49,148 bases of DNA, taken from assembly GCA_018883245.1 (NCBI GenBank), contig VEQL01000021.1:1-49148 (forward strand), in the 5' to 3' direction. The translations under genes and the position numbers were made by a program. The notes below the pieces were generated by a model that saw only the letters and a program-made list of their open reading frames with translations, was not told the origin of the DNA and did not search any database. The stretch comes from Chthoniobacterales bacterium (GTDB taxonomy: Bacteria; Verrucomicrobiota; Verrucomicrobiia; Chthoniobacterales; JACTMZ01). This document shows positions 1-49,148 of this stretch, piece after piece; the stretch's first letter is position 1, and every line of letters starts with the position of its first letter.

Positions 1-1863
1 TTTGAACTCGAGCAAGTTGGCGATGTAGCGTCCTTTGGCCGCACGGCCCATCTCCGGAATATTGTAGGCTTTCTCCACGTAGCATCGGCCCTTTTTGGTG
101 AAGAACACGAGGTAATCGTGCGTGCTGGCGGTGAAGAGGTGTTCGACGAAATCGTCTTCCTCGTTCTCGGTCGTGGCCTCGCGGGTCTGCATGCCGATGA
201 CGCCTTTGCCGCCGCGTTTCTGGGCGCGGTAGTTGCTGACCGCGGTGCGTTTGATGAACCCGCGGTGGGTCACGGTGATGATGCAGCCTTCGTTGGTGAT
301 GAGGTCTTCGATGTTGATCTCGCCTTCGTCGGGGACGATGTCGGTGAGGCGGGGGCCGGCGTATTTGGTCTTAATCTCGCGCAGCTCGGTCTTGATGATG
401 TCGAGGACGCGCTCCTCGCGGGCGAGGATGTCCATGAGGTCCTCGATGGTGGAGAGCAGTTCTTTGTATTCTCCGAGGACCTTGTCGCTTTCCAGTCCGG
501 TCAGTTGGTAGAGGCGGAGTTCGAGGATGTCGTCGACCTGCTGTTCGCTGAGGAGGTATTCGCCGTCGGTCAGGCGCACTTCGCTGCGGATTTTGACCCC
601 GAATTTCTCGACCTGCTTGCGGGTGAATTCGAAGGCGAGGAGTTTGACTTTGGCTTCTTCGCGGTTTTTCGATCCGCGGATGATGCGGATGAATTCGTCG
701 AGGTTGGCCAAGGCGATGAGGAAAGCCTCGAGTTTCTCGGCGCGGACTTCGGCTTCGCCGAGGAGGTGGGACGTGCGGCGGAGGACGACTTCGCGGCGGT
801 GCTCGATGTAGCAGAAGATGGCTTCTTTAAGCGAAAGGAGCTTCGGCTTCCCGTGGTCGATGGCCAGCATCGTGATGGGGAAGGAGGATTCGAGCGCGGT
901 GTGCTTGTAGAGGTTGTTGATGACAACCTTCGGGTTGGCGTCGCGTTTGAGTTCGACCACGACGCGCGTTTTTTCGTCCGACTCGTCGCGGATGGCGCTG
1001 ATGTCGGTGATCGTCTTCTGGTTGACCAGATCGGCGATGCGCTCGACGAGGGTGGCGCGGTTGACGTTGTAGGGGATCTCGGTGATGACGATCTGCTCGC
1101 GGTTGCCCTTGAGTTCCTCCACTCCGGCTTTGCCGCGGACTTTGACCGAACCGCGGCCGGTTTCGAGGTATTGGCGGATGCCGCCGACGCCGCAAAGTTG
1201 GCAGCCCGTCGGGAAGTCCGGGCCTTTGACGTGCTTCATCAGGCCGTCGAGCGTGATGTCGGGCTTGTCGATCTGCGCGCAGATGGCGTCGATGACCTCG
1301 CCGAGATTGTGCGGCGGCATGTTGGTGGCCATGCCGACGGCGATGCCGGTGCCGCCGTTGACAAGGAGATTCGGGAACGCGGCAGGAAAGACGACCGGTT
1401 CGGTCAGGCGCTCGTCATAGTTCGGGACAAAATCGACGGTGGACTTGTCCATGTCGGCCATGAGAGCCGTGCCCAGATGGGTGAGGCGCGCCTCGGTGTA
1501 ACGCATGGCGGCCGGCGGATCGCCTTCCACCGAGCCGAAGTTTCCCTGGCCATCGACGAGCGTCTCGCGCATGGCCCAGTCCTGCGCCATGTGCACGAGT
1601 GTGGGGTAGATGACCGCTTCGCCGTGCGGATGGTAGTTGCCGCTGGTGTCACCGCAAATTTTTGCGCACTTGATGTGCTGCCGCCCGGGAAACAAGCGCA
1701 GGTCGTGCATCGCGTAGAGGATGCGGCGCTGGGCGGGCTTGAGTCCGTCGCGCGCATCAGGCAAGGCGCGGGAGATGATGACGGACATGGAGTAATCGAG
1801 GAAGGAGCGTGACATCTCCTCCGCGACATCGATGGGTTCGACTTTTTCGTTCTGCGTATACAC
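1..1863 (-). CDS. gyrA: DNA gyrase subunit A, 5' part (truncated by window edge)
   Basis: This is the breakage-reunion subunit of the type II topoisomerase that introduces negative supercoils, acting with GyrB in the cytoplasm. About 620 N-terminal codons are visible; the C-terminal beta-pinwheel runs off the left edge. The translation shows SRSFLDYSMSVIISRALPD near the start, the GLKPAQRRILYAM segment, and the catalytic tyrosine in AAMRYTEARL. The start is a GTG at 1863 giving M-Y-T-Q-N-E-K, which matches the usual beginning of the family; no in-frame ATG lies before the conserved SRSF region. In the quinolone pocket the segment reads YHPHGEAVIYPTL, so the positions equivalent to E. coli Ser83 and Asp87 are Ala and Pro. 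The 187 bp upstream hold a hairpin and the terminator of the next gene. GyrA rather than ParC is the likelier call, but the missing C-terminus leaves some doubt. Confidence 0.93.
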   Translation of the reverse strand, partial: MYTQNEKVEPIDVAEEMSRSFLDYSMSVIISRALPDARDGLKPAQRRILYAMHDLRLFPGRQHIKCAKICGDTSGNYHPHGEAVIYPTLVHMAQDWAMRETLVDGQGNFGSVEGDPPAAMRYTEARLTHLGTALMADMDKSTVDFVPNYDERLTEPVVFPAAFPNLLVNGGTGIAVGMATNMPPHNLGEVIDAICAQIDKPDITLDGLMKHVKGPDFPTGCQLCGVGGIRQYLETGRGSVKVRGKAGVEELKGNREQIVITEIPYNVNRATLVERIADLVNQKTITDISAIRDESDEKTRVVVELKRDANPKVVINNLYKHTALESSFPITMLAIDHGKPKLLSLKEAIFCYIEHRREVVLRRTSHLLGEAEVRAEKLEAFLIALANLDEFIRIIRGSKNREEAKVKLLAFEFTRKQVEKFGVKIRSEVRLTDGEYLLSEQQVDDILELRLYQLTGLESDKVLGEYKELLSTIEDLMDILAREERVLDIIKTELREIKTKYAGPRLTDIVPDEGEINIEDLITNEGCIITVTHRGFIKRTAVSNYRAQKRGGKGVIGMQTREATTENEEDDFVEHLFTASTHDYLVFFTKKGRCYVEKAYNIPEMGRAAKGRYIANLLEFK

Positions 1864-1888
1864 GGGTTGAAACGGCGTTGAATAGAGA

Positions 1889-1905
1889 ACCGGACGTGGT
1901 CCGGT
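1889..1905. other. Perfect inverted repeat in the gyrA leader
   Basis: The sequence ACCGGACGTGGTCCGGT has 7-bp arms and a 3-nt loop. It lies about 25 nt upstream of the gyrA GTG start and would form a hairpin in the leader RNA. It could be an operator or a translation-control hairpin; nothing else identifies it. Confidence 0.35.
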
Positions 1906-1989
1906 GAAGCGGAAAGGATTGTGTTCGTTGGGAGCGCTTTACTCCAGCGCAAAGGAGGCTGTCGTTGCGGTTTTTTGACGTTGCATTCG

Positions 1990-2030
1990 GACAAAGAAAA
2001 ACGGCGCCGGATTTCTCCGGCGCCGTTTGT
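1990..2030 (-). terminator. Rho-independent terminator of the beta-barrel gene
   Basis: A 12-bp perfect stem lies at 1999-2010 and 2017-2028 (AAACGGCGCCGG and its complement) with a 6-nt loop. On the minus strand it is followed by a T-rich run (TTTTTCTTT). It sits about 20 bp past the stop of the beta-barrel gene and separates it from gyrA. Confidence 0.85.
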
Positions 2031-2050
2031 GAATCGAATCAGACGTTCAA

Positions 2051-2725
2051 TTAGAACGCGAAGCGGACGCCATAACGCCACTGCATCTGATTGTTAGCGA
2101 GGCCGCTAACATTCGAGAAGAGATAGCGCAGGTCGCTGAACAGACCGATGTTTTCGGTCACGCGATATTCCAGACCGCCGCCGACATGGCCGAAGCCTTG
2201 ACCGGACATACGATAGCGCTGACCGGTGGTGCCACTCAAAGTGCCACTAGTATATCCAGCACTGTTAGGAACATTGCCGTATTGCGCACCGCCACCGACC
2301 AAGAGGTAGGGAGCGAGGTTCCACGAGCAGATCGGGTAACGCAGAATGAGGTTACCAGTGGTCTGCCAGCGGGTGTAGCCGTAGTTGCCGATGTCAGTGC
2401 TACCGGTTCCAGCTGAGTTACGCCCGAAGACGCTCTGTTCGATGCCCAAGCCGACATACTTCATGAAGAAGTAGTTCACGCCGAGGCCACCACCCCAAGC
2501 CGGACGGCCCGAGAGCTGACGGCTGGTCGTGTTGGGAATGAAGAAGTTGCCGGAGTTACCTTTGTAGAAATCTCCCAGACCGAAAAGGTCGAGTTGGATT
2601 TCTTGGTCGCGGAAGAGGCAAGGCTCTTCGACGGCAACCACTTCTTTGGAGGCGGTGGCAGTGCCCGCGAACGCCGAGGTAGCGGCGACAGCGGCCATGA
2701 CACCTGTGATGATGTATTTTTTCAT
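2051..2725 (-). CDS. Outer-membrane beta-barrel protein (OmpA/OprF-like barrel)
   Basis: A 224-aa exported protein. The first 20 residues (MKKYIITGVMAAVAATSAFA) are a clear Sec signal peptide with an AxA cleavage site. The mature part has alternating hydrophobic and aromatic beta-strands, repeated GGG turns (WGGGLGVNYFF, LLVGGGAQYG, GHVGGGLEYRV) and ends in a C-terminal Phe (RYGVRFAF), the usual signal for outer-membrane insertion. It resembles small 8-strand barrels of the 'outer membrane protein beta-barrel' type. The ORF is open further upstream, but the signal peptide sets the start at 2725. The ATG overlaps the ribD stop by 4 bp, and a strong terminator follows. The substrate or structural role is unknown. 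Confidence 0.75.
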   Translation of the reverse strand: MKKYIITGVMAAVAATSAFAGTATASKEVVAVEEPCLFRDQEIQLDLFGLGDFYKGNSGNFFIPNTTSRQLSGRPAWGGGLGVNYFFMKYVGLGIEQSVFGRNSAGTGSTDIGNYGYTRWQTTGNLILRYPICSWNLAPYLLVGGGAQYGNVPNSAGYTSGTLSGTTGQRYRMSGQGFGHVGGGLEYRVTENIGLFSDLRYLFSNVSGLANNQMQWRYGVRFAF

Positions 2726-3849
2726 GATGGTTTTAGGTTTGTTTGCGTTACGGAATTGTTCCGTGACGCCAAAGTAGTGCAAACGTTCAAAACCCGGCAA
2801 GGATTTTTTTCACAAAACGGGAAATTCTTCGCACTTTGTTTTCGCTGTTTTTGCACGATTCCTCGAACTTTCAGGCATTGGCCGATTTTTTCCCAGTGAG
2901 CACTCACAATCTGCGGGACTTTGGCCGGGCGGGAACCCACGGCGGGGATCGGTCCTCCAGCCAGCAAGGGCGCGATATAAAAAGTCACTTCATCGGCCAG
3001 ACTTTCTTTGAATAGCTGCCCCAAGGTGTGTCCGCCGCCTTCGACCAAGACCGATTGAATGCCGCGCTTGGCAAGATCACGAAGGACGCCTTTTAGCGTC
3101 TGGTTCGTGGCAACGATCGTTTTGTGGCGCCAGCGATCTTTGAACACTTTGCTTTTGGCTGGCGGTCTTCCACGCGGCGCCCAAATCACGCGCCAAGGCT
3201 GCGCAGCACCGCGGATGCCGCGCACGGTCAATGCTGGATCATCGGTCCGCACAGTATTGGCGCCGACCAGCATGGCATCGACCCGGGCGCGGAGTTTCAT
3301 GGCGTCCGCCCGCGCGGCCTTGGAAGTTATCCACTGACTTTCGCCCGGCGGGCGGCTGAGGCGCCCGTCGAGCGACATTCCGCATTTGGCAACGACCCAC
3401 GGTCGTCCGGTGGACATGAAATGGTTGAACTCCGGGTTCAGTGCCGCGCATTCCTTATCCAACACGCCGGATGTGAGCGCCAAACCCGCCTTTCGAAGAA
3501 TGCGCAATCCGCGTCCGCGGTGTTTCGGATTCGGGTCGATGGCTCCTGCCACAACGCGTGCAACGCCGGCGGCGATCAGCGCCTCGGTGCACGGTCCGGT
3601 GCGCCCGCGGGTCGAGCACGGTTCGAGAGTCACATACAGCGTTGCTCCCAGCGCGGCGCGCGAATTTTTCAGAGAGCGCAGCGCTTCGATCTCCGCATGT
3701 GGTGCTCCCGCGCGCCGGTGCCATCCGCGTCCGATGATGCGTCCGTCCTTGACGATCACGCATCCCACGGCGGGGTTCGGGCGCGTGTGTCCGTGACCCT
3801 TGCACGCAAGCCGGATCGCCTCGCGCATGAATTTTTCGTCGCGGGTCAT
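2722..3849 (-). CDS. ribD: Bifunctional riboflavin biosynthesis deaminase/reductase RibD
   Basis: RibD catalyses the second and third steps of riboflavin synthesis: deamination of the pyrimidine ring, then NADPH reduction of the ribose side chain. The N-terminal cytidine-deaminase-like domain carries the zinc ligands in GAPHAEIEAL (HAE) and VTLEPCSTRGRTGPCTEAL (PCxxxGxTxPC). The C-terminal reductase domain has AKCGMSLDGRLS, VGANTVRTDDP and VLVEGGGHTLG. The recognisable enzyme ends near residue 327 (LKVRGIVQ). About 48 further residues, rich in Lys, Cys, Asn and Thr, do not look like the family and run through the upstream region of the beta-barrel gene to a TGA overlapping its ATG. ATG start at 3849. 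No FMN riboswitch is visible in the 57 bp before the start. Confidence 0.93.
   Translation of the reverse strand: MTRDEKFMREAIRLACKGHGHTRPNPAVGCVIVKDGRIIGRGWHRRAGAPHAEIEALRSLKNSRAALGATLYVTLEPCSTRGRTGPCTEALIAAGVARVVAGAIDPNPKHRGRGLRILRKAGLALTSGVLDKECAALNPEFNHFMSTGRPWVVAKCGMSLDGRLSRPPGESQWITSKAARADAMKLRARVDAMLVGANTVRTDDPALTVRGIRGAAQPWRVIWAPRGRPPAKSKVFKDRWRHKTIVATNQTLKGVLRDLAKRGIQSVLVEGGGHTLGQLFKESLADEVTFYIAPLLAGGPIPAVGSRPAKVPQIVSAHWEKIGQCLKVRGIVQKQRKQSAKNFPFCEKNPCRVLNVCTTLASRNNSVTQTNLKPS
2745..2769 (-). promoter_or_regulatory. Inverted repeat 20 bp upstream of the beta-barrel start
   Basis: Two 11-bp arms (GCGTTACGGAA and TTCCGTGACGC) differ at one position and flank a 3-nt loop. In the mRNA of the beta-barrel gene this would be a leader hairpin just upstream of the ribosome-binding region; at DNA level it could be an operator. 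It lies inside the reading frame of the unusual ribD tail. Confidence 0.4.
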
Positions 3850-3906
3850 GGTCAGGTTAATCTATGCAAACCATGTTTTCGACGCCGAGCGCGGTATGAT
3901 GGAACG

Positions 3907-3979
3907 GGTGGCCGACGGGACTCGAACCCGCAACAACCGGAATCACAATCCGGGGCTCTGCCATTGAGCTACGGCCACC
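3907..3979 (-). tRNA. tRNA-His (anticodon GTG)
   Basis: The minus strand folds as a complete cloverleaf. The acceptor stem is GTGGCCG/CGGCCAC, with the extra 5' G (position -1) opposite a C discriminator that is diagnostic for tRNA-His. The anticodon loop is TTGTGAT, and the T-arm contains GGTTCGAGTCC. CCA is not encoded. Confidence 0.96.
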
Positions 3980-4077
3980 ATTATCGGGGTGGGAATTCTT
4001 AAGCAGCGCGGCGCGTGGTGTCAAACGCGCCCGCGCCGCAGTTGCGCTGCGCGGCGGGAAGGTGTAGCCAAGCGTGT

Positions 4078-4611
4078 ATGCGCCTGCTTGCGCTTTTGTT
4101 GCCGCTGCTTCTGCTCTGCGGTTGCGCGCGTCTGAGCGACACGGAGATTTATTACACGCCGGTGGCGGGTCCGGTTTACCCGCCCCTGGACAAGAAAGCG
4201 CCGGTGCCCGTGCTGTCCGAGCCGCCTTCGTGGCCGCACCGGGTGATCGGTCGCTTCGCAACGGTGTCGGACCAGGGCTATCCGTTCCTTTACCGTGCGT
4301 TGCTTTACAATGCTCGGCGCGCGGGCGCGGATGCCGTGATCCTGCGCAAGCTGGCCTTCGACACACGCCAGAACTTCAACTACATCCCGGCGCACTGGGA
4401 GAACATCCCGCAGACCAACATTTTCTACCAGACGGTGCAAAACAGTCAGGGCCAGTGGGTGACGGTGCCTCAGGTTTACACCACGTTTGTCCCTGTTTTC
4501 CGGCCCGAGCAAACAGTCGTGACCGACGTGCAATGGACGGAGATTGCGGCCGAAATGATCGTGCGCAAGGGCAAAGCGCCCCTGGCCATCGCGCCGGTGG
4601 ACAGCCGTTAG
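4078..4611 (+). CDS. Lipoprotein of unknown function
   Basis: A 177-aa protein. The start at 4078 gives a short signal peptide (MRLLALLLPLLLLCGC) ending in a lipobox, so Cys16 is the predicted lipidated residue. The mature protein contains a segment RRAGADAVILRKLAFD that resembles the alpha/beta repeat of small secreted proteins involving 'AGADAVI', and a tyrosine/asparagine-rich stretch around YNPAHWENIPQTNIFYQ-like positions 105-120. I do not recognise a named family. It ends 5 bp before the next gene, so the two are probably cotranscribed. The longer upstream extension of the reading frame would bury the signal peptide and is rejected. Confidence 0.7.
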   Translation: MRLLALLLPLLLLCGCARLSDTEIYYTPVAGPVYPPLDKKAPVPVLSEPPSWPHRVIGRFATVSDQGYPFLYRALLYNARRAGADAVILRKLAFDTRQNFNYIPAHWENIPQTNIFYQTVQNSQGQWVTVPQVYTTFVPVFRPEQTVVTDVQWTEIAAEMIVRKGKAPLAIAPVDSR

Positions 4612-4616
4612 CCGCC

Positions 4617-6032
4617 ATGGAAGAGACGCATCTCCGCAAGCAGAGGCAGACGGTCAAACTCGGGCTGATCAAGGCGGTGTCGGATCTGTTTCCCGACTAT
4701 CGTTTGAAGACGGCCTATTCGATCCAGGAGGGCGTGTATTGCAATCTCGTCGGATCGACGCTGTCCGAGCGCGAGGTGCGGCGCATCGAAGAGCATCTCG
4801 ATGCGTGGGTGGCGTCCGACCGTCCCGTGCATTTTCTGCGCCATGAGGACGGCTATTACCATTATGACGTGGACGGCTTGCTGGTCCGCGCTCTTTACCC
4901 CGCGGAAAACCGTTCCTCGCTTGTCGAGCCGTTCAACATCATCCCTTTTTCCTCCGGCTTCATCGTGGACTTCGGCGACGTGAAGTGCAGCGGCGACACG
5001 CCTTTGATCCCGCCGGAGAAGTTGGCGGAATCCTACGAAAAGACCCAGCGGTGGCTGCGCAACATCAACATCGAGCTGGTGGCCGATGTGAACGAATTCA
5101 TGGACTCCGGCCGGAGCCACGAAATCCTCGGCATCTCGGAGGCTTTGCAGGAAAAAGAGATTTCCGACATCGCGGACATGATTTTGCAACAGCGCCGCGC
5201 CCTGCGTGTGCTGCTCATTTCCGGTCCCTCGTCGTCCGGCAAAACAAGTTTTGCCCAGCGACTGGCCACGCAGCTCAAGGTCAACGGTCTGCGTCCGGTC
5301 CCGCTCTCGCTCGACGACTACTTTCTCGACCGCGAGCAGACGCCGCGCGATGCGTCGGGGCGGCCCGATTTCGAGAGTCTCGGGGCGCTCGACTTGCACC
5401 TGCTTCAGGATCATGTCGCGCGGCTTGTGGAGGGTGAAGAGGTTGCGGCCCCGCGATTCGATTTCCATTGCGGTTGCCGCATCGCCGAAACGCGCCCCAT
5501 GCGCCTCGGGCGCGGGGAGATCCTGGTGATCGAGGGTATCCACGCTCTCAATCCGCAACTTCTTCCAGGTCTCGAGCGCAACGTCTGCTGGAAAATCTAC
5601 ATCAACGCCCTTTTCGAGTTGAACCTCGACCTGATGAACCGCATTCCCACTACCGAGGTGCGGCTTATCCGGCGTCTTGTGCGCGGCGACCTGTTCCGCG
5701 GGACGCATCCGGAGAAGACCATCGACCAATGGTCGAGCGTCCGGCGCGGCGAATACCTCCATGTGTTCAAATACCAGGAGGAGGCGGACGCGATGTTCAA
5801 CTCGAGCATGCTTTACGAGATGAATGCGTTGCGTCCGTTTGCCGAGAAGTCCCTTTGCAAAATCCCCGACCGCAGCACTCATGTGGCGACCCGCGACCGC
5901 CTGCTCAACCTGCTGGGATTTTTCCGTCCGATGCCGTCGGACAAAGTGCCGTGGAATTCGATCCTTCGCGAATTCATCGGGGGAAGTGTCTATTTCGACC
6001 CTGCCAACGGCGGCCACAAGCTGCCGCACTGA
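4617..6032 (+). CDS. Uridine kinase-like / phosphoribulokinase-family nucleoside kinase
   Basis: A 471-aa protein with two parts. Residues about 195-400 are a P-loop kinase of the uridine kinase/phosphoribulokinase family: Walker A GPSSSGKTSF near residue 202, then PLSLDDYFLDREQTPRD, PRFDFHCGCR and ILVIEGIHALNP. The N-terminal 190 residues contain LFPDYRLKTAYSIQEGVYC and SEREVRRIEEHLDAW, which resemble the ThrRS/AlaRS second additional domain seen in front of this kinase type in several phyla. The expected reaction is phosphorylation of uridine or a related nucleoside with ATP; the exact substrate cannot be read from sequence. The ATG at 4617 follows the lipoprotein stop by 5 bp. Confidence 0.83.
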   Translation: MEETHLRKQRQTVKLGLIKAVSDLFPDYRLKTAYSIQEGVYCNLVGSTLSEREVRRIEEHLDAWVASDRPVHFLRHEDGYYHYDVDGLLVRALYPAENRSSLVEPFNIIPFSSGFIVDFGDVKCSGDTPLIPPEKLAESYEKTQRWLRNINIELVADVNEFMDSGRSHEILGISEALQEKEISDIADMILQQRRALRVLLISGPSSSGKTSFAQRLATQLKVNGLRPVPLSLDDYFLDREQTPRDASGRPDFESLGALDLHLLQDHVARLVEGEEVAAPRFDFHCGCRIAETRPMRLGRGEILVIEGIHALNPQLLPGLERNVCWKIYINALFELNLDLMNRIPTTEVRLIRRLVRGDLFRGTHPEKTIDQWSSVRRGEYLHVFKYQEEADAMFNSSMLYEMNALRPFAEKSLCKIPDRSTHVATRDRLLNLLGFFRPMPSDKVPWNSILREFIGGSVYFDPANGGHKLPH

Positions 6033-6038
6033 AGAAAC

Positions 6039-6377
6039 TCAGCCCGGAGGCCAGTCCATGGGGCGTCCGCCCAGCAGATGAATGTGCAGGTGGGGGACGC
6101 TTTCGCCCGCGTCCGGGCCGTTGTTCATGACAAGCCGGTAGCCGCTTTTGTCGAGCCCCAACTCCACGGCGATTTCGCGGGCGGCAAGAAGGAGTTTTCC
6201 GAGCAATGGTCCGTCGGAATCGCGCGCCGCGCCGATGCGCGGGATGGCGCGTTGGGGGATGATAAGAACGTGCACCGGGGCCTGGGGATTGATGTCGTGG
6301 AATGCGAGGACATCGTCGTCGTTGCGGACGATATTCGCGGGGATTTCCCCCGCGGCGATGCGTTCGAAGATGGTCAT
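6039..6377 (-). CDS. HIT family protein (histidine triad nucleotide hydrolase)
   Basis: A 112-aa HINT-branch protein, the usual length for the family. It starts MTIFERIAAGEIPANIV, has AFHDINPQAPVHVLIIPQ, and ends with the triad HLHIHLLGGRPMDWPPG. Such enzymes hydrolyse purine nucleoside phosphoramidates such as AMP-lysine. The ATG at 6377 overlaps the TGA of the upstream gene by 4 bp, so it is translationally coupled to the ATP-cone-like protein. It converges with the kinase gene, 6 bp away. Confidence 0.93.
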   Translation of the reverse strand: MTIFERIAAGEIPANIVRNDDDVLAFHDINPQAPVHVLIIPQRAIPRIGAARDSDGPLLGKLLLAAREIAVELGLDKSGYRLVMNNGPDAGESVPHLHIHLLGGRPMDWPPG

Positions 6378-6934
6378 GTGAGTTCCAGATCGAGCGTGCG
6401 GCGGCGCCCGAGGCGGGCGGCTTGACCGCGCACGTGGGCGACGATCTCGTTGCGCAGTTGCGCGCAGTCCTTGCGCCATGCGCGGGCGCGGCGCAGGCGT
6501 TTCACGCATGCGGCGAGATCGCAGAATTCAACCCGCGCCGTGCGGGTGGCGAGAATTCGGTGAAGTGTGCGGTCGAGTTCGCGGAAGAACGCGAGTTCGT
6601 ATCCCGTGCCCGCCGTTTCGGCCAGCGCCGCCAGCGAGATGCGGACGGGCGGTTCCGGAAGGCGGAACCCGCGGGCCACATCCGGGTAGCCGATGACTTG
6701 CAGCACGCTTGAGACGAGGGTGTGGAGGCATTGGCTGGCGATGACATTCTCATCGAACTCGCGCTCGAGGTAGCTGGTGACGCTTTCCGCCACGTGGGGT
6801 GCGAGCCACCAGCGGTCGTAGCCGGCCGCGCCCGCGGCGTCGGCGACCGCGCGCTCGAGCCAGTGGCGCTCGAACCGCACGGCGCGGCTGTCGGAAAGGC
6901 GGACCAGCGGCAAGTTGTCGGCGAGGGCGATCAA
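6374..6934 (-). CDS. Uncharacterised protein with an ATP-cone-like region
   Basis: A 186-aa protein with no family I can name. Residues about 14-90 have the spacing of an ATP-cone: a basic/aromatic start (RAVRFERHWLERAV), a helix with Ala and Gly (ADAAGAAG), an ESVTSYLEREFDENVIAS segment, and a final helix LVSSVLQVIGYPDVARGF. The C-terminal half is helical and Arg-rich (CVKRLRRARAWRKDC). It lies 44 bp downstream of nrdR on the same strand and overlaps the HIT gene by 4 bp. An accessory role in dNTP sensing is a guess from position and pattern only. The start at 6934 is the first ATG. Confidence 0.55.
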   Translation of the reverse strand: MIALADNLPLVRLSDSRAVRFERHWLERAVADAAGAAGYDRWWLAPHVAESVTSYLEREFDENVIASQCLHTLVSSVLQVIGYPDVARGFRLPEPPVRISLAALAETAGTGYELAFFRELDRTLHRILATRTARVEFCDLAACVKRLRRARAWRKDCAQLRNEIVAHVRGQAARLGRRRTLDLELT

Positions 6935-6978
6935 GAGAAGTTGAGGTATGAGAGTTGAGAGAAAAGTTGAAAGAGAGA

Positions 6979-7506
6979 TCAGGCGGGGACGGCTGATTCT
7001 TTCGCGACTTTGGACGGGACGTTGAAAAGCTCGGGTTGGTCGGGGCGGCGCGGGCTGCGCTTTTTCATCTGCTCGACTTCATCGACAAATTCGCCGGCCT
7101 CCTGGAACTGCCGGTAGATCGAGGCGTAGCGCACGTAGGCCACGGGATCGACCGCCTGCAATTTTTCCATGGCCCTCAGGCCGATGAGGCGGCTGGGCAC
7201 TTCGCGTCCTGTTTCCGCGCCGAGTTCGGTGACGATTTCGTCCACCAGGCGCTCGAGAGTTTCCAGTTTGATCGGGCGCTTTTCGCAGGCTTTCGAGAGG
7301 CTGCTGAGCAATTTGTAACGGTGGAAAGGCTCGATCCGCCCGTTGCGCTTGAGCACGCGGAGTTCGATCTGCTCTATGGCCTCGTAGGTCGTGTAGCGGG
7401 TGCGGCAGGCGACACACTGGCGACGGCGGCGGATCCGCTCGCCTTCCTGGATGACTCGCGAGTCGATGACGCGATCGCGCAGGTCTCCACATCGGGGGCA
7501 ACGCAT
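6979..7506 (-). CDS. nrdR: Transcriptional repressor NrdR
   Basis: NrdR represses ribonucleotide reductase genes in response to bound ATP/dATP. The N-terminal zinc ribbon has Cys3, Cys6, Cys31 and Cys34 (MRCPRCG ... CVACRTRYTTYE), followed by an ATP-cone at about 49-139 (VLKRNGRIEPFHRYKL ... LQAVDPVAYVRYASIYRQF). It is 175 aa; the core matches the usual 150 or so, and a charged tail of about 25 residues (KKRSPRRPDQPELF) is extra. No ribonucleotide reductase gene is in the window. The downstream gene also looks ATP-cone-like. Confidence 0.95.
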   Translation of the reverse strand: MRCPRCGDLRDRVIDSRVIQEGERIRRRRQCVACRTRYTTYEAIEQIELRVLKRNGRIEPFHRYKLLSSLSKACEKRPIKLETLERLVDEIVTELGAETGREVPSRLIGLRAMEKLQAVDPVAYVRYASIYRQFQEAGEFVDEVEQMKKRSPRRPDQPELFNVPSKVAKESAVPA

Positions 7507-7555
7507 AGTGTTGTCGTAAGAACTAACATGGTTGATACCACAAGGGATTGTGGCG

Positions 7556-8287
7556 TCAATTGCCGATCTGGCAGATTTTTCCCGTCTCCGGATCCCGCTG
7601 CAAGTGTCTCAGGCCGTCGGCTCCCGCGACGATCAAGTCGTCGGTCATGCCGAGAAAGAGCCCGTGGTCCACAACGCCGGCCCGATTGCACAATTCGGCC
7701 CCGAGTTCCTCGGGATTTTCGATGGGGCCGAAGTCGCAGTCGTAGATGAAGTTGCCCTCGTCTGTCTTGAAAGGCTGTCCGTCTTTTCCGAGGCGCAGGA
7801 CGGGATTGCCTCCGAGGGCGGCGAGAAATTCCTTTTGGCTGCCGCGTCCGAAAGGAATCACCTCGACGGGAAGGTGGTGGATTGTTCCAAGGCGCGGGGA
7901 CAGCTTCGATTCGTCGACCACGATGATCTGCCTCTTCGTGGCCTGCGCGACGACCTTCTCGTGCAGCAATGCGCCGCCGCCGCCCTTGATCACGTTGAGT
8001 TCCGGATCCACCTCGTCGGCACCGTCGATCGTCAGGTCGATGAAAGCCGGTCCTTCGTCATCGACGAGCGGCAGTCCGGCCTCGGCCGCGGCACGGGCGA
8101 CCTCGTGCGAAGTGGCGAATGTGCGCAGTCCGGGCAATTCGCCGGCGCCATAACGGCGGGCGATCTCGCGCACCGCGTGGATCGCCGTCGAGCCGGTGCC
8201 GAGTCCGACGAGCATTCCCGGTTCGACAAAATCCACGGCACGCACGGCGGCGGCGCGTTTGAGGGCATCACGGTCTGGCTTGGACAT
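7556..8287 (-). CDS. rpiA: Ribose-5-phosphate isomerase A
   Basis: RpiA interconverts ribose 5-phosphate and ribulose 5-phosphate in the pentose phosphate pathway. The 243-aa translation carries the family landmarks VGLGTGSTA, LTIDGADEVDP, VIKGGGGALLHEKVVA and VVDESKLSPRLG. The start at 8287 gives MSKPDRDALKRAAA; the longer upstream reading frame overlaps fur and has no family support. It is divergent from fur with 121 bp between the starts. Confidence 0.95.
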   Translation of the reverse strand: MSKPDRDALKRAAAVRAVDFVEPGMLVGLGTGSTAIHAVREIARRYGAGELPGLRTFATSHEVARAAAEAGLPLVDDEGPAFIDLTIDGADEVDPELNVIKGGGGALLHEKVVAQATKRQIIVVDESKLSPRLGTIHHLPVEVIPFGRGSQKEFLAALGGNPVLRLGKDGQPFKTDEGNFIYDCDFGPIENPEELGAELCNRAGVVDHGLFLGMTDDLIVAGADGLRHLQRDPETGKICQIGN

Positions 8288-8304
8288 CGGCGCATTGTGC
8301 CATG

Positions 8305-8321
8305 TCCCGTCGCGGACGGGA
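8305..8321. promoter_or_regulatory. Inverted repeat in the rpiA-fur divergent spacer
   Basis: TCCCGTCGCGGACGGGA has two perfect 7-bp arms and a 3-nt centre. It sits 18 bp upstream of the rpiA ATG in the only intergenic DNA shared by the divergent rpiA and fur genes. It may be an operator; it does not resemble the AT-rich Fur box. Confidence 0.3.
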
Positions 8322-8408
8322 GAATTTTCGCCTGCGATCCGCCGGTCTTGACCTCCCTTGGAGCCGCGCGGAGTATCGGCCATCGGCGCGAAAGCGCGCA
8401 ACGTTCCC

Positions 8409-8888
8409 ATGGAAGAAGTCCTGCGCAACCAGATCCGCGAGTTTCTCGCAAGCAAGGGGCTGCGCAAGACCACGCAGCGCGACGCGATCATCGAAGCGGC
8501 CTTCAGCACCGACAAACACTATACGGCCGACGAACTGCTCGACATGGCGCGCGGGGTCGACCCCACCGTGAGTCGCGCCACGGTTTACCGCACGCTTCCC
8601 ATTCTCGTGGAAAGCGGTCTTTTGCGCGAATTGGACCTGGCCCAGGGCCGCAAAGTTTACGACCCGAATTTTGTCGATCACCCGCATCACAACCACCTCA
8701 TTTGCCTCGACTGCCATGCGATCCTGGAGTTCGAGGATCTCAACATGGAGCTTCTGGAAAACTGCATGGCCAAGCGCATGGGGTTCACCCCGGCCAACAA
8801 GCAGGTGCGCATCGAGGCGCGCTGCGACGAACTGCGGCTGAGCGGCATCTGCCACAAGCGGCGCGACGGAGTGGCGGGGGCTGTCTGA
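8409..8888 (+). CDS. Fur-family metal-dependent transcriptional regulator
   Basis: A 159-aa winged-helix repressor of the Fur/Zur/PerR group. The DNA-binding part has GLRKTTQRDAIIEAA and VSRATVYRTLPILVESGLL. The dimerisation part has the His-rich sensor HPHHNHLICLDC with CxxC at residues 99 and 102. The usual second CxxC near the C-terminus is reduced: Cys139 and Cys148 are present (EARCDELRLSGICHKR) but not as a CxxC pair. Iron is the likeliest ligand, but zinc or peroxide sensing cannot be excluded. The ATG at 8409 is chosen because the conserved helix begins just after it. It is 3 bp upstream of argH. Confidence 0.88.
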   Translation: MEEVLRNQIREFLASKGLRKTTQRDAIIEAAFSTDKHYTADELLDMARGVDPTVSRATVYRTLPILVESGLLRELDLAQGRKVYDPNFVDHPHHNHLICLDCHAILEFEDLNMELLENCMAKRMGFTPANKQVRIEARCDELRLSGICHKRRDGVAGAV

Positions 8889-8891
8889 ATT

Positions 8892-10265
8892 ATGTGGCAC
8901 GGCAGATTTTCCAAGGATCCTTCGGAGCGGTTGCGCGCCTTCGGCGAGTCGGTGTCTTTCGACAAACGTTTGGCGCTTCATGACATCGCGGGATCCAAAG
9001 CGCACGCGGCGGCGCTGCAACGGGCGGGGTTGATCGGCGCAGAAGAGTTGGCGGCGATGCGGTCCGGGCTCGACCAAATCGCTGACGAGATCCGCGCCGG
9101 CAATTTTGTTTGGCGCGAGGAACTCGAGGATGTCCACATGAACATCGAGTCGGCGCTCACGGCAAAAATCGGGGCGCCCGGAGCCAAGCTGCACACCGCG
9201 CGTTCCCGCAACGACCAAGTCGCGACCGACCTGCGCCTGTGGCTCCGCGATGAGACGGCTTCACTCGTCGATGCGGTGCGGGACTTGCAGCGCTCTTTGA
9301 CCGGTCTCGCCGCCAAAGCGGCGGATGCAATTATGCCGGGCTACACGCATTTGCAGCGGGCCCAGCCCGTGCCGGCCGCCCATCATCTCCTGGCTTACGT
9401 GGAAATGCTCGAACGCGATGCGGGCCGCCTGCTCGATGCGTCGCGCCGCGCCAATGTGCTGCCGCTGGGTTCCGGCGCCATCGCGGGTTCGACCATCGTG
9501 CTCGACCGCGCGAAGGTTGCCGAGGAACTCGGTTTCGACGGCGTGACGCAGAACAGCATGGATGCCGTGTCCGACCGCGATTTCGCCTGCGAATACCTTT
9601 CCGCCTGCGCGATCTGCGGGATGCACCTGTCGCGCCTTTGCGAGGACGTCATCCTCTGGGCCTCCTCCGAATTCGGGTTCATCCGCCTGAGCGATGCGCA
9701 CACCACGGGCTCGAGTTTGATGCCGCAGAAAAAGAATCCCGACATCGCGGAGCTTGCGCGCGGCAAGACGGGACGGCTCTACGGCAATCTTGTTTCGCTG
9801 CTCACAACGCTCAAGGGTCTGCCGCTGGCTTACAACCGCGACATGCAGGAAGACAAAGAGCCGGTGTTCGACTCGGCGGACACGCTGGGTGCATCGCTGG
9901 CGATCCTTGCCGAGATGTTCTCCGCCGCGGAATGGGATACCGATCGCATGCGCGCCGCTGCGGATGACCCATTGCTTGTGGCAACCGACTGGGCGGATTA
10001 CCTGGTGCGCAAGGGAATGCCTTTCCGCGAGGCGCACGAGGTGGTTGGAAAATTGGTGGCGCTCGCCGCCGGACGCGGCGTGACGCTGCGCGAGTTGAAA
10101 GATGCCGACCTCGCCGCGGCCAGCAAGCTGTTCGGTCCCGATGCCAAGAATTGCCTCGATGCCGTGCGATCACTTGCGGCACGCACGGCCGAGGGTGCCC
10201 CTTCGCCCGCAAATGTGGCGAAGCGTCTGGACTGGTGGCGCAAGCATCTGTCGTCCGGAAAATGA
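8892..10265 (+). CDS. argH: Argininosuccinate lyase
   Basis: ArgH performs the last step of arginine synthesis, splitting argininosuccinate into arginine and fumarate. At 457 aa it has the expected length. Visible motifs are WHGRFSKDPSE at the N-terminus, EDVHMNIESAL, KLHTARSRNDQVATD, PGYTHLQRAQPV, and the fumarase/ASL signature GSSLMPQKKNPD with its catalytic serine loop. The stop overlaps the next ATG (ATGA at 10262-10265), so it heads a translationally coupled chain. Confidence 0.97.
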   Translation: MWHGRFSKDPSERLRAFGESVSFDKRLALHDIAGSKAHAAALQRAGLIGAEELAAMRSGLDQIADEIRAGNFVWREELEDVHMNIESALTAKIGAPGAKLHTARSRNDQVATDLRLWLRDETASLVDAVRDLQRSLTGLAAKAADAIMPGYTHLQRAQPVPAAHHLLAYVEMLERDAGRLLDASRRANVLPLGSGAIAGSTIVLDRAKVAEELGFDGVTQNSMDAVSDRDFACEYLSACAICGMHLSRLCEDVILWASSEFGFIRLSDAHTTGSSLMPQKKNPDIAELARGKTGRLYGNLVSLLTTLKGLPLAYNRDMQEDKEPVFDSADTLGASLAILAEMFSAAEWDTDRMRAAADDPLLVATDWADYLVRKGMPFREAHEVVGKLVALAAGRGVTLRELKDADLAAASKLFGPDAKNCLDAVRSLAARTAEGAPSPANVAKRLDWWRKHLSSGK

Positions 10266-10822
10266 GCGCCGGTTGGGAAGTCATCGGCGAAGACGTCCTT
10301 CTCGACACGCCGCATCTGCGGGTGACGAGGGAAACGGTGCGCACCCCGGCGAACCCTGCGGGAAGGGAGTGGACGAAAGTCACGCGCCGGGTGGGAGTGA
10401 CGGTGGCGCCGAGGCTGGCGGACGGCGCGTTCATCCTGATCCGCGAGGAGCGGGTGCCGGCGCGCCGCGAGTTCTGGCAATTTCCGGCGGGCCAGGTGGA
10501 GCAGGAGCCGACGCGGCACGCGGTCGAGCAGGCGGCGCGGCGCGAACTGCTCGAGGAAGCGGGTTGCACGGTGACCGGATGCCTCGAATATCTCGGGAAA
10601 TTTTTCACTTCGCCCGGCTTCACCGACGAACATGCACACCAATTCCTCGCGACCGAGGTCCGCTGGGATCGCGCAGCGGCAGTGCATGACGGCGAGGAGG
10701 AAATTCTCGAGGTGAAGGCGTTCTCCGCCGAGGATTTGCGCGAAATGATCACGCACGGGGTGATAGAAGACGCCAACACGCTGGCGCTTTACGCGCGCCT
10801 GGCGGCGGGGAGGTGGCTGTGA
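10262..10822 (+). CDS. Nudix hydrolase (ADP-ribose pyrophosphatase-like)
   Basis: A 186-aa Nudix protein. The Nudix box is recognisable as PAGQVEQEPTRH followed by AARRELLEEAGC: the REL-LEEAG metal-binding half is intact, while about 3 extra residues lie between the Gly and the REL helix, replacing the canonical GE. Downstream SPGFTDEHAHQFLA resembles the ADP-ribose pyrophosphatase branch (SPGFSDE), which suggests ADP-ribose or a related nucleoside diphosphate sugar as substrate. Start codon ATG 10262 overlaps the argH stop, and the stop overlaps the tatC start. Confidence 0.88.
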   Translation: MSAGWEVIGEDVLLDTPHLRVTRETVRTPANPAGREWTKVTRRVGVTVAPRLADGAFILIREERVPARREFWQFPAGQVEQEPTRHAVEQAARRELLEEAGCTVTGCLEYLGKFFTSPGFTDEHAHQFLATEVRWDRAAAVHDGEEEILEVKAFSAEDLREMITHGVIEDANTLALYARLAAGRWL

Positions 10823-11610
10823 GCCTCGGGAAGTTCCTGCGTTACCGCGAGCTTCGCGATTCGCCCAAGCCCTTCCTCGAGCACCTCGAGGATCTGCGGA
10901 CCATGGTGATCCGGATGGCCGTGGTGGTTTTTGTCGCCATGGGAGCGGCCTTCTTTTTCCGATCGGCCATCGCGCGTTTCGTGCAGGCTCCGCTGCTTGC
11001 GGTCGATCCCTCGCGCGCTGACAACTTGCAGTCGCTGGGCGTGGCCGACTCCATGACGATCTCGCTGCAACTCTCCTTTTATGCCGGTCTGGTTTTCTCT
11101 TTTCCGGTGCTGCTTTATTTTCTCGCGGAGTTTGTGATGCCTGCGCTGAGCCCGCGCGAGCGGCGCGTGGTGATGGTGGCGGCGCTGATCGGCTTCGGTC
11201 TGTTTCTTGCCGGCGCGGCGTTTGCTTTCTTCGGCGTCCTTCCGGGAACGTTGGAATTCTTTTTCCGCGATGCGCAATCGATGAATTGGCGGCCGACATG
11301 GACGGTCGGCGAGTATTACAGCTTCGTCACGCAGTTCACCCTGGGGTTCGGCCTGGCGTTCGAATTGCCGGTGGTGGTGCTTGCGCTGGTGAAGATGGGG
11401 CTTCTCGGGCACGCGCAGATGCGGGCGACGCGACCTTACGCCGTGGTCGTGATCTTCCTGCTGGCCGCTGTCATAACGCCCACCACCGATGTTTTCACCC
11501 TTTTGCTCATGGGCGGACCGATGGTGCTCCTCTACGAGGCGTGCATCTGGATCGCCAAGCGCATGGAACCCAAGGAACCGCCGGCCGATCTCTCCGGCGA
11601 TGCAGCATGA
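10819..11610 (+). CDS. tatC: Twin-arginine translocase subunit TatC
   Basis: TatC is the inner-membrane receptor that binds twin-arginine signal peptides of folded exported proteins. The protein starts with the conserved cytoplasmic segment PFLEHLEDLRTMVIR and has six hydrophobic segments, with the typical LYFLAEFVMPALSPRERR and FGLAFELPVVV. Length is 263 aa. The GTG at 10819 overlaps the Nudix TGA (GTGA); a second in-frame GTG two codons upstream is possible. No tatA or tatB gene is next to it, so the partner must lie elsewhere. Confidence 0.95.
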   Translation: MSLGKFLRYRELRDSPKPFLEHLEDLRTMVIRMAVVVFVAMGAAFFFRSAIARFVQAPLLAVDPSRADNLQSLGVADSMTISLQLSFYAGLVFSFPVLLYFLAEFVMPALSPRERRVVMVAALIGFGLFLAGAAFAFFGVLPGTLEFFFRDAQSMNWRPTWTVGEYYSFVTQFTLGFGLAFELPVVVLALVKMGLLGHAQMRATRPYAVVVIFLLAAVITPTTDVFTLLLMGGPMVLLYEACIWIAKRMEPKEPPADLSGDAA

Positions 11611-12188
11611 GACTCCACCGTTCCATCTCGCTGGAGAAGCCTCTGCTGGTCGTCGCGCTCGAAGAGGAGGCGCAGCACCTCCACGTCTCCGGTCTGCCGG
11701 TTCTCGTGACCGGCGTTGGGAAGATCTGCGCGGCGCATGCCTTGGCTGCGGTGCTCGCGCGCAAGCGCCCTTCCCGTGTGATCAACGTCGGAACGGCCGG
11801 CGCCCTGCATGAAGGGCTTTCGGGCACGCAGGTGGTCGGGCGCGTTTTGCAGCACGACTTCGATGATGACGGAATCGCCGCGCTGACGGGGGAGCATTTC
11901 GGGGAACCGATCGATCTCGAGGGCGATGGCCCGACCTTGGGTTCCGGGGATGTCTTTGTCTCGGGCGGGGACGCGCGCGGGCGACTTGTTGCGCGGGGCA
12001 TCGACCTGGTTGACATGGAGGGCTATGCCGTGGCCCGGGTGGCACGCGAGTTCGGACTGCCCGTCACGATCGTCAAAGAAATCAGCGATCGCGCCGGCGA
12101 GGGTGCGGACAAGACTTGGAAGCAATCCCTGGACGATTGCGCCGAGCGGTTGGGTGCCTGGCTGAGGCGCGAAATTCCGGGTGCTTGA
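11607..12188 (+). CDS. Nucleoside phosphorylase-family nucleosidase (MTA/SAH nucleosidase-like)
   Basis: A 193-aa member of the PNP/UDP family. It shows VVALEEEAQHL at the N-terminus, the glycine strands VTGVGKICAA and NVGTAGALHEG, and VDMEGYAVARVAREF, equivalent to the DMEGAA purine-site signature, followed by KEISDRAGEGA. This pattern fits 5'-methylthioadenosine/S-adenosylhomocysteine nucleosidase or a futalosine-type hydrolase. It is shorter than the typical 230 aa, so the exact substrate is open. The ATG overlaps the tatC stop by 4 bp. Confidence 0.78.
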   Translation: MRLHRSISLEKPLLVVALEEEAQHLHVSGLPVLVTGVGKICAAHALAAVLARKRPSRVINVGTAGALHEGLSGTQVVGRVLQHDFDDDGIAALTGEHFGEPIDLEGDGPTLGSGDVFVSGGDARGRLVARGIDLVDMEGYAVARVAREFGLPVTIVKEISDRAGEGADKTWKQSLDDCAERLGAWLRREIPGA

Positions 12189-12222
12189 CGCCGTGTGCCA
12201 TTGCAGGGGAGCTTGAGGCGAC

Positions 12223-12438
12223 ATGAATATCGACGCCTACACCAAGATTGTTCTCACCGTGATTGCCGGATGCCTGCTGTGGATCGTGGCGAGGGACATC
12301 GTCATCCTGCCGCCCGCGCACGCACAGGCCACCGCGACCGTGACGGATATCAACATCGCGCAAATCGGCGGAGCCCCCGTCACCGCGCCGGTCGATAGCA
12401 GGACAGTGGCCACCTTGCCGGTCCGCGTTCTCGACTGA
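12223..12438 (+). CDS. Small membrane-anchored protein of unknown function
   Basis: A 71-aa protein. Residues 7-24 (TKIVLTVIAGCLLWIVAR) form one hydrophobic segment that could be a signal anchor, and AHAQA at 32-36 resembles a cleavage site. The rest (TVTDINIAQIGGAPV) looks like a short beta-rich periplasmic tail. I do not recognise a family. It follows the nucleosidase by 34 bp and converges with rplQ across a strong terminator. Confidence 0.6.
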   Translation: MNIDAYTKIVLTVIAGCLLWIVARDIVILPPAHAQATATVTDINIAQIGGAPVTAPVDSRTVATLPVRVLD

Positions 12439-12452
12439 GTTGCCCCCGCTGC

Positions 12453-12489
12453 AAAAAAAAGCGCCGCCGGGTCGGAACCGCGGCGGCGC
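12453..12489 (-). terminator. Rho-independent terminator of the rpoA-rplQ transcript
   Basis: A 9-bp GC stem lies at 12461-12469 and 12481-12489 (GCGCCGCCG with its complement). On the minus strand it is followed by eight T residues. It lies 25 bp beyond the rplQ stop. Confidence 0.88.
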
Positions 12490-12514
12490 GTGAATGATCT
12501 TTGGCTTTGTCCTC

Positions 12515-12931
12515 TTACTCGGACTTCTTGGCCTTGGTTTTCTTGGGTTCCGTTTCGGCTTCGGTTTCCACGCTTGCTGTGTCCACCCACTCGAGGACAG
12601 CCATGGGAGCGCTGTCGCTCTTGCGCGGTCCGAGCTTGATGATGCGCGTGTAGCCTCCGGCGCGTGACGCAGAGCGCGGAGCGATCTCCTCGAAGAGCGC
12701 TTTTACCGCGGCATCCTGGTTCAGGTAGGCGGCGGCTGTGCGGCGCGCATGGATTGTTCCCTTTTTGCCGAGAGTGACCATTTTTTCCGCCAAGGGCCGC
12801 GCGGCCTTGGCCTTGGCCAAGGTCGTGCGGATGCGTTGGTGGATGATCAGGCTGCAGACCTGGTTGGCGAGCAGCGCGTCGCGGTGGGCTTGGGAGCGCC
12901 CGAGTTTGACGGTCTTTTTCCGGTGCCTCAT
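12515..12931 (-). CDS. rplQ: Large ribosomal subunit protein bL17
   Basis: A 138-aa ribosomal protein lining the peptide exit region of the 50S subunit. The start MRHRKKTVKLGRSQAHRDALLANQ is the hallmark of L17, followed by TTLAKAKAARPLAEKMVTL and GGYTRIIKLGPRKSDSAPM. A Glu/Lys-rich tail of about 22 residues is appended (TEAETEPKKTKAKKSE). It lies 3 bp downstream of rpoA, the usual pairing. Confidence 0.97.
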   Translation of the reverse strand: MRHRKKTVKLGRSQAHRDALLANQVCSLIIHQRIRTTLAKAKAARPLAEKMVTLGKKGTIHARRTAAAYLNQDAAVKALFEEIAPRSASRAGGYTRIIKLGPRKSDSAPMAVLEWVDTASVETEAETEPKKTKAKKSE

Positions 12932-12934
12932 GGC

Positions 12935-13978
12935 TTACTTTTTCTTTTTGGTTTCTTTCTCCTCATCCTCGGCTTCCGGCTCGGCGGCGGTGATTTCGAT
13001 GAGGCCGGGCTCGAACTTCATGCCGAGACCGAGACCGAGTTCCTCGAGCTTGTCCTTGATCTCGTTGAGCGACTTCTTGCCGAAGTTGCGGTATTTGAGC
13101 ATTTCGGCCTCCGACTTCAGCGCGAGCTGGCCGACGGTGGTGATGTTCGCGTTGTTCAGGCAGTTGGCCGCGCGCACGCTCAGCTCGATCTCGTTGACCG
13201 ACATGTTGAGAAGTTTGCGCAGTTTGGCGTTTTCCTGGCTGACGGCTTCCGGCGTCTGGTCGAACTCCACCTGCGAGTCGTCGTGGCCGACGAACACATC
13301 AAGGTGGTGGCGAAGGATCGCCGCGGACTGGAGGAGAGCCTCGTCGGGAGTGATGCGTCCGTCCGTCCAAATCTCGAGCACGAGCTTGTCATAGTCGGTG
13401 CGCTGGCCGACGCGCGTGGCCTCGACCGCGTATTTCACGCGGGTGACGGGCGAGAAGATCGAGTCGATCGCGATCACGCCGATGGCCTGGTCGGCCGTCT
13501 TGTTCTCGTCGCCGGTGGCAAAACCGCGGCCCTTGCGCACGTTCATCTCGGCGGAGAACTTCATTTTCTTGTCGAGGGTGGCGATGTGCTGCTTCGGGTT
13601 GAGGACTTCGCACTGGGCGGTGGACTCGATGTCCTTGGCGGTGACTTCGCCCTCCTTGTTCACGTTGAGCACGACGCGGTGGGAGTCATGATCGTGCGTG
13701 TTGAATTTGACCTTCTTGAGGTTGAGGATGATTTCGACGACGTCCTCGACCACTCCGGGAATGGTCTGGAACTCGTGGTTCACCCCCTCGATCTGGATCG
13801 AGGTGATGGCGGCGCCTTCGAGTGAGGAGAGAAGCACGCGGCGGAGCGAGTTGCCGACCGTGTGGCCGTAGCCGGCCTCGAAGGGTTCAGCGATGAATTT
13901 CGCGTAGGTGTCCGTGGAAGTCTTCTCGTCCTTCACGAGCGACTTGGGCATTTCAAAACGTCCGAGACGAATGGGCAT
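12935..13978 (-). CDS. rpoA: RNA polymerase alpha subunit
   Basis: A 347-aa alpha subunit. The N-terminal assembly domain has FEAGYGHTVGNSLRRVLLSSLEGAAI, and the C-terminal domain has LNMSVNEIELSVRAANCL, ITTVGQLALKSEAEML and NFGKKSLNEIKDKLEELGL, the region that contacts UP elements and activators. An acidic/basic tail (EAEDEEKETKKKK) ends the protein. The start at 13978 (MPIRLGRFEMPK) fits; the longer upstream frame is unsupported. The gene behind it is a secreted unknown rather than rpsD or rpsK, so rpoA-rplQ seems detached from the main ribosomal-protein cluster. Confidence 0.97.
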   Translation of the reverse strand: MPIRLGRFEMPKSLVKDEKTSTDTYAKFIAEPFEAGYGHTVGNSLRRVLLSSLEGAAITSIQIEGVNHEFQTIPGVVEDVVEIILNLKKVKFNTHDHDSHRVVLNVNKEGEVTAKDIESTAQCEVLNPKQHIATLDKKMKFSAEMNVRKGRGFATGDENKTADQAIGVIAIDSIFSPVTRVKYAVEATRVGQRTDYDKLVLEIWTDGRITPDEALLQSAAILRHHLDVFVGHDDSQVEFDQTPEAVSQENAKLRKLLNMSVNEIELSVRAANCLNNANITTVGQLALKSEAEMLKYRNFGKKSLNEIKDKLEELGLGLGMKFEPGLIEITAAEPEAEDEEKETKKKK

Positions 13979-14083
13979 GGTATTGAATCTGATCTTCGCC
14001 GGGTTTCCCTTGGCGCGTTTGACTCCGCCAGCGAGGCGGCGGAACCCAAGGACCAACGGCGCGGTTTTTGTCGCGCAATCGGT

Positions 14084-14112
14084 AATATGTCGGCGAGCCC
14101 GCGCACCGACAA
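14084..14112 (-). promoter_or_regulatory. Candidate sigma-70 promoter for rpoA-rplQ
   Basis: On the minus strand TTGTCG (14112-14107) and CATATT (14089-14084) are 17 bp apart. Both match 4 of 6 consensus bases. The site lies about 105 bp upstream of the rpoA start, overlapping the last codons of the upstream gene. Confidence 0.35.
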
Positions 14113-14119
14113 GAGAAAT

Positions 14120-14728
14120 CTACTCGTCCGTGAGAACTCCTTCCGCCCGGATGCCGTCGCGGGTGGCGCGGAATACCTCGCGACTGACGGGATGCACGGC
14201 CATGTGGTGCTTTTCCAGAAGCATGGCTGCTTCGGCTGCGGGGATGCCGCCCGCGAGGCGCGGATAGAGGGCGATGGTCGTGCGGTCCGGGACAACGACG
14301 TAAAAGCCGTCGCCCAAAATGGGCTCGAACCGGCGGTAAAAAGCGGGCGTCATTGGCAGGGCCATTGTCAGTGTTCCGTCACCCGTGATCAAAATGCGTT
14401 TCACCACGCGTTTTTTATCGCGGAGGAATTCGATGTTTGCCCCCGAAAGCCAGTCGTCGCCCTGCTCGCGTGCGGTTTCGCGGGCGCGGCGCCAGGCGCC
14501 GCGGGTGGTCGCGTATTCGAGTCCGCCGTAATCGATCTCGCGGGCTGCGGCGATGATGGCTGTTTCCGAGCCGGGAATCCTTTCGTGTTGGGCCGGGCGT
14601 TCGAACGATGGAACGAGCATCAAACGCCACCCCGGGTCGGGCGGCCCCTCGGCGCGGGCAAGCGAAGCAGCGGTGCATATCGCAAGAAAAGCGCGCTTGC
14701 CGTAATGGCGCGGTCTGTTAGCGATCAT
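14120..14728 (-). CDS. Secreted or periplasmic protein of unknown function
   Basis: A 202-aa protein with a basic N-terminus and a hydrophobic stretch ending in an Ala-rich site (KRAFLAICTAASLARA), so export is likely. The mature part has a central motif VVKRILITGDGTLTMALPMTPAFYRRFEPIL and a C-terminal DGFYVVVPDRTTIALYPRLAGGIP, which suggests an alpha/beta fold; I do not recognise the family. Its start lies only 5 bp from the ruvA start on the other strand, so its promoter must lie within ruvA or the start is further in. It precedes rpoA on the same strand. Confidence 0.6.
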   Translation of the reverse strand: MIANRPRHYGKRAFLAICTAASLARAEGPPDPGWRLMLVPSFERPAQHERIPGSETAIIAAAREIDYGGLEYATTRGAWRRARETAREQGDDWLSGANIEFLRDKKRVVKRILITGDGTLTMALPMTPAFYRRFEPILGDGFYVVVPDRTTIALYPRLAGGIPAAEAAMLLEKHHMAVHPVSREVFRATRDGIRAEGVLTDE

Positions 14729-14733
14729 TTTCA

Positions 14734-15336
14734 GTGATTACTTATCTCGAGGGAGTTTTGCGCGAGGTCCTTCCGACCCAAGTGGTCATCGAGGTCCGCG
14801 GAGTAGGCTACGAGGTTTTTATCCCGCTCTCCAGCTACGATCGGCTCCCGCCGCCCGGCCAATCGGTGCGCCTGCTCACGCATCTGCAGGTTCGCGAGGA
14901 CGCTCACATTCTTTTCGGCTTCGCGTCGTCCGAGGAGCGGGATCTCTTCCGCCTGCTCGTCACCCGGGTCAGCGGAGTCGGGCCGAAGCTGGCTTTGGCC
15001 GTCTTGAGCGGGATGGACGTCATGCGCTTCAAGGCTGCGGTGGTCGATGCTGATATCGCTTCGATCGCCAAGATCAGCGGGCTGGGAAAGAAGACCGCCG
15101 AGCGGATAGTTCTCGAGTTGAAAGACAAACTCGGTGTGGCTGCGGCGTGGGAGGCGGCCGGCGCGGACAAGGCCCCGTCCGCCGAGGCGCGCGCGGCCAA
15201 CGATGCTGTCCTGGCGCTCATCGCTCTCGGCTACAAGCAGGTCGATGCCGCCAAGGCCGTGCGGGAGGTGGCGTTGAAAAACAAGGACGCGGGGGCCGAA
15301 GATCTCGTGCGCTTGGCGCTCAAGTCGTTGGTGTGA
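14734..15336 (+). CDS. ruvA: Holliday junction DNA helicase subunit RuvA
   Basis: RuvA binds four-way junctions and loads RuvB for branch migration. At 200 aa it has the standard length. The N-terminal OB domain starts ITYLEGVLREVLPTQVVIEVRGVGYEV, so the GTG at 14734 aligns exactly with the family start. Two helix-hairpin-helix motifs follow (VSGVGPKLALAVL and ISGLGKKTAERIVLELKDK), then the C-terminal RuvB-binding three-helix domain (ANDAVLALIALGYKQVDAAKAV). ruvB and ruvC are not adjacent. The stop overlaps the next start (GTGTGA). Confidence 0.96.
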   Translation: MITYLEGVLREVLPTQVVIEVRGVGYEVFIPLSSYDRLPPPGQSVRLLTHLQVREDAHILFGFASSEERDLFRLLVTRVSGVGPKLALAVLSGMDVMRFKAAVVDADIASIAKISGLGKKTAERIVLELKDKLGVAAAWEAAGADKAPSAEARAANDAVLALIALGYKQVDAAKAVREVALKNKDAGAEDLVRLALKSLV

Positions 15337-16631
15337 GCGCGAACGCGACGGAACCCGAGCGCGTCGCACGCGCGCAACGCATACGCGCGGCCATGCCGCA
15401 CGGCGGACTTTTTGCCGGCAAGGAATGGCGTGTCGCTCCCGAACCGCTCCTCCTTCCTCCGGAACTGGGCGAGGATCTGGCGAAACTGGGTTTCCGCCTG
15501 CGCAAGTTCACGGAGGCTTGCAACTTGCTCTACAGACTCAGCGTGTCGGGAAAACGTCCCGCGTGGATCGCGGAGCTTCTCGACCGCGGCAAGCCGCGGG
15601 AGTTGGTCGAGTTGGCGCGCTCCAAGGCCATCGCCGAGGACGTGCCGCGCGTCCTGCGTCCGGATGTGATCCTTGCCGAAGGCGGATTCACGATCACGGA
15701 GTTGGACAATGTTCCCGGCGGGATAGGCCTCACCTCGTGGCTCAACGGGACTTATGCAGACGAAGGTTTCCACGTGCTGGGCGGGAAAGGTATGGACGAG
15801 GGGTTCCGTGCCCTCATCGAGGCCGGCGACATCGTCCTTTCCGAAGAGGCCGCCGATTACCGTCCGGAGATGGAATGGATGGCCGGGCGCATCGGTGCGC
15901 GGGTTGTCGATGCGCACCGGTTGCCGGACGACTTGCGTGCAAACGTTTACCGGTTCTTCGAGCTTTTCGATTTGCCGAACATCCCGGGATCGGCCGACTT
16001 GCTGCGCGAGGTGGCCGACGGGAAGCGGAGCATGACTCCACCGCCGAAGCCGTGGATCGAAGAGAAGCTTTGGTTTGCGCTCTTTTGGTTGCGCCCGCTC
16101 GCCGATTTTTGGCGGCGCGAACTGGGCGAAAAACATTTTCTCGCGCTTCAAAAAGTCATCCCGCGCACGTGGCTGATGGATCCGCATCCGTTGCCGCCCA
16201 CCGGGGTTTACCCGGGCTTGGACATCCAAAGTTGGGACGAGTTGAAGAGATTCAGCCAACGCGAGCGCGAACTGGTGCTGAAAATCAGCGGTTTCAGCGA
16301 GTTGGCGTGGGGCTCTCGCAGTGTGCGTGTCGGGCAGGATCTCTCCCAAGAAGATTGGGCCCGCTCGATTGACGAGGCGCTCGCCGATTGGGAGAAACAC
16401 CCGTGGATCCTCCAGAAGTTCCACCATTCGCGCGTTTTCGAGATCGATTACGTCGAAGGTGGTGAAATATATCGCATGAAAGGTCGCGTGAGATTGTGCC
16501 CCTATTATTTTTGCGGGGACCGCGAGACCAAACTCGGCGGAGTGCTTGCGACGGTCTGCCCGGCTGACAAAAAGCTTCTGCATGGCATGCGCGATGCGGT
16601 CCTCGCGCCGGTCGTGATCGGAGAGTCCTGA
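15333..16631 (+). CDS. ATP-grasp-like protein (circularly permuted / glutathionylspermidine-synthase-like), function unknown
   Basis: A 432-aa protein starting at a GTG that overlaps the ruvA stop. Two regions suggest an ATP-grasp fold of the circularly permuted kind: RVLRPDVILAEGGFTITELDNVPGG near residues 105-130, resembling 'RPD....G....E.N..PGG', and a C-terminal block with ELVLKISGFSELAWGSRSV (ATP-binding Lys-Gly loop), WILQKFHHSR and VRLCPYYFCGDRETKLGGVL. Enzymes of this fold join an amine to an acyl phosphate using ATP. Whether the catalytic set is complete cannot be decided by eye. A TolC/adaptor/MacB export set follows 44 bp downstream, so a link to an exported product is possible. 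Confidence 0.55.
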   Translation: MSANATEPERVARAQRIRAAMPHGGLFAGKEWRVAPEPLLLPPELGEDLAKLGFRLRKFTEACNLLYRLSVSGKRPAWIAELLDRGKPRELVELARSKAIAEDVPRVLRPDVILAEGGFTITELDNVPGGIGLTSWLNGTYADEGFHVLGGKGMDEGFRALIEAGDIVLSEEAADYRPEMEWMAGRIGARVVDAHRLPDDLRANVYRFFELFDLPNIPGSADLLREVADGKRSMTPPPKPWIEEKLWFALFWLRPLADFWRRELGEKHFLALQKVIPRTWLMDPHPLPPTGVYPGLDIQSWDELKRFSQRERELVLKISGFSELAWGSRSVRVGQDLSQEDWARSIDEALADWEKHPWILQKFHHSRVFEIDYVEGGEIYRMKGRVRLCPYYFCGDRETKLGGVLATVCPADKKLLHGMRDAVLAPVVIGES

Positions 16632-16675
16632 TCGGTGCTGGCAACGTCGCAATCCGGAGGCAAAATGCCGCGAGG

Positions 16676-18022
16676 ATGAACAACCGTTGCGCGTGGACAT
16701 CCCGGTTTTATGTCGCCGTGCCACCGGCGGCCGCGGTCGCGCTGTTTTTCCTGGCGCCTTTCGCTCGCGGCGAGGTGGTCACCTGGGCAGAATGCGTGCG
16801 TGAAGCCGCGATGAACAATCCCGGCATTGCGGCGGCGGTGCAGGAAATCGGGAGATCCGATGCCGTGCGCAAGGGAGCCTACAGCACGTTCATACCGCGC
16901 CTGACTGTCTCGGGAGGAATGAGCCGCGCGAAAGCGGAAGAGATCGTATCGACGTCGGGCGGTTCCACGGAGGTGGTCGGTTCGACCTTCGGCGAGTCGG
17001 GTTTCTGGTCGAATTACGCGGACAGCTACACCGCCCAGGTCGAACTGCAGCAGACTGTGTTCGACGGGTTTGCCACGCGCGGCAACGTCGCCAAGGCGCG
17101 CGCGGAAACGTCCGTTGCCGTGGCCAAGCTGCTCACGCAGAAAGCAGGGGCGAGTTACGAGTTGAAAAGCGCGTTTGCGCAGCTCCTTTATGCCCAGGAG
17201 CTGATGAAAATTCTCGCCGACATCATCGACCAGCGCGAAAGGAACCTGCGGATGGTCGAGCTGAAATACGAAAACGGGAGGGAGAACAAAGGTGCGCTGC
17301 TTTTGAGCAAGGCCCAGTTGAGCCAGGCTCGTCTCGATCTCACGCAAGCGGGCCGCCTCCTGCGGGTGTCGCGCATCCAGCTCGCCACGGTCATGGGCCG
17401 ATCGTCTTTCGGCGATTTCGAGGCGAAGGGAAAACTCGCGACCTCGGTGCCCGTGAAAGATCCGGACTACCGCAAGCTGGCTTTGCGCACGCCCGCGAGT
17501 TTCCAGCAGGCGGCGGTCGCGGACGCGGCCAAGGCGGGTATCACCGTGGCGCAAAGCGACTTTTACCCGCAGATCGCCGCCTTCGCCAATATCAGCAGCC
17601 AAGGCGCGACCGGTTTCGAAGCGCCGGAAGGTTGGGCGGTCGGTTTGAGCGGAACCTGGGCCGTCTTCGACGGCACGAAAACCTACTTCAACGTGCGTGC
17701 CGCGCGTTCCGCCCACGAAGTTTCGCTCTCCACCCTGCGCCAGACCCTCGATGAAACGATCCGGGCCTTGGCCGAGAACTACCGGACCTATGTCAATGCC
17801 GTGGACCAAATCGCGGTGGGTGCGGAGCTTTACGCGGCCTCGTTGCTGCGTGCGCAGATCGCCGAGGCGCAATACCGCAACGGCCTCGTTTCCTTCCAGG
17901 ATTTCGACACCATAACAAACGACAAAATCAACCGCCAAAAGCAGGATCTGTTGAACCGCCGCGATGCCGTGCTGGCCGAGGCCGCGTGGGAGCAGTCGCT
18001 GGGGGCGGGGGCCATTCCATGA
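16676..18022 (+). CDS. TolC-family outer-membrane efflux protein
   Basis: A 448-aa outer-membrane channel. A signal peptide covers about the first 32 residues (VALFFLAPFARGE). The mature part has the TolC duplication: WAECVREAAMNNPGIAAAVQEI with the first helical barrel, QTVFDGFATRGNVAKARAETSVAVAKLL, then a second repeat AGITVAQSDFYPQIAAFANIS and WAVFDGTKTYFNVRAA. The long amphipathic helices of the periplasmic tunnel are evident. It is translationally coupled (ATGA) to the membrane fusion protein and should form the outer part of a tripartite exporter with the next two genes. Confidence 0.9.
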   Translation: MNNRCAWTSRFYVAVPPAAAVALFFLAPFARGEVVTWAECVREAAMNNPGIAAAVQEIGRSDAVRKGAYSTFIPRLTVSGGMSRAKAEEIVSTSGGSTEVVGSTFGESGFWSNYADSYTAQVELQQTVFDGFATRGNVAKARAETSVAVAKLLTQKAGASYELKSAFAQLLYAQELMKILADIIDQRERNLRMVELKYENGRENKGALLLSKAQLSQARLDLTQAGRLLRVSRIQLATVMGRSSFGDFEAKGKLATSVPVKDPDYRKLALRTPASFQQAAVADAAKAGITVAQSDFYPQIAAFANISSQGATGFEAPEGWAVGLSGTWAVFDGTKTYFNVRAARSAHEVSLSTLRQTLDETIRALAENYRTYVNAVDQIAVGAELYAASLLRAQIAEAQYRNGLVSFQDFDTITNDKINRQKQDLLNRRDAVLAEAAWEQSLGAGAIP

Positions 18023-19014
18023 AAAAAACCACTTACCTCATACTTTTTGCGGCGGCCGTGTTGTTCCTTTGGTCGTGGCAATGCAAACGCGGCAAGGCGA
18101 TCTCCGCCGAGGCTGACCGTGACAACACCGAGACGGTCGCCGTGCAGCGAGGTGACGTTGTAACCGAGGTGACGTCGAGCGCGATGATCACGCCGGAGAA
18201 CAGGCTCGACATCAAGCCGCCCATCGCCGGCCGCGCCGAATCGGTGCTCGTGGATATCGGGCAGGAGGTGAAGCGCGGCCAGCCTCTCGCCATGATGAGT
18301 TCATCCGAGCGTGCGGCGCTGTTGGATGCGGCGCGGGCCAAAGGGCCGAAGGAGGTCGCCTTTTGGGAGGATGTTTACAAGGCCGCGCCGCTCGTCGCGC
18401 CCCTCGACGGTGTGATTATTTCCCGCACGCTCGTGCCCGGCCAAGTGGTCTCAACCACCGACGTCGCGTTCATCATGTCCGACCGCCTTATTGCCAAGGC
18501 CAGTTTGGACGAGACGGACTTGGCCAAAGTTTACATGGGTCAGCCGGCGACGGTGACGCTCGACAGCTACCCCGATGACAAGATCGCCGGCGAGGTGTCG
18601 AAAATCGCCTACAACAGCACGACGACCAACAACGTCACCACTTATCCCGTGGACGTCAGTATGCAAAAAATACCCGACTTCGCGCGCAGCGGGATGACGG
18701 CGAACGTGGGATTTGTTCTCGAGGGCAAAACGAATGTGCTGGTGCTGCCGGCGGATGCGGTCGGCGAGGACGGCACCGTGCAGCTTGCGCCGCAGGAAGC
18801 CGGGGCTGATCCGGTCGTGCGGAAAGTTGTGACCGGTTTGTCGGACGGAAAAAACATCGAGATCAAGGAGGGGCTGATCGAGGGCCAGCGCGTGATGCGG
18901 AAAGCCTACCAGCTCCCCGAGCAGAAAAAGACCGAGGGCTTTTCGCTCCTGCCCCGGCCCAAGCGGGTCACCGGCACCAACGCACAGGGCCGCGGTGGTC
19001 CGCCGTCACCGTGA
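18019..19014 (+). CDS. Periplasmic adaptor (HlyD/MacA-like membrane fusion protein) with a very short hairpin
   Basis: A 331-aa inner-membrane-anchored adaptor: one N-terminal transmembrane segment (YLILFAAAVLFLWSW), a lipoyl-like domain (IKPPIAGRAESVLVDIGQEVKRGQPL ... APLDGVIISRTLVPGQVVS), a beta-barrel (ASLDETDLAKVYMGQPATVTLDSY) and a membrane-proximal domain (VLVLPADAV). The two lipoyl half-motifs are separated by only about 30 residues, so the long coiled-coil hairpin that normally docks onto TolC is almost absent. Starts within the TolC gene's stop codon and is followed 10 bp later by the MacB-type transporter. Confidence 0.87.
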   Translation: MKKTTYLILFAAAVLFLWSWQCKRGKAISAEADRDNTETVAVQRGDVVTEVTSSAMITPENRLDIKPPIAGRAESVLVDIGQEVKRGQPLAMMSSSERAALLDAARAKGPKEVAFWEDVYKAAPLVAPLDGVIISRTLVPGQVVSTTDVAFIMSDRLIAKASLDETDLAKVYMGQPATVTLDSYPDDKIAGEVSKIAYNSTTTNNVTTYPVDVSMQKIPDFARSGMTANVGFVLEGKTNVLVLPADAVGEDGTVQLAPQEAGADPVVRKVVTGLSDGKNIEIKEGLIEGQRVMRKAYQLPEQKKTEGFSLLPRPKRVTGTNAQGRGGPPSP

Positions 19015-19024
19015 CACGGTCGCC

Positions 19025-20971
19025 ATGATCGAGCTCGAGCACATCGATAAAATTTACCGCATGGGCCGGCTCGAAGTCGCGGCCCTCCGCGACGTCTCGT
19101 TGAGCATCGCGCCGGGCGAGTTTGTGGCCATCACGGGACAATCCGGATCCGGCAAATCGACGCTTTTGCATATCCTCGGATTGCTGGACAGGCCGACCAG
19201 CGGCCGTTTCCTTTTCTCCGGACGCGATGTCTCGCGATTGGACGACGCGGAATTGGCCGCCTTGCGTTCCGGTGAAATCGGTTTTGTTTTTCAGCAATTC
19301 CACCTGCTCCGACGGACCAATGCGGTGGACAATGTGAATCTCCCTCTCGTTTACAGCCCGGAGCGCGAAGAGGAGCGTGGCATGGAGTTGCTGCGGAAGG
19401 TTGGCTTGGCCGACCGGGCCCGGCACCGGCCGGGGGAACTTTCGGGCGGACAACAGCAGCGCGTCGCGATTGCGCGTTCCCTGGTGCGCAACCCGCGTCT
19501 TCTTCTTGCCGACGAGCCCACGGGCAATCTCGACTCGTCAAGCGGCGGTGAAATCATGGCGCTTTTCCGCGAACTCAACTCGGAGGGCATCACGGTGGTG
19601 CTGGTGACGCACGAACCGGAAATCGCCGCCCTGGCCAGGCGCGAGATCCGCATCGCGGACGGACGCGTGGAACGCGATGTGAGCAAAGCCGTGGCCGTTG
19701 CCTTGCCCGAGTTGCCCGCGAGACCCACCGCGCGCCCGCGGCATGTCGGTCGCCTGCGGCGCATTCGCTCGCATTTCCATCAGGCTGTGCGTGCGCTGCT
19801 GCTGAATAAAATGCGCACATTCCTGTCGGCCATAGGAATCATCATCGGTGTCGGTGCGGTCATCGGAATGTTGTCCCTCGGCAAAGGTGCCCAGGCATCC
19901 ATCGCCGACCAGTTGTCGGGTATCGGTTCGAACCGGCTTTCCATCCGCCCCGAAGCGCAGACCGTCGGCGGCGTGGTCCAGCAGATCGGAGGAGTCAGCC
20001 GCATCACCCAGGAGCAAGCGGAGGAAATTCTGGCGAAAGTTCCCCTGGTCAAGGCTGCTGCTGCCAGCGTGCGTGGTCGCGGCCAAGTGGTGTGGCGCAA
20101 CGCGAATGCGAACACCGAAATCATCGGCACAATGCCCGGCTATGCGGATATCTACAATGCGCCGGCTGTCGCCGGTCGGTTTTTTACCGCCGAAGAAAAT
20201 CGCCGGCGCGACCGTGTCGCCCTGGTCGGTCGCACCGTGGCGGAAAAAGTTTTCGGAAACGCGAATCCGGTCGGTGAAACGATCAAACTCAACAAAGTTC
20301 CGTTCCGCGTCATCGGAGTTCTCAAGCCCCGGGGCGACCAAGGACCTTGGGATGCCGATGATGTCGTGGTGATTCCTCTGCAGACCGCGATGTATCGCGT
20401 CATGGGAAAGCGCTACGTCGATTCGATCGACGTGGCGGTGCGCGATTCCGACATGGTCGATCAGGCGCAAGCGCAGATTTGGGATCTTTTTTCCTCCTGG
20501 CCCAAAGCGCCGGGTGTCATCGGCGAAGGTTTCCGCATCGCCAACTACGCCTCGATGCAGGAAGCCTTCACGTCGATCATCCGCAGTGTCTCGATCCTTC
20601 TTGCCACGGTTGCGGCGATTTCGCTCGTCGTCGGCGGCATCGGGGTGATGAACATCATGCTGGTCTCGGTGACCGAGCGCACGCGGGAGATCGGATTGCG
20701 GAAGGCCTTGGGAGCGAACAACGGCGATATCCTGGCGCAGTTTCTCGTGGAAGCCGTCACGCTCTGTCTCGGCGGCGGCGCCATCGGACTGGGGCTCGGC
20801 GTGCTGCTGACTTACAGCGGCTCGTGGTTGACCGGTTGGTCGCTGTCCGTCACCGCGGGCTCGGTTGTTCTTGCCGTCGGGTTTTCCGTCGCTGTCGGAC
20901 TCGTCTTCGGAATCTGGCCGGCGCGCAAAGCATCACTTCTGAATCCGATCGAGGCCTTGCGGCACGAATAA
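19025..20971 (+). CDS. MacB-type ABC transporter (fused ATPase and permease)
   Basis: A 648-aa mechanotransmission-type ABC protein. The N-terminal ATPase has Walker A GQSGSGKST near residue 40, the Q-loop FQQFHLLRR, signature LSGGQQQRVAIARSL, Walker B LLLADEPTGNLD and the switch His in VTHEPE. After a Pro/Arg linker, the permease has TM1 (TFLSAIGIIIGVGAVIGML), a large periplasmic MacB domain, and three C-terminal TM segments with VGGIGVMNIMLVSVTERTREIGLRKALGA. With the TolC and adaptor genes it forms an exporter of the MacAB-TolC type. Substrates of such pumps include peptides, lipoproteins and antibiotics; the substrate here is not evident. ATG at 19025 follows the adaptor stop by 10 bp. 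Confidence 0.93.
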   Translation: MIELEHIDKIYRMGRLEVAALRDVSLSIAPGEFVAITGQSGSGKSTLLHILGLLDRPTSGRFLFSGRDVSRLDDAELAALRSGEIGFVFQQFHLLRRTNAVDNVNLPLVYSPEREEERGMELLRKVGLADRARHRPGELSGGQQQRVAIARSLVRNPRLLLADEPTGNLDSSSGGEIMALFRELNSEGITVVLVTHEPEIAALARREIRIADGRVERDVSKAVAVALPELPARPTARPRHVGRLRRIRSHFHQAVRALLLNKMRTFLSAIGIIIGVGAVIGMLSLGKGAQASIADQLSGIGSNRLSIRPEAQTVGGVVQQIGGVSRITQEQAEEILAKVPLVKAAAASVRGRGQVVWRNANANTEIIGTMPGYADIYNAPAVAGRFFTAEENRRRDRVALVGRTVAEKVFGNANPVGETIKLNKVPFRVIGVLKPRGDQGPWDADDVVVIPLQTAMYRVMGKRYVDSIDVAVRDSDMVDQAQAQIWDLFSSWPKAPGVIGEGFRIANYASMQEAFTSIIRSVSILLATVAAISLVVGGIGVMNIMLVSVTERTREIGLRKALGANNGDILAQFLVEAVTLCLGGGAIGLGLGVLLTYSGSWLTGWSLSVTAGSVVLAVGFSVAVGLVFGIWPARKASLLNPIEALRHE

Positions 20972-21063
20972 GCGGCGCGGACAACAGCCGCCACCGCTCG
21001 CAATTTGGTGTGGATTGGGCCCGCAAAGCATGAGTCAATCAGCTGCCCTTCCCGCGCTGCCCG

Positions 21064-21657
21064 ATGAGTTCCACCATGCGATTTCTTCGTCCATTCACGC
21101 CGGCTGTTGCCGTTTGTGCGCTGTTGCTGGCCTCCGGTTGCGCGGCAAAAAAAGGACTCATCGTCGAACCTTCGAAGCCCGAGATTGTCTATGACGCGAC
21201 ACCGGTTTCCGTGCTCCACGGCAAGGCGTCGTATTATTACGGACGCTGGATCGGACGGTTGACAGCCAACGGTGAAACTTACCGGGCGACCGATGTGACG
21301 GCGGCGCACAAGACGCTTCCGTTCAACACCATGGTGCGCGTGACCAATCTGAAGAACGGCAAGTCGGTCATCGTGCGCATCAACAACCGCGGACCCTACG
21401 TCAAGGGCCGCATCCTCGATCTCAGTCTCGTCGCTGCGCAGAAGATCGAAATGACCACCGCCGGTGTCGTTCCGGTGAAGGCCGAGATTTTGAAGAGGAT
21501 CGACGTTGTCGCGAAACCCAACGTCAAGCTCACTGCATCCGAAAAGCGTGCTGCCGAGAAGCGCTTGGCGCAGGCGGCCAAGGAGGCCCGCGAGAAGAAG
21601 GCGAAGCAGTCCCCCGGGCTCAGCAAGGTGTTTTCATTCCTCCGGCCTGCGCAATAG
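21064..21657 (+). CDS. rlpA: RlpA-like lipoprotein with double-psi beta-barrel
   Basis: A 197-aa lipoprotein: signal peptide with lipobox (LLLASGCAAKK, Cys near residue 26), then a RlpA double-psi beta-barrel (HGKASYYYGRWIGRLTANGETY ... DVTAAHKTLPFNTMVRVTNLKNGKSVIVRINNRGP). RlpA proteins act on denuded glycan strands of peptidoglycan or bind septal wall. Key residues GxxT.nGE.y and the AAHKTLPFGT-type motif are present; the normal 'FGT' is FNT here. A basic coiled tail (KRAAEKRLAQAAKEAREKKAK) replaces a SPOR domain. ATG 21064 or 21076 could be the start. Its last 38 bp overlap a decayed gene on the other strand. Confidence 0.87.
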   Translation: MSSTMRFLRPFTPAVAVCALLLASGCAAKKGLIVEPSKPEIVYDATPVSVLHGKASYYYGRWIGRLTANGETYRATDVTAAHKTLPFNTMVRVTNLKNGKSVIVRINNRGPYVKGRILDLSLVAAQKIEMTTAGVVPVKAEILKRIDVVAKPNVKLTASEKRAAEKRLAQAAKEAREKKAKQSPGLSKVFSFLRPAQ

Positions 21658-21715
21658 CGCGCCGACCTGCATCGAAAGTCAGGAATTGCTCCACGCCGAG
21701 TTGCAGGGCGGTGCG
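21620..21715 (-). pseudogene. C-terminal remnant of a PIN-domain (VapC-like) toxin
   Basis: Reading the minus strand from 21715 to a TGA at 21620 gives about 31 codons beginning RTALQLGVEQFLTFDAGRR and ending in a Gly-Gly-Met-Lys stretch. This is the typical last strand/helix of VapC PIN nucleases, including the conserved Phe-x-Thr/Ser-Phe-Asp near the end. No start or catalytic N-terminal portion precedes it; upstream the frame hits a stop. It overlaps the 3' end of rlpA by 38 bp. Confidence 0.5.
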
Positions 21716-21845
21716 GTTTCAAGTCGATGCCGCGGAAGAAGGTGACTTTGACGCGTTTGGTCAGGCAGTGGATACCGAGGAGCCAGTCACCTTTGGCAAT
21801 CTGAGGGTTGCCGCTGGAGTGGAGTTTGGGTTTTTCCTTTGGCGT
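21714..21845 (-). pseudogene. Decayed DUF1801-like gene with internal deletion
   Basis: On the minus strand one frame reads KPKLHSSGNPQIAKGDWLLG and continues IHCLTKRVKVTFFRGIDLKP. The first part resembles the N-terminus and the second the middle of DUF1801/YdhG-like proteins; the roughly 60 residues that normally lie between IAKGD and the aromatic-H-C strand are missing. No start codon is evident upstream and the frame runs directly into the PIN remnant in another phase. It looks like a deletion-fused gene graveyard. Confidence 0.45.
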
Positions 21846-21873
21846 TCAATGCCCAAAAAGCCAGGGGTTGAGC

Positions 21874-22707
21874 TCAGTAGTTATCAAACCAGGACTCATT
21901 GACGGAGATTTCTTCTACTGTTTTCTGCTCGACCGAAATCCCCAAGCGGTAGTCTTTCAGCATTTGCACGAACTCATCGCCGTCGATCAAGTCAAGCGGA
22001 GGTGCTCCGTCACGAAGAGCTTCAGCCTTTGCCTCTCTGGTGAATGTTCCAGTTGTTAGAATTATGCCTTTGTCTGCTCGCCCAACCATTGCGCCCCGAA
22101 AGTCACGTATTACGGGCGCTGGGACGGTGTCTTTGTAGCGTTTGCATTGAAAGTGAACATGGAACGAAAGAATTGCTCCGAGTTTTACTACTCCGCGTCC
22201 ATCGATGCCTCCGTCTCCGGACCTCCCCGTCACTTCGACCTGGATAAATCCTGACTCGCGAAGCACGCGTTGGCAGAGTCTTTCGAATGCTTCGGGAGAC
22301 ATCTTCTTGAGCGAGTTGAGGACTTCCTCCTCCCATCCTGTTTCGTCAGGGCTTTCAGTTTCTTGAGATTCTCTCTCCGCCTTCTTCTTTCGATCCTCGT
22401 CCTGCACCAATTTTTTCACGGCCTCTTTCTTAACGGTCGAGGTCTTCTGACCTTTGCTTGTCAGCGCCCAAACACCTCGCGAGGAGTTTTCGATTAACCC
22501 GAATCTTTTCAGGTAAGTTCTGGCCCACGCCAGATTGTAGGAAAACTTCGTTCGGTTGCCGTCGTGAGGTTCCTCCAAGTCTGCTTCAGAAAGCTTGAGA
22601 ATTTTAGCGACTTGCTGTTCCAGCTCGGAAATTGACGCTGAACTTCCCAGCTCATGTAGAGCAGCAAGAAGTGGATTAAAAAGGTCGTCGTATTTGGGAA
22701 CGGCCAT
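21874..22707 (-). CDS. Mrr-type restriction endonuclease (type IV, methyl-directed)
   Basis: A 277-aa protein. Residues 1-90 form the Mrr N-terminal winged-helix region (VPKYDDLFNPLLAALHELG, AWARTYLKRFGLIENSSRGVW); a charged linker follows; residues 130-265 form the Mrr catalytic domain of the PD-(D/E)xK superfamily with SPEAFERLCQRVLRESGF, GDGGIDGRG (metal-binding Asp169) and FQCKRYK (QxK at 187-189). Such enzymes cut modified foreign DNA. No methylase is nearby, as expected for type IV. Base composition is visibly more AT-rich than the flanks, which points to horizontal acquisition. Confidence 0.9.
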   Translation of the reverse strand: MAVPKYDDLFNPLLAALHELGSSASISELEQQVAKILKLSEADLEEPHDGNRTKFSYNLAWARTYLKRFGLIENSSRGVWALTSKGQKTSTVKKEAVKKLVQDEDRKKKAERESQETESPDETGWEEEVLNSLKKMSPEAFERLCQRVLRESGFIQVEVTGRSGDGGIDGRGVVKLGAILSFHVHFQCKRYKDTVPAPVIRDFRGAMVGRADKGIILTTGTFTREAKAEALRDGAPPLDLIDGDEFVQMLKDYRLGISVEQKTVEEISVNESWFDNY

Positions 22708-22775
22708 CTCGGTGCAAGCTGATCAGAGTTGATACTCGGGCGTCAAGAATGACTCCCACAACCAACTCCCCCATG

Positions 22776-23906
22776 TTATCGCGGTGTAAGGATGCGCACG
22801 AGCAACTGCTGCAGAATAAGCGCCGGGTCGGAGCCGGTGGACATGATGGATGTGGCGGCTTCGGCGCAGGCGATAGTGGCGTCGGCCAGTTCGCGGACTT
22901 TGAAGCGTTTGGCTTCCTGCGCGGACATGTAGAACCCGTAGGCGTTGAGGGTGCCGTCTTTTTTGCGCGGGAGGATTTCTTTGGCATCCTCCGGGAGTTG
23001 TTCGAGAGCTGACTGGAAAGCAGGGTAGCTCGGGGGCACACGCAGTCCATATTCCTCGATGAGGATGGCAGCGGCGGTCATGCGCTGGATGGTCGGCATG
23101 ATGGCGGCGTAGAGGAGTCCGACAGAGTCCTCGCCTTGGGCGAGAAGTTTTTGCAGGCAGTTGCTGGCCGACTGCAGATTGCGGCGGGCGATGCAGTTGC
23201 CCAGCTCGAAGATGATGCCGCGGCGGGTTTGGGGGACGAGGAGGGTGATGTCTTCCTCGCTGATGTCGCGGCGTTCGTCGCCGAGGTAGGTGTCGATCTT
23301 GTCGAGTTCGTTGAGGACTTGGCGCGTGTCGGAGCCGACATAGGCAGCGAAACGCTCCAAGGCGTCGGGCGCGAACTTCAGTTTTCGCTCGCGCGCGGCG
23401 GACACGGCCGCCTGACGCGCCGCATCGTCTTCGTCGAAGCGCGGCCCGCCGCTCGGTTTGTCGAGGACTTCAGCCGCCGCAAGTTTGGTCAGCGATTTGT
23501 AGAACGTGCGGCGCTTGTCCGGACTGATCGCGCTGAAGAGCAAACGCGTTCCTTCCGGTAATCCGCCTTCGAGGATTTTTTGCAATGCCTCAAGCGCTTC
23601 GAGGACGGTTTTGCTTCCGCCAAGTTGCGTGTCGGAAAGAAAATTGGCGCTCTTCAGCCAGACGAGTTTCTCCGAGGCGAGGAATCCCGGCATGCTGAGC
23701 GAGAGGATGGCCTCGCGGATGATCGAGGCGGCGTGCTCGGCATTGTCGGCATGCGCATCGAGCGTCTCGACGGCGAACTCACCGCCTTCAGCGGGCGCCA
23801 ACTCCGCTGCCAATTCCTTGGCCCGTGCTTTGACCGCCATTTCGTCATTGCCGGCGACGAGCTGGACATTTGCAGTTTTGGCGGTTTTTTTGGGTTTGGT
23901 TGCCAT
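22776..23906 (-). CDS. holA: DNA polymerase III delta subunit
   Basis: HolA opens the beta clamp within the clamp-loader complex. The 376-aa protein has the expected three-domain size. After a Lys-rich start (MATKPKKTAKT) comes VQLVAGNDEMAVKARAKEL (P-loop-like AAA+ vestige), GFLASEKLVWLKSANFL, LPEGTRLLFSAISPDKR, the ALERFAAYVGSDTRQVLNELDKIDTYLGD region and a C-terminal collar with LLYAAIMPTIQRM. The longer upstream frame reads through a repeat and is rejected in favour of ATG 23906. Confidence 0.87.
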   Translation of the reverse strand: MATKPKKTAKTANVQLVAGNDEMAVKARAKELAAELAPAEGGEFAVETLDAHADNAEHAASIIREAILSLSMPGFLASEKLVWLKSANFLSDTQLGGSKTVLEALEALQKILEGGLPEGTRLLFSAISPDKRRTFYKSLTKLAAAEVLDKPSGGPRFDEDDAARQAAVSAARERKLKFAPDALERFAAYVGSDTRQVLNELDKIDTYLGDERRDISEEDITLLVPQTRRGIIFELGNCIARRNLQSASNCLQKLLAQGEDSVGLLYAAIMPTIQRMTAAAILIEEYGLRVPPSYPAFQSALEQLPEDAKEILPRKKDGTLNAYGFYMSAQEAKRFKVRELADATIACAEAATSIMSTGSDPALILQQLLVRILTPR

Positions 23907-23911
23907 TCTTG

Positions 23912-23979
23912 TCAAGTAGCGGCGACCTCGCCGCCGGTTGTTGTTCGATCCGCCGCTGAGGACGTCGGCGCTACTCAAT
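23912..23979. repeat. REP-like imperfect inverted repeat upstream of holA
   Basis: The ends are TCAAGTAGCGGCGAC (left) and GTCGGCGCTACTCAA (right), near-perfect inverted copies of each other. Inside them are GGCGACCTCGCC-type small hairpins (left arm, and CGCCG...CGGCG in the right arm). A second fragment of similar character follows at about 23983-24010 (GTAGCTGCGGCACTCTGTG). Nothing similar is repeated elsewhere in the window, but the structure is that of dispersed intergenic palindromes. Confidence 0.5.
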
Positions 23980-24090
23980 TATCGTAGCTGCGGCACTCTG
24001 TGTAGCGCCAGAAAGGAAAACGCAGCACGGATTGCCGCATCCCCGGGCTTGCGCGTTGCCGGTTGGCGTCGTTCCGAGTAGCGTTTTGCC

Positions 24091-24501
24091 ATGAAGGAGC
24101 CTCACAACGTGCTCGCCGATTCTGTCTTGCAGGGGGTGGCCGACCGGCTCGGACAGGAAAGAGCGGTTGCCGCCGCCTACCTTCTGGGTTCGGCCGCGAA
24201 CGGGCGTCTGCGTGCGGACAGCGATGTGGATATCGCGTTGCTGCCGGTGCGAGGCGCAGCCATCAGCGGCTTGGAGCGTGTGGATCTTGCGGCGGACCTC
24301 GAACTCCTCCTCGGTCGACCGGTGGACTTGGGCATCCTTCACACGGGAAATCTCGTCTATGCGAAGGAGGCGGTGGCGCATGGAAAATTGCTTTTCGAGC
24401 GTGATCGAACCGCCCGCGTCCGCTTTGGCGCACTCGTGTTGTCTATGTATGCGGATTTGCAGGAAAATCGTCGGGAGGTGATTCATGCCTACGCCGCCTG
24501 A
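24091..24501 (+). CDS. MntA-like nucleotidyltransferase antitoxin
   Basis: A 136-aa minimal nucleotidyltransferase. The catalytic signature is GSAANGRLRADSDVDIALL: Gly33-Ser34 followed by Asp45 and Asp47 (GSx10DxD). MntA proteins inactivate their partner HepT toxin by adding AMP to a tyrosine. The gene is complete and overlaps the next ORF by 17 bp, as in genuine MntA/HepT pairs, but that partner is truncated. Confidence 0.85.
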   Translation: MKEPHNVLADSVLQGVADRLGQERAVAAAYLLGSAANGRLRADSDVDIALLPVRGAAISGLERVDLAADLELLLGRPVDLGILHTGNLVYAKEAVAHGKLLFERDRTARVRFGALVLSMYADLQENRREVIHAYAA

Positions 24502-24754
24502 CGATATCCTTCTCAACAAGGCGGCGATCATCGAGCGGTGCATCCGACGTCTGGGCGAGGAGGCGCGGGCCTGTCCGGATTACGATGATTTCACCCACGT
24601 CGATGCCCTCACGCTCAATATCGAACGTGCATGCCAAGCGGCCATTGTTTTCTTCCGTGGCTGCGTCGCTGCGCCCGGGACTGTATTGCAGAGGATGCAA
24701 CCGCTTCGCTTGCTCCTTGCCACAAACGAAAATTATCCGCAGCGCCACCCTTGA
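24485..24754 (+). pseudogene. HepT-like toxin, C-terminally truncated
   Basis: An 89-aa ORF. Residues 1-55 are HepT-like (LLNKAAIIERCIRRLGEEA ... VDALTLNIERACQAAIVF). After that the sequence departs from the family, and the region that should carry the catalytic Rx4-6HxY motif (about residues 95-110 in intact proteins) is absent. The foreign segment ends at a TGA in front of uvrB. The toxin is probably inactive. Confidence 0.7.
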
Positions 24755-24770
24755 GGTTTTGGGACAGGTC

Positions 24771-26924
24771 CTAGCGCCGGCGCTTCTTCGCGCCGTAGGT
24801 CACAAGGCGGCGGGTCGGGGAGATTTTTTCCAAGCCTGTGCCGGCTTTGAGTTCGGTGATCTGGTCGCGGAGGAGGGCGGCGCGCTCGAATTCGAGGGCG
24901 GAGGAGGCTTCTTCCATTTCCTGGGTCAGCTCGGCCAGCAACTCGGAGAGGGAAAGTCCGGCGCCGTCCTCGGCCACGCGCGCGGTTTCTTCGGATTTGC
25001 CCTTGAGGATGACGTGGAGGCTTTCCTGCACGGCCCGCTGCACACTGCGGGGGGTGATGCCGTGCTCCTCGTTATATGCCATCTGACGGCGCCGGCGGTA
25101 ATCGCTGATCTCGATGAGGGCGCGGATGCTGCCGGTCATGTTGTCGGCAAAAAGGACGACCTCGCCATCGACGTGCCGCGCGGCGCGTCCGGCCGTCTGG
25201 ATGAGCGAGGTTTGGCTGCGCAGGTAGCCCTCCTTGTCGGCGTCGAGGATGCAGACGAGTCCGACCTCGGGAAGGTCGAGGCCTTCACGCAGGAGGTTGA
25301 TGCCGACGAGGATGTCGAACTCGCCGGCGCGGAGGGCGCGGAGGATTTCCACGCGCTCGATGGTGTCGATCTCGCTGTGCAGGTAGCGGACCTTGAGCCC
25401 GATGTCGCGCAGGTAGTCGGCGAGGTCCTCGGCCGTGCGTTTGGTGAGCGTCGTGACGAGGACGCGCTGCTTTTTCTCGATGCGCTGGCGGCAGAGTTCG
25501 ATCGTCTCGTCAATCTGCTCCTTCAACGGACGCATGGTGATCTTCGGGTCGAGCAGTCCGGTGGGACGGATGATCTGCTCTGCGACAAGCGGCGCGCCGG
25601 ACGTGGCGGTGTCGAAATTGTCCCGCGCGCGCTGTAGCAGGTCGGCGCTTTCCTCGATGGTCAGGCGGTTGTCGCTGCGGCTCGAGGGAAGAAAAGTCGT
25701 GTTGCCCACATGGCTGTTGCGAAGTTCGAAGTCCCCCGGCGTGGCGCTCATGTAAAGAAGCTGGTTGGTCATTTCCATGAACTCGGGGAAATTGAGCGGG
25801 CGGTTGTCGAGGGCGCTGGGAAGACGGAACCCGTAGTCCACGAGCACTTGTTTGCGTGATCGGTCGCCGGCATACATGCCGCCGATCTGCGGAATCGAGG
25901 CATGGGATTCATCGATGACGCAGAGATAGTCCTCGGGAAAGAAGTCGAGCAGGGTGAACGGACGCGATCTGGGCGGGCGTCCGCTGAGGTGGCGCGAATA
26001 ATTTTCTATGCCGTTGCAGAATCCCATTTCTTCCATCATTTCGAGGTCGAATTCGGTGCGCATTTTGAGCCGCTGGGATTCGAGGAGCTTGCCCTGCGAT
26101 TCGAGTTCGGCGAGCCGTCCGTCGAGTTCGGTGCGTATGGTGCCGAGTGCGCGGCGGAGTTTGTCCTGCGGGGTCACGAACTGTTTGGCGGGGAAAATAG
26201 TCAGGCCGGGCACGGAATCCGAAGCGTGTCCGGTCAGCGGATCGATGATGCTGATGCGGTCGATCTCATCACCGAAGAATTCCACGCGGACGGCTTCGTC
26301 GTCCATGTTGGCGGGGTGGACTTCGACAACATCACCGCGCACCCGGAATTTGCCGCGGCCGAAGGCGATGTCGTTGCGCTCGTAGAGCAGATCGACGAGA
26401 CGTCCGAGAAATTTCTCCCGCGACATGGTCTCGCCGGTCTTCAGCGGAAGCAGCATGTTCTTGTAATCCTCGGGAGAGCCCAATCCGTAGATGCAGGACA
26501 CGCTGGCCACGACGAGGACATCGCGGCGCGAGAGCAGTGAACTTGTCGCCGAGAGTCGCAGGCGCTCGATCTCCTCGTTGATCGACGAATCTTTCTCGAT
26601 GTATGTGTCGGTGCGGGGGATGTAGGCCTCGGGCTGGTAGTAGTCGAAGTAGCTGACGAAATACTCGACGGCATTGTCGGGGAAGAATTGCTTGAATTCG
26701 GAGTAAAGCTGCGCGGCCAGCGTCTTGTTGTGCGAGATGACGAGCGTGGGCCGGTCGAGATTGCGGATGATGTTGGCCGCGGTGAAGGTTTTGCCCGAAC
26801 CGGTCACGCCGAGCAGTGTCTGGTGCCGGTTGCCAGCCTCGAGAGCGCGCGTCAGCTTTTCGATGGCCGGACCTTGGTCCCCGCAGGGCGCATGGGGTGA
26901 GGCGAGACGGAACGAATTGGCCAT
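24771..26924 (-). CDS. uvrB: Excinuclease ABC subunit B
   Basis: UvrB is the damage-verifying helicase-like subunit of nucleotide excision repair. Motif I GVTGSGKTFTAANI, the beta-hairpin region YFDYYQPEAYIPRTDTYIEKDSSIN, DESHASIPQ (motif II), LYMSATPGD (III), LVTTLTKRTAEDLADYL (IV), LVGINLLREGLDLPEV and QTAGRAARH (VI) are all present, and a UVR domain (LTQEMEEASSALEFERAALLRDQI) ends the protein. At 717 aa it is longer than the usual 670; about 38 extra residues lie between the ATPGD motif and IIRPTGLLDP. Start at ATG 26924. Confidence 0.97.
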   Translation of the reverse strand: MANSFRLASPHAPCGDQGPAIEKLTRALEAGNRHQTLLGVTGSGKTFTAANIIRNLDRPTLVISHNKTLAAQLYSEFKQFFPDNAVEYFVSYFDYYQPEAYIPRTDTYIEKDSSINEEIERLRLSATSSLLSRRDVLVVASVSCIYGLGSPEDYKNMLLPLKTGETMSREKFLGRLVDLLYERNDIAFGRGKFRVRGDVVEVHPANMDDEAVRVEFFGDEIDRISIIDPLTGHASDSVPGLTIFPAKQFVTPQDKLRRALGTIRTELDGRLAELESQGKLLESQRLKMRTEFDLEMMEEMGFCNGIENYSRHLSGRPPRSRPFTLLDFFPEDYLCVIDESHASIPQIGGMYAGDRSRKQVLVDYGFRLPSALDNRPLNFPEFMEMTNQLLYMSATPGDFELRNSHVGNTTFLPSSRSDNRLTIEESADLLQRARDNFDTATSGAPLVAEQIIRPTGLLDPKITMRPLKEQIDETIELCRQRIEKKQRVLVTTLTKRTAEDLADYLRDIGLKVRYLHSEIDTIERVEILRALRAGEFDILVGINLLREGLDLPEVGLVCILDADKEGYLRSQTSLIQTAGRAARHVDGEVVLFADNMTGSIRALIEISDYRRRRQMAYNEEHGITPRSVQRAVQESLHVILKGKSEETARVAEDGAGLSLSELLAELTQEMEEASSALEFERAALLRDQITELKAGTGLEKISPTRRLVTYGAKKRRR

Positions 26925-27052
26925 AACTTTCCAACTTACGCGCGCCGCACGCCGGACGCCAGCGGGAGGAACAATGTTGAGAAAAAATCGGGGCAGCTTT
27001 ACTTTGCCTTCTGCGCCGTGTCCTCATGACGCGGGAATTTTCTCAAAGTTTT

Positions 27053-27457
27053 ATGGTCAAAATCGTCACTCAACTCGCCGTCTTCATCGAAAACAAACCG
27101 GGCACCCTCGCCGCCGTATGCGACGCGCTGGCAAAGGAAGGGATCAATATCTGGGGGTTGGCCACTTCCGACACCACGGACCACAACGTGGTTCGTCTCG
27201 TGCTCAGCGATCCGAAACGCGCATTGGATGTCTTCGAAGAGCGCGGAACCCTCGTCGTCGAAAGCGACGTGCTGATGGTGGAAAACCGCAACAGTCCCGG
27301 TGCCTTGGTGAAAATCGCCAAAGCCCTCGCCAAGAAGAAGATCAACATCGAATACGCCTACCTCGCGAGCCATCCGGGAGACGTGCGCGGATTGCTCATC
27401 CTGCGCGTCAACAACGCGAAAGCCGCGCTCGGCACGCTCAAAACTTTGAGGATCTGA
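27053..27457 (+). CDS. Tandem ACT-domain protein
   Basis: A 134-aa protein with two ACT modules: VKIVTQLAVFIENKPGTLAAVCDALAKEGINI and VLMVENRNSPGALVKIAKALAKKKINIEYAYL. ACT pairs bind amino acids. The stand-alone form is often near acetolactate or aspartate-pathway genes; here it lies between uvrB and panB, so its ligand is unclear. The ATG at 27053 is preferred to the longer upstream ORF (27026) because the conserved VKIVTQLAVF starts just after it. Confidence 0.83.
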   Translation: MVKIVTQLAVFIENKPGTLAAVCDALAKEGINIWGLATSDTTDHNVVRLVLSDPKRALDVFEERGTLVVESDVLMVENRNSPGALVKIAKALAKKKINIEYAYLASHPGDVRGLLILRVNNAKAALGTLKTLRI

Positions 27458-27463
27458 CCGCGG

Positions 27464-28243
27464 TCAGGGCGGGGTCATTCCCGTGCCGCCGTGAACATCG
27501 GTGACATATTCGCGCACCGCGCCGGTGATGGCTGACGCGATATCGGCGCGCTGCTTGGCGAACTTCGGTTTGAACCACGGAAACAAGCCGACGAGGTCGT
27601 GCAGGACGAGAATCTGTCCGTCGCAACCTTCGCCGCTGCCGATGCCTATGGTGGGGATTTGCAGCGTCGGTGTGATTTCGGCGGCGAGGCCGGGGATGAC
27701 GATCTCCATGACCACAGCGAACGCGCCGGCTTCCTGCACGGCCGCAGCGTCGCGCCGGATGGCCTCGGCCTCTTCGGTGGTGCGCCCCTTCACTTTGTAT
27801 CCGCCCTCTTCGCGGATGTGTTGCGGGAGCATGCCGATGTGGGCCAGCACGGGAATGCCCGCGGCGACAAGCGAGCCGATCTGTGACGCGACGGCCGCAC
27901 CGCCTTCGAGCTTCACGGCCTGCGCGCCGGCTGCGACGAGCCGGCGGGCACTGTCATGCGCTTCGTCCGGGGTGCGGTAAGTGTCGATCGGCAGATCGGC
28001 GACGATGATGGATTTTTTCGCTCCGCGAGCTACCGCGCCGGTGTGTCGGATCATGTCGTCGAGGCTGACTGAAGTGGTGTCCGGATACCCGAGCACAACC
28101 ATGCCTAGGGAATCGCCGACAAGAATCAGATCGACGCCCGCGTCGTCCAGCAGACGCGCGGTTGGATAATCATACGCGGTCAGTGCCGCGACTTTGCGTC
28201 CGCTTCGCTTGAGATTCCGGAAATGGATGTCGAGGTCGTTCAT
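27464..28243 (-). CDS. panB: 3-methyl-2-oxobutanoate hydroxymethyltransferase
   Basis: PanB makes ketopantoate for pantothenate and coenzyme A synthesis from alpha-ketoisovalerate and methylene-tetrahydrofolate. The translation has TAYDYPTARLLDDAGVDLILVGDSLGMVVLGY, VVADLPIDTYRTPDEA, VKLEGGAAVASQ and IPVLAHIGMLPQH followed by a Gly-rich loop. At 259 aa the size is right. ATG at 28243 (MNDLDIHF); 28246 is an adjacent alternative. Next to folK, upstream on the same strand. Confidence 0.95.
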   Translation of the reverse strand: MNDLDIHFRNLKRSGRKVAALTAYDYPTARLLDDAGVDLILVGDSLGMVVLGYPDTTSVSLDDMIRHTGAVARGAKKSIIVADLPIDTYRTPDEAHDSARRLVAAGAQAVKLEGGAAVASQIGSLVAAGIPVLAHIGMLPQHIREEGGYKVKGRTTEEAEAIRRDAAAVQEAGAFAVVMEIVIPGLAAEITPTLQIPTIGIGSGEGCDGQILVLHDLVGLFPWFKPKFAKQRADIASAITGAVREYVTDVHGGTGMTPP

Positions 28244-28298
28244 CATCTTGCGGAATGCAATTTCGTTTCCCGCGGTGCGGACGGCAAGCTTGCTCGCG

Positions 28299-28799
28299 CT
28301 ACCAGTCGGAGGCAAAGAGCCGGACGCCGGACTTGTCGGGAAGCTCCGCGAGGAGTTCGGCGATCGTCATCGTCTGCCCGGGCAGGACGAGTTCCGGTCT
28401 GATGTCGGCCAAGGGTTGCAGGACGAACCGTCGAAGGTGCAGGCGGGGGTGGGGAAGGGTTATCGCTTCACCAGCCATCCGCGTGTCGCCCGCGTAAAGG
28501 ATGTCGAGATCAAGAGGGCGCGGGCTGTTTTTTGCGCTGCCCCCGGCTCGCCCTAGTCGCTGCTCGCATCCGGCAAGTTTTTCGAGAAGCTCCGCGGGTC
28601 GCAGCGTGGTTTCGATCTCCATCACCGCGTTGAGAAATGCGGGCGATCCGGGCGGACAGCCGACCGGCGAAGTTTCGTAAACAGCGGAGACGGCAGCCGG
28701 CAAAGTTCCCTCATGCAGCTTCAACAGCAGATCGCGGCCGTCCCCGAGGTTGGCCAGACGGTCGCCGAGATTTGATCCGAGTGCGATGCCCGTGCGCAT
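28299..28799 (-). CDS. folK: 2-amino-4-hydroxy-6-hydroxymethyldihydropteridine diphosphokinase
   Basis: FolK pyrophosphorylates hydroxymethyldihydropterin in folate synthesis. The 166-aa protein begins RTGIALGSNLGDRLANL and contains SAVYETSPVGCPPGSPAFLNAV, RPLDLDILYAGDTRM and LPHPRLHLRRFVLQPLADI, the HPPK signature. In-frame ATGs occur at 28799, 28808 and 28811. It is divergent from the CtpA-type protease. Confidence 0.93.
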   Translation of the reverse strand: MRTGIALGSNLGDRLANLGDGRDLLLKLHEGTLPAAVSAVYETSPVGCPPGSPAFLNAVMEIETTLRPAELLEKLAGCEQRLGRAGGSAKNSPRPLDLDILYAGDTRMAGEAITLPHPRLHLRRFVLQPLADIRPELVLPGQTMTIAELLAELPDKSGVRLFASDW

Positions 28800-28886
28800 T
28801 CGCGGCATCATTCCATCGCGGGGCAACGCGGCCAAGCGGCATCCGCGGATTTGCCGCTGCGCTTCCGGCGTGGTAGGGACTGGTGC

Positions 28887-30155
28887 GTGCGCGCACTTTT
28901 CATTCTTTCCGTGTGTCTGCTGACAGTCGCGCCCTGTCTTTTCGCGCAGGAGGACGAGGACGTTTCGCCCTACAGGGAAATGAAGACCCTGGCGCGGGCG
29001 GTAGAGCTGATCCGTCAGGATTACGTGGACGAGGACAAGACCGGCTACGAGGAGCTTATCTACAGCGCGATGCGCGGAATGCTCGAGGAGTTGGATCCGC
29101 ACAGCGACTTCATGGACCCGAAGGACTTCAAGGGTATGCAGGAGGACACAAAGAGCGAGTTCGGGGGGCTCGGTGTCGTGGTGGGCATGAAAAACGAACG
29201 GCTCACGATCGTGTCGCCGATGGAGGGAACGCCGGGTTTCCGCGCGGGGCTTTTGCCCGGCGATGTGCTGCTCGAAATCGACGGTCGCTCAACCGAAAAA
29301 ATGACCTTGCGCGATGCGGTGGACAAACTTCGCGGCGAACCGGGCACCGCGGTGAAACTCGCCATCGGGCGCTCCGATGCGCCGAAGCCGATCAACTTCA
29401 ACATCGAGCGCGAAGTCATCAAGGTTCCCAGCGTGCGCGGCGCCAAGATCTTGGACGATGTGGCCGGGCCGAAGATCGGCTACGTCCGGATCTCGCAGTT
29501 CAGCGAGCCGACGGTCAAAGAGTTCGCCAAGGCGTTGTCCCAGCTTGAGAAGCAGGGGATGGAGGCGCTGATCCTCGATCTGCGGTTCAATCCGGGCGGC
29601 TTGCTCGGCAGCGCCGTCGAGGTTGCGGGAGAATTTTTGCCCGGCGGTGCGCTCGTGGCTTACACGGAAGGTCGCTCGCCGTCGGCCGGGCGGCGCTACC
29701 TTGCGCCCGGCAAAGGCCGCAAACCGCGGAATTATCCGCTTGCCGTGCTGGTCAACGGCTCGAGCGCGAGCGGCGCCGAGATCGTGGCCGGCGCACTCAA
29801 GGATTCCGGAAGGGCTTTGCTCGTAGGCGAGACGACTTTCGGCAAAGGTTCGGTGCAGAGCGTGGTGTCCCTGCCAGACGGTTCGGCGGTGCGGCTGACC
29901 ACCGCAAAATATTTCACGCCCGGCAAGCAACCGATCCACGAAAAGGGAGTCTCGCCGCACGTCCGCGCCCCGATGACGGGGGAAGACGAGGCGCGCCTGC
30001 TGGCGGAGCGCAGGCGCGAGGATCTGCCGGCGGGAAGCGAAAAAGAAGAGATCGGGGGAGTGGATGATGTGCCTCTGCAGCGCGCTGCCGATGCGCTGCG
30101 CGGAGTGCTGCTCCATGCGCGGGAGGGGACGGGCGGGCCGTCCAGCGAGGGTTGA
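28887..30155 (+). CDS. S41-family carboxy-terminal processing protease (CtpA-like)
   Basis: A 422-aa periplasmic protease. Signal peptide RALFILSVCLLTVAPCLFAQ, then a PDZ domain (LGVVVGMKNERLTIVSPMEGTPGFRAGLLPGDVLLEIDG) and the S41 core with LDLRFNPGGLLGSAVEVAGEFL, catalytic Ser in NGSSASGAEIVAGAL and Lys in GETTFGKGSVQSV. Such enzymes trim the C-termini of periplasmic proteins. The likely start is the GTG at 28887; a TTG at 28851 is also open. It overlaps tsaD by 4 bp (TTGA). Confidence 0.9.
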   Translation: MRALFILSVCLLTVAPCLFAQEDEDVSPYREMKTLARAVELIRQDYVDEDKTGYEELIYSAMRGMLEELDPHSDFMDPKDFKGMQEDTKSEFGGLGVVVGMKNERLTIVSPMEGTPGFRAGLLPGDVLLEIDGRSTEKMTLRDAVDKLRGEPGTAVKLAIGRSDAPKPINFNIEREVIKVPSVRGAKILDDVAGPKIGYVRISQFSEPTVKEFAKALSQLEKQGMEALILDLRFNPGGLLGSAVEVAGEFLPGGALVAYTEGRSPSAGRRYLAPGKGRKPRNYPLAVLVNGSSASGAEIVAGALKDSGRALLVGETTFGKGSVQSVVSLPDGSAVRLTTAKYFTPGKQPIHEKGVSPHVRAPMTGEDEARLLAERRREDLPAGSEKEEIGGVDDVPLQRAADALRGVLLHAREGTGGPSSEG

Positions 30156-31165
30156 ACGATCCCTTGGTCCTCGCCTTGGAGACCTCGTGCGACGAAACTG
30201 CCGCCGCGATCTTGCAGGGTCCCGACCGTCTGCGGGCCAGTGTCATATCTTCCCAGGCCGCGCTCCATGCCGCATACGGAGGCGTGGTTCCCGAGGTGGC
30301 GTCGCGCAATCACTTGGCATCGATCCGGCAGGTCGTTGCCGGCGCGATGGAGCAAGCCGGCGTGCGGTTGGACAAGATTGATTTTTTTGCCGCGACCAAC
30401 GGTCCGGGTTTGGCCAGCGCCCTGCTCGTGGGGTTGTCGGCCGCCAAAGGCTTGGCCATCGCACTGGAAAAACCTTTCCTCGCCGTCAATCACGTGGAGG
30501 GGCACCTGCTGTCGCCGTTTTTCGGACAAAAGGAGATTCCGCCCTCCGTGGGTCTGGTTGTGAGCGGGGGCCACACGCTCCTGGTCGATATCGAGGCCGC
30601 CGGTCGCTACCGCCTGCTCGGCCGCACGCTGGATGATGCGGCAGGCGAGGCCTTCGACAAGGTGGCCAAGTTGCTGGGCTTGGGGTATCCGGGCGGTCCG
30701 GAAATCGAGGCGCGCGCGCGTCTCGGCGATGCCGAGCGCTTCAATTTTCCGCGGGGCATGAAAGACTCCGGAGACTTCAACTTCAGCTTCAGCGGCCTGA
30801 AGACCGCGGTGCGCTATATGCAGCCGGAAACTTCTTCGGGCGACATTGCCGATCTGTGTGCCTCCTTCCAAGAAGCCGTTGTGGACGTTCTGGCTCACAA
30901 AGCGGTGGGCGCGGCGATCCAGTGCCGTCGCAACTTGATCGCCGTGAGCGGCGGGGTTTGTCTGAACAAAAGACTTCGTGGAGAGCTTTTGTCCCGCGCC
31001 CGTGCCGCGGGTGTCGAGGTTGTGTTCGCCGCACCGGAATTTTGCGCGGACAACGCCGCGATGATCGCCTACACGGCGATGCAGCATTGGCGGCGGGGTG
31101 CATCCTCCCGACTCGAAACGGATATTTTTCCCACCCTGGGCGACGATTTGTTCGGCTCGCGCTGA
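30152..31165 (+). CDS. tsaD: tRNA N6-adenosine threonylcarbamoyltransferase
   Basis: TsaD transfers the threonylcarbamoyl group to A37 of ANN-decoding tRNAs, together with TsaB and TsaE. The 337-aa protein shows VLALETSCDETAAAI, NGPGLASALLVGLSAAKGLA, HVEGHLLSPF (metal ligands), VSGGHTLLVDI, LDDAAGEAFDKVAKLLGLGYPGGPEIE and SGGVCLNKRLR. Start is a TTG overlapping the protease stop. tsaB and tsaE are not in the window. Confidence 0.95.
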   Translation: MNDPLVLALETSCDETAAAILQGPDRLRASVISSQAALHAAYGGVVPEVASRNHLASIRQVVAGAMEQAGVRLDKIDFFAATNGPGLASALLVGLSAAKGLAIALEKPFLAVNHVEGHLLSPFFGQKEIPPSVGLVVSGGHTLLVDIEAAGRYRLLGRTLDDAAGEAFDKVAKLLGLGYPGGPEIEARARLGDAERFNFPRGMKDSGDFNFSFSGLKTAVRYMQPETSSGDIADLCASFQEAVVDVLAHKAVGAAIQCRRNLIAVSGGVCLNKRLRGELLSRARAAGVEVVFAAPEFCADNAAMIAYTAMQHWRRGASSRLETDIFPTLGDDLFGSR

Positions 31166-31168
31166 TAA

Positions 31169-31185
31169 TTGGCTCGAAAATTGCT
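31169..31185 (+). promoter_or_regulatory. Sigma-54 (RpoN) -24/-12 promoter in front of rpoN
   Basis: TTGGCTCGAAAATTGCT matches the consensus TTGGCACGNNNNTTGCW at all but one fixed base. GG at 31171-31172 and GC at 31183-31184 are exactly 12 bp apart. The expected start of transcription is about 31196, 25 bp upstream of the rpoN ATG. It lies just after the tsaD stop. Confidence 0.7.
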
Positions 31186-31220
31186 TGCAGTAAACGCCGC
31201 ATCCGTGCGTTTTAGCTGAG

Positions 31221-32615
31221 ATGCCCGGTCTCGAGCAAAGCGCGCACATGGCGCAGCAGCAGGTGCTATCACCGCAGATGCGCCAGAGCCTGGAGATTCT
31301 GCAGGCCGCTTCGCTCGATCTTCAACAAATGGTGAGGCGGGAACTCGAAAGCAATCCCGCTCTTGAGGAGGAAGAACAGCTGAACGAGGAGTCCCCGGAC
31401 GAGGAAACTCCGGAAGGCGGGACCGACGAGACCGACGAACTGAACAGGCTTGAAGAGGACTGGGGCGATTTTTCCGCCGAGGGCGCGCAGGCTTTTGATT
31501 CGGCGTCCGATTTGCGGCGCCGTCATTTTCTCGAGGGCGTGGCACCGGAGGAAACCCTCGCGCAGCATCTCGAGAAGCAGTTGGCGAGGTTGGCGCTTGA
31601 TCCCGTGCAGCGGCGGATCGCGGCGCTTCTGGTCGGAAATCTCGACGAAGACGGCCGCTTGGCGGCAACGCCCGAGGAGGTGGCCGACGAGGCGGGAGTG
31701 GAGACCGAGGAGGTTCAAGAGGTGCTCGCCCTGCTGCAAACGCTCGATCCGGCCGGGGTGGGGGCTCGCAACCTCCCGGAGTGTCTCATGCTGCAGCTTG
31801 CAAGACGCGGTCAGGCGGACAGCGTGGCTGCCCGTATTGTCGGGAGTCATCTCGAGTTGCTCGGGCGGAAGAAATTTCCCGAAATCGCCGCTTTGCTCGG
31901 AGTGCCGCAGGACGAGGTCCGGGCGGCGGGTTCCTTGATCGCCTCGCTTGATCCCAAACCCGCGCGGGCCTTTGCCGGCGAGGTCGCCCAGGCGTTGTCG
32001 CCCGATGTCGTGATTGAAAAGTCGGGCGGCGACTTTGTTGTATCGCTGGTGCACGACAACATCCCGCGTTTACGGATCAGCCGCGCGTGCCGCGACCTGC
32101 TCGGCAAGGAAAACGCGGAAGCCGAGGTGCGCGGCTATCTGCGCGAGAAAATCCGCGGCGGGAAATTCCTCATCAGGAGCATCCAGCAACGGCAGCAGAC
32201 CATACTCGCCATCGCGCGCGAGATCGCGGCCCGGCAGCGCGCTTTTCTCGAGCACGGTGTTTCGGCGTTGGCGCCGATGACCATGGCCCAGGTCGCGGAA
32301 GCCGTGGGGGTGCACGAGACGACTGTGAGCCGCGCGATCGCCGGCAAGGCCGTGGCCACGCCCCACGGTGTCTTCGACATGAAATTCTTTTTCACAACCG
32401 GTTACCGTTCGGATGACGGTGCCGAAGTGAGCAGCGCAAGCGTGAAGGATGCGATAGCCGCGCTGGTCCGCGGTGAGGACGCGCATCGCCCGATGAGCGA
32501 CCAGCAGATCGTGGAAAAACTCAAGTCCGAGGGATTGTCCGTGGCGCGTCGCACGGTCACGAAATACCGCGAGGCGCTGGGGATACTTCCCAGCCATCTG
32601 CGAAAATCTTTTTGA
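31221..32615 (+). CDS. rpoN: RNA polymerase sigma-54 factor
   Basis: A 464-aa sigma-54. Region I is glutamine/leucine-rich (QQQVLSPQMRQSLEILQAASLDLQQMV), region II is acidic (EEEEQLNEESPDEETPE), the core-binding domain follows, and region III carries the helix-turn-helix (MTMAQVAEAVGVHETTVSRAIAGKAV) and the RpoN box ARRTVTKYREALGI near residue 440, which reads the -24 element. Its own promoter region holds a strong -24/-12 match, suggesting self-control. No bacterial enhancer-binding protein is in the window. Confidence 0.97.
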   Translation: MPGLEQSAHMAQQQVLSPQMRQSLEILQAASLDLQQMVRRELESNPALEEEEQLNEESPDEETPEGGTDETDELNRLEEDWGDFSAEGAQAFDSASDLRRRHFLEGVAPEETLAQHLEKQLARLALDPVQRRIAALLVGNLDEDGRLAATPEEVADEAGVETEEVQEVLALLQTLDPAGVGARNLPECLMLQLARRGQADSVAARIVGSHLELLGRKKFPEIAALLGVPQDEVRAAGSLIASLDPKPARAFAGEVAQALSPDVVIEKSGGDFVVSLVHDNIPRLRISRACRDLLGKENAEAEVRGYLREKIRGGKFLIRSIQQRQQTILAIAREIAARQRAFLEHGVSALAPMTMAQVAEAVGVHETTVSRAIAGKAVATPHGVFDMKFFFTTGYRSDDGAEVSSASVKDAIAALVRGEDAHRPMSDQQIVEKLKSEGLSVARRTVTKYREALGILPSHLRKSF

Positions 32616-32646
32616 GCGCCGCCGCCGCGGCGGCTATCAACGCCGC

Positions 32647-33687
32647 ATGTCGTCAATCAACGCGGAGACCGTCAGGGAAGCGCTGCGGGTGGTCAAATAC
32701 CCCGGATTCAGCAGGGATATCGTATCGTTCGGGCTGGTCGAGTCCGCCCAGGTGAAAGGGGACGAGGTCTTCGTGAAGCTCTCGCTTGCCGTCACGGACC
32801 CGAAAATCGCGCAACAGATCCACCGCGAATGTATGGAAGTGCTTTCCGCCGTGCCCGGCGTGCGCGTTCCCCGCGTGCAGGTCGATTTGAAAAAGCCGCC
32901 CGAGGCCGCGTCGCCCGGGGCGACGAAAATCGAGGGTGTGAAGAATGTTGTCGCCGTGGCCAGCGGCAAAGGCGGGGTCGGCAAGAGCACGGTCGCCTCC
33001 AATCTGGCCCACGCCCTGAGTCTGGGCGGGGCGCGCACGGGTTTGTGCGACTGCGACCTTTACGGGCCGAGCATCGCCTTGATGTTCGGCACCACCGAGC
33101 AGCCGGTCGCGACGGAAGACAATCGCATCGTTCCCGTCGAGCGCTACGGAGTGAAGTTGATGTCGATGGGATTCCTCGCCGACCCGGATACGCCGGCGGT
33201 TCTGCGCGGCCCGATGGTGACGCGCTACACGCAGCAGTTCCTGCGTCAGGTGGATTGGGGAGAACTGGACTACCTCATCCTGGACTTGCCGCCGGGCACG
33301 GGCGACATCCAGCTCACGGTCGTTCAAACTGTCGCGCTCGCCGGCGCGGTGGTTGTCACCACGCCGCAGGAAGTCGCGCTGATCGACGCGCGCAAAGCGG
33401 TGGCAATGTTCCAAAAGACGAATGTCAGGGTTCTCGGGATCGTGGAAAATATGAGCTGTTTCGTGTGCCCGAGCGACGGCAAGCGCTACGATATTTTCGG
33501 GCGTGGCGGCGGGCAGCGCGAGGCCGACCGTTTGGGTGTCCCGCTGCTCGGCGAGGTTCCGATCGACATCGCGACCCGCGAGGCCGGCGATACGGGAATG
33601 CCCGTCGTGGGGCGTGCGGGGGAAAGTGCCGTCGCGCGCGAGTTCATCAAAATCGCGGAAGCTTTGCGCAAAGAGGTCGCATGTTAG
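32647..33687 (+). CDS. mrp: Mrp/ApbC iron-sulfur cluster carrier ATPase
   Basis: A 346-aa P-loop ATPase that delivers Fe-S clusters. The N-terminal 80 residues are a MIP18/DUF59 domain (EALRVVKYPGFSRDIVSFGLV). The ATPase has the deviant Walker A VASGKGGVGKSTVASNLA near residue 104, LDLPPGTGDIQLTVVQT, and the cluster-binding CxxC in NMSCFVCPSDGKRYDIFG. It follows rpoN by 31 bp on the same strand. Confidence 0.95.
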   Translation: MSSINAETVREALRVVKYPGFSRDIVSFGLVESAQVKGDEVFVKLSLAVTDPKIAQQIHRECMEVLSAVPGVRVPRVQVDLKKPPEAASPGATKIEGVKNVVAVASGKGGVGKSTVASNLAHALSLGGARTGLCDCDLYGPSIALMFGTTEQPVATEDNRIVPVERYGVKLMSMGFLADPDTPAVLRGPMVTRYTQQFLRQVDWGELDYLILDLPPGTGDIQLTVVQTVALAGAVVVTTPQEVALIDARKAVAMFQKTNVRVLGIVENMSCFVCPSDGKRYDIFGRGGGQREADRLGVPLLGEVPIDIATREAGDTGMPVVGRAGESAVAREFIKIAEALRKEVAC

Positions 33688-33726
33688 CAGCAGCGGAGAC
33701 GCGTTTCTTGACCTCGCGGCAGATCC

Positions 33727-33972
33727 ATGCGATCAAATGCCTTCATGAAAAGCCCCCACGGCGAGGGTGATAACCTCGTCAGAAACTCCATGTTGTATCG
33801 CGAGTTTCTCGCGGAAAGAGAAGAGATCCTCCGGCACAAGTGGATCGAGAGCGAGAAGGCCGGTCACGATATCGGCTTTGAGAAAGCCCTTCTCGACTGG
33901 GTGATGCGCCATCGCGGCGGCTGGCGCGCCAGTCGTCCCCGCTACGAGCGTTCCGCCGCATCCGCCAATTGA
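33727..33972 (+). CDS. Small conserved-looking protein of unknown function
   Basis: An 81-aa ORF. The C-terminal 60 residues look conserved in type: REFLAEREEILRHKWIESEK, then GHDIGFEKALLDWVMRHRG and GWR. A similar 'HKW..SE..G.DIG...A..DW...HR..WR' pattern occurs in short bacterial proteins and at the ends of some DUF4032-type proteins, from memory. No function is known. ATGs at 33727, 33745 and 33790 are all in frame; no strong ribosome-binding site decides between them. It precedes the pyrimidine operon. Confidence 0.5.
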   Translation: MRSNAFMKSPHGEGDNLVRNSMLYREFLAEREEILRHKWIESEKAGHDIGFEKALLDWVMRHRGGWRASRPRYERSAASAN

Positions 33973-34018
33973 ATGCGGTGCTGACGCGCGGGCAGCCTTT
34001 GTGGCAGACTCCCCGGGC

Positions 34019-34555
34019 ATGATTTCACCGACCGACCTTCGCCCGCTTCACGATGCGGAGGCCATTAGTCAGGCCGTCGGGCGCGTGGCAGACGCGATCG
34101 CGCAGGAGTTGCAAGGCCGCGGTCCGGTTTTTCTCGCGGGCATCCCGACCCGCGGTGCGGTGCTGGCGCAAAGACTGGAAAATTTGCTACGCGCGCGCGG
34201 CGTCGACTGCGGATGCGGCACGGTGGATATCTCGATGCACCGCGACGACTTGGGGTTGCGCGGAGGTTTGGTGGAGCTGAAGGGCACCACGCTTCCGGTC
34301 GATCTTGAAAATTGGAACGTGGTGCTTGTCGATGACGTGCAGCAGACCGGCCGCACGGCACGTGCGGCCATCGAGGCCGTTCTGGCCTTCGGTCGTCCCA
34401 AGAGGATTCTTTACGCCGTCCTGGCCGACCGCGGAGGGCGCGAATTGCCGGTGCGCCCCGATTTCACCGGCCTTGTTCTTTCGGTGCCGGCGTCCGCGCG
34501 TGTGCGGGTCCGTTTGGCCGGGGCGGACGAGGGGGAGGAGGGGATTTTCGCGTGA
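34019..34555 (+). CDS. pyrR: PyrR bifunctional pyr regulator / uracil phosphoribosyltransferase
   Basis: PyrR binds UMP/UTP and pyr mRNA to attenuate pyrimidine gene expression, and has some uracil phosphoribosyltransferase activity. The 178-aa protein has VFLAGIPTRGAVLAQRLENLL, the basic DISMHRDDL segment, and the PRPP-binding loop VVLVDDVQQTGRTARAAIEAVL. It heads pyrR-pyrB-pyrC. I do not see a clear anti-antiterminator stem upstream. ATG 34019 is preferred over the GTG 18 bp before. Confidence 0.92.
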   Translation: MISPTDLRPLHDAEAISQAVGRVADAIAQELQGRGPVFLAGIPTRGAVLAQRLENLLRARGVDCGCGTVDISMHRDDLGLRGGLVELKGTTLPVDLENWNVVLVDDVQQTGRTARAAIEAVLAFGRPKRILYAVLADRGGRELPVRPDFTGLVLSVPASARVRVRLAGADEGEEGIFA

Positions 34556-35490
34556 CCTCTTGGAATCGCAAAGATCTCACGGACCTCGCGGGACTGTCCG
34601 CCGAAGAAATCGTCCACGTGCTCGATACGGCAGTCGAGTTCAAGAGTGTCGGCCAAAGGAAGCTCAAGAAGGTGCCCAGCTTGCGGGGGAAGACGCTGGT
34701 GAATCTCTTCGTCGAAGCAAGCACGCGGACCCGCACTTCTTTCGAGTTGGCGGCGGTGCGGTTGAGTGCCGACGTGGTCAATATCACCGCGACAAGCTCC
34801 AGCTTGTCGAAGGGCGAGAGTCTCAAGGACACTGCGAAAAATTTGGAAGCATTGTCTGTCGACCTAATCGTCCTGCGGCACGCTGCCGCCGGTGCGCCGC
34901 AGTTCCTGGCGGATCGACTTCGTGCCGGAGTCATCAGCGCGGGCGACGGCTCCCACGAACACCCGACTCAGGGATTGCTCGACGTTTTCACCATACGCGA
35001 ACGCCTCGGTCGCCTTGAAGGCGTCAAAGTCGGTATCGTGGGTGACATCCGCTTCAGCCGTGTGGCGCGGTCGAATATCCATGCGCTGACCAAACTCGGC
35101 GCCGAGGTCACGCTCATCGGTCCCCCGACCCTTGTGCCGCGCGAATTCGAGAAACTCGGGGCGCGCATCACCCACCGCCTCGACGACGTGCTTGCCGGTT
35201 TGGACGTGATCAATCTCCTGCGCATCCAGCACGAACGGCAGAAAGCCGGCTATTTCCCCGGGACGGGCGAATACGCCGCGCTTTTCGGTCTCAACGCCGC
35301 GCGTGCCGCGCGACTCAAACCCGGGGCTTTGGTCATGCATCCGGGGCCGATTCATCGCGGCACTGAATTGGATGGCGCGGTGGCCGACGGACCGCACAGC
35401 GTGATTCTCGACCAAGTGACAAACGGCCTCGCCGTGCGCATGGCCGTGCTCTACCTGTGCGCTTCGGTGGCGCAAAAGGAGGACGCATGA
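34552..35490 (+). CDS. pyrB: Aspartate carbamoyltransferase catalytic subunit
   Basis: PyrB condenses carbamoyl phosphate with aspartate, the committed step of pyrimidine synthesis. The 312-aa protein has the carbamoyl phosphate loop EASTRTRTSFELAAVRL, SSSLSKGESLKDTAKNLEAL, VISAGDGSHEHPTQGLLDVFTI, and MHPGPIHRGTELDG. The GTG start overlaps the pyrR stop, and the stop overlaps the pyrC ATG. No pyrI regulatory chain is present, as in the PyrR-controlled type. Confidence 0.96.
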   Translation: MTSWNRKDLTDLAGLSAEEIVHVLDTAVEFKSVGQRKLKKVPSLRGKTLVNLFVEASTRTRTSFELAAVRLSADVVNITATSSSLSKGESLKDTAKNLEALSVDLIVLRHAAAGAPQFLADRLRAGVISAGDGSHEHPTQGLLDVFTIRERLGRLEGVKVGIVGDIRFSRVARSNIHALTKLGAEVTLIGPPTLVPREFEKLGARITHRLDDVLAGLDVINLLRIQHERQKAGYFPGTGEYAALFGLNAARAARLKPGALVMHPGPIHRGTELDGAVADGPHSVILDQVTNGLAVRMAVLYLCASVAQKEDA

Positions 35491-36767
35491 GCGCGTGTGT
35501 GAACATTCGTGGCGGCCGTGTCATCGATCCGGCCACAGGACGCGACGACAAGGGCGATGTCTTCATTGTGGATGGAAAATTTTCCGATGTTCCCGCGCCC
35601 GGAGCGCAGGAGATTGACGCGGCGGGCCTCGTTGTCTGTCCAGGATTCATCGATATCCATGTCCACCTTCGGGAACCGGGGCAATCCGCGAAGGAAACCA
35701 TCGAAACCGGAACCCGGGCGGCGGCGGCCGGCGGCTTCACGAGCGTCGTGGCCATGCCCAACACCCAACCCGTTGCCGATCACCCGGGTATTATCGCGTG
35801 GGTGCAGGAGCGCGCCGCGGCGGCGGGTGCGGTCAATGTTTTCCCCACCGGTGCGATCACGGTCGGTTCGAAAGGTGAACAACTCGCGCCGATCGGCGCG
35901 ATGGCCGCGGCCGGAATCGTGGCGGTCACGGACGATGGGCGGTGCGTGCAGAACCATGAAGTGATGCGGCGCGCCGCGGAATACTGCCGCATGTTCGACC
36001 TTCCACTCTTCGACCACTGCCAGGACACATCGGTGGCGGGGGCCGAGGCTGCGATGCACGAGGGATTCTGGAGCACGGTGCTCGGGCTTCCGGGTTGGCC
36101 GCGCATGGCGGAGGAGATCATTGTCGCGCGCGATGCGATGCTTGCAGAACTGACCGGTGCGCGCATCCACTGCCAGCATCTTTCGGCCGCGGGCAGCGTG
36201 CGCATCATGCGCGAGGCGCGGGCCCGCGGGGTTTCCCTCAGCGGCGAGGTTTGCCCGCACCACATCGCGCTCACCGATGAATCGCTCAAAGATTACAGCA
36301 CGGATTTCAAAATGAACCCGCCGCTGCGCGAACAGACGGATATCGACGCCTTGCTTGGCGGTTTGGCGGATGGGACCATCGACATTCTGGCGACGGACCA
36401 CGCGCCGCACACGGTTTACGAGAAAGAAGTCGAATTCGCCGCCGCGCCTTTTGGTATCGTGGGCCTGGAGACGGCGGTCGGGTTGTTCTGCGAGATTCTC
36501 CTCCACCGCACGGGGGCGGTTGATCTTCCGCGGATGGTTGCGATGCTGACGGTGAATCCCGCGCGATTGCTCGGTCTGGATCGCGGGACGCTGGGCGCTG
36601 GTAGGCCGGGTGATGTCACCATTCTCGACCCTGCGCGTGAGTGGGTGGTGGACAAGGAACTGTTCGCCACGAAGGGCCGCAACACGCCGTTCCACGGGTG
36701 GAAATTGCGCGGGCGCGCGCTGCGCACGATCGTCGGCGGGCGCACGGCTTGGGAAATCTCGCGGTGA
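35487..36767 (+). CDS. pyrC: Dihydroorotase (class I)
   Basis: A 426-aa dihydroorotase that cyclises N-carbamoylaspartate. Metal ligands are visible in GFIDIHVHLREPGQ (HxH), AVTDDGRCVQN (Asp), HCQD, HCQHLSAAGS and ATDHAPHT (catalytic Asp), so this is an active enzyme and not a degenerate structural PyrC'. The ATG overlaps the pyrB stop; the stop overlaps the tgt GTG. Confidence 0.95.
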   Translation: MSACVNIRGGRVIDPATGRDDKGDVFIVDGKFSDVPAPGAQEIDAAGLVVCPGFIDIHVHLREPGQSAKETIETGTRAAAAGGFTSVVAMPNTQPVADHPGIIAWVQERAAAAGAVNVFPTGAITVGSKGEQLAPIGAMAAAGIVAVTDDGRCVQNHEVMRRAAEYCRMFDLPLFDHCQDTSVAGAEAAMHEGFWSTVLGLPGWPRMAEEIIVARDAMLAELTGARIHCQHLSAAGSVRIMREARARGVSLSGEVCPHHIALTDESLKDYSTDFKMNPPLREQTDIDALLGGLADGTIDILATDHAPHTVYEKEVEFAAAPFGIVGLETAVGLFCEILLHRTGAVDLPRMVAMLTVNPARLLGLDRGTLGAGRPGDVTILDPAREWVVDKELFATKGRNTPFHGWKLRGRALRTIVGGRTAWEISR

Positions 36768-37900
36768 GCGCACAACATTTCGAGGTGTTGGCGACGGACG
36801 CCTCATCGGCCGCGCGGCGCGGGCGTCTGCGCACCCGTCGGGGAGTGATCGAAACTCCGGTGTTCATGCCGGTGGGAACGCAGGGCACGGTGAAAGCCGT
36901 GAGCCCGCGCGAACTCCACGAACTCCGGGCGCAGGTCGTTCTCGGCAACACTTACCACCTCTTTGTGCGTCCCGGTCTCGAGGTGATCCGCAAACTCGGC
37001 GGTCTGCACCGCTTCATGGGTTGGGATGGTCCGATTCTCACTGACAGCGGCGGGTTCCAGGTTTTCTCGCTCTCCAAACTCAGGCGCATCACCGAGGAGG
37101 GCGTCCATTTCCAAAACCACCTCGACGGTGCGCCCTGCTTCATAGGTCCGGAGACATCAATGGAGATCCAGGACACGCTCGGATCGGATATCGTCATGGC
37201 CTTCGACGAGTGCCCTCCGCACCCTTGTCCCCGCGAAGAGGCCGCGCGCAGCCTCGACCTGACACTGCGCTGGGAGCGGAGATGCCTTGATTGGTGGGCG
37301 TCGCGCGACCGGAGCGGTCCGCGCCCCTTGCTTTTCGGGATCGTGCAGGGTTCGTCCTACGCGGACCTGCGGGAGAAGTCGGCACGTGATTTGGTGGCGA
37401 TGGATTGGGACGGCTACGCTGTCGGCGGCGTGAGCGTGGGGGAACCTGAGGAAGAGATGATGAAAGCCGTGGAGAATTCGGTGCCGTGGCTTCCTTCCGA
37501 CCGGCCGCGCTACGCCATGGGTCTCGGCACTCCGCCGCAATTGGTCGAGATGGTGGCGCGCGGGATCGATATGTTCGACTGCGTCCTGCCCACGCGCGTG
37601 GCGCGCAACGGAACGGCATTCACCGACTCGGGAACCCTGAATTTGAAAAATGCGTGCTTCACGCTCGACGAAGGACCGATCGAGGAAGGTTGCACATGCT
37701 ACGCCTGCGCGAATTTCTCACGTGCTTATGTGCGGCATCTCGTCAAGGCGGAGGAAATCTTGGGCCTGAGGCTGATCACGCTTCACAACCTGCATTTTTA
37801 CCTCGCCCTCATGGAGCGCATGCGCACCTCGCTGGAGGCGGGAAATTTTTCGGAATTCCGCACTCGCTTCGTGCGCGGTTACAAGCCGCACCGGGAGTGA
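36764..37900 (+). CDS. tgt: tRNA-guanine transglycosylase (queuine tRNA-ribosyltransferase)
   Basis: Tgt exchanges guanine for preQ1 at position 34 of GUN-decoding tRNAs such as the tRNA-His in this window. The 378-aa protein has RGVIETPVFMPVGTQGTVKAVSP, VLGNTYHLFVRPG, catalytic Asp in LTDSGGFQVFSLS and DCVLPTRVARNG, the zinc site GCTCYACANFSRAYVRH (three Cys and His). The start is a GTG overlapping the pyrC stop; there is no ATG before the conserved core. Located at the end of the pyr operon by translational coupling. Confidence 0.96.
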   Translation: MSAQHFEVLATDASSAARRGRLRTRRGVIETPVFMPVGTQGTVKAVSPRELHELRAQVVLGNTYHLFVRPGLEVIRKLGGLHRFMGWDGPILTDSGGFQVFSLSKLRRITEEGVHFQNHLDGAPCFIGPETSMEIQDTLGSDIVMAFDECPPHPCPREEAARSLDLTLRWERRCLDWWASRDRSGPRPLLFGIVQGSSYADLREKSARDLVAMDWDGYAVGGVSVGEPEEEMMKAVENSVPWLPSDRPRYAMGLGTPPQLVEMVARGIDMFDCVLPTRVARNGTAFTDSGTLNLKNACFTLDEGPIEEGCTCYACANFSRAYVRHLVKAEEILGLRLITLHNLHFYLALMERMRTSLEAGNFSEFRTRFVRGYKPHRE

Positions 37901-37910
37901 GGGGACAAGA

Positions 37911-38327
37911 TCAGGGGTCCTGCTGGTCGTCGCGGACGTATGGGTAACGCGTCTCGAAGAGCAACTCCGGCGGGAATTCCGAATATCCGCTCCAGATCCA
38001 CTGCACGTTGCTGCGGTAGGGAGGCGCATACGTCCCTTTGTAGGTCGGGAAAGGGAAAAGAAGAGTGTCGTAGAGTCCGTAGCCGAGGCGCGCAAGCGTG
38101 CGGCCCAGACCGCGGACGATGCCGTAGCTGAAAGCGGCGGAGTTTCCCTCGAAGTAGTTCACCGACATCATGGAATCGGGCAACTCGGTGATGCCGTAGC
38201 AGATGTTGCCCAGGCCCCGGCCCAGCTTGCGCGTGGGCCCCCATTCGGAGGAAGGCGGTTGCTGGATGTCGGCGCTGGCCAATGAGGCGGTTGCCACAAG
38301 AGCGGCGAGGGCGGGGAGAAATTTCAT
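37911..38327 (-). CDS. Secreted protein of the exosortase-associated TIGR04073-like type
   Basis: A 138-aa exported protein. The signal peptide MKFLPALAALVATASLASA is clear. The mature part starts with RKLGRGLGNICYGITELPDSM, which resembles the repeated 'KLGRGL.N...G..ELP' of TIGR04073, a family found with exosortase systems in Verrucomicrobiota. The C-terminal half has YGIVRGLGRTLARLGYGLYD and a Pro/Tyr-rich tail. No exosortase or PEP-CTERM protein is visible here, so the association is from memory of the family. It is convergent with tgt. Confidence 0.62.
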   Translation of the reverse strand: MKFLPALAALVATASLASADIQQPPSSEWGPTRKLGRGLGNICYGITELPDSMMSVNYFEGNSAAFSYGIVRGLGRTLARLGYGLYDTLLFPFPTYKGTYAPPYRSNVQWIWSGYSEFPPELLFETRYPYVRDDQQDP

Positions 38328-38377
38328 GGTCCTTTTCTTATCATCGCGATGCCCGCGCTGGCAAGAAAGGAAGGGTC

Positions 38378-38989
38378 TCAGTCGCCGAGTTCCACATTCC
38401 AGCAGCCTACGTCCACGAAATGCCGCCAACTGTCGTGGATTGAAGACGAGTAGGTGAGGTGGATGAACGGACGCCAACGCGGCCGCTTCGGCTCTTTGAG
38501 GAGAATCATGTTCGCTTCGTGCGGAAGGCGGTTGCCTTTGCGTGTGTTGCAGGGAATGCACGAGCAGACAACGTTTTCCCAAGTGGTCTGTCCGCCCCTC
38601 TGCCTGGGCAAAACATGGTCGAGATTGAGTTCGTGGCGGTCGAGCGTGCGGGCGCAATACTGGCAAGTGTGCGCGTCGCGCTCGTAAATGTTCTGCCGCG
38701 TGAACTTGACTTCCTTGCTTGGCAAGCGGTCGAAAAGGACGAGGACGATCACCGTCGGGACTCGGATCTTGAAGCGCACCGATTGGACCATTTCAGCCTC
38801 GGGTGACTTTTCTGAAAAGTCGTGCCAGCTGCCGAAGTCGTGGGTGAGGTAATTGTTGTCCGGATCACGCCATACCACCTGCGCGTGGCCTTGGTAGAGC
38901 AGGGTGAAAGCCCGGCGTGCGCTGCAGACGTTTACCGCCTGCCAAAGCCGGTTGAGGACCAACACATGCCTTTCGAGCAGGGACTCCAT
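38378..38989 (-). CDS. HNH endonuclease domain protein
   Basis: A 203-aa protein of a common family found in many bacteria. After an N-terminal part (ERHVLVLNRLWQAVNVCSARRAFTLLYQGHA) the HNH core has the two zinc Cys pairs CQYCARTL and CIPCNTRKGNR flanking ELNLDHVLPRQRGGQTTWENVV, with the metal-binding His of LDHV. It may cut DNA, but this family's role is not established. Start ATG 38989; stop at 38378. Confidence 0.87.
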   Translation of the reverse strand: MESLLERHVLVLNRLWQAVNVCSARRAFTLLYQGHAQVVWRDPDNNYLTHDFGSWHDFSEKSPEAEMVQSVRFKIRVPTVIVLVLFDRLPSKEVKFTRQNIYERDAHTCQYCARTLDRHELNLDHVLPRQRGGQTTWENVVCSCIPCNTRKGNRLPHEANMILLKEPKRPRWRPFIHLTYSSSIHDSWRHFVDVGCWNVELGD

Positions 38990-39132
38990 GGGGATTAGCC
39001 GGACCCGATTTTCATCCAGAAGCCGACTCCGCGAAACCTACCCGCCCCGACCTCCGCTGTCAAACTGGCCGGAACTCCCGTGCCTGCCCGCCCATTGCAT
39101 TTTTCCGGCTCCTGAATTAAGTGTTATGGTCC

Positions 39133-41517
39133 ATGAAATCCGGCATTTTGTCGCTCTTGGCGTTTGCGGCAACGGTGGTCCTCGCCGCCGATGTGGCGGC
39201 GCAGGATGACCCGGCTGGAATATTTTTTTCCGCTTACCAGGAATACCAGCGTGCGGAGCGGCTCGAGCGCGATGGCCAGCAGTCCGAGGCGGCGGCAAAG
39301 TTCCGCTTTGTGGCGAGCCAGTTGGGTCAGCTCAAGTCGCAAAATCCCGACTGGCAGCCGCTGGTCGTGGACTTCCGTCTCAAGAAAACGCAGGAAGCGC
39401 TGGTGCGCCTGGAGGGTAGCTTGGATTCGCCGACTCTCGGGCCGCCGCCCGACCTTCCCGACTTGTCGGGTGAGGAGGACACTCTTCCGCCGGTGGCTCC
39501 GCCGCGAAAGTCCGCGGGCGCCGCGCCCCCGAGCATTTCCATTTCGGCCGACTCGACAGAGGACCCCGCGTCGCCGGATACACCGGTGGCCGCCGCTCCC
39601 GCAGGCGGCGAAGATGCCGGTCAACTGCTCGGGCAACTCGAGGCGGAAAAAAGCCGCGGGGCCGAACTCGAAGAAAAACTGCGCCGCGCCGAGGCCGAGT
39701 TCACCGGCGCGAGCATGGAACTCGAGAAAACCAAGGTCCTCGTCACGGACCTCCAGTTCCGGCTGCAGCAGGCCGAGCAGGGCGGAGGAGCAGCGTCGTC
39801 CGGCGGCAAAGCGCTCGAGGAAAAATTGGCCGCGGCCATGGCTGACAAAGAGGAAGCCGCAGCACGCATGGCGGAAAGCGCCAAGCAGATCGAGGCGTTG
39901 ACCGGCGATTTGCAGACAGCGCAAGCCGCGGCCGAATCGCTGAAGGCCGAAGCCGAGCAGGCCAAGTCGCGCGTGGCCGAACTCGAGAAGGAAAAGGAAT
40001 CGCTTGTTTCGGCGCGCGACGAGGCGGTCGCCCAAGCGGACACCGCCAAGCAGGAGGCGCAGCAACTCACCGCTCGCGTTGCCGAGTTGGAGGCCGAAAG
40101 GACGCAGCTGATCGCCGCCCGCGACGAAGCCGAAAAACAGGTTGCCGAGGCCAAGACGGCGCTCGAAAAAAACGCCGAGCTTATCGAGGCCAATCGCCAG
40201 CTTGAAAGCAAGCTGACCGAGGCCGCGGCAAAAATCACGGGCATGGAAAGCGATGCCTCCGCCAAAGAGCAGGTCATCGCAGGCTTGCAGGGCGACCTCG
40301 ACAAGGTGCGTTCCGAATTGGCCGATGCCCAGACCAAGCTCAAGGATGACCGGCATCGTTTCGACGAGTTGCAGGCGATGAACGACCAATTGCTCGCGCA
40401 GTATGACGAAGTCACCGGGGCTTTGGCGGCGGTCAAGCTCGGCGACGTCACCGCCGCCGAAGCCAAGCTTATTCAGGAAGAAAACGAGATCCTGCGGGGC
40501 ATCATCATGCGGCAGATCAAGGAACAGGCGCGCCGCGAGCAGGCCTACCGGCTCGCCCAAGAGGAGATGGAGCGCCTTGAGATCCGCTCGGACACGCTCA
40601 ACGACAAAATCAACGAACTTGCCAAACCCACGCTCAAGCTCACCGACGCCGAGCAGGAGATGCTCAAGTCTCCGGTGGTCACGCTGCTCGACGCCGACGC
40701 GGCAAAGATGTCGGCCCGCGTTGAAGTCCTCAAACCCGAGGTTGACGGTGTGGCCCCTGCGGACAAATCGACGGATGAGCAAAAGCAGGATGGCGAGCTG
40801 CAAACCGCCGATTCATCAGCTGCGGTTGACGGACAGTCGCCCGATGCCACGGCGCCGGCGCAGCCGGATGAGTCGTCTGCCCAGTCCCCCGCACCCGGCT
40901 CGGAGGCTGCCGCTGCAGCCCAGTCGCTCGATGCCGCCGCGGACCAGTCTCCCGAAACCATCGCACTCGTCAACGAGGCGCGTGACGAGTTTGTTCGCGG
41001 CAACTTCGCACGTGCAGAGCAGCTTTACCAGAAGCTGGCGGACCTTCAGCCCAACAACGTGGTTGCATTGGCCAACTTGGGTGTCGCGCAATTCCGCCAA
41101 GGCAAACTCACTGCGGCACAGCTTGCCTTGGAAAAAGCAATCAAGGTCGATCCCAACGACGCATTCAGTCTGACCACTCTTGGCGCGGTGATGATCGAGC
41201 AAAACCGCAGTGAGGATGCGGTGGCCCTCCTGGAAAAAGCGAACACCGTGGTCGCCGACGATCCGATCACACTCAATTACCTCGGGGTCGCCTCAAGCCA
41301 GCTCGGGCAATTTGGAAAAGCCGAGGGTTCCCTGCGCCGTGCCATCACCGTGAAGCCGGACTATGCCGAGGCGCATTTCAACCTTGCTGTCATCTACGCC
41401 ACGGCCAAGCCCCCTTCGATCGCCTTGGCGAAACGTCACTACGAAAAGGCTCTCGAGCTGGGCGCCGGACCCGATAAAAGGCTGGCGTCAATGTTGCAAA
41501 AGACGCCCGGAAGTTAG
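39133..41517 (+). CDS. Large coiled-coil and TPR protein, probably periplasmic
   Basis: A 794-aa protein in four parts: a signal peptide (KSGILSLLAFAATVVLAADVAAQ), a Pro/Ser-rich segment (about 95-165), a coiled coil of roughly 300 residues (heptads of Glu, Lys, Leu, Ala from about 165 to 500), another Pro/Ala/Asp-rich linker, and four TPR units near 610-780 (RGNFARAEQLYQKLADLQPNNVVALANLGVAQ, NDAFSLTTLGAVMIEQNRSEDAVALLEKA, LNYLGVASSQLGQFGKAEGSL, YAEAHFNLAVIYA). It probably scaffolds envelope proteins; no named family. Alternative GTG start at 39121. Confidence 0.75.
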   Translation: MKSGILSLLAFAATVVLAADVAAQDDPAGIFFSAYQEYQRAERLERDGQQSEAAAKFRFVASQLGQLKSQNPDWQPLVVDFRLKKTQEALVRLEGSLDSPTLGPPPDLPDLSGEEDTLPPVAPPRKSAGAAPPSISISADSTEDPASPDTPVAAAPAGGEDAGQLLGQLEAEKSRGAELEEKLRRAEAEFTGASMELEKTKVLVTDLQFRLQQAEQGGGAASSGGKALEEKLAAAMADKEEAAARMAESAKQIEALTGDLQTAQAAAESLKAEAEQAKSRVAELEKEKESLVSARDEAVAQADTAKQEAQQLTARVAELEAERTQLIAARDEAEKQVAEAKTALEKNAELIEANRQLESKLTEAAAKITGMESDASAKEQVIAGLQGDLDKVRSELADAQTKLKDDRHRFDELQAMNDQLLAQYDEVTGALAAVKLGDVTAAEAKLIQEENEILRGIIMRQIKEQARREQAYRLAQEEMERLEIRSDTLNDKINELAKPTLKLTDAEQEMLKSPVVTLLDADAAKMSARVEVLKPEVDGVAPADKSTDEQKQDGELQTADSSAAVDGQSPDATAPAQPDESSAQSPAPGSEAAAAAQSLDAAADQSPETIALVNEARDEFVRGNFARAEQLYQKLADLQPNNVVALANLGVAQFRQGKLTAAQLALEKAIKVDPNDAFSLTTLGAVMIEQNRSEDAVALLEKANTVVADDPITLNYLGVASSQLGQFGKAEGSLRRAITVKPDYAEAHFNLAVIYATAKPPSIALAKRHYEKALELGAGPDKRLASMLQKTPGS

Positions 41518-41547
41518 GCGCGTGAAGCCGGAAAGGGTGGCGACCTC

Positions 41548-41817
41548 TCAGCAGTCCGCGCTCTCGCAGGCCGCATCGACGCGGTCGGCGGCTGACTCCA
41601 ACTGAACCTTGATATCGTGCAGCGCCTTCCAAGACTCGGCGATGTCCGGTCCCCACTCGCCCTCGAGACCTTCGAGCTTGGCGTTGGGCGAAGGGTGACA
41701 GGCAAGATTCTCCTCGATCAGACAGGCGATGGTTCTCAGTGCGGGGCCGTGGTAAGGGAGGTGCAACTTGAGTCGGTGTGAGATCACGTTCGAAGTGGCC
41801 ATGACCGACTTTTCCAT
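41548..41817 (-). CDS. Small protein of unknown function
   Basis: An 89-aa ORF. It has a helical pattern (ALRTIACLIEENLAC, LHDIKVQLESAADRVDAACE) and four Cys in the whole chain, including a final ESADC. No family is recognised. It lies 28 bp downstream of the HAD gene on the same strand and is tail-to-tail with the coiled-coil gene, so it may be the last gene of the ilvD-HAD unit. ATG 41817 or 41802. Confidence 0.5.
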   Translation of the reverse strand: MEKSVMATSNVISHRLKLHLPYHGPALRTIACLIEENLACHPSPNAKLEGLEGEWGPDIAESWKALHDIKVQLESAADRVDAACESADC

Positions 41818-41845
41818 TGATCGGGCCGCTGTGCAAGCGGTTGGG

Positions 41846-42508
41846 TCAGGATTTTTTCGCCTGCGCCATGTCGCGCAGAAGTGCGGGGTTTGCCTCCGCC
41901 AGACTTCCCACCGCCTTGTCGGCCTCTTTCAATGAAGAAAGAGGTTCGGTCGTGGCCACGGCAAGGACGGGCATCCCCGCGCGATTGGCCGCCTCCAAAC
42001 CGACGAGCGCATCTTCGATCACAACACAGTCGGTCGGCGGCACGCCCAGACGCTTCGCTGCGAGCAGGAAAATGGAGGGATCGGGCTTGCCGTGGGTGAC
42101 GTCCTCGCCCGAGACGATGACGCGGAAGAAACGCCGAAGGTCCATCAAGTCGAGGAGCAAGTCGAGGTTTGCGCGCTCGGTGGAAGATCCGATAGCGCAG
42201 GGGATTTTTTCCGCCTCCAGTGAGACCAAGAGTTCGCGCACTCCGGGGAGGGGATGGATGCCGTGTTCGCGAACCAAAGCCCGGTAGATTTCCTCCTTCT
42301 CGCGCGCCAAGGCGTCCACCTCCGCCGGGTCCGTGGCCCATCCGAGATCGGGGATGATCACGTTGTTCTTTTTTCCGAAGCCCCGCTTGAAGTGCCCCGG
42401 CGGCAGGGGCAGTGCGCGTTTTGCAGCAAGGATCTCCCAGCTGCGCTCATGGTGAGAGGAGGAATCGACGACGACGCCGTCCCAGTCGAAAATGACCGCG
42501 CGGAGCAT
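41846..42508 (-). CDS. HAD-superfamily phosphatase (beta-phosphoglucomutase/phosphatase-like)
   Basis: A 220-aa HAD hydrolase. The nucleophile motif is VIFDWDGVVVDSSSHHERSW (DxD), motif II IGSSTERANLD, motif III Lys in THGKPDPSIFLLAAKRL and motif IV VVIEDALVGLEAANRAGM. These features fit phosphatases of sugar or glycolate phosphates; the exact substrate is unknown. The ATG overlaps the ilvD TGA by one base (TGATG), so the two are translationally coupled. Confidence 0.92.
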   Translation of the reverse strand: MLRAVIFDWDGVVVDSSSHHERSWEILAAKRALPLPPGHFKRGFGKKNNVIIPDLGWATDPAEVDALAREKEEIYRALVREHGIHPLPGVRELLVSLEAEKIPCAIGSSTERANLDLLLDLMDLRRFFRVIVSGEDVTHGKPDPSIFLLAAKRLGVPPTDCVVIEDALVGLEAANRAGMPVLAVATTEPLSSLKEADKAVGSLAEANPALLRDMAQAKKS

Positions 42509-44217
42509 CAGAACCCCGCGTCGGTCACGGCCCCCTGCGAGGCTGTGGTCACGTGGTCCGCGTATTTGGCGAGGATTCCCCGGCGGTAGTGCGGCGCCGG
42601 GCGCTTCCACTTGGCGCGCCGCTTTTTCAGTTCTGCGGCGGTGACATCCAATGTAAGCGTGTGTTTCACGGCATCGATCTCGATGGTGTCGCCGTTCTTC
42701 ACAAGCGCAAGCGGACCGCCGTCGAATGCCTCGGGGGTGATGTGGCCGACGACAAAGCCGTGCGTTCCCCCGGAAAAGCGGCCGTCGGTGATGAGCGCGA
42801 CATCCGTGCCGAGTCCTTTGCCCATCACGGCCGATGTCGGGGCCAGCATTTCGCGCATGCCCGGGCCGCCCTTGGGTCCCTCGTAGCGAATGACAACGAC
42901 ATCACCCTTCCTGACGGTGCCGTCGAGGATTGCAGCGAGCACTTTCTCTTCCGACTCGAAGACGCGCGCCTTGCCGCGGAACTTTTCACCCTCCTTGCCG
43001 GAAATTTTCGCGACCGCACCACCCGGAGCCAGATTCCCGTAGAGAATGACAAGGTGGCTGTTTTTTTTGATCGGATCCGAGAGCGGGCGGACGATCTTCT
43101 GGCCCTTCGGATAGGCCGGGAATGCCGCGAGGTTCTGCTTGAGCGTCTTGCCGGTCACGGTGAGGCAGTCGCCATGGAGCAGCTTTGCCGCGAGCAACTC
43201 TTTCATCATCGGCACGATGCCGCCGATAGCCACCAACTCGGACACGACGAACTTGCCGCTCGGCTTGAGGTCGGCAAGCACAGGGACGCGCTTTCCGATG
43301 CGTGTGAAGTCATCGATCGAGAGTTTCACATTGGCTGCGTGGGCCATGGCGAGGAGGTGGAGCACGGCGTTTGTCGATCCGCCCAGAGCGATGACGACCG
43401 TGATCGCGTTCTCGAAGGCTTCGCGCGTCATGATGTCGGAAGGGCGGATGCCGCGGCGCAGGAGATTGAGAACCGCCGCGCCCGCTTCACGGGCATCCTG
43501 CTTTTTGTGTTTGGAGACAGCGGCCTGCGCCGAACTGTTCGGCAGGCTCATGCCCATGGCTTCAATGGCGGATGCCATGGTGTTGGCGGTATACATTCCG
43601 CCGCACGATCCCGCTCCGGGGATGGCGCAAGATTCGATTTTTTGCAGCTGACGGTCGTCGATGGAATGAGCCGCACGTTTGCCCACGGCCTCGAAAACCG
43701 AAACGATGTCGAGATTTTGTCCGTTGAGGCACCCGGGAAGGATGGTGCCGCCATAAACGAAGACCGCGGGGCGGTTCAGACGTGAAATGGCGATCATGCA
43801 TCCCGGCATGTTTTTGTCGCAGCCTCCGATTGCCACAAAGCCGTCGAACCCTTCGCACCCGACCACGGTTTCGACCGAGTCGGCGATTACTTCGCGCGAA
43901 ACGAGCGAGTATTTCATCCCCTCGGTGCCCATCGATATGCCGTCGGAGATCGTGATGGTGTTGAAAATTGTCGCTTTGCCTCCGGCGGCGTTGATGCCGC
44001 CGGCCGCTTCGCGCGCGAGTTCGTCGATGTGCATGTTGCACGGCGTGACCATGCTCCATGTGGAGGCGACGCCGACCTGCGGCTTGGCAAAATCGCTCTC
44101 GCGGTAGCCCACGGCGTAGAGCATGGCTCGGCTCGGGGCGCGTTCCGGCCCGTCGAGAACGGGGGACGAGTAGCGGCGCATTTCGGATTTGGCGGGTCGG
44201 GCGGATTTTTTCTTCAC
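42508..44217 (-). CDS. ilvD: Dihydroxy-acid dehydratase
   Basis: IlvD makes the 2-oxo acids of valine and isoleucine from dihydroxy acids, using an Fe-S cluster. The 569-aa product has [99 protein letters not shown] and [17 protein letters not shown]. The GTG at 44217 (KKKSARP) or the ATG at 44181 (MRRYSS) are both plausible; the longer upstream frame overlaps the next gene and is rejected. Confidence 0.95.
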
Positions 44218-44266
44218 GTCCGGAAATGTAAGCCGCGGGCTGCCGCGCGTTAAGCAGAAACGGAAG

Positions 44267-46237
44267 TCACGGCCTCTCCGCCGCCGCGCGGACGCGCTCG
44301 ACTTCTTCGCGGATCTGTTCGCGCTGCCTGTCGGATAATCCCGGCGCCGCGGCGGCTTTCTCCAAGGCCCGCAAGGCCGGACGACCCAAGCCCTGCTTGG
44401 CGTAGGATTGACCGAGGTAGAGCTGGTAGAAGCTCGCATCGCCGCCCCGCCCCTCCGTCAACGCGACGAGTTTTTCGAGTATTTCCGCCTCGCTTTGCAA
44501 TGCGCGTGCGGCGTTCGCGGCGCGGGCCGCGAGCCACAACGCACCGGCATCGCCCGGCGCCAAAGTCATCAGGCGCCTTGCGCAGGCGTAGGCGTCGTCC
44601 GATTGCCCCGCGTGCAGCAATGCCTCGGTGCGTGATTCCCATGCCTCCGGAAGCGAAGGATCCAGCTGCGTTGCGAGTGCGGACATCTTCACCGCCTCGC
44701 GCACATCTCCCGCGGACACGAGCACGAGCGCCCGCGCGGCAGCCGCCACGGCAGAGTGGTCGGAACTTTTCACGGATGCCGCGGAAAGTTCGTCCGCTTC
44801 GGGCACGGCACCTGCAGCCAGACAGGCCAAGGCGGAGCCGGCGAGAAATACCGACTTGTTCGCGCCGCCCCACATCTCGCGTGCGGCCTGCCGCGCGGGC
44901 TCCGTGGCAAATTCCCCCGTTCGCGGCGCGCGGGTAAAAACAACTCCCGTTGCGTCCGCGGCAGTCAGCCTCCAATCGGCCGACTCTCCAAGGTGTCGGG
45001 CCAATGGCGCATAATCGGATTTTTCGCCAAGAAGCCAGACCGACTTGTATCTCTCGCGGCGGTCTTGCTCCCGCCAGAGAGACGGTTCGCGTCCGAGCCG
45101 GAGCATCGCCGCATCGTCTTGCCCGGAACCCGCCGGTGGCAGTGGGCCGGCGAACCGCGCCAGAGCCCGTCCGCGCGGGTTGATGTAAATTGGACCGTCA
45201 TGCTCGGGCTGCCTTGTCAGCGTCGGCATGACAACCGCGTCGCTCATCGCCAAGCTATACCACTTAGGCAATGCGCGGGCGGCGGTGGCGGATGCAAGCG
45301 CGACCGCGCAAACAAGCAGTGCGGACTGCATCCACCAACGGATGTTCAGGCCGCTGCGGCGCAGTTGCTCCTTCGCTTGGACCCAGCACGGAATCATGAA
45401 TAGTGCCGCCGGCCAGAGAAACTCGGTTTGGCCAAACGTGGAGCAAAGAAAAAGCAAAGAGGGCGCGGCAGCAGCCCCGATGGCCCTGTCCTGTGCGAGC
45501 GAGCGCCACGCCAGCGGCAGGCAAGCCAGACTTGCCAAGAGAGCGATGACCGCCTCCGGGGACAAATCCGGCTGCGGCGACCAGCAGGCAAAGATCTGTG
45601 TATTCGACCAGACGGACATTCCCCATGGCGTGAGTTGGCAGGCCAAAAAGCCCAAGCCGGTCGCGAGCAAGATTTGCCGGCGTGGCATGACGCGGGACAG
45701 GTCCAGAAGAAGCGCCGCGACGACCGGCAGGGCTCCGGGTGACAGCCAAGAAGACAGCCATGCGGCGCAGACAATCGCCGCAACGCTGAGCGGTGCGGAT
45801 TTTCCTAATGCAACCAAGCGTGCGACCGACAAAACCAGCACTGCCAAGCCGAATCCGGCGAGGCCCGAAGAAGAGCTGGAAAGCACAACCGCAAGCAGTG
45901 CGGGAACAAGCGGCGTCAACCCCCTCCACGCGCGGTCGGGTAGTTGCATGAGCCAGCAAACCAGTGACGCCCACGCCACAACGACGTGTGCGTTCTGCCA
46001 ACCGCGAGGGCCGAAAAGGGAATAAGGCGGCTGTGCAAATATTGAAAAGACCGCGGACGGATGCCAGGCCGAGGGGCCGGAAAGTTTCCACGCGCCGATT
46101 GTTTCGGCGATGTTCGAGCCGATCGTGTCCGGACCGCGGATCGCAACCAGGGCGGCGAGAGTCAACAGCGCCGAGAAAAGCACCCCTGCAGCCCTCTTCC
46201 AACCCGGGCGCTTGTCTGTTCGTTCAGTTCGCGTCAC
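44267..46237 (-). CDS. Polytopic membrane protein with C-terminal TPR-like repeats
   Basis: A 656-aa protein. Residues about 15-325 contain roughly ten hydrophobic segments in the style of glycosyltransferase or ligase membrane proteins ([57 protein letters not shown]). Residues 325-460 look like a folded soluble domain ([20 protein letters not shown]). The final 190 residues are Ala-rich helical repeats ([32 protein letters not shown] ... [26 protein letters not shown]), resembling TPR. No family is recognised. Start is GTG 46237. It lies downstream of a lipoprotein gene on the same strand. Confidence 0.65.
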
Positions 46238-46308
46238 CAGCGGATGAGATTAAACAAGCGGGTGGCTTTTGTCGCGCCCGCTTCGGGACCTCGCCCCGAC
46301 TGCGAGGC

Positions 46309-46563
46309 TCAATCTTCAGAGACCTTCACCACGGATTGGCCGGGGCGACGCGCCACATTCACCGAGACGGGCGTGTCGTCGTCATCATCCACCCCGCCGA
46401 TCTGGACCGTGGGTCCGAACGGAACCGTGCGGATGTTCAATCCCGAAGCGTTTTGCGAGACATGCGGCGAGCAACCTGCGCCAGCCACGACGACCATGGC
46501 CGCCGTGGCAGCGAGTATTTTCGGGGTCGGGGTTTTCATTGCTTCGTTCGTGATCGATCTCAT
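46309..46563 (-). CDS. Small lipoprotein of unknown function
   Basis: An 84-aa ORF whose MKTPTPKILAATAAMVVVAGAGC is a signal peptide with a lipobox (residues 9-31 counted from 46563). The mature part is about 55 residues and ends with VNVARRPGQSVVKVSED, with an acidic run DDDDD in the middle. The first ATG at 46563 overlaps the upstream stop (ATGA), while the signal peptide favours ATG 46539. No family is recognised. Confidence 0.6.
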   Translation of the reverse strand: MRSITNEAMKTPTPKILAATAAMVVVAGAGCSPHVSQNASGLNIRTVPFGPTVQIGGVDDDDDTPVSVNVARRPGQSVVKVSED

Positions 46564-48425
46564 GCGGAAGGGACCAACTTAATGTCATCAAGATACAGCA
46601 CGCCGTCGGGTGCCATGAGTTCGAATATGATTTCGATGACACCTTCCGAGGTGAGCTTTTCTTTGTTCAGCTCGCGCTCGTTTTTGAAATCAACCTTGAT
46701 CTGCTTGTTGACGGTTCCCCATGAGGATCCGGCGCTGAAATCAAAGGATTCGTTGCGGGCTTCAGCGATCGCGTTCGCTTTCCTTTCCACGGCCCCGCGT
46801 TCTTTCCGCACAAGGCGGTCCTCGCCCAGTTTTTTGTAGCCGCGCCATGCAATGGTCACTTTTTCGTTCGAAACTTTCGCACCTTTTGCCTGGAAGCTGA
46901 ATGTGTATGTCTTGCCGATCTCTAATTGGATACTCTGGCGGATGATAAAAATGTTGGGCGGGCTTATCCGCCCGCGCTCCTCGGCGGATGCCCGGAAAAG
47001 AGCGTCATCGTCCGGCGCTTGCCCAGTGTTTCCGGACGCCGTCGAGCTCCATATCGGCCGTGGCATCACTTTGTTGGGACATGGTGCGTATCCGAGTTTG
47101 AGCACTTTGGAACCCTCGCGCGGTTCCGCGCTGGCGTCTTCCTGGGATCCCACACAACTCGCGTAGGCGAAAAAATTGCCTTTCATCAGACCGACTTCGA
47201 TGTCCCACTGCGAAGGCAAGAGCCAGACGCCGGGTGTCGGCGCGGTGCCTTTTAGGTCGGCGGGAGTTTCGAACTTCGGCTGCTCCTTCGTTCCTTTATT
47301 GGCAAGCCACATCATGCGGCCGGTGTTCTTTCCCGTGACCAGATCGAATAACCCGTCGCCGTTCAGATCGCCCGCAGCTATTGCGTGGATTCCCGCGCCA
47401 AGAACCAGCGCCTGGTTTTCGTCTTGGGTGAGGCCGCCGCTCTTCGCCAGATACCCGGAAGGTTTGATCGTGTCTCCGAATTTCCACCCTTGCGGCCGCA
47501 AATAAGCGGTGAGACGTCCGCGCCGGTCGGCCACAACCAAATCGAGTTGGCCGTCGCCGTTGGCATCGGCCAAAGCCGGGCGCAGTTGCTCCCGACCTTC
47601 GCCCAGAGCCAAAGGCTGGCGTTTTTCTTCGCTGAACATCGGGGCCAGTGCCGTGCCAGAATTCAGAAAAAGGTGCACATTATTGGCTGAGTAAGAGCCT
47701 TCGCCGACGAGAAGATCGGGCTTCTTGTCGCCGTCCCAGTCATACATCAAAGGCGCAAAGACATTCCCCCACCGGGAATCCGGGTTCTTCGTGAGTTTCA
47801 GATTGGCTTTCGCCAACGATTGTGGTTGAGCAAACAGCGGTGCCTTGGCGCTCCCGGTATTGGGGATGAGAAATATCTCGCCGTTGTAGGTGCCGGCGAC
47901 CAAGTCGAGTTTCCCGGCGTTGCCGTTGTCCGCGAGGGCAACAGACACACCTTTGCGCCTGTTGACCCAAAGATAACCCCAGCGCCCCGCCTCGACTCCC
48001 CCGAATGTGGGAAGCGTCCACGGCGGCTGACCCTCACGAAGCGCGAGGTAGGGCATGGTCAGTTCCCCGAAGGTGAACTTGGGTTCCGTCGCCGTCCCGC
48101 TGTTGAAATAAATGCGGATGTAGCCGACGGGATCCGAGGCAAGGATATCCGGTAAATTGTCCCCATTGAGGTCACCGATGGCGGGAGAAATCGGAAGCGG
48201 CGTGTCGGCTATGTTTCCGCTTTCGTTCAGAACCGGCATTTGCGTGCGAAAACCGGCCAGATTTCCATCCTTGTCAATGCCGCTCCAGAGATTCGGGGAC
48301 TGAAATGACCGCTCGAAACCTCCATTCAGCACGGTCCTCACCGGTGGCGGCGGCGCCGCGGGTTTCTCTGCGTGAACTGTTGACGCAGCAAGGCAGAGCA
48401 ATGCGGCTGTCCGGGGAAAATTCAT
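46560..48425 (-). CDS. Secreted FG-GAP/VCBS repeat protein with a carbohydrate-binding-like C-terminus
   Basis: A 621-aa exported protein (signal peptide MNFPRTAALLCLAASTVHA). FG-GAP/VCBS-type calcium-binding repeats are seen as GDLNGDNLPDILASD (about 85-100), NGNAGKLDLVAGTYNG, YDWDGDKKPDLLVGEG, ADANGDGQLDLVVADR and GDLNGDGLFDLVTGKN, giving a beta-propeller of about five to seven blades. Near residue 33 LNGGFERS looks like the start of a CBM4/9-type jelly roll, and the rest of that fold appears only after the propeller (IGKTYTFSFQAKGAKVSNEK ... IIFELMAPDGVLYLDDIKLV). It heads a set with a lipoprotein and a membrane protein. Confidence 0.78.
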   Translation of the reverse strand: MNFPRTAALLCLAASTVHAEKPAAPPPPVRTVLNGGFERSFQSPNLWSGIDKDGNLAGFRTQMPVLNESGNIADTPLPISPAIGDLNGDNLPDILASDPVGYIRIYFNSGTATEPKFTFGELTMPYLALREGQPPWTLPTFGGVEAGRWGYLWVNRRKGVSVALADNGNAGKLDLVAGTYNGEIFLIPNTGSAKAPLFAQPQSLAKANLKLTKNPDSRWGNVFAPLMYDWDGDKKPDLLVGEGSYSANNVHLFLNSGTALAPMFSEEKRQPLALGEGREQLRPALADANGDGQLDLVVADRRGRLTAYLRPQGWKFGDTIKPSGYLAKSGGLTQDENQALVLGAGIHAIAAGDLNGDGLFDLVTGKNTGRMMWLANKGTKEQPKFETPADLKGTAPTPGVWLLPSQWDIEVGLMKGNFFAYASCVGSQEDASAEPREGSKVLKLGYAPCPNKVMPRPIWSSTASGNTGQAPDDDALFRASAEERGRISPPNIFIIRQSIQLEIGKTYTFSFQAKGAKVSNEKVTIAWRGYKKLGEDRLVRKERGAVERKANAIAEARNESFDFSAGSSWGTVNKQIKVDFKNERELNKEKLTSEGVIEIIFELMAPDGVLYLDDIKLVPSA

Positions 48426-48504
48426 CGTCGAGAAGCTAAACGAATCTGCTCCTTTGCGCGAGCAGACAGTTGCAGTGCTTGCCTCGCTGCGGCGGTTGGC
48501 GCGA

Positions 48505-48563
48505 TGGTGCGCGATACAGGGTTCGAACCTGTGACCCCTACCGTGTCAAGGTAGCTGTTCTAC
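48505..48563 (-). pseudogene. 3' part of a tRNA-Val(GAC): attachment-site remnant
   Basis: The minus strand carries, from its 3' end, CCA (48507-48505), acceptor 3' strand ATCGCGC plus discriminator A, a normal T-arm, and an intact anticodon arm CTACC-TTGACAC-GGTAG (anticodon GAC, Val), ending in the D-arm side GTAGAACAGCTACC. Further 5' the sequence becomes TTAACAGA, and no acceptor 5' strand (GCGCGAT) or D-stem partner exists, so the tRNA is incomplete. A 59-bp tRNA 3' segment next to an integrase is the usual mark of island insertion. Confidence 0.85.
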
Positions 48564-48579
48564 TCTGTTAAGGCTTGCA

Positions 48580-48599
48580 AAGTGCCAACGAAGTGCCAA
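48580..48599 (+). repeat. Two direct AAGTGCCAA repeats between the tRNA fragment and the integrase
   Basis: AAGTGCCAA occurs at 48580-48588 and again at 48591-48599, spaced 11 bp start to start. Short direct repeats between att core and integrase are typical arm-type binding sites, but here that is inference only. Confidence 0.45.
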
Positions 48600-48611
48600 T
48601 AAATCGCGCTG

Positions 48612-49148
48612 ATGAAGACGAAAACACTCCGCAAAAGCAAAGCCAACGGAAAGCAGGACGAGACGCATCAATGGCCGTTTATCCGTTGGATCGAATCCCG
48701 TCAACGCTGGATGGTCGATGCGCGCACCGCCACCGGGGGCGAGCGCAAATTCTACGCGACCAAAGACGAAGCCGAGGGCGCGGCGATCATCGCCCGCACC
48801 AAGCGGCAGAATGAAGGCGCATCGGCTTTCGACCACGAGGAATTGAGCCGCTACGGATGGACAATTCAGCGCGCGATTAAGTTTGCGCTCGATCACTTGA
48901 AGCGCCAATCGGCGAGCGTGGCCGTGACTGATGCGGTCAAAAGCCTGTTGGAAAGCAAACGCGCGGCGGGGCGGGACGAGAATTATTGCACCCGCCTTTC
49001 GATCAATCTGGGCAAACTCACCGAGGCCTTCCCGGACAAGACCATTGCCAGCATCGGCACTCTCGATCTGGGTGCGTTCCTCACCAAGTTGCCCCTTGCT
49101 CCCGGCACGAAGAACACCGTCCGCTCCGACTGCGCGACCCTCTGGAGC
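48612..49148 (+). CDS. Tyrosine-recombinase-like integrase, N-terminal part (truncated by window edge)
   Basis: A frame open from ATG 48612 to the right edge (179 codons). The N-terminal 60 residues look like a DNA-arm-binding domain (RWIESRQRWMVDARTATGGERKFYATKDEAEGAAIIARTKRQ, a pattern of three beta-strands and a helix), followed by a SAM-like core-binding helix bundle with VTDAVKSLLESKRAAGRDENYCTRLSINLGKLTEAF, and KTIASIGTLDLGAFL. The catalytic R..HxxR..Y part lies beyond the window. It begins about 49 bp from the tRNA-Val fragment, fitting a tRNA-site integrase. Confidence 0.75.
   Translation, partial: MKTKTLRKSKANGKQDETHQWPFIRWIESRQRWMVDARTATGGERKFYATKDEAEGAAIIARTKRQNEGASAFDHEELSRYGWTIQRAIKFALDHLKRQSASVAVTDAVKSLLESKRAAGRDENYCTRLSINLGKLTEAFPDKTIASIGTLDLGAFLTKLPLAPGTKNTVRSDCATLWS

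Follow-up and report, generated by a model that had tools for sequence, protein, structure and literature searches.

The window analysed here, 49,148 nucleotides long, makes up the whole of contig C21 in a draft genome (G000; 84 contigs, 2.9 Mb) of a Chthoniobacterales bacterium, and at its right end part of a tRNA-Val(GAC) gene lies beside the start of an integrase-like reading frame. This arrangement raises the question of whether the contig stops inside an integrative element and, if so, where the other end of that element is to be found. From the evidence assembled below we hold with high confidence that an integrative mobile element has inserted in tRNA-Val(GAC) and that the right end of C21 is one of its ends. 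The type of structure is already well known, being that of an ordinary tRNA-targeted island; the host is a member of the Verrucomicrobiota.

A displaced tRNA 3′ half and an integrase gene cut by the contig end

An intact tRNA-Val(GAC) gene lies elsewhere in the genome, on the minus strand of contig C48 (1600-1674), and the longest exact match between this gene and the window is a 50-bp block, CTACCTTGACACGGTAGGGGTCACAGGTTCGAACCCTGTATCGCGCACCA (Table 1). The block begins with the 5′ strand of the anticodon stem and runs through to the encoded CCA, and identity ends abruptly on both sides; ARAGORN called no tRNA at this site in the window. A first-pass annotation had described a 59-bp copy of the tRNA 3′ half. 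The fragment is real and includes the CCA, but the exact repeat is 50 bp and the remainder is a weak extension: BLASTN carries the match on to 48563 at 97% identity, and beyond 48554 the alignment shows scattered D-arm-like matches with no continuous identity. These last nine positions are probably element DNA adjoining the core. A 46-bp part of the block is present in 52 of the 213 genomes of the order, in a single copy per genome except in G000, which has two, and in G004, where the second copy is a contig-end overlap. Because this sequence, where present, is almost always single-copy in the order, a chance origin of the fragment is excluded. The block is the element/chromosome junction, of the attR type, which fixes the true boundary between chromosome and element in the draft genome and shows the place of the missing DNA.

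The integrase reading frame begins 48 bp past the 59-bp segment and stays open up to the contig end. It contains a start codon, an arm-binding-like N-terminus and a SAM-like region; the catalytic domain is missing, and the catalytic R...HxxR...Y residues are absent from C21. Its relatives match PF00589. The 179 residues alone matched no Pfam, NCBIfam or PHROGs model. Relatives were nevertheless found in 61 of the 213 genomes of the order (G000 counted), the best of them a complete 373-aa protein in G101 with 56-57% identity over 175 residues, a PF00589 domain (E 2e-10) and matches to PHROG integrases (2e-30). Homology to this full-length protein identifies the 179-aa frame as the N-terminal and core-binding region, with the catalytic domain beyond the contig end. 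The C-terminal half is absent from the assembly, as the nine PF00589 hits of the genome all belong to different, longer open reading frames. Thus the annotated tyrosine-recombinase-like integrase, reading away from the fragment, is borne out by homology to the G101 protein, with the corrections that only its N-terminal half is present and that the gap is 48 bp. Since the window stops where the contig stops, the interior of the element and its cargo cannot be read.

Table 1. Features at the right end of the window (window coordinates)
Feature	Position	Strand	Remarks
Flanking chromosomal gene, 621-aa VCBS/FG-GAP-like protein (named by eye)	46560..48425	-	80 bp from fragment CCA
Displaced 3′ half of tRNA-Val(GAC), exact 50-bp direct repeat	48505..48554	-	100% identical to C48:1600-1649 (-)
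CCA	48507-48505	-	
Discriminator A	48508	-	
3′ acceptor strand	48515-48509	-	
T-arm	48532-48516	-	
Anticodon stem	48554-48538	-	loop TTGACAC, 48549-48543
Weak D-arm-like extension completing 59 bp	48555..48563	-	BLASTN extension
Candidate integrase promoter overlapping arm sites	48575..48603	+	TTGCAA, 17 bp, AATAAA; by eye
Putative integrase arm-type site 1, AGTGCCAA	48581..48588	+	GTGCCAA count; same variant at C48 end
Putative integrase arm-type site 2, AGTGCCAA	48592..48599	+	11 bp from site 1
N-terminal 179 aa of tyrosine-recombinase integrase	48612..49148	+	homology to 373-aa relative; cut by contig end

The probable partner end on contig C48

A second copy of the 3′ segment, within a complete tRNA-Val(GAC), had been expected at the other end of the element. 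It exists in the intact C48 gene, and the integrase-type repeats past the 3′ end of that gene match those of the integrase region in the window. The two copies of the 3′ half are on different contigs, in an orientation that is consistent if the right end of C21 joins the left end of C48; no overlap with another contig was found for the final 120 bases of the window or for the initial 400 of C48.

The 7-mer GTGCCAA occurs twice in the whole 49-kb window, both times beside the integrase gene. On C48, four copies fall within 98 bp (1396-1494), 107-204 bp past the CCA of the intact tRNA, and two more are found elsewhere on the contig; among 3000 simulated 220-bp sequences, none had more than two. 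Putative arm sites are therefore seen on both sides of the att core with one motif at both ends, as in lambda-type (heterobivalent) integration systems. As judged from their sequence and placement, the 11-bp-spaced repeats are probably arm-type sites bound by the N-terminal domain of the integrase. As the likely int promoter overlaps them, we propose that the integrase probably represses its own gene, by analogy with KplE1 intS, for which such repression was shown (PMC2951348). In the KplE1/HK620-type module, att overlaps the integrase promoter (PMC2951348); likewise, int here starts beside the att core, with putative arm sites over the promoter region. The arrangement in the window differs in being at the fragment end, and the likeness is one of layout.

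The element end on C48 encodes a small HTH protein that weakly matches a recombination directionality factor (E 0.009) and a protein of 116 aa; the latter has no good homologue in the order and so gave no link to reference elements. Directly past the intact tRNA there is a predicted hairpin followed by a T run, which could end transcription of the tRNA. G+C content gave no island signal, at 0.59-0.60 inside the element and 0.61-0.62 outside.

Given the arm repeats common to both ends and the same layout in two complete relatives (described below), the right end of C21 and the left end of C48 very probably belong to a single element that entered through the anticodon loop. In its circular form this element would have contained a tRNA copy beginning at the anticodon stem and ending at the CCA, and the integrase would have recombined this copy with the chromosomal tRNA, the strands most likely being exchanged within the 7-nt anticodon loop. 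Joining of the chromosomal 5′ half to the 3′ half of the element would have given the intact tRNA now on C48 and displaced the original 3′ half to the other end, where it is seen in the window. In the resulting arrangement the integrase gene starts just inside the fragment end and reads into the element, with putative arm sites between fragment and int and matching sites 107-204 bp inside the other end. On this model the element may be mobile at present.

Two other readings of the paired ends were weighed against this one. The absence of the C-terminal half of the integrase from the assembly might be taken to mean that an old element was deleted and left behind a tRNA fragment and a broken integrase gene, with C48 belonging to a different element of the same specificity. 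We regard this as very unlikely, since no stop codon interrupts the reading frame before the contig ends, both ends have one and the same arm variant, and the two copies of the 50-bp repeat match without exception. It is somewhat less probable still that one of the two contigs belongs to a different strain or species, so that the two ends were never in one cell: the draft is indeed in 84 contigs, with breaks at or inside the element, but the reported contamination is 1.68%, the two contigs agree in G+C and in arm variant, and both the 46560-48425 gene and the nitroreductase gene on C48 have orthologues in congeners.

Complete relatives and known systems

Two complete elements with homologous integrases, together with the C48 tRNA and the common arm repeats, uphold the earlier proposal of an element inserted in a tRNA gene. 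In G008, which is of the same genus, 9.9 kb separate an intact tRNA-Arg(TCT) from a displaced 3′ half, with an integrase gene that begins just inside the fragment and is oriented into the element. The element in G029, of ~15.4 kb, is in a tRNA-Lys gene and has the order and orientation predicted for C21 and C48. In G008 the intact tRNA and the fragment have 22 bp in common around the anticodon, followed by a compensated T-arm change, and both T-arm alleles also occur in congeners; this allele difference beyond the 22-bp core fits strand exchange in the anticodon loop.

The same placement recurs among the best-scoring integrase homologues, seven of eight of which adjoin an antisense tRNA 3′ half (G101, G029, G091, G089, G008, G045 and the window), the tRNA types being Val, Lys, Gly, Arg-TCT and Arg-CCG as assigned by eye. 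In close homologues, 11-bp-spaced repeats stand between the tRNA fragment and the integrase start codon; the eighth locus, in G062, has the repeats and no recognisable tRNA fragment. More distant relatives deviate more often, and several adjoin an intact tRNA instead. These findings bear on the idea that the fragment in the window is a degenerate tRNA pseudogene with an integrase beside it by coincidence. Prokaryotic tRNA gene fragments of other origin do exist, for example in CRISPR arrays (PMC9897764), but close integrase homologues adjoin the 3′ halves of several tRNAs at equal distance and in the same orientation, and we give this explanation hardly any credence.

Each element has a repeat variant of its own, common to its two ends: AGTGCCAA in G000, GGTGCCAA in G008 and GCTGCCA in G029. 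Variants are unmixed between elements except for one GCTGCCA at the tRNA end in G008, and in all three elements, as read from the sequences, the inverted pair on the tRNA side starts ~107-115 bp past the tRNA. Separately, the 3′ flank of tRNA-Val(GAC) in G008 (L076:8248-8400, on G008:C82) has a ATACAGGCTT motif like that of C48 and a TTGTGGCAA pair, and is perhaps the end of another related element at that tRNA.

The integrase subfamily and its end architecture are apparently not yet described; one limited literature search, of a kind that cannot establish novelty, found no description of such tRNA islands in Verrucomicrobiota. We tentatively suggest, while stopping short of calling it probable, that an undescribed Chthoniobacterales integrase subfamily has shifted between many different tRNA targets (Val, Lys, Gly, Arg and others) with a fixed end architecture, namely an 11-bp-spaced arm pair next to int and, at ~107-115 bp beyond the regenerated tRNA, an inverted pair, the arm sequence co-changing at both ends, and that it mobilises satellite-like elements of 10-15 kb. 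If so, these elements would provide a natural series for reading the code between the integrase N-terminal domain and arm DNA. An antisense tRNA 3′ half, 11-bp-spaced TGCCA-type repeats and an integrase start together give a search signature for elements in Verrucomicrobiota.

Both related elements encode a D5/DUF5906-type primase, and that of G008 also has an excisionase-like HTH (HTH_17) gene, RadC, HicAB and a tape-measure-like protein; no recognised capsid or terminase gene was seen among the proteins scanned from these 10-15 kb elements. As far as predicted genes can tell, their content resembles that of phage satellites or reduced prophages. PICI-like satellites are characterised by int, an AlpA-like regulator, a primase, partial phage structural genes and helper dependence; the genes in the related elements that may bear on such a kinship are those for the HTH_17/excisionase-like protein (G008), the primase (both) and the tape-measure-like protein (G008).

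In searches for the rest of the element, a single-protein scan of genome contigs found no relative, nor did scans of viral contigs; an alignment scan found four loci, all in Verrucomicrobiota. Four integrase-bearing relatives are metagenome-assembled genomes of this phylum, G008 among them. In plasmid and phage collections, integrases of at most 33% identity were found among the best matches listed. The nearest phage-collection integrases to the 373-aa relative, among the matches listed, are those of the Akkermansia phages Chambord, Moulinsart and Chantilly, with a low identity of 25-33% over 68-82% of the query.

Among known islands, the closest counterpart is the 3′-fragment class (subsite A) of the Islander collection, which has an intact tDNA, a displaced 3′ fragment, a tyrosine integrase just inside and a crossover region centred on the anticodon; 3760 of 3919 Islander islands leave a 3′ fragment, and those with a 5′ fragment are rare (159/3919) (PMC4383910). 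The intact tDNA and its cognate end fragment are found here as C48:1600-1674 and window 48505-48554, and the tyrosine-family integrase inside the element as an N-terminal half with 56-57% identity to a PF00589 protein. Islander admits islands of 2-200 kb (PMC4383910), and the complete relatives measure ~9.9 and ~15.4 kb. The present case differs in that its ends are on two contigs and that the integrase is beside the fragment and not beside the regenerated tRNA.

Chromosomal flank and other tRNA-Val loci

To the left of the fragment, the 46560-48425 gene has orthologues of 54-63% identity in seven congeners and is therefore not island cargo. No relative has an uninterrupted site joining the C48 tRNA to this gene. 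Congeners have the intact tRNA-Val(GAC) in other gene neighbourhoods, where it adjoins a nitroreductase gene in both orientations, and orthologues of the 46560-48425 gene are never beside tRNA-Val; as gene order around tRNA-Val varies among congeners, relatives do not display a joined empty site. The missing junction and the missing empty site limit the certainty of the single-element link, not that of the boundary itself. The anticodon stem reads CTACC in G000, G004, G007 and G008 and CCTCC in others; the notion that the tRNA 3′ half had been replaced, in comparison with congeners, was dropped, because the CTACC and CCTCC loci are not syntenic.

Several further observations concern tRNA-Val loci. 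On C48, a nitrous-oxide-reductase-like (nos) cluster (L018 (G000:C48):3864-12652; names by eye) lies between tRNA-Val and the nitroreductase gene 14 kb away, and in several congeners the gap between these two is only ~9-160 bp. Contigs C96 and C150 of the congener G004 (end of L071, start of L072) overlap at their ends by 55 bp, precisely at the tRNA-Val(GAC) 3′ half, and G007:C176 (end of L075) also stops there, which suggests unresolved repeats or element-bearing strains.

A second element in G000, of ~7.8 kb, is in tRNA-Val(CAC) (G000:C15:37312-45241; L083:3313-11242). It duplicates the tRNA 5′ half (nt 1-37; by eye, a 44-bp repeat including upstream bases), and its 384-aa integrase gene starts ~55 bp upstream of the intact tRNA 5′ end. 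At tRNA-Val(TAC) (G000:C45:16116-17431; L022), a tyrosine integrase gene likewise starts near the tRNA 5′ end and reads away from it, so that all three tRNA-Val genes found in G000 adjoin an integrase through a full or a displaced copy. Finally, in another genome of the order, a 5′ fragment (nt 1-40) marks the boundary of a ~16.8-kb island in tRNA-Val(GAC) (L082, G018:C1:478115-495056). With its DrmD-like helicase, AriA/OLD-like ATPase and type III restriction-modification pair, this is a defence island of the 5′-fragment type.
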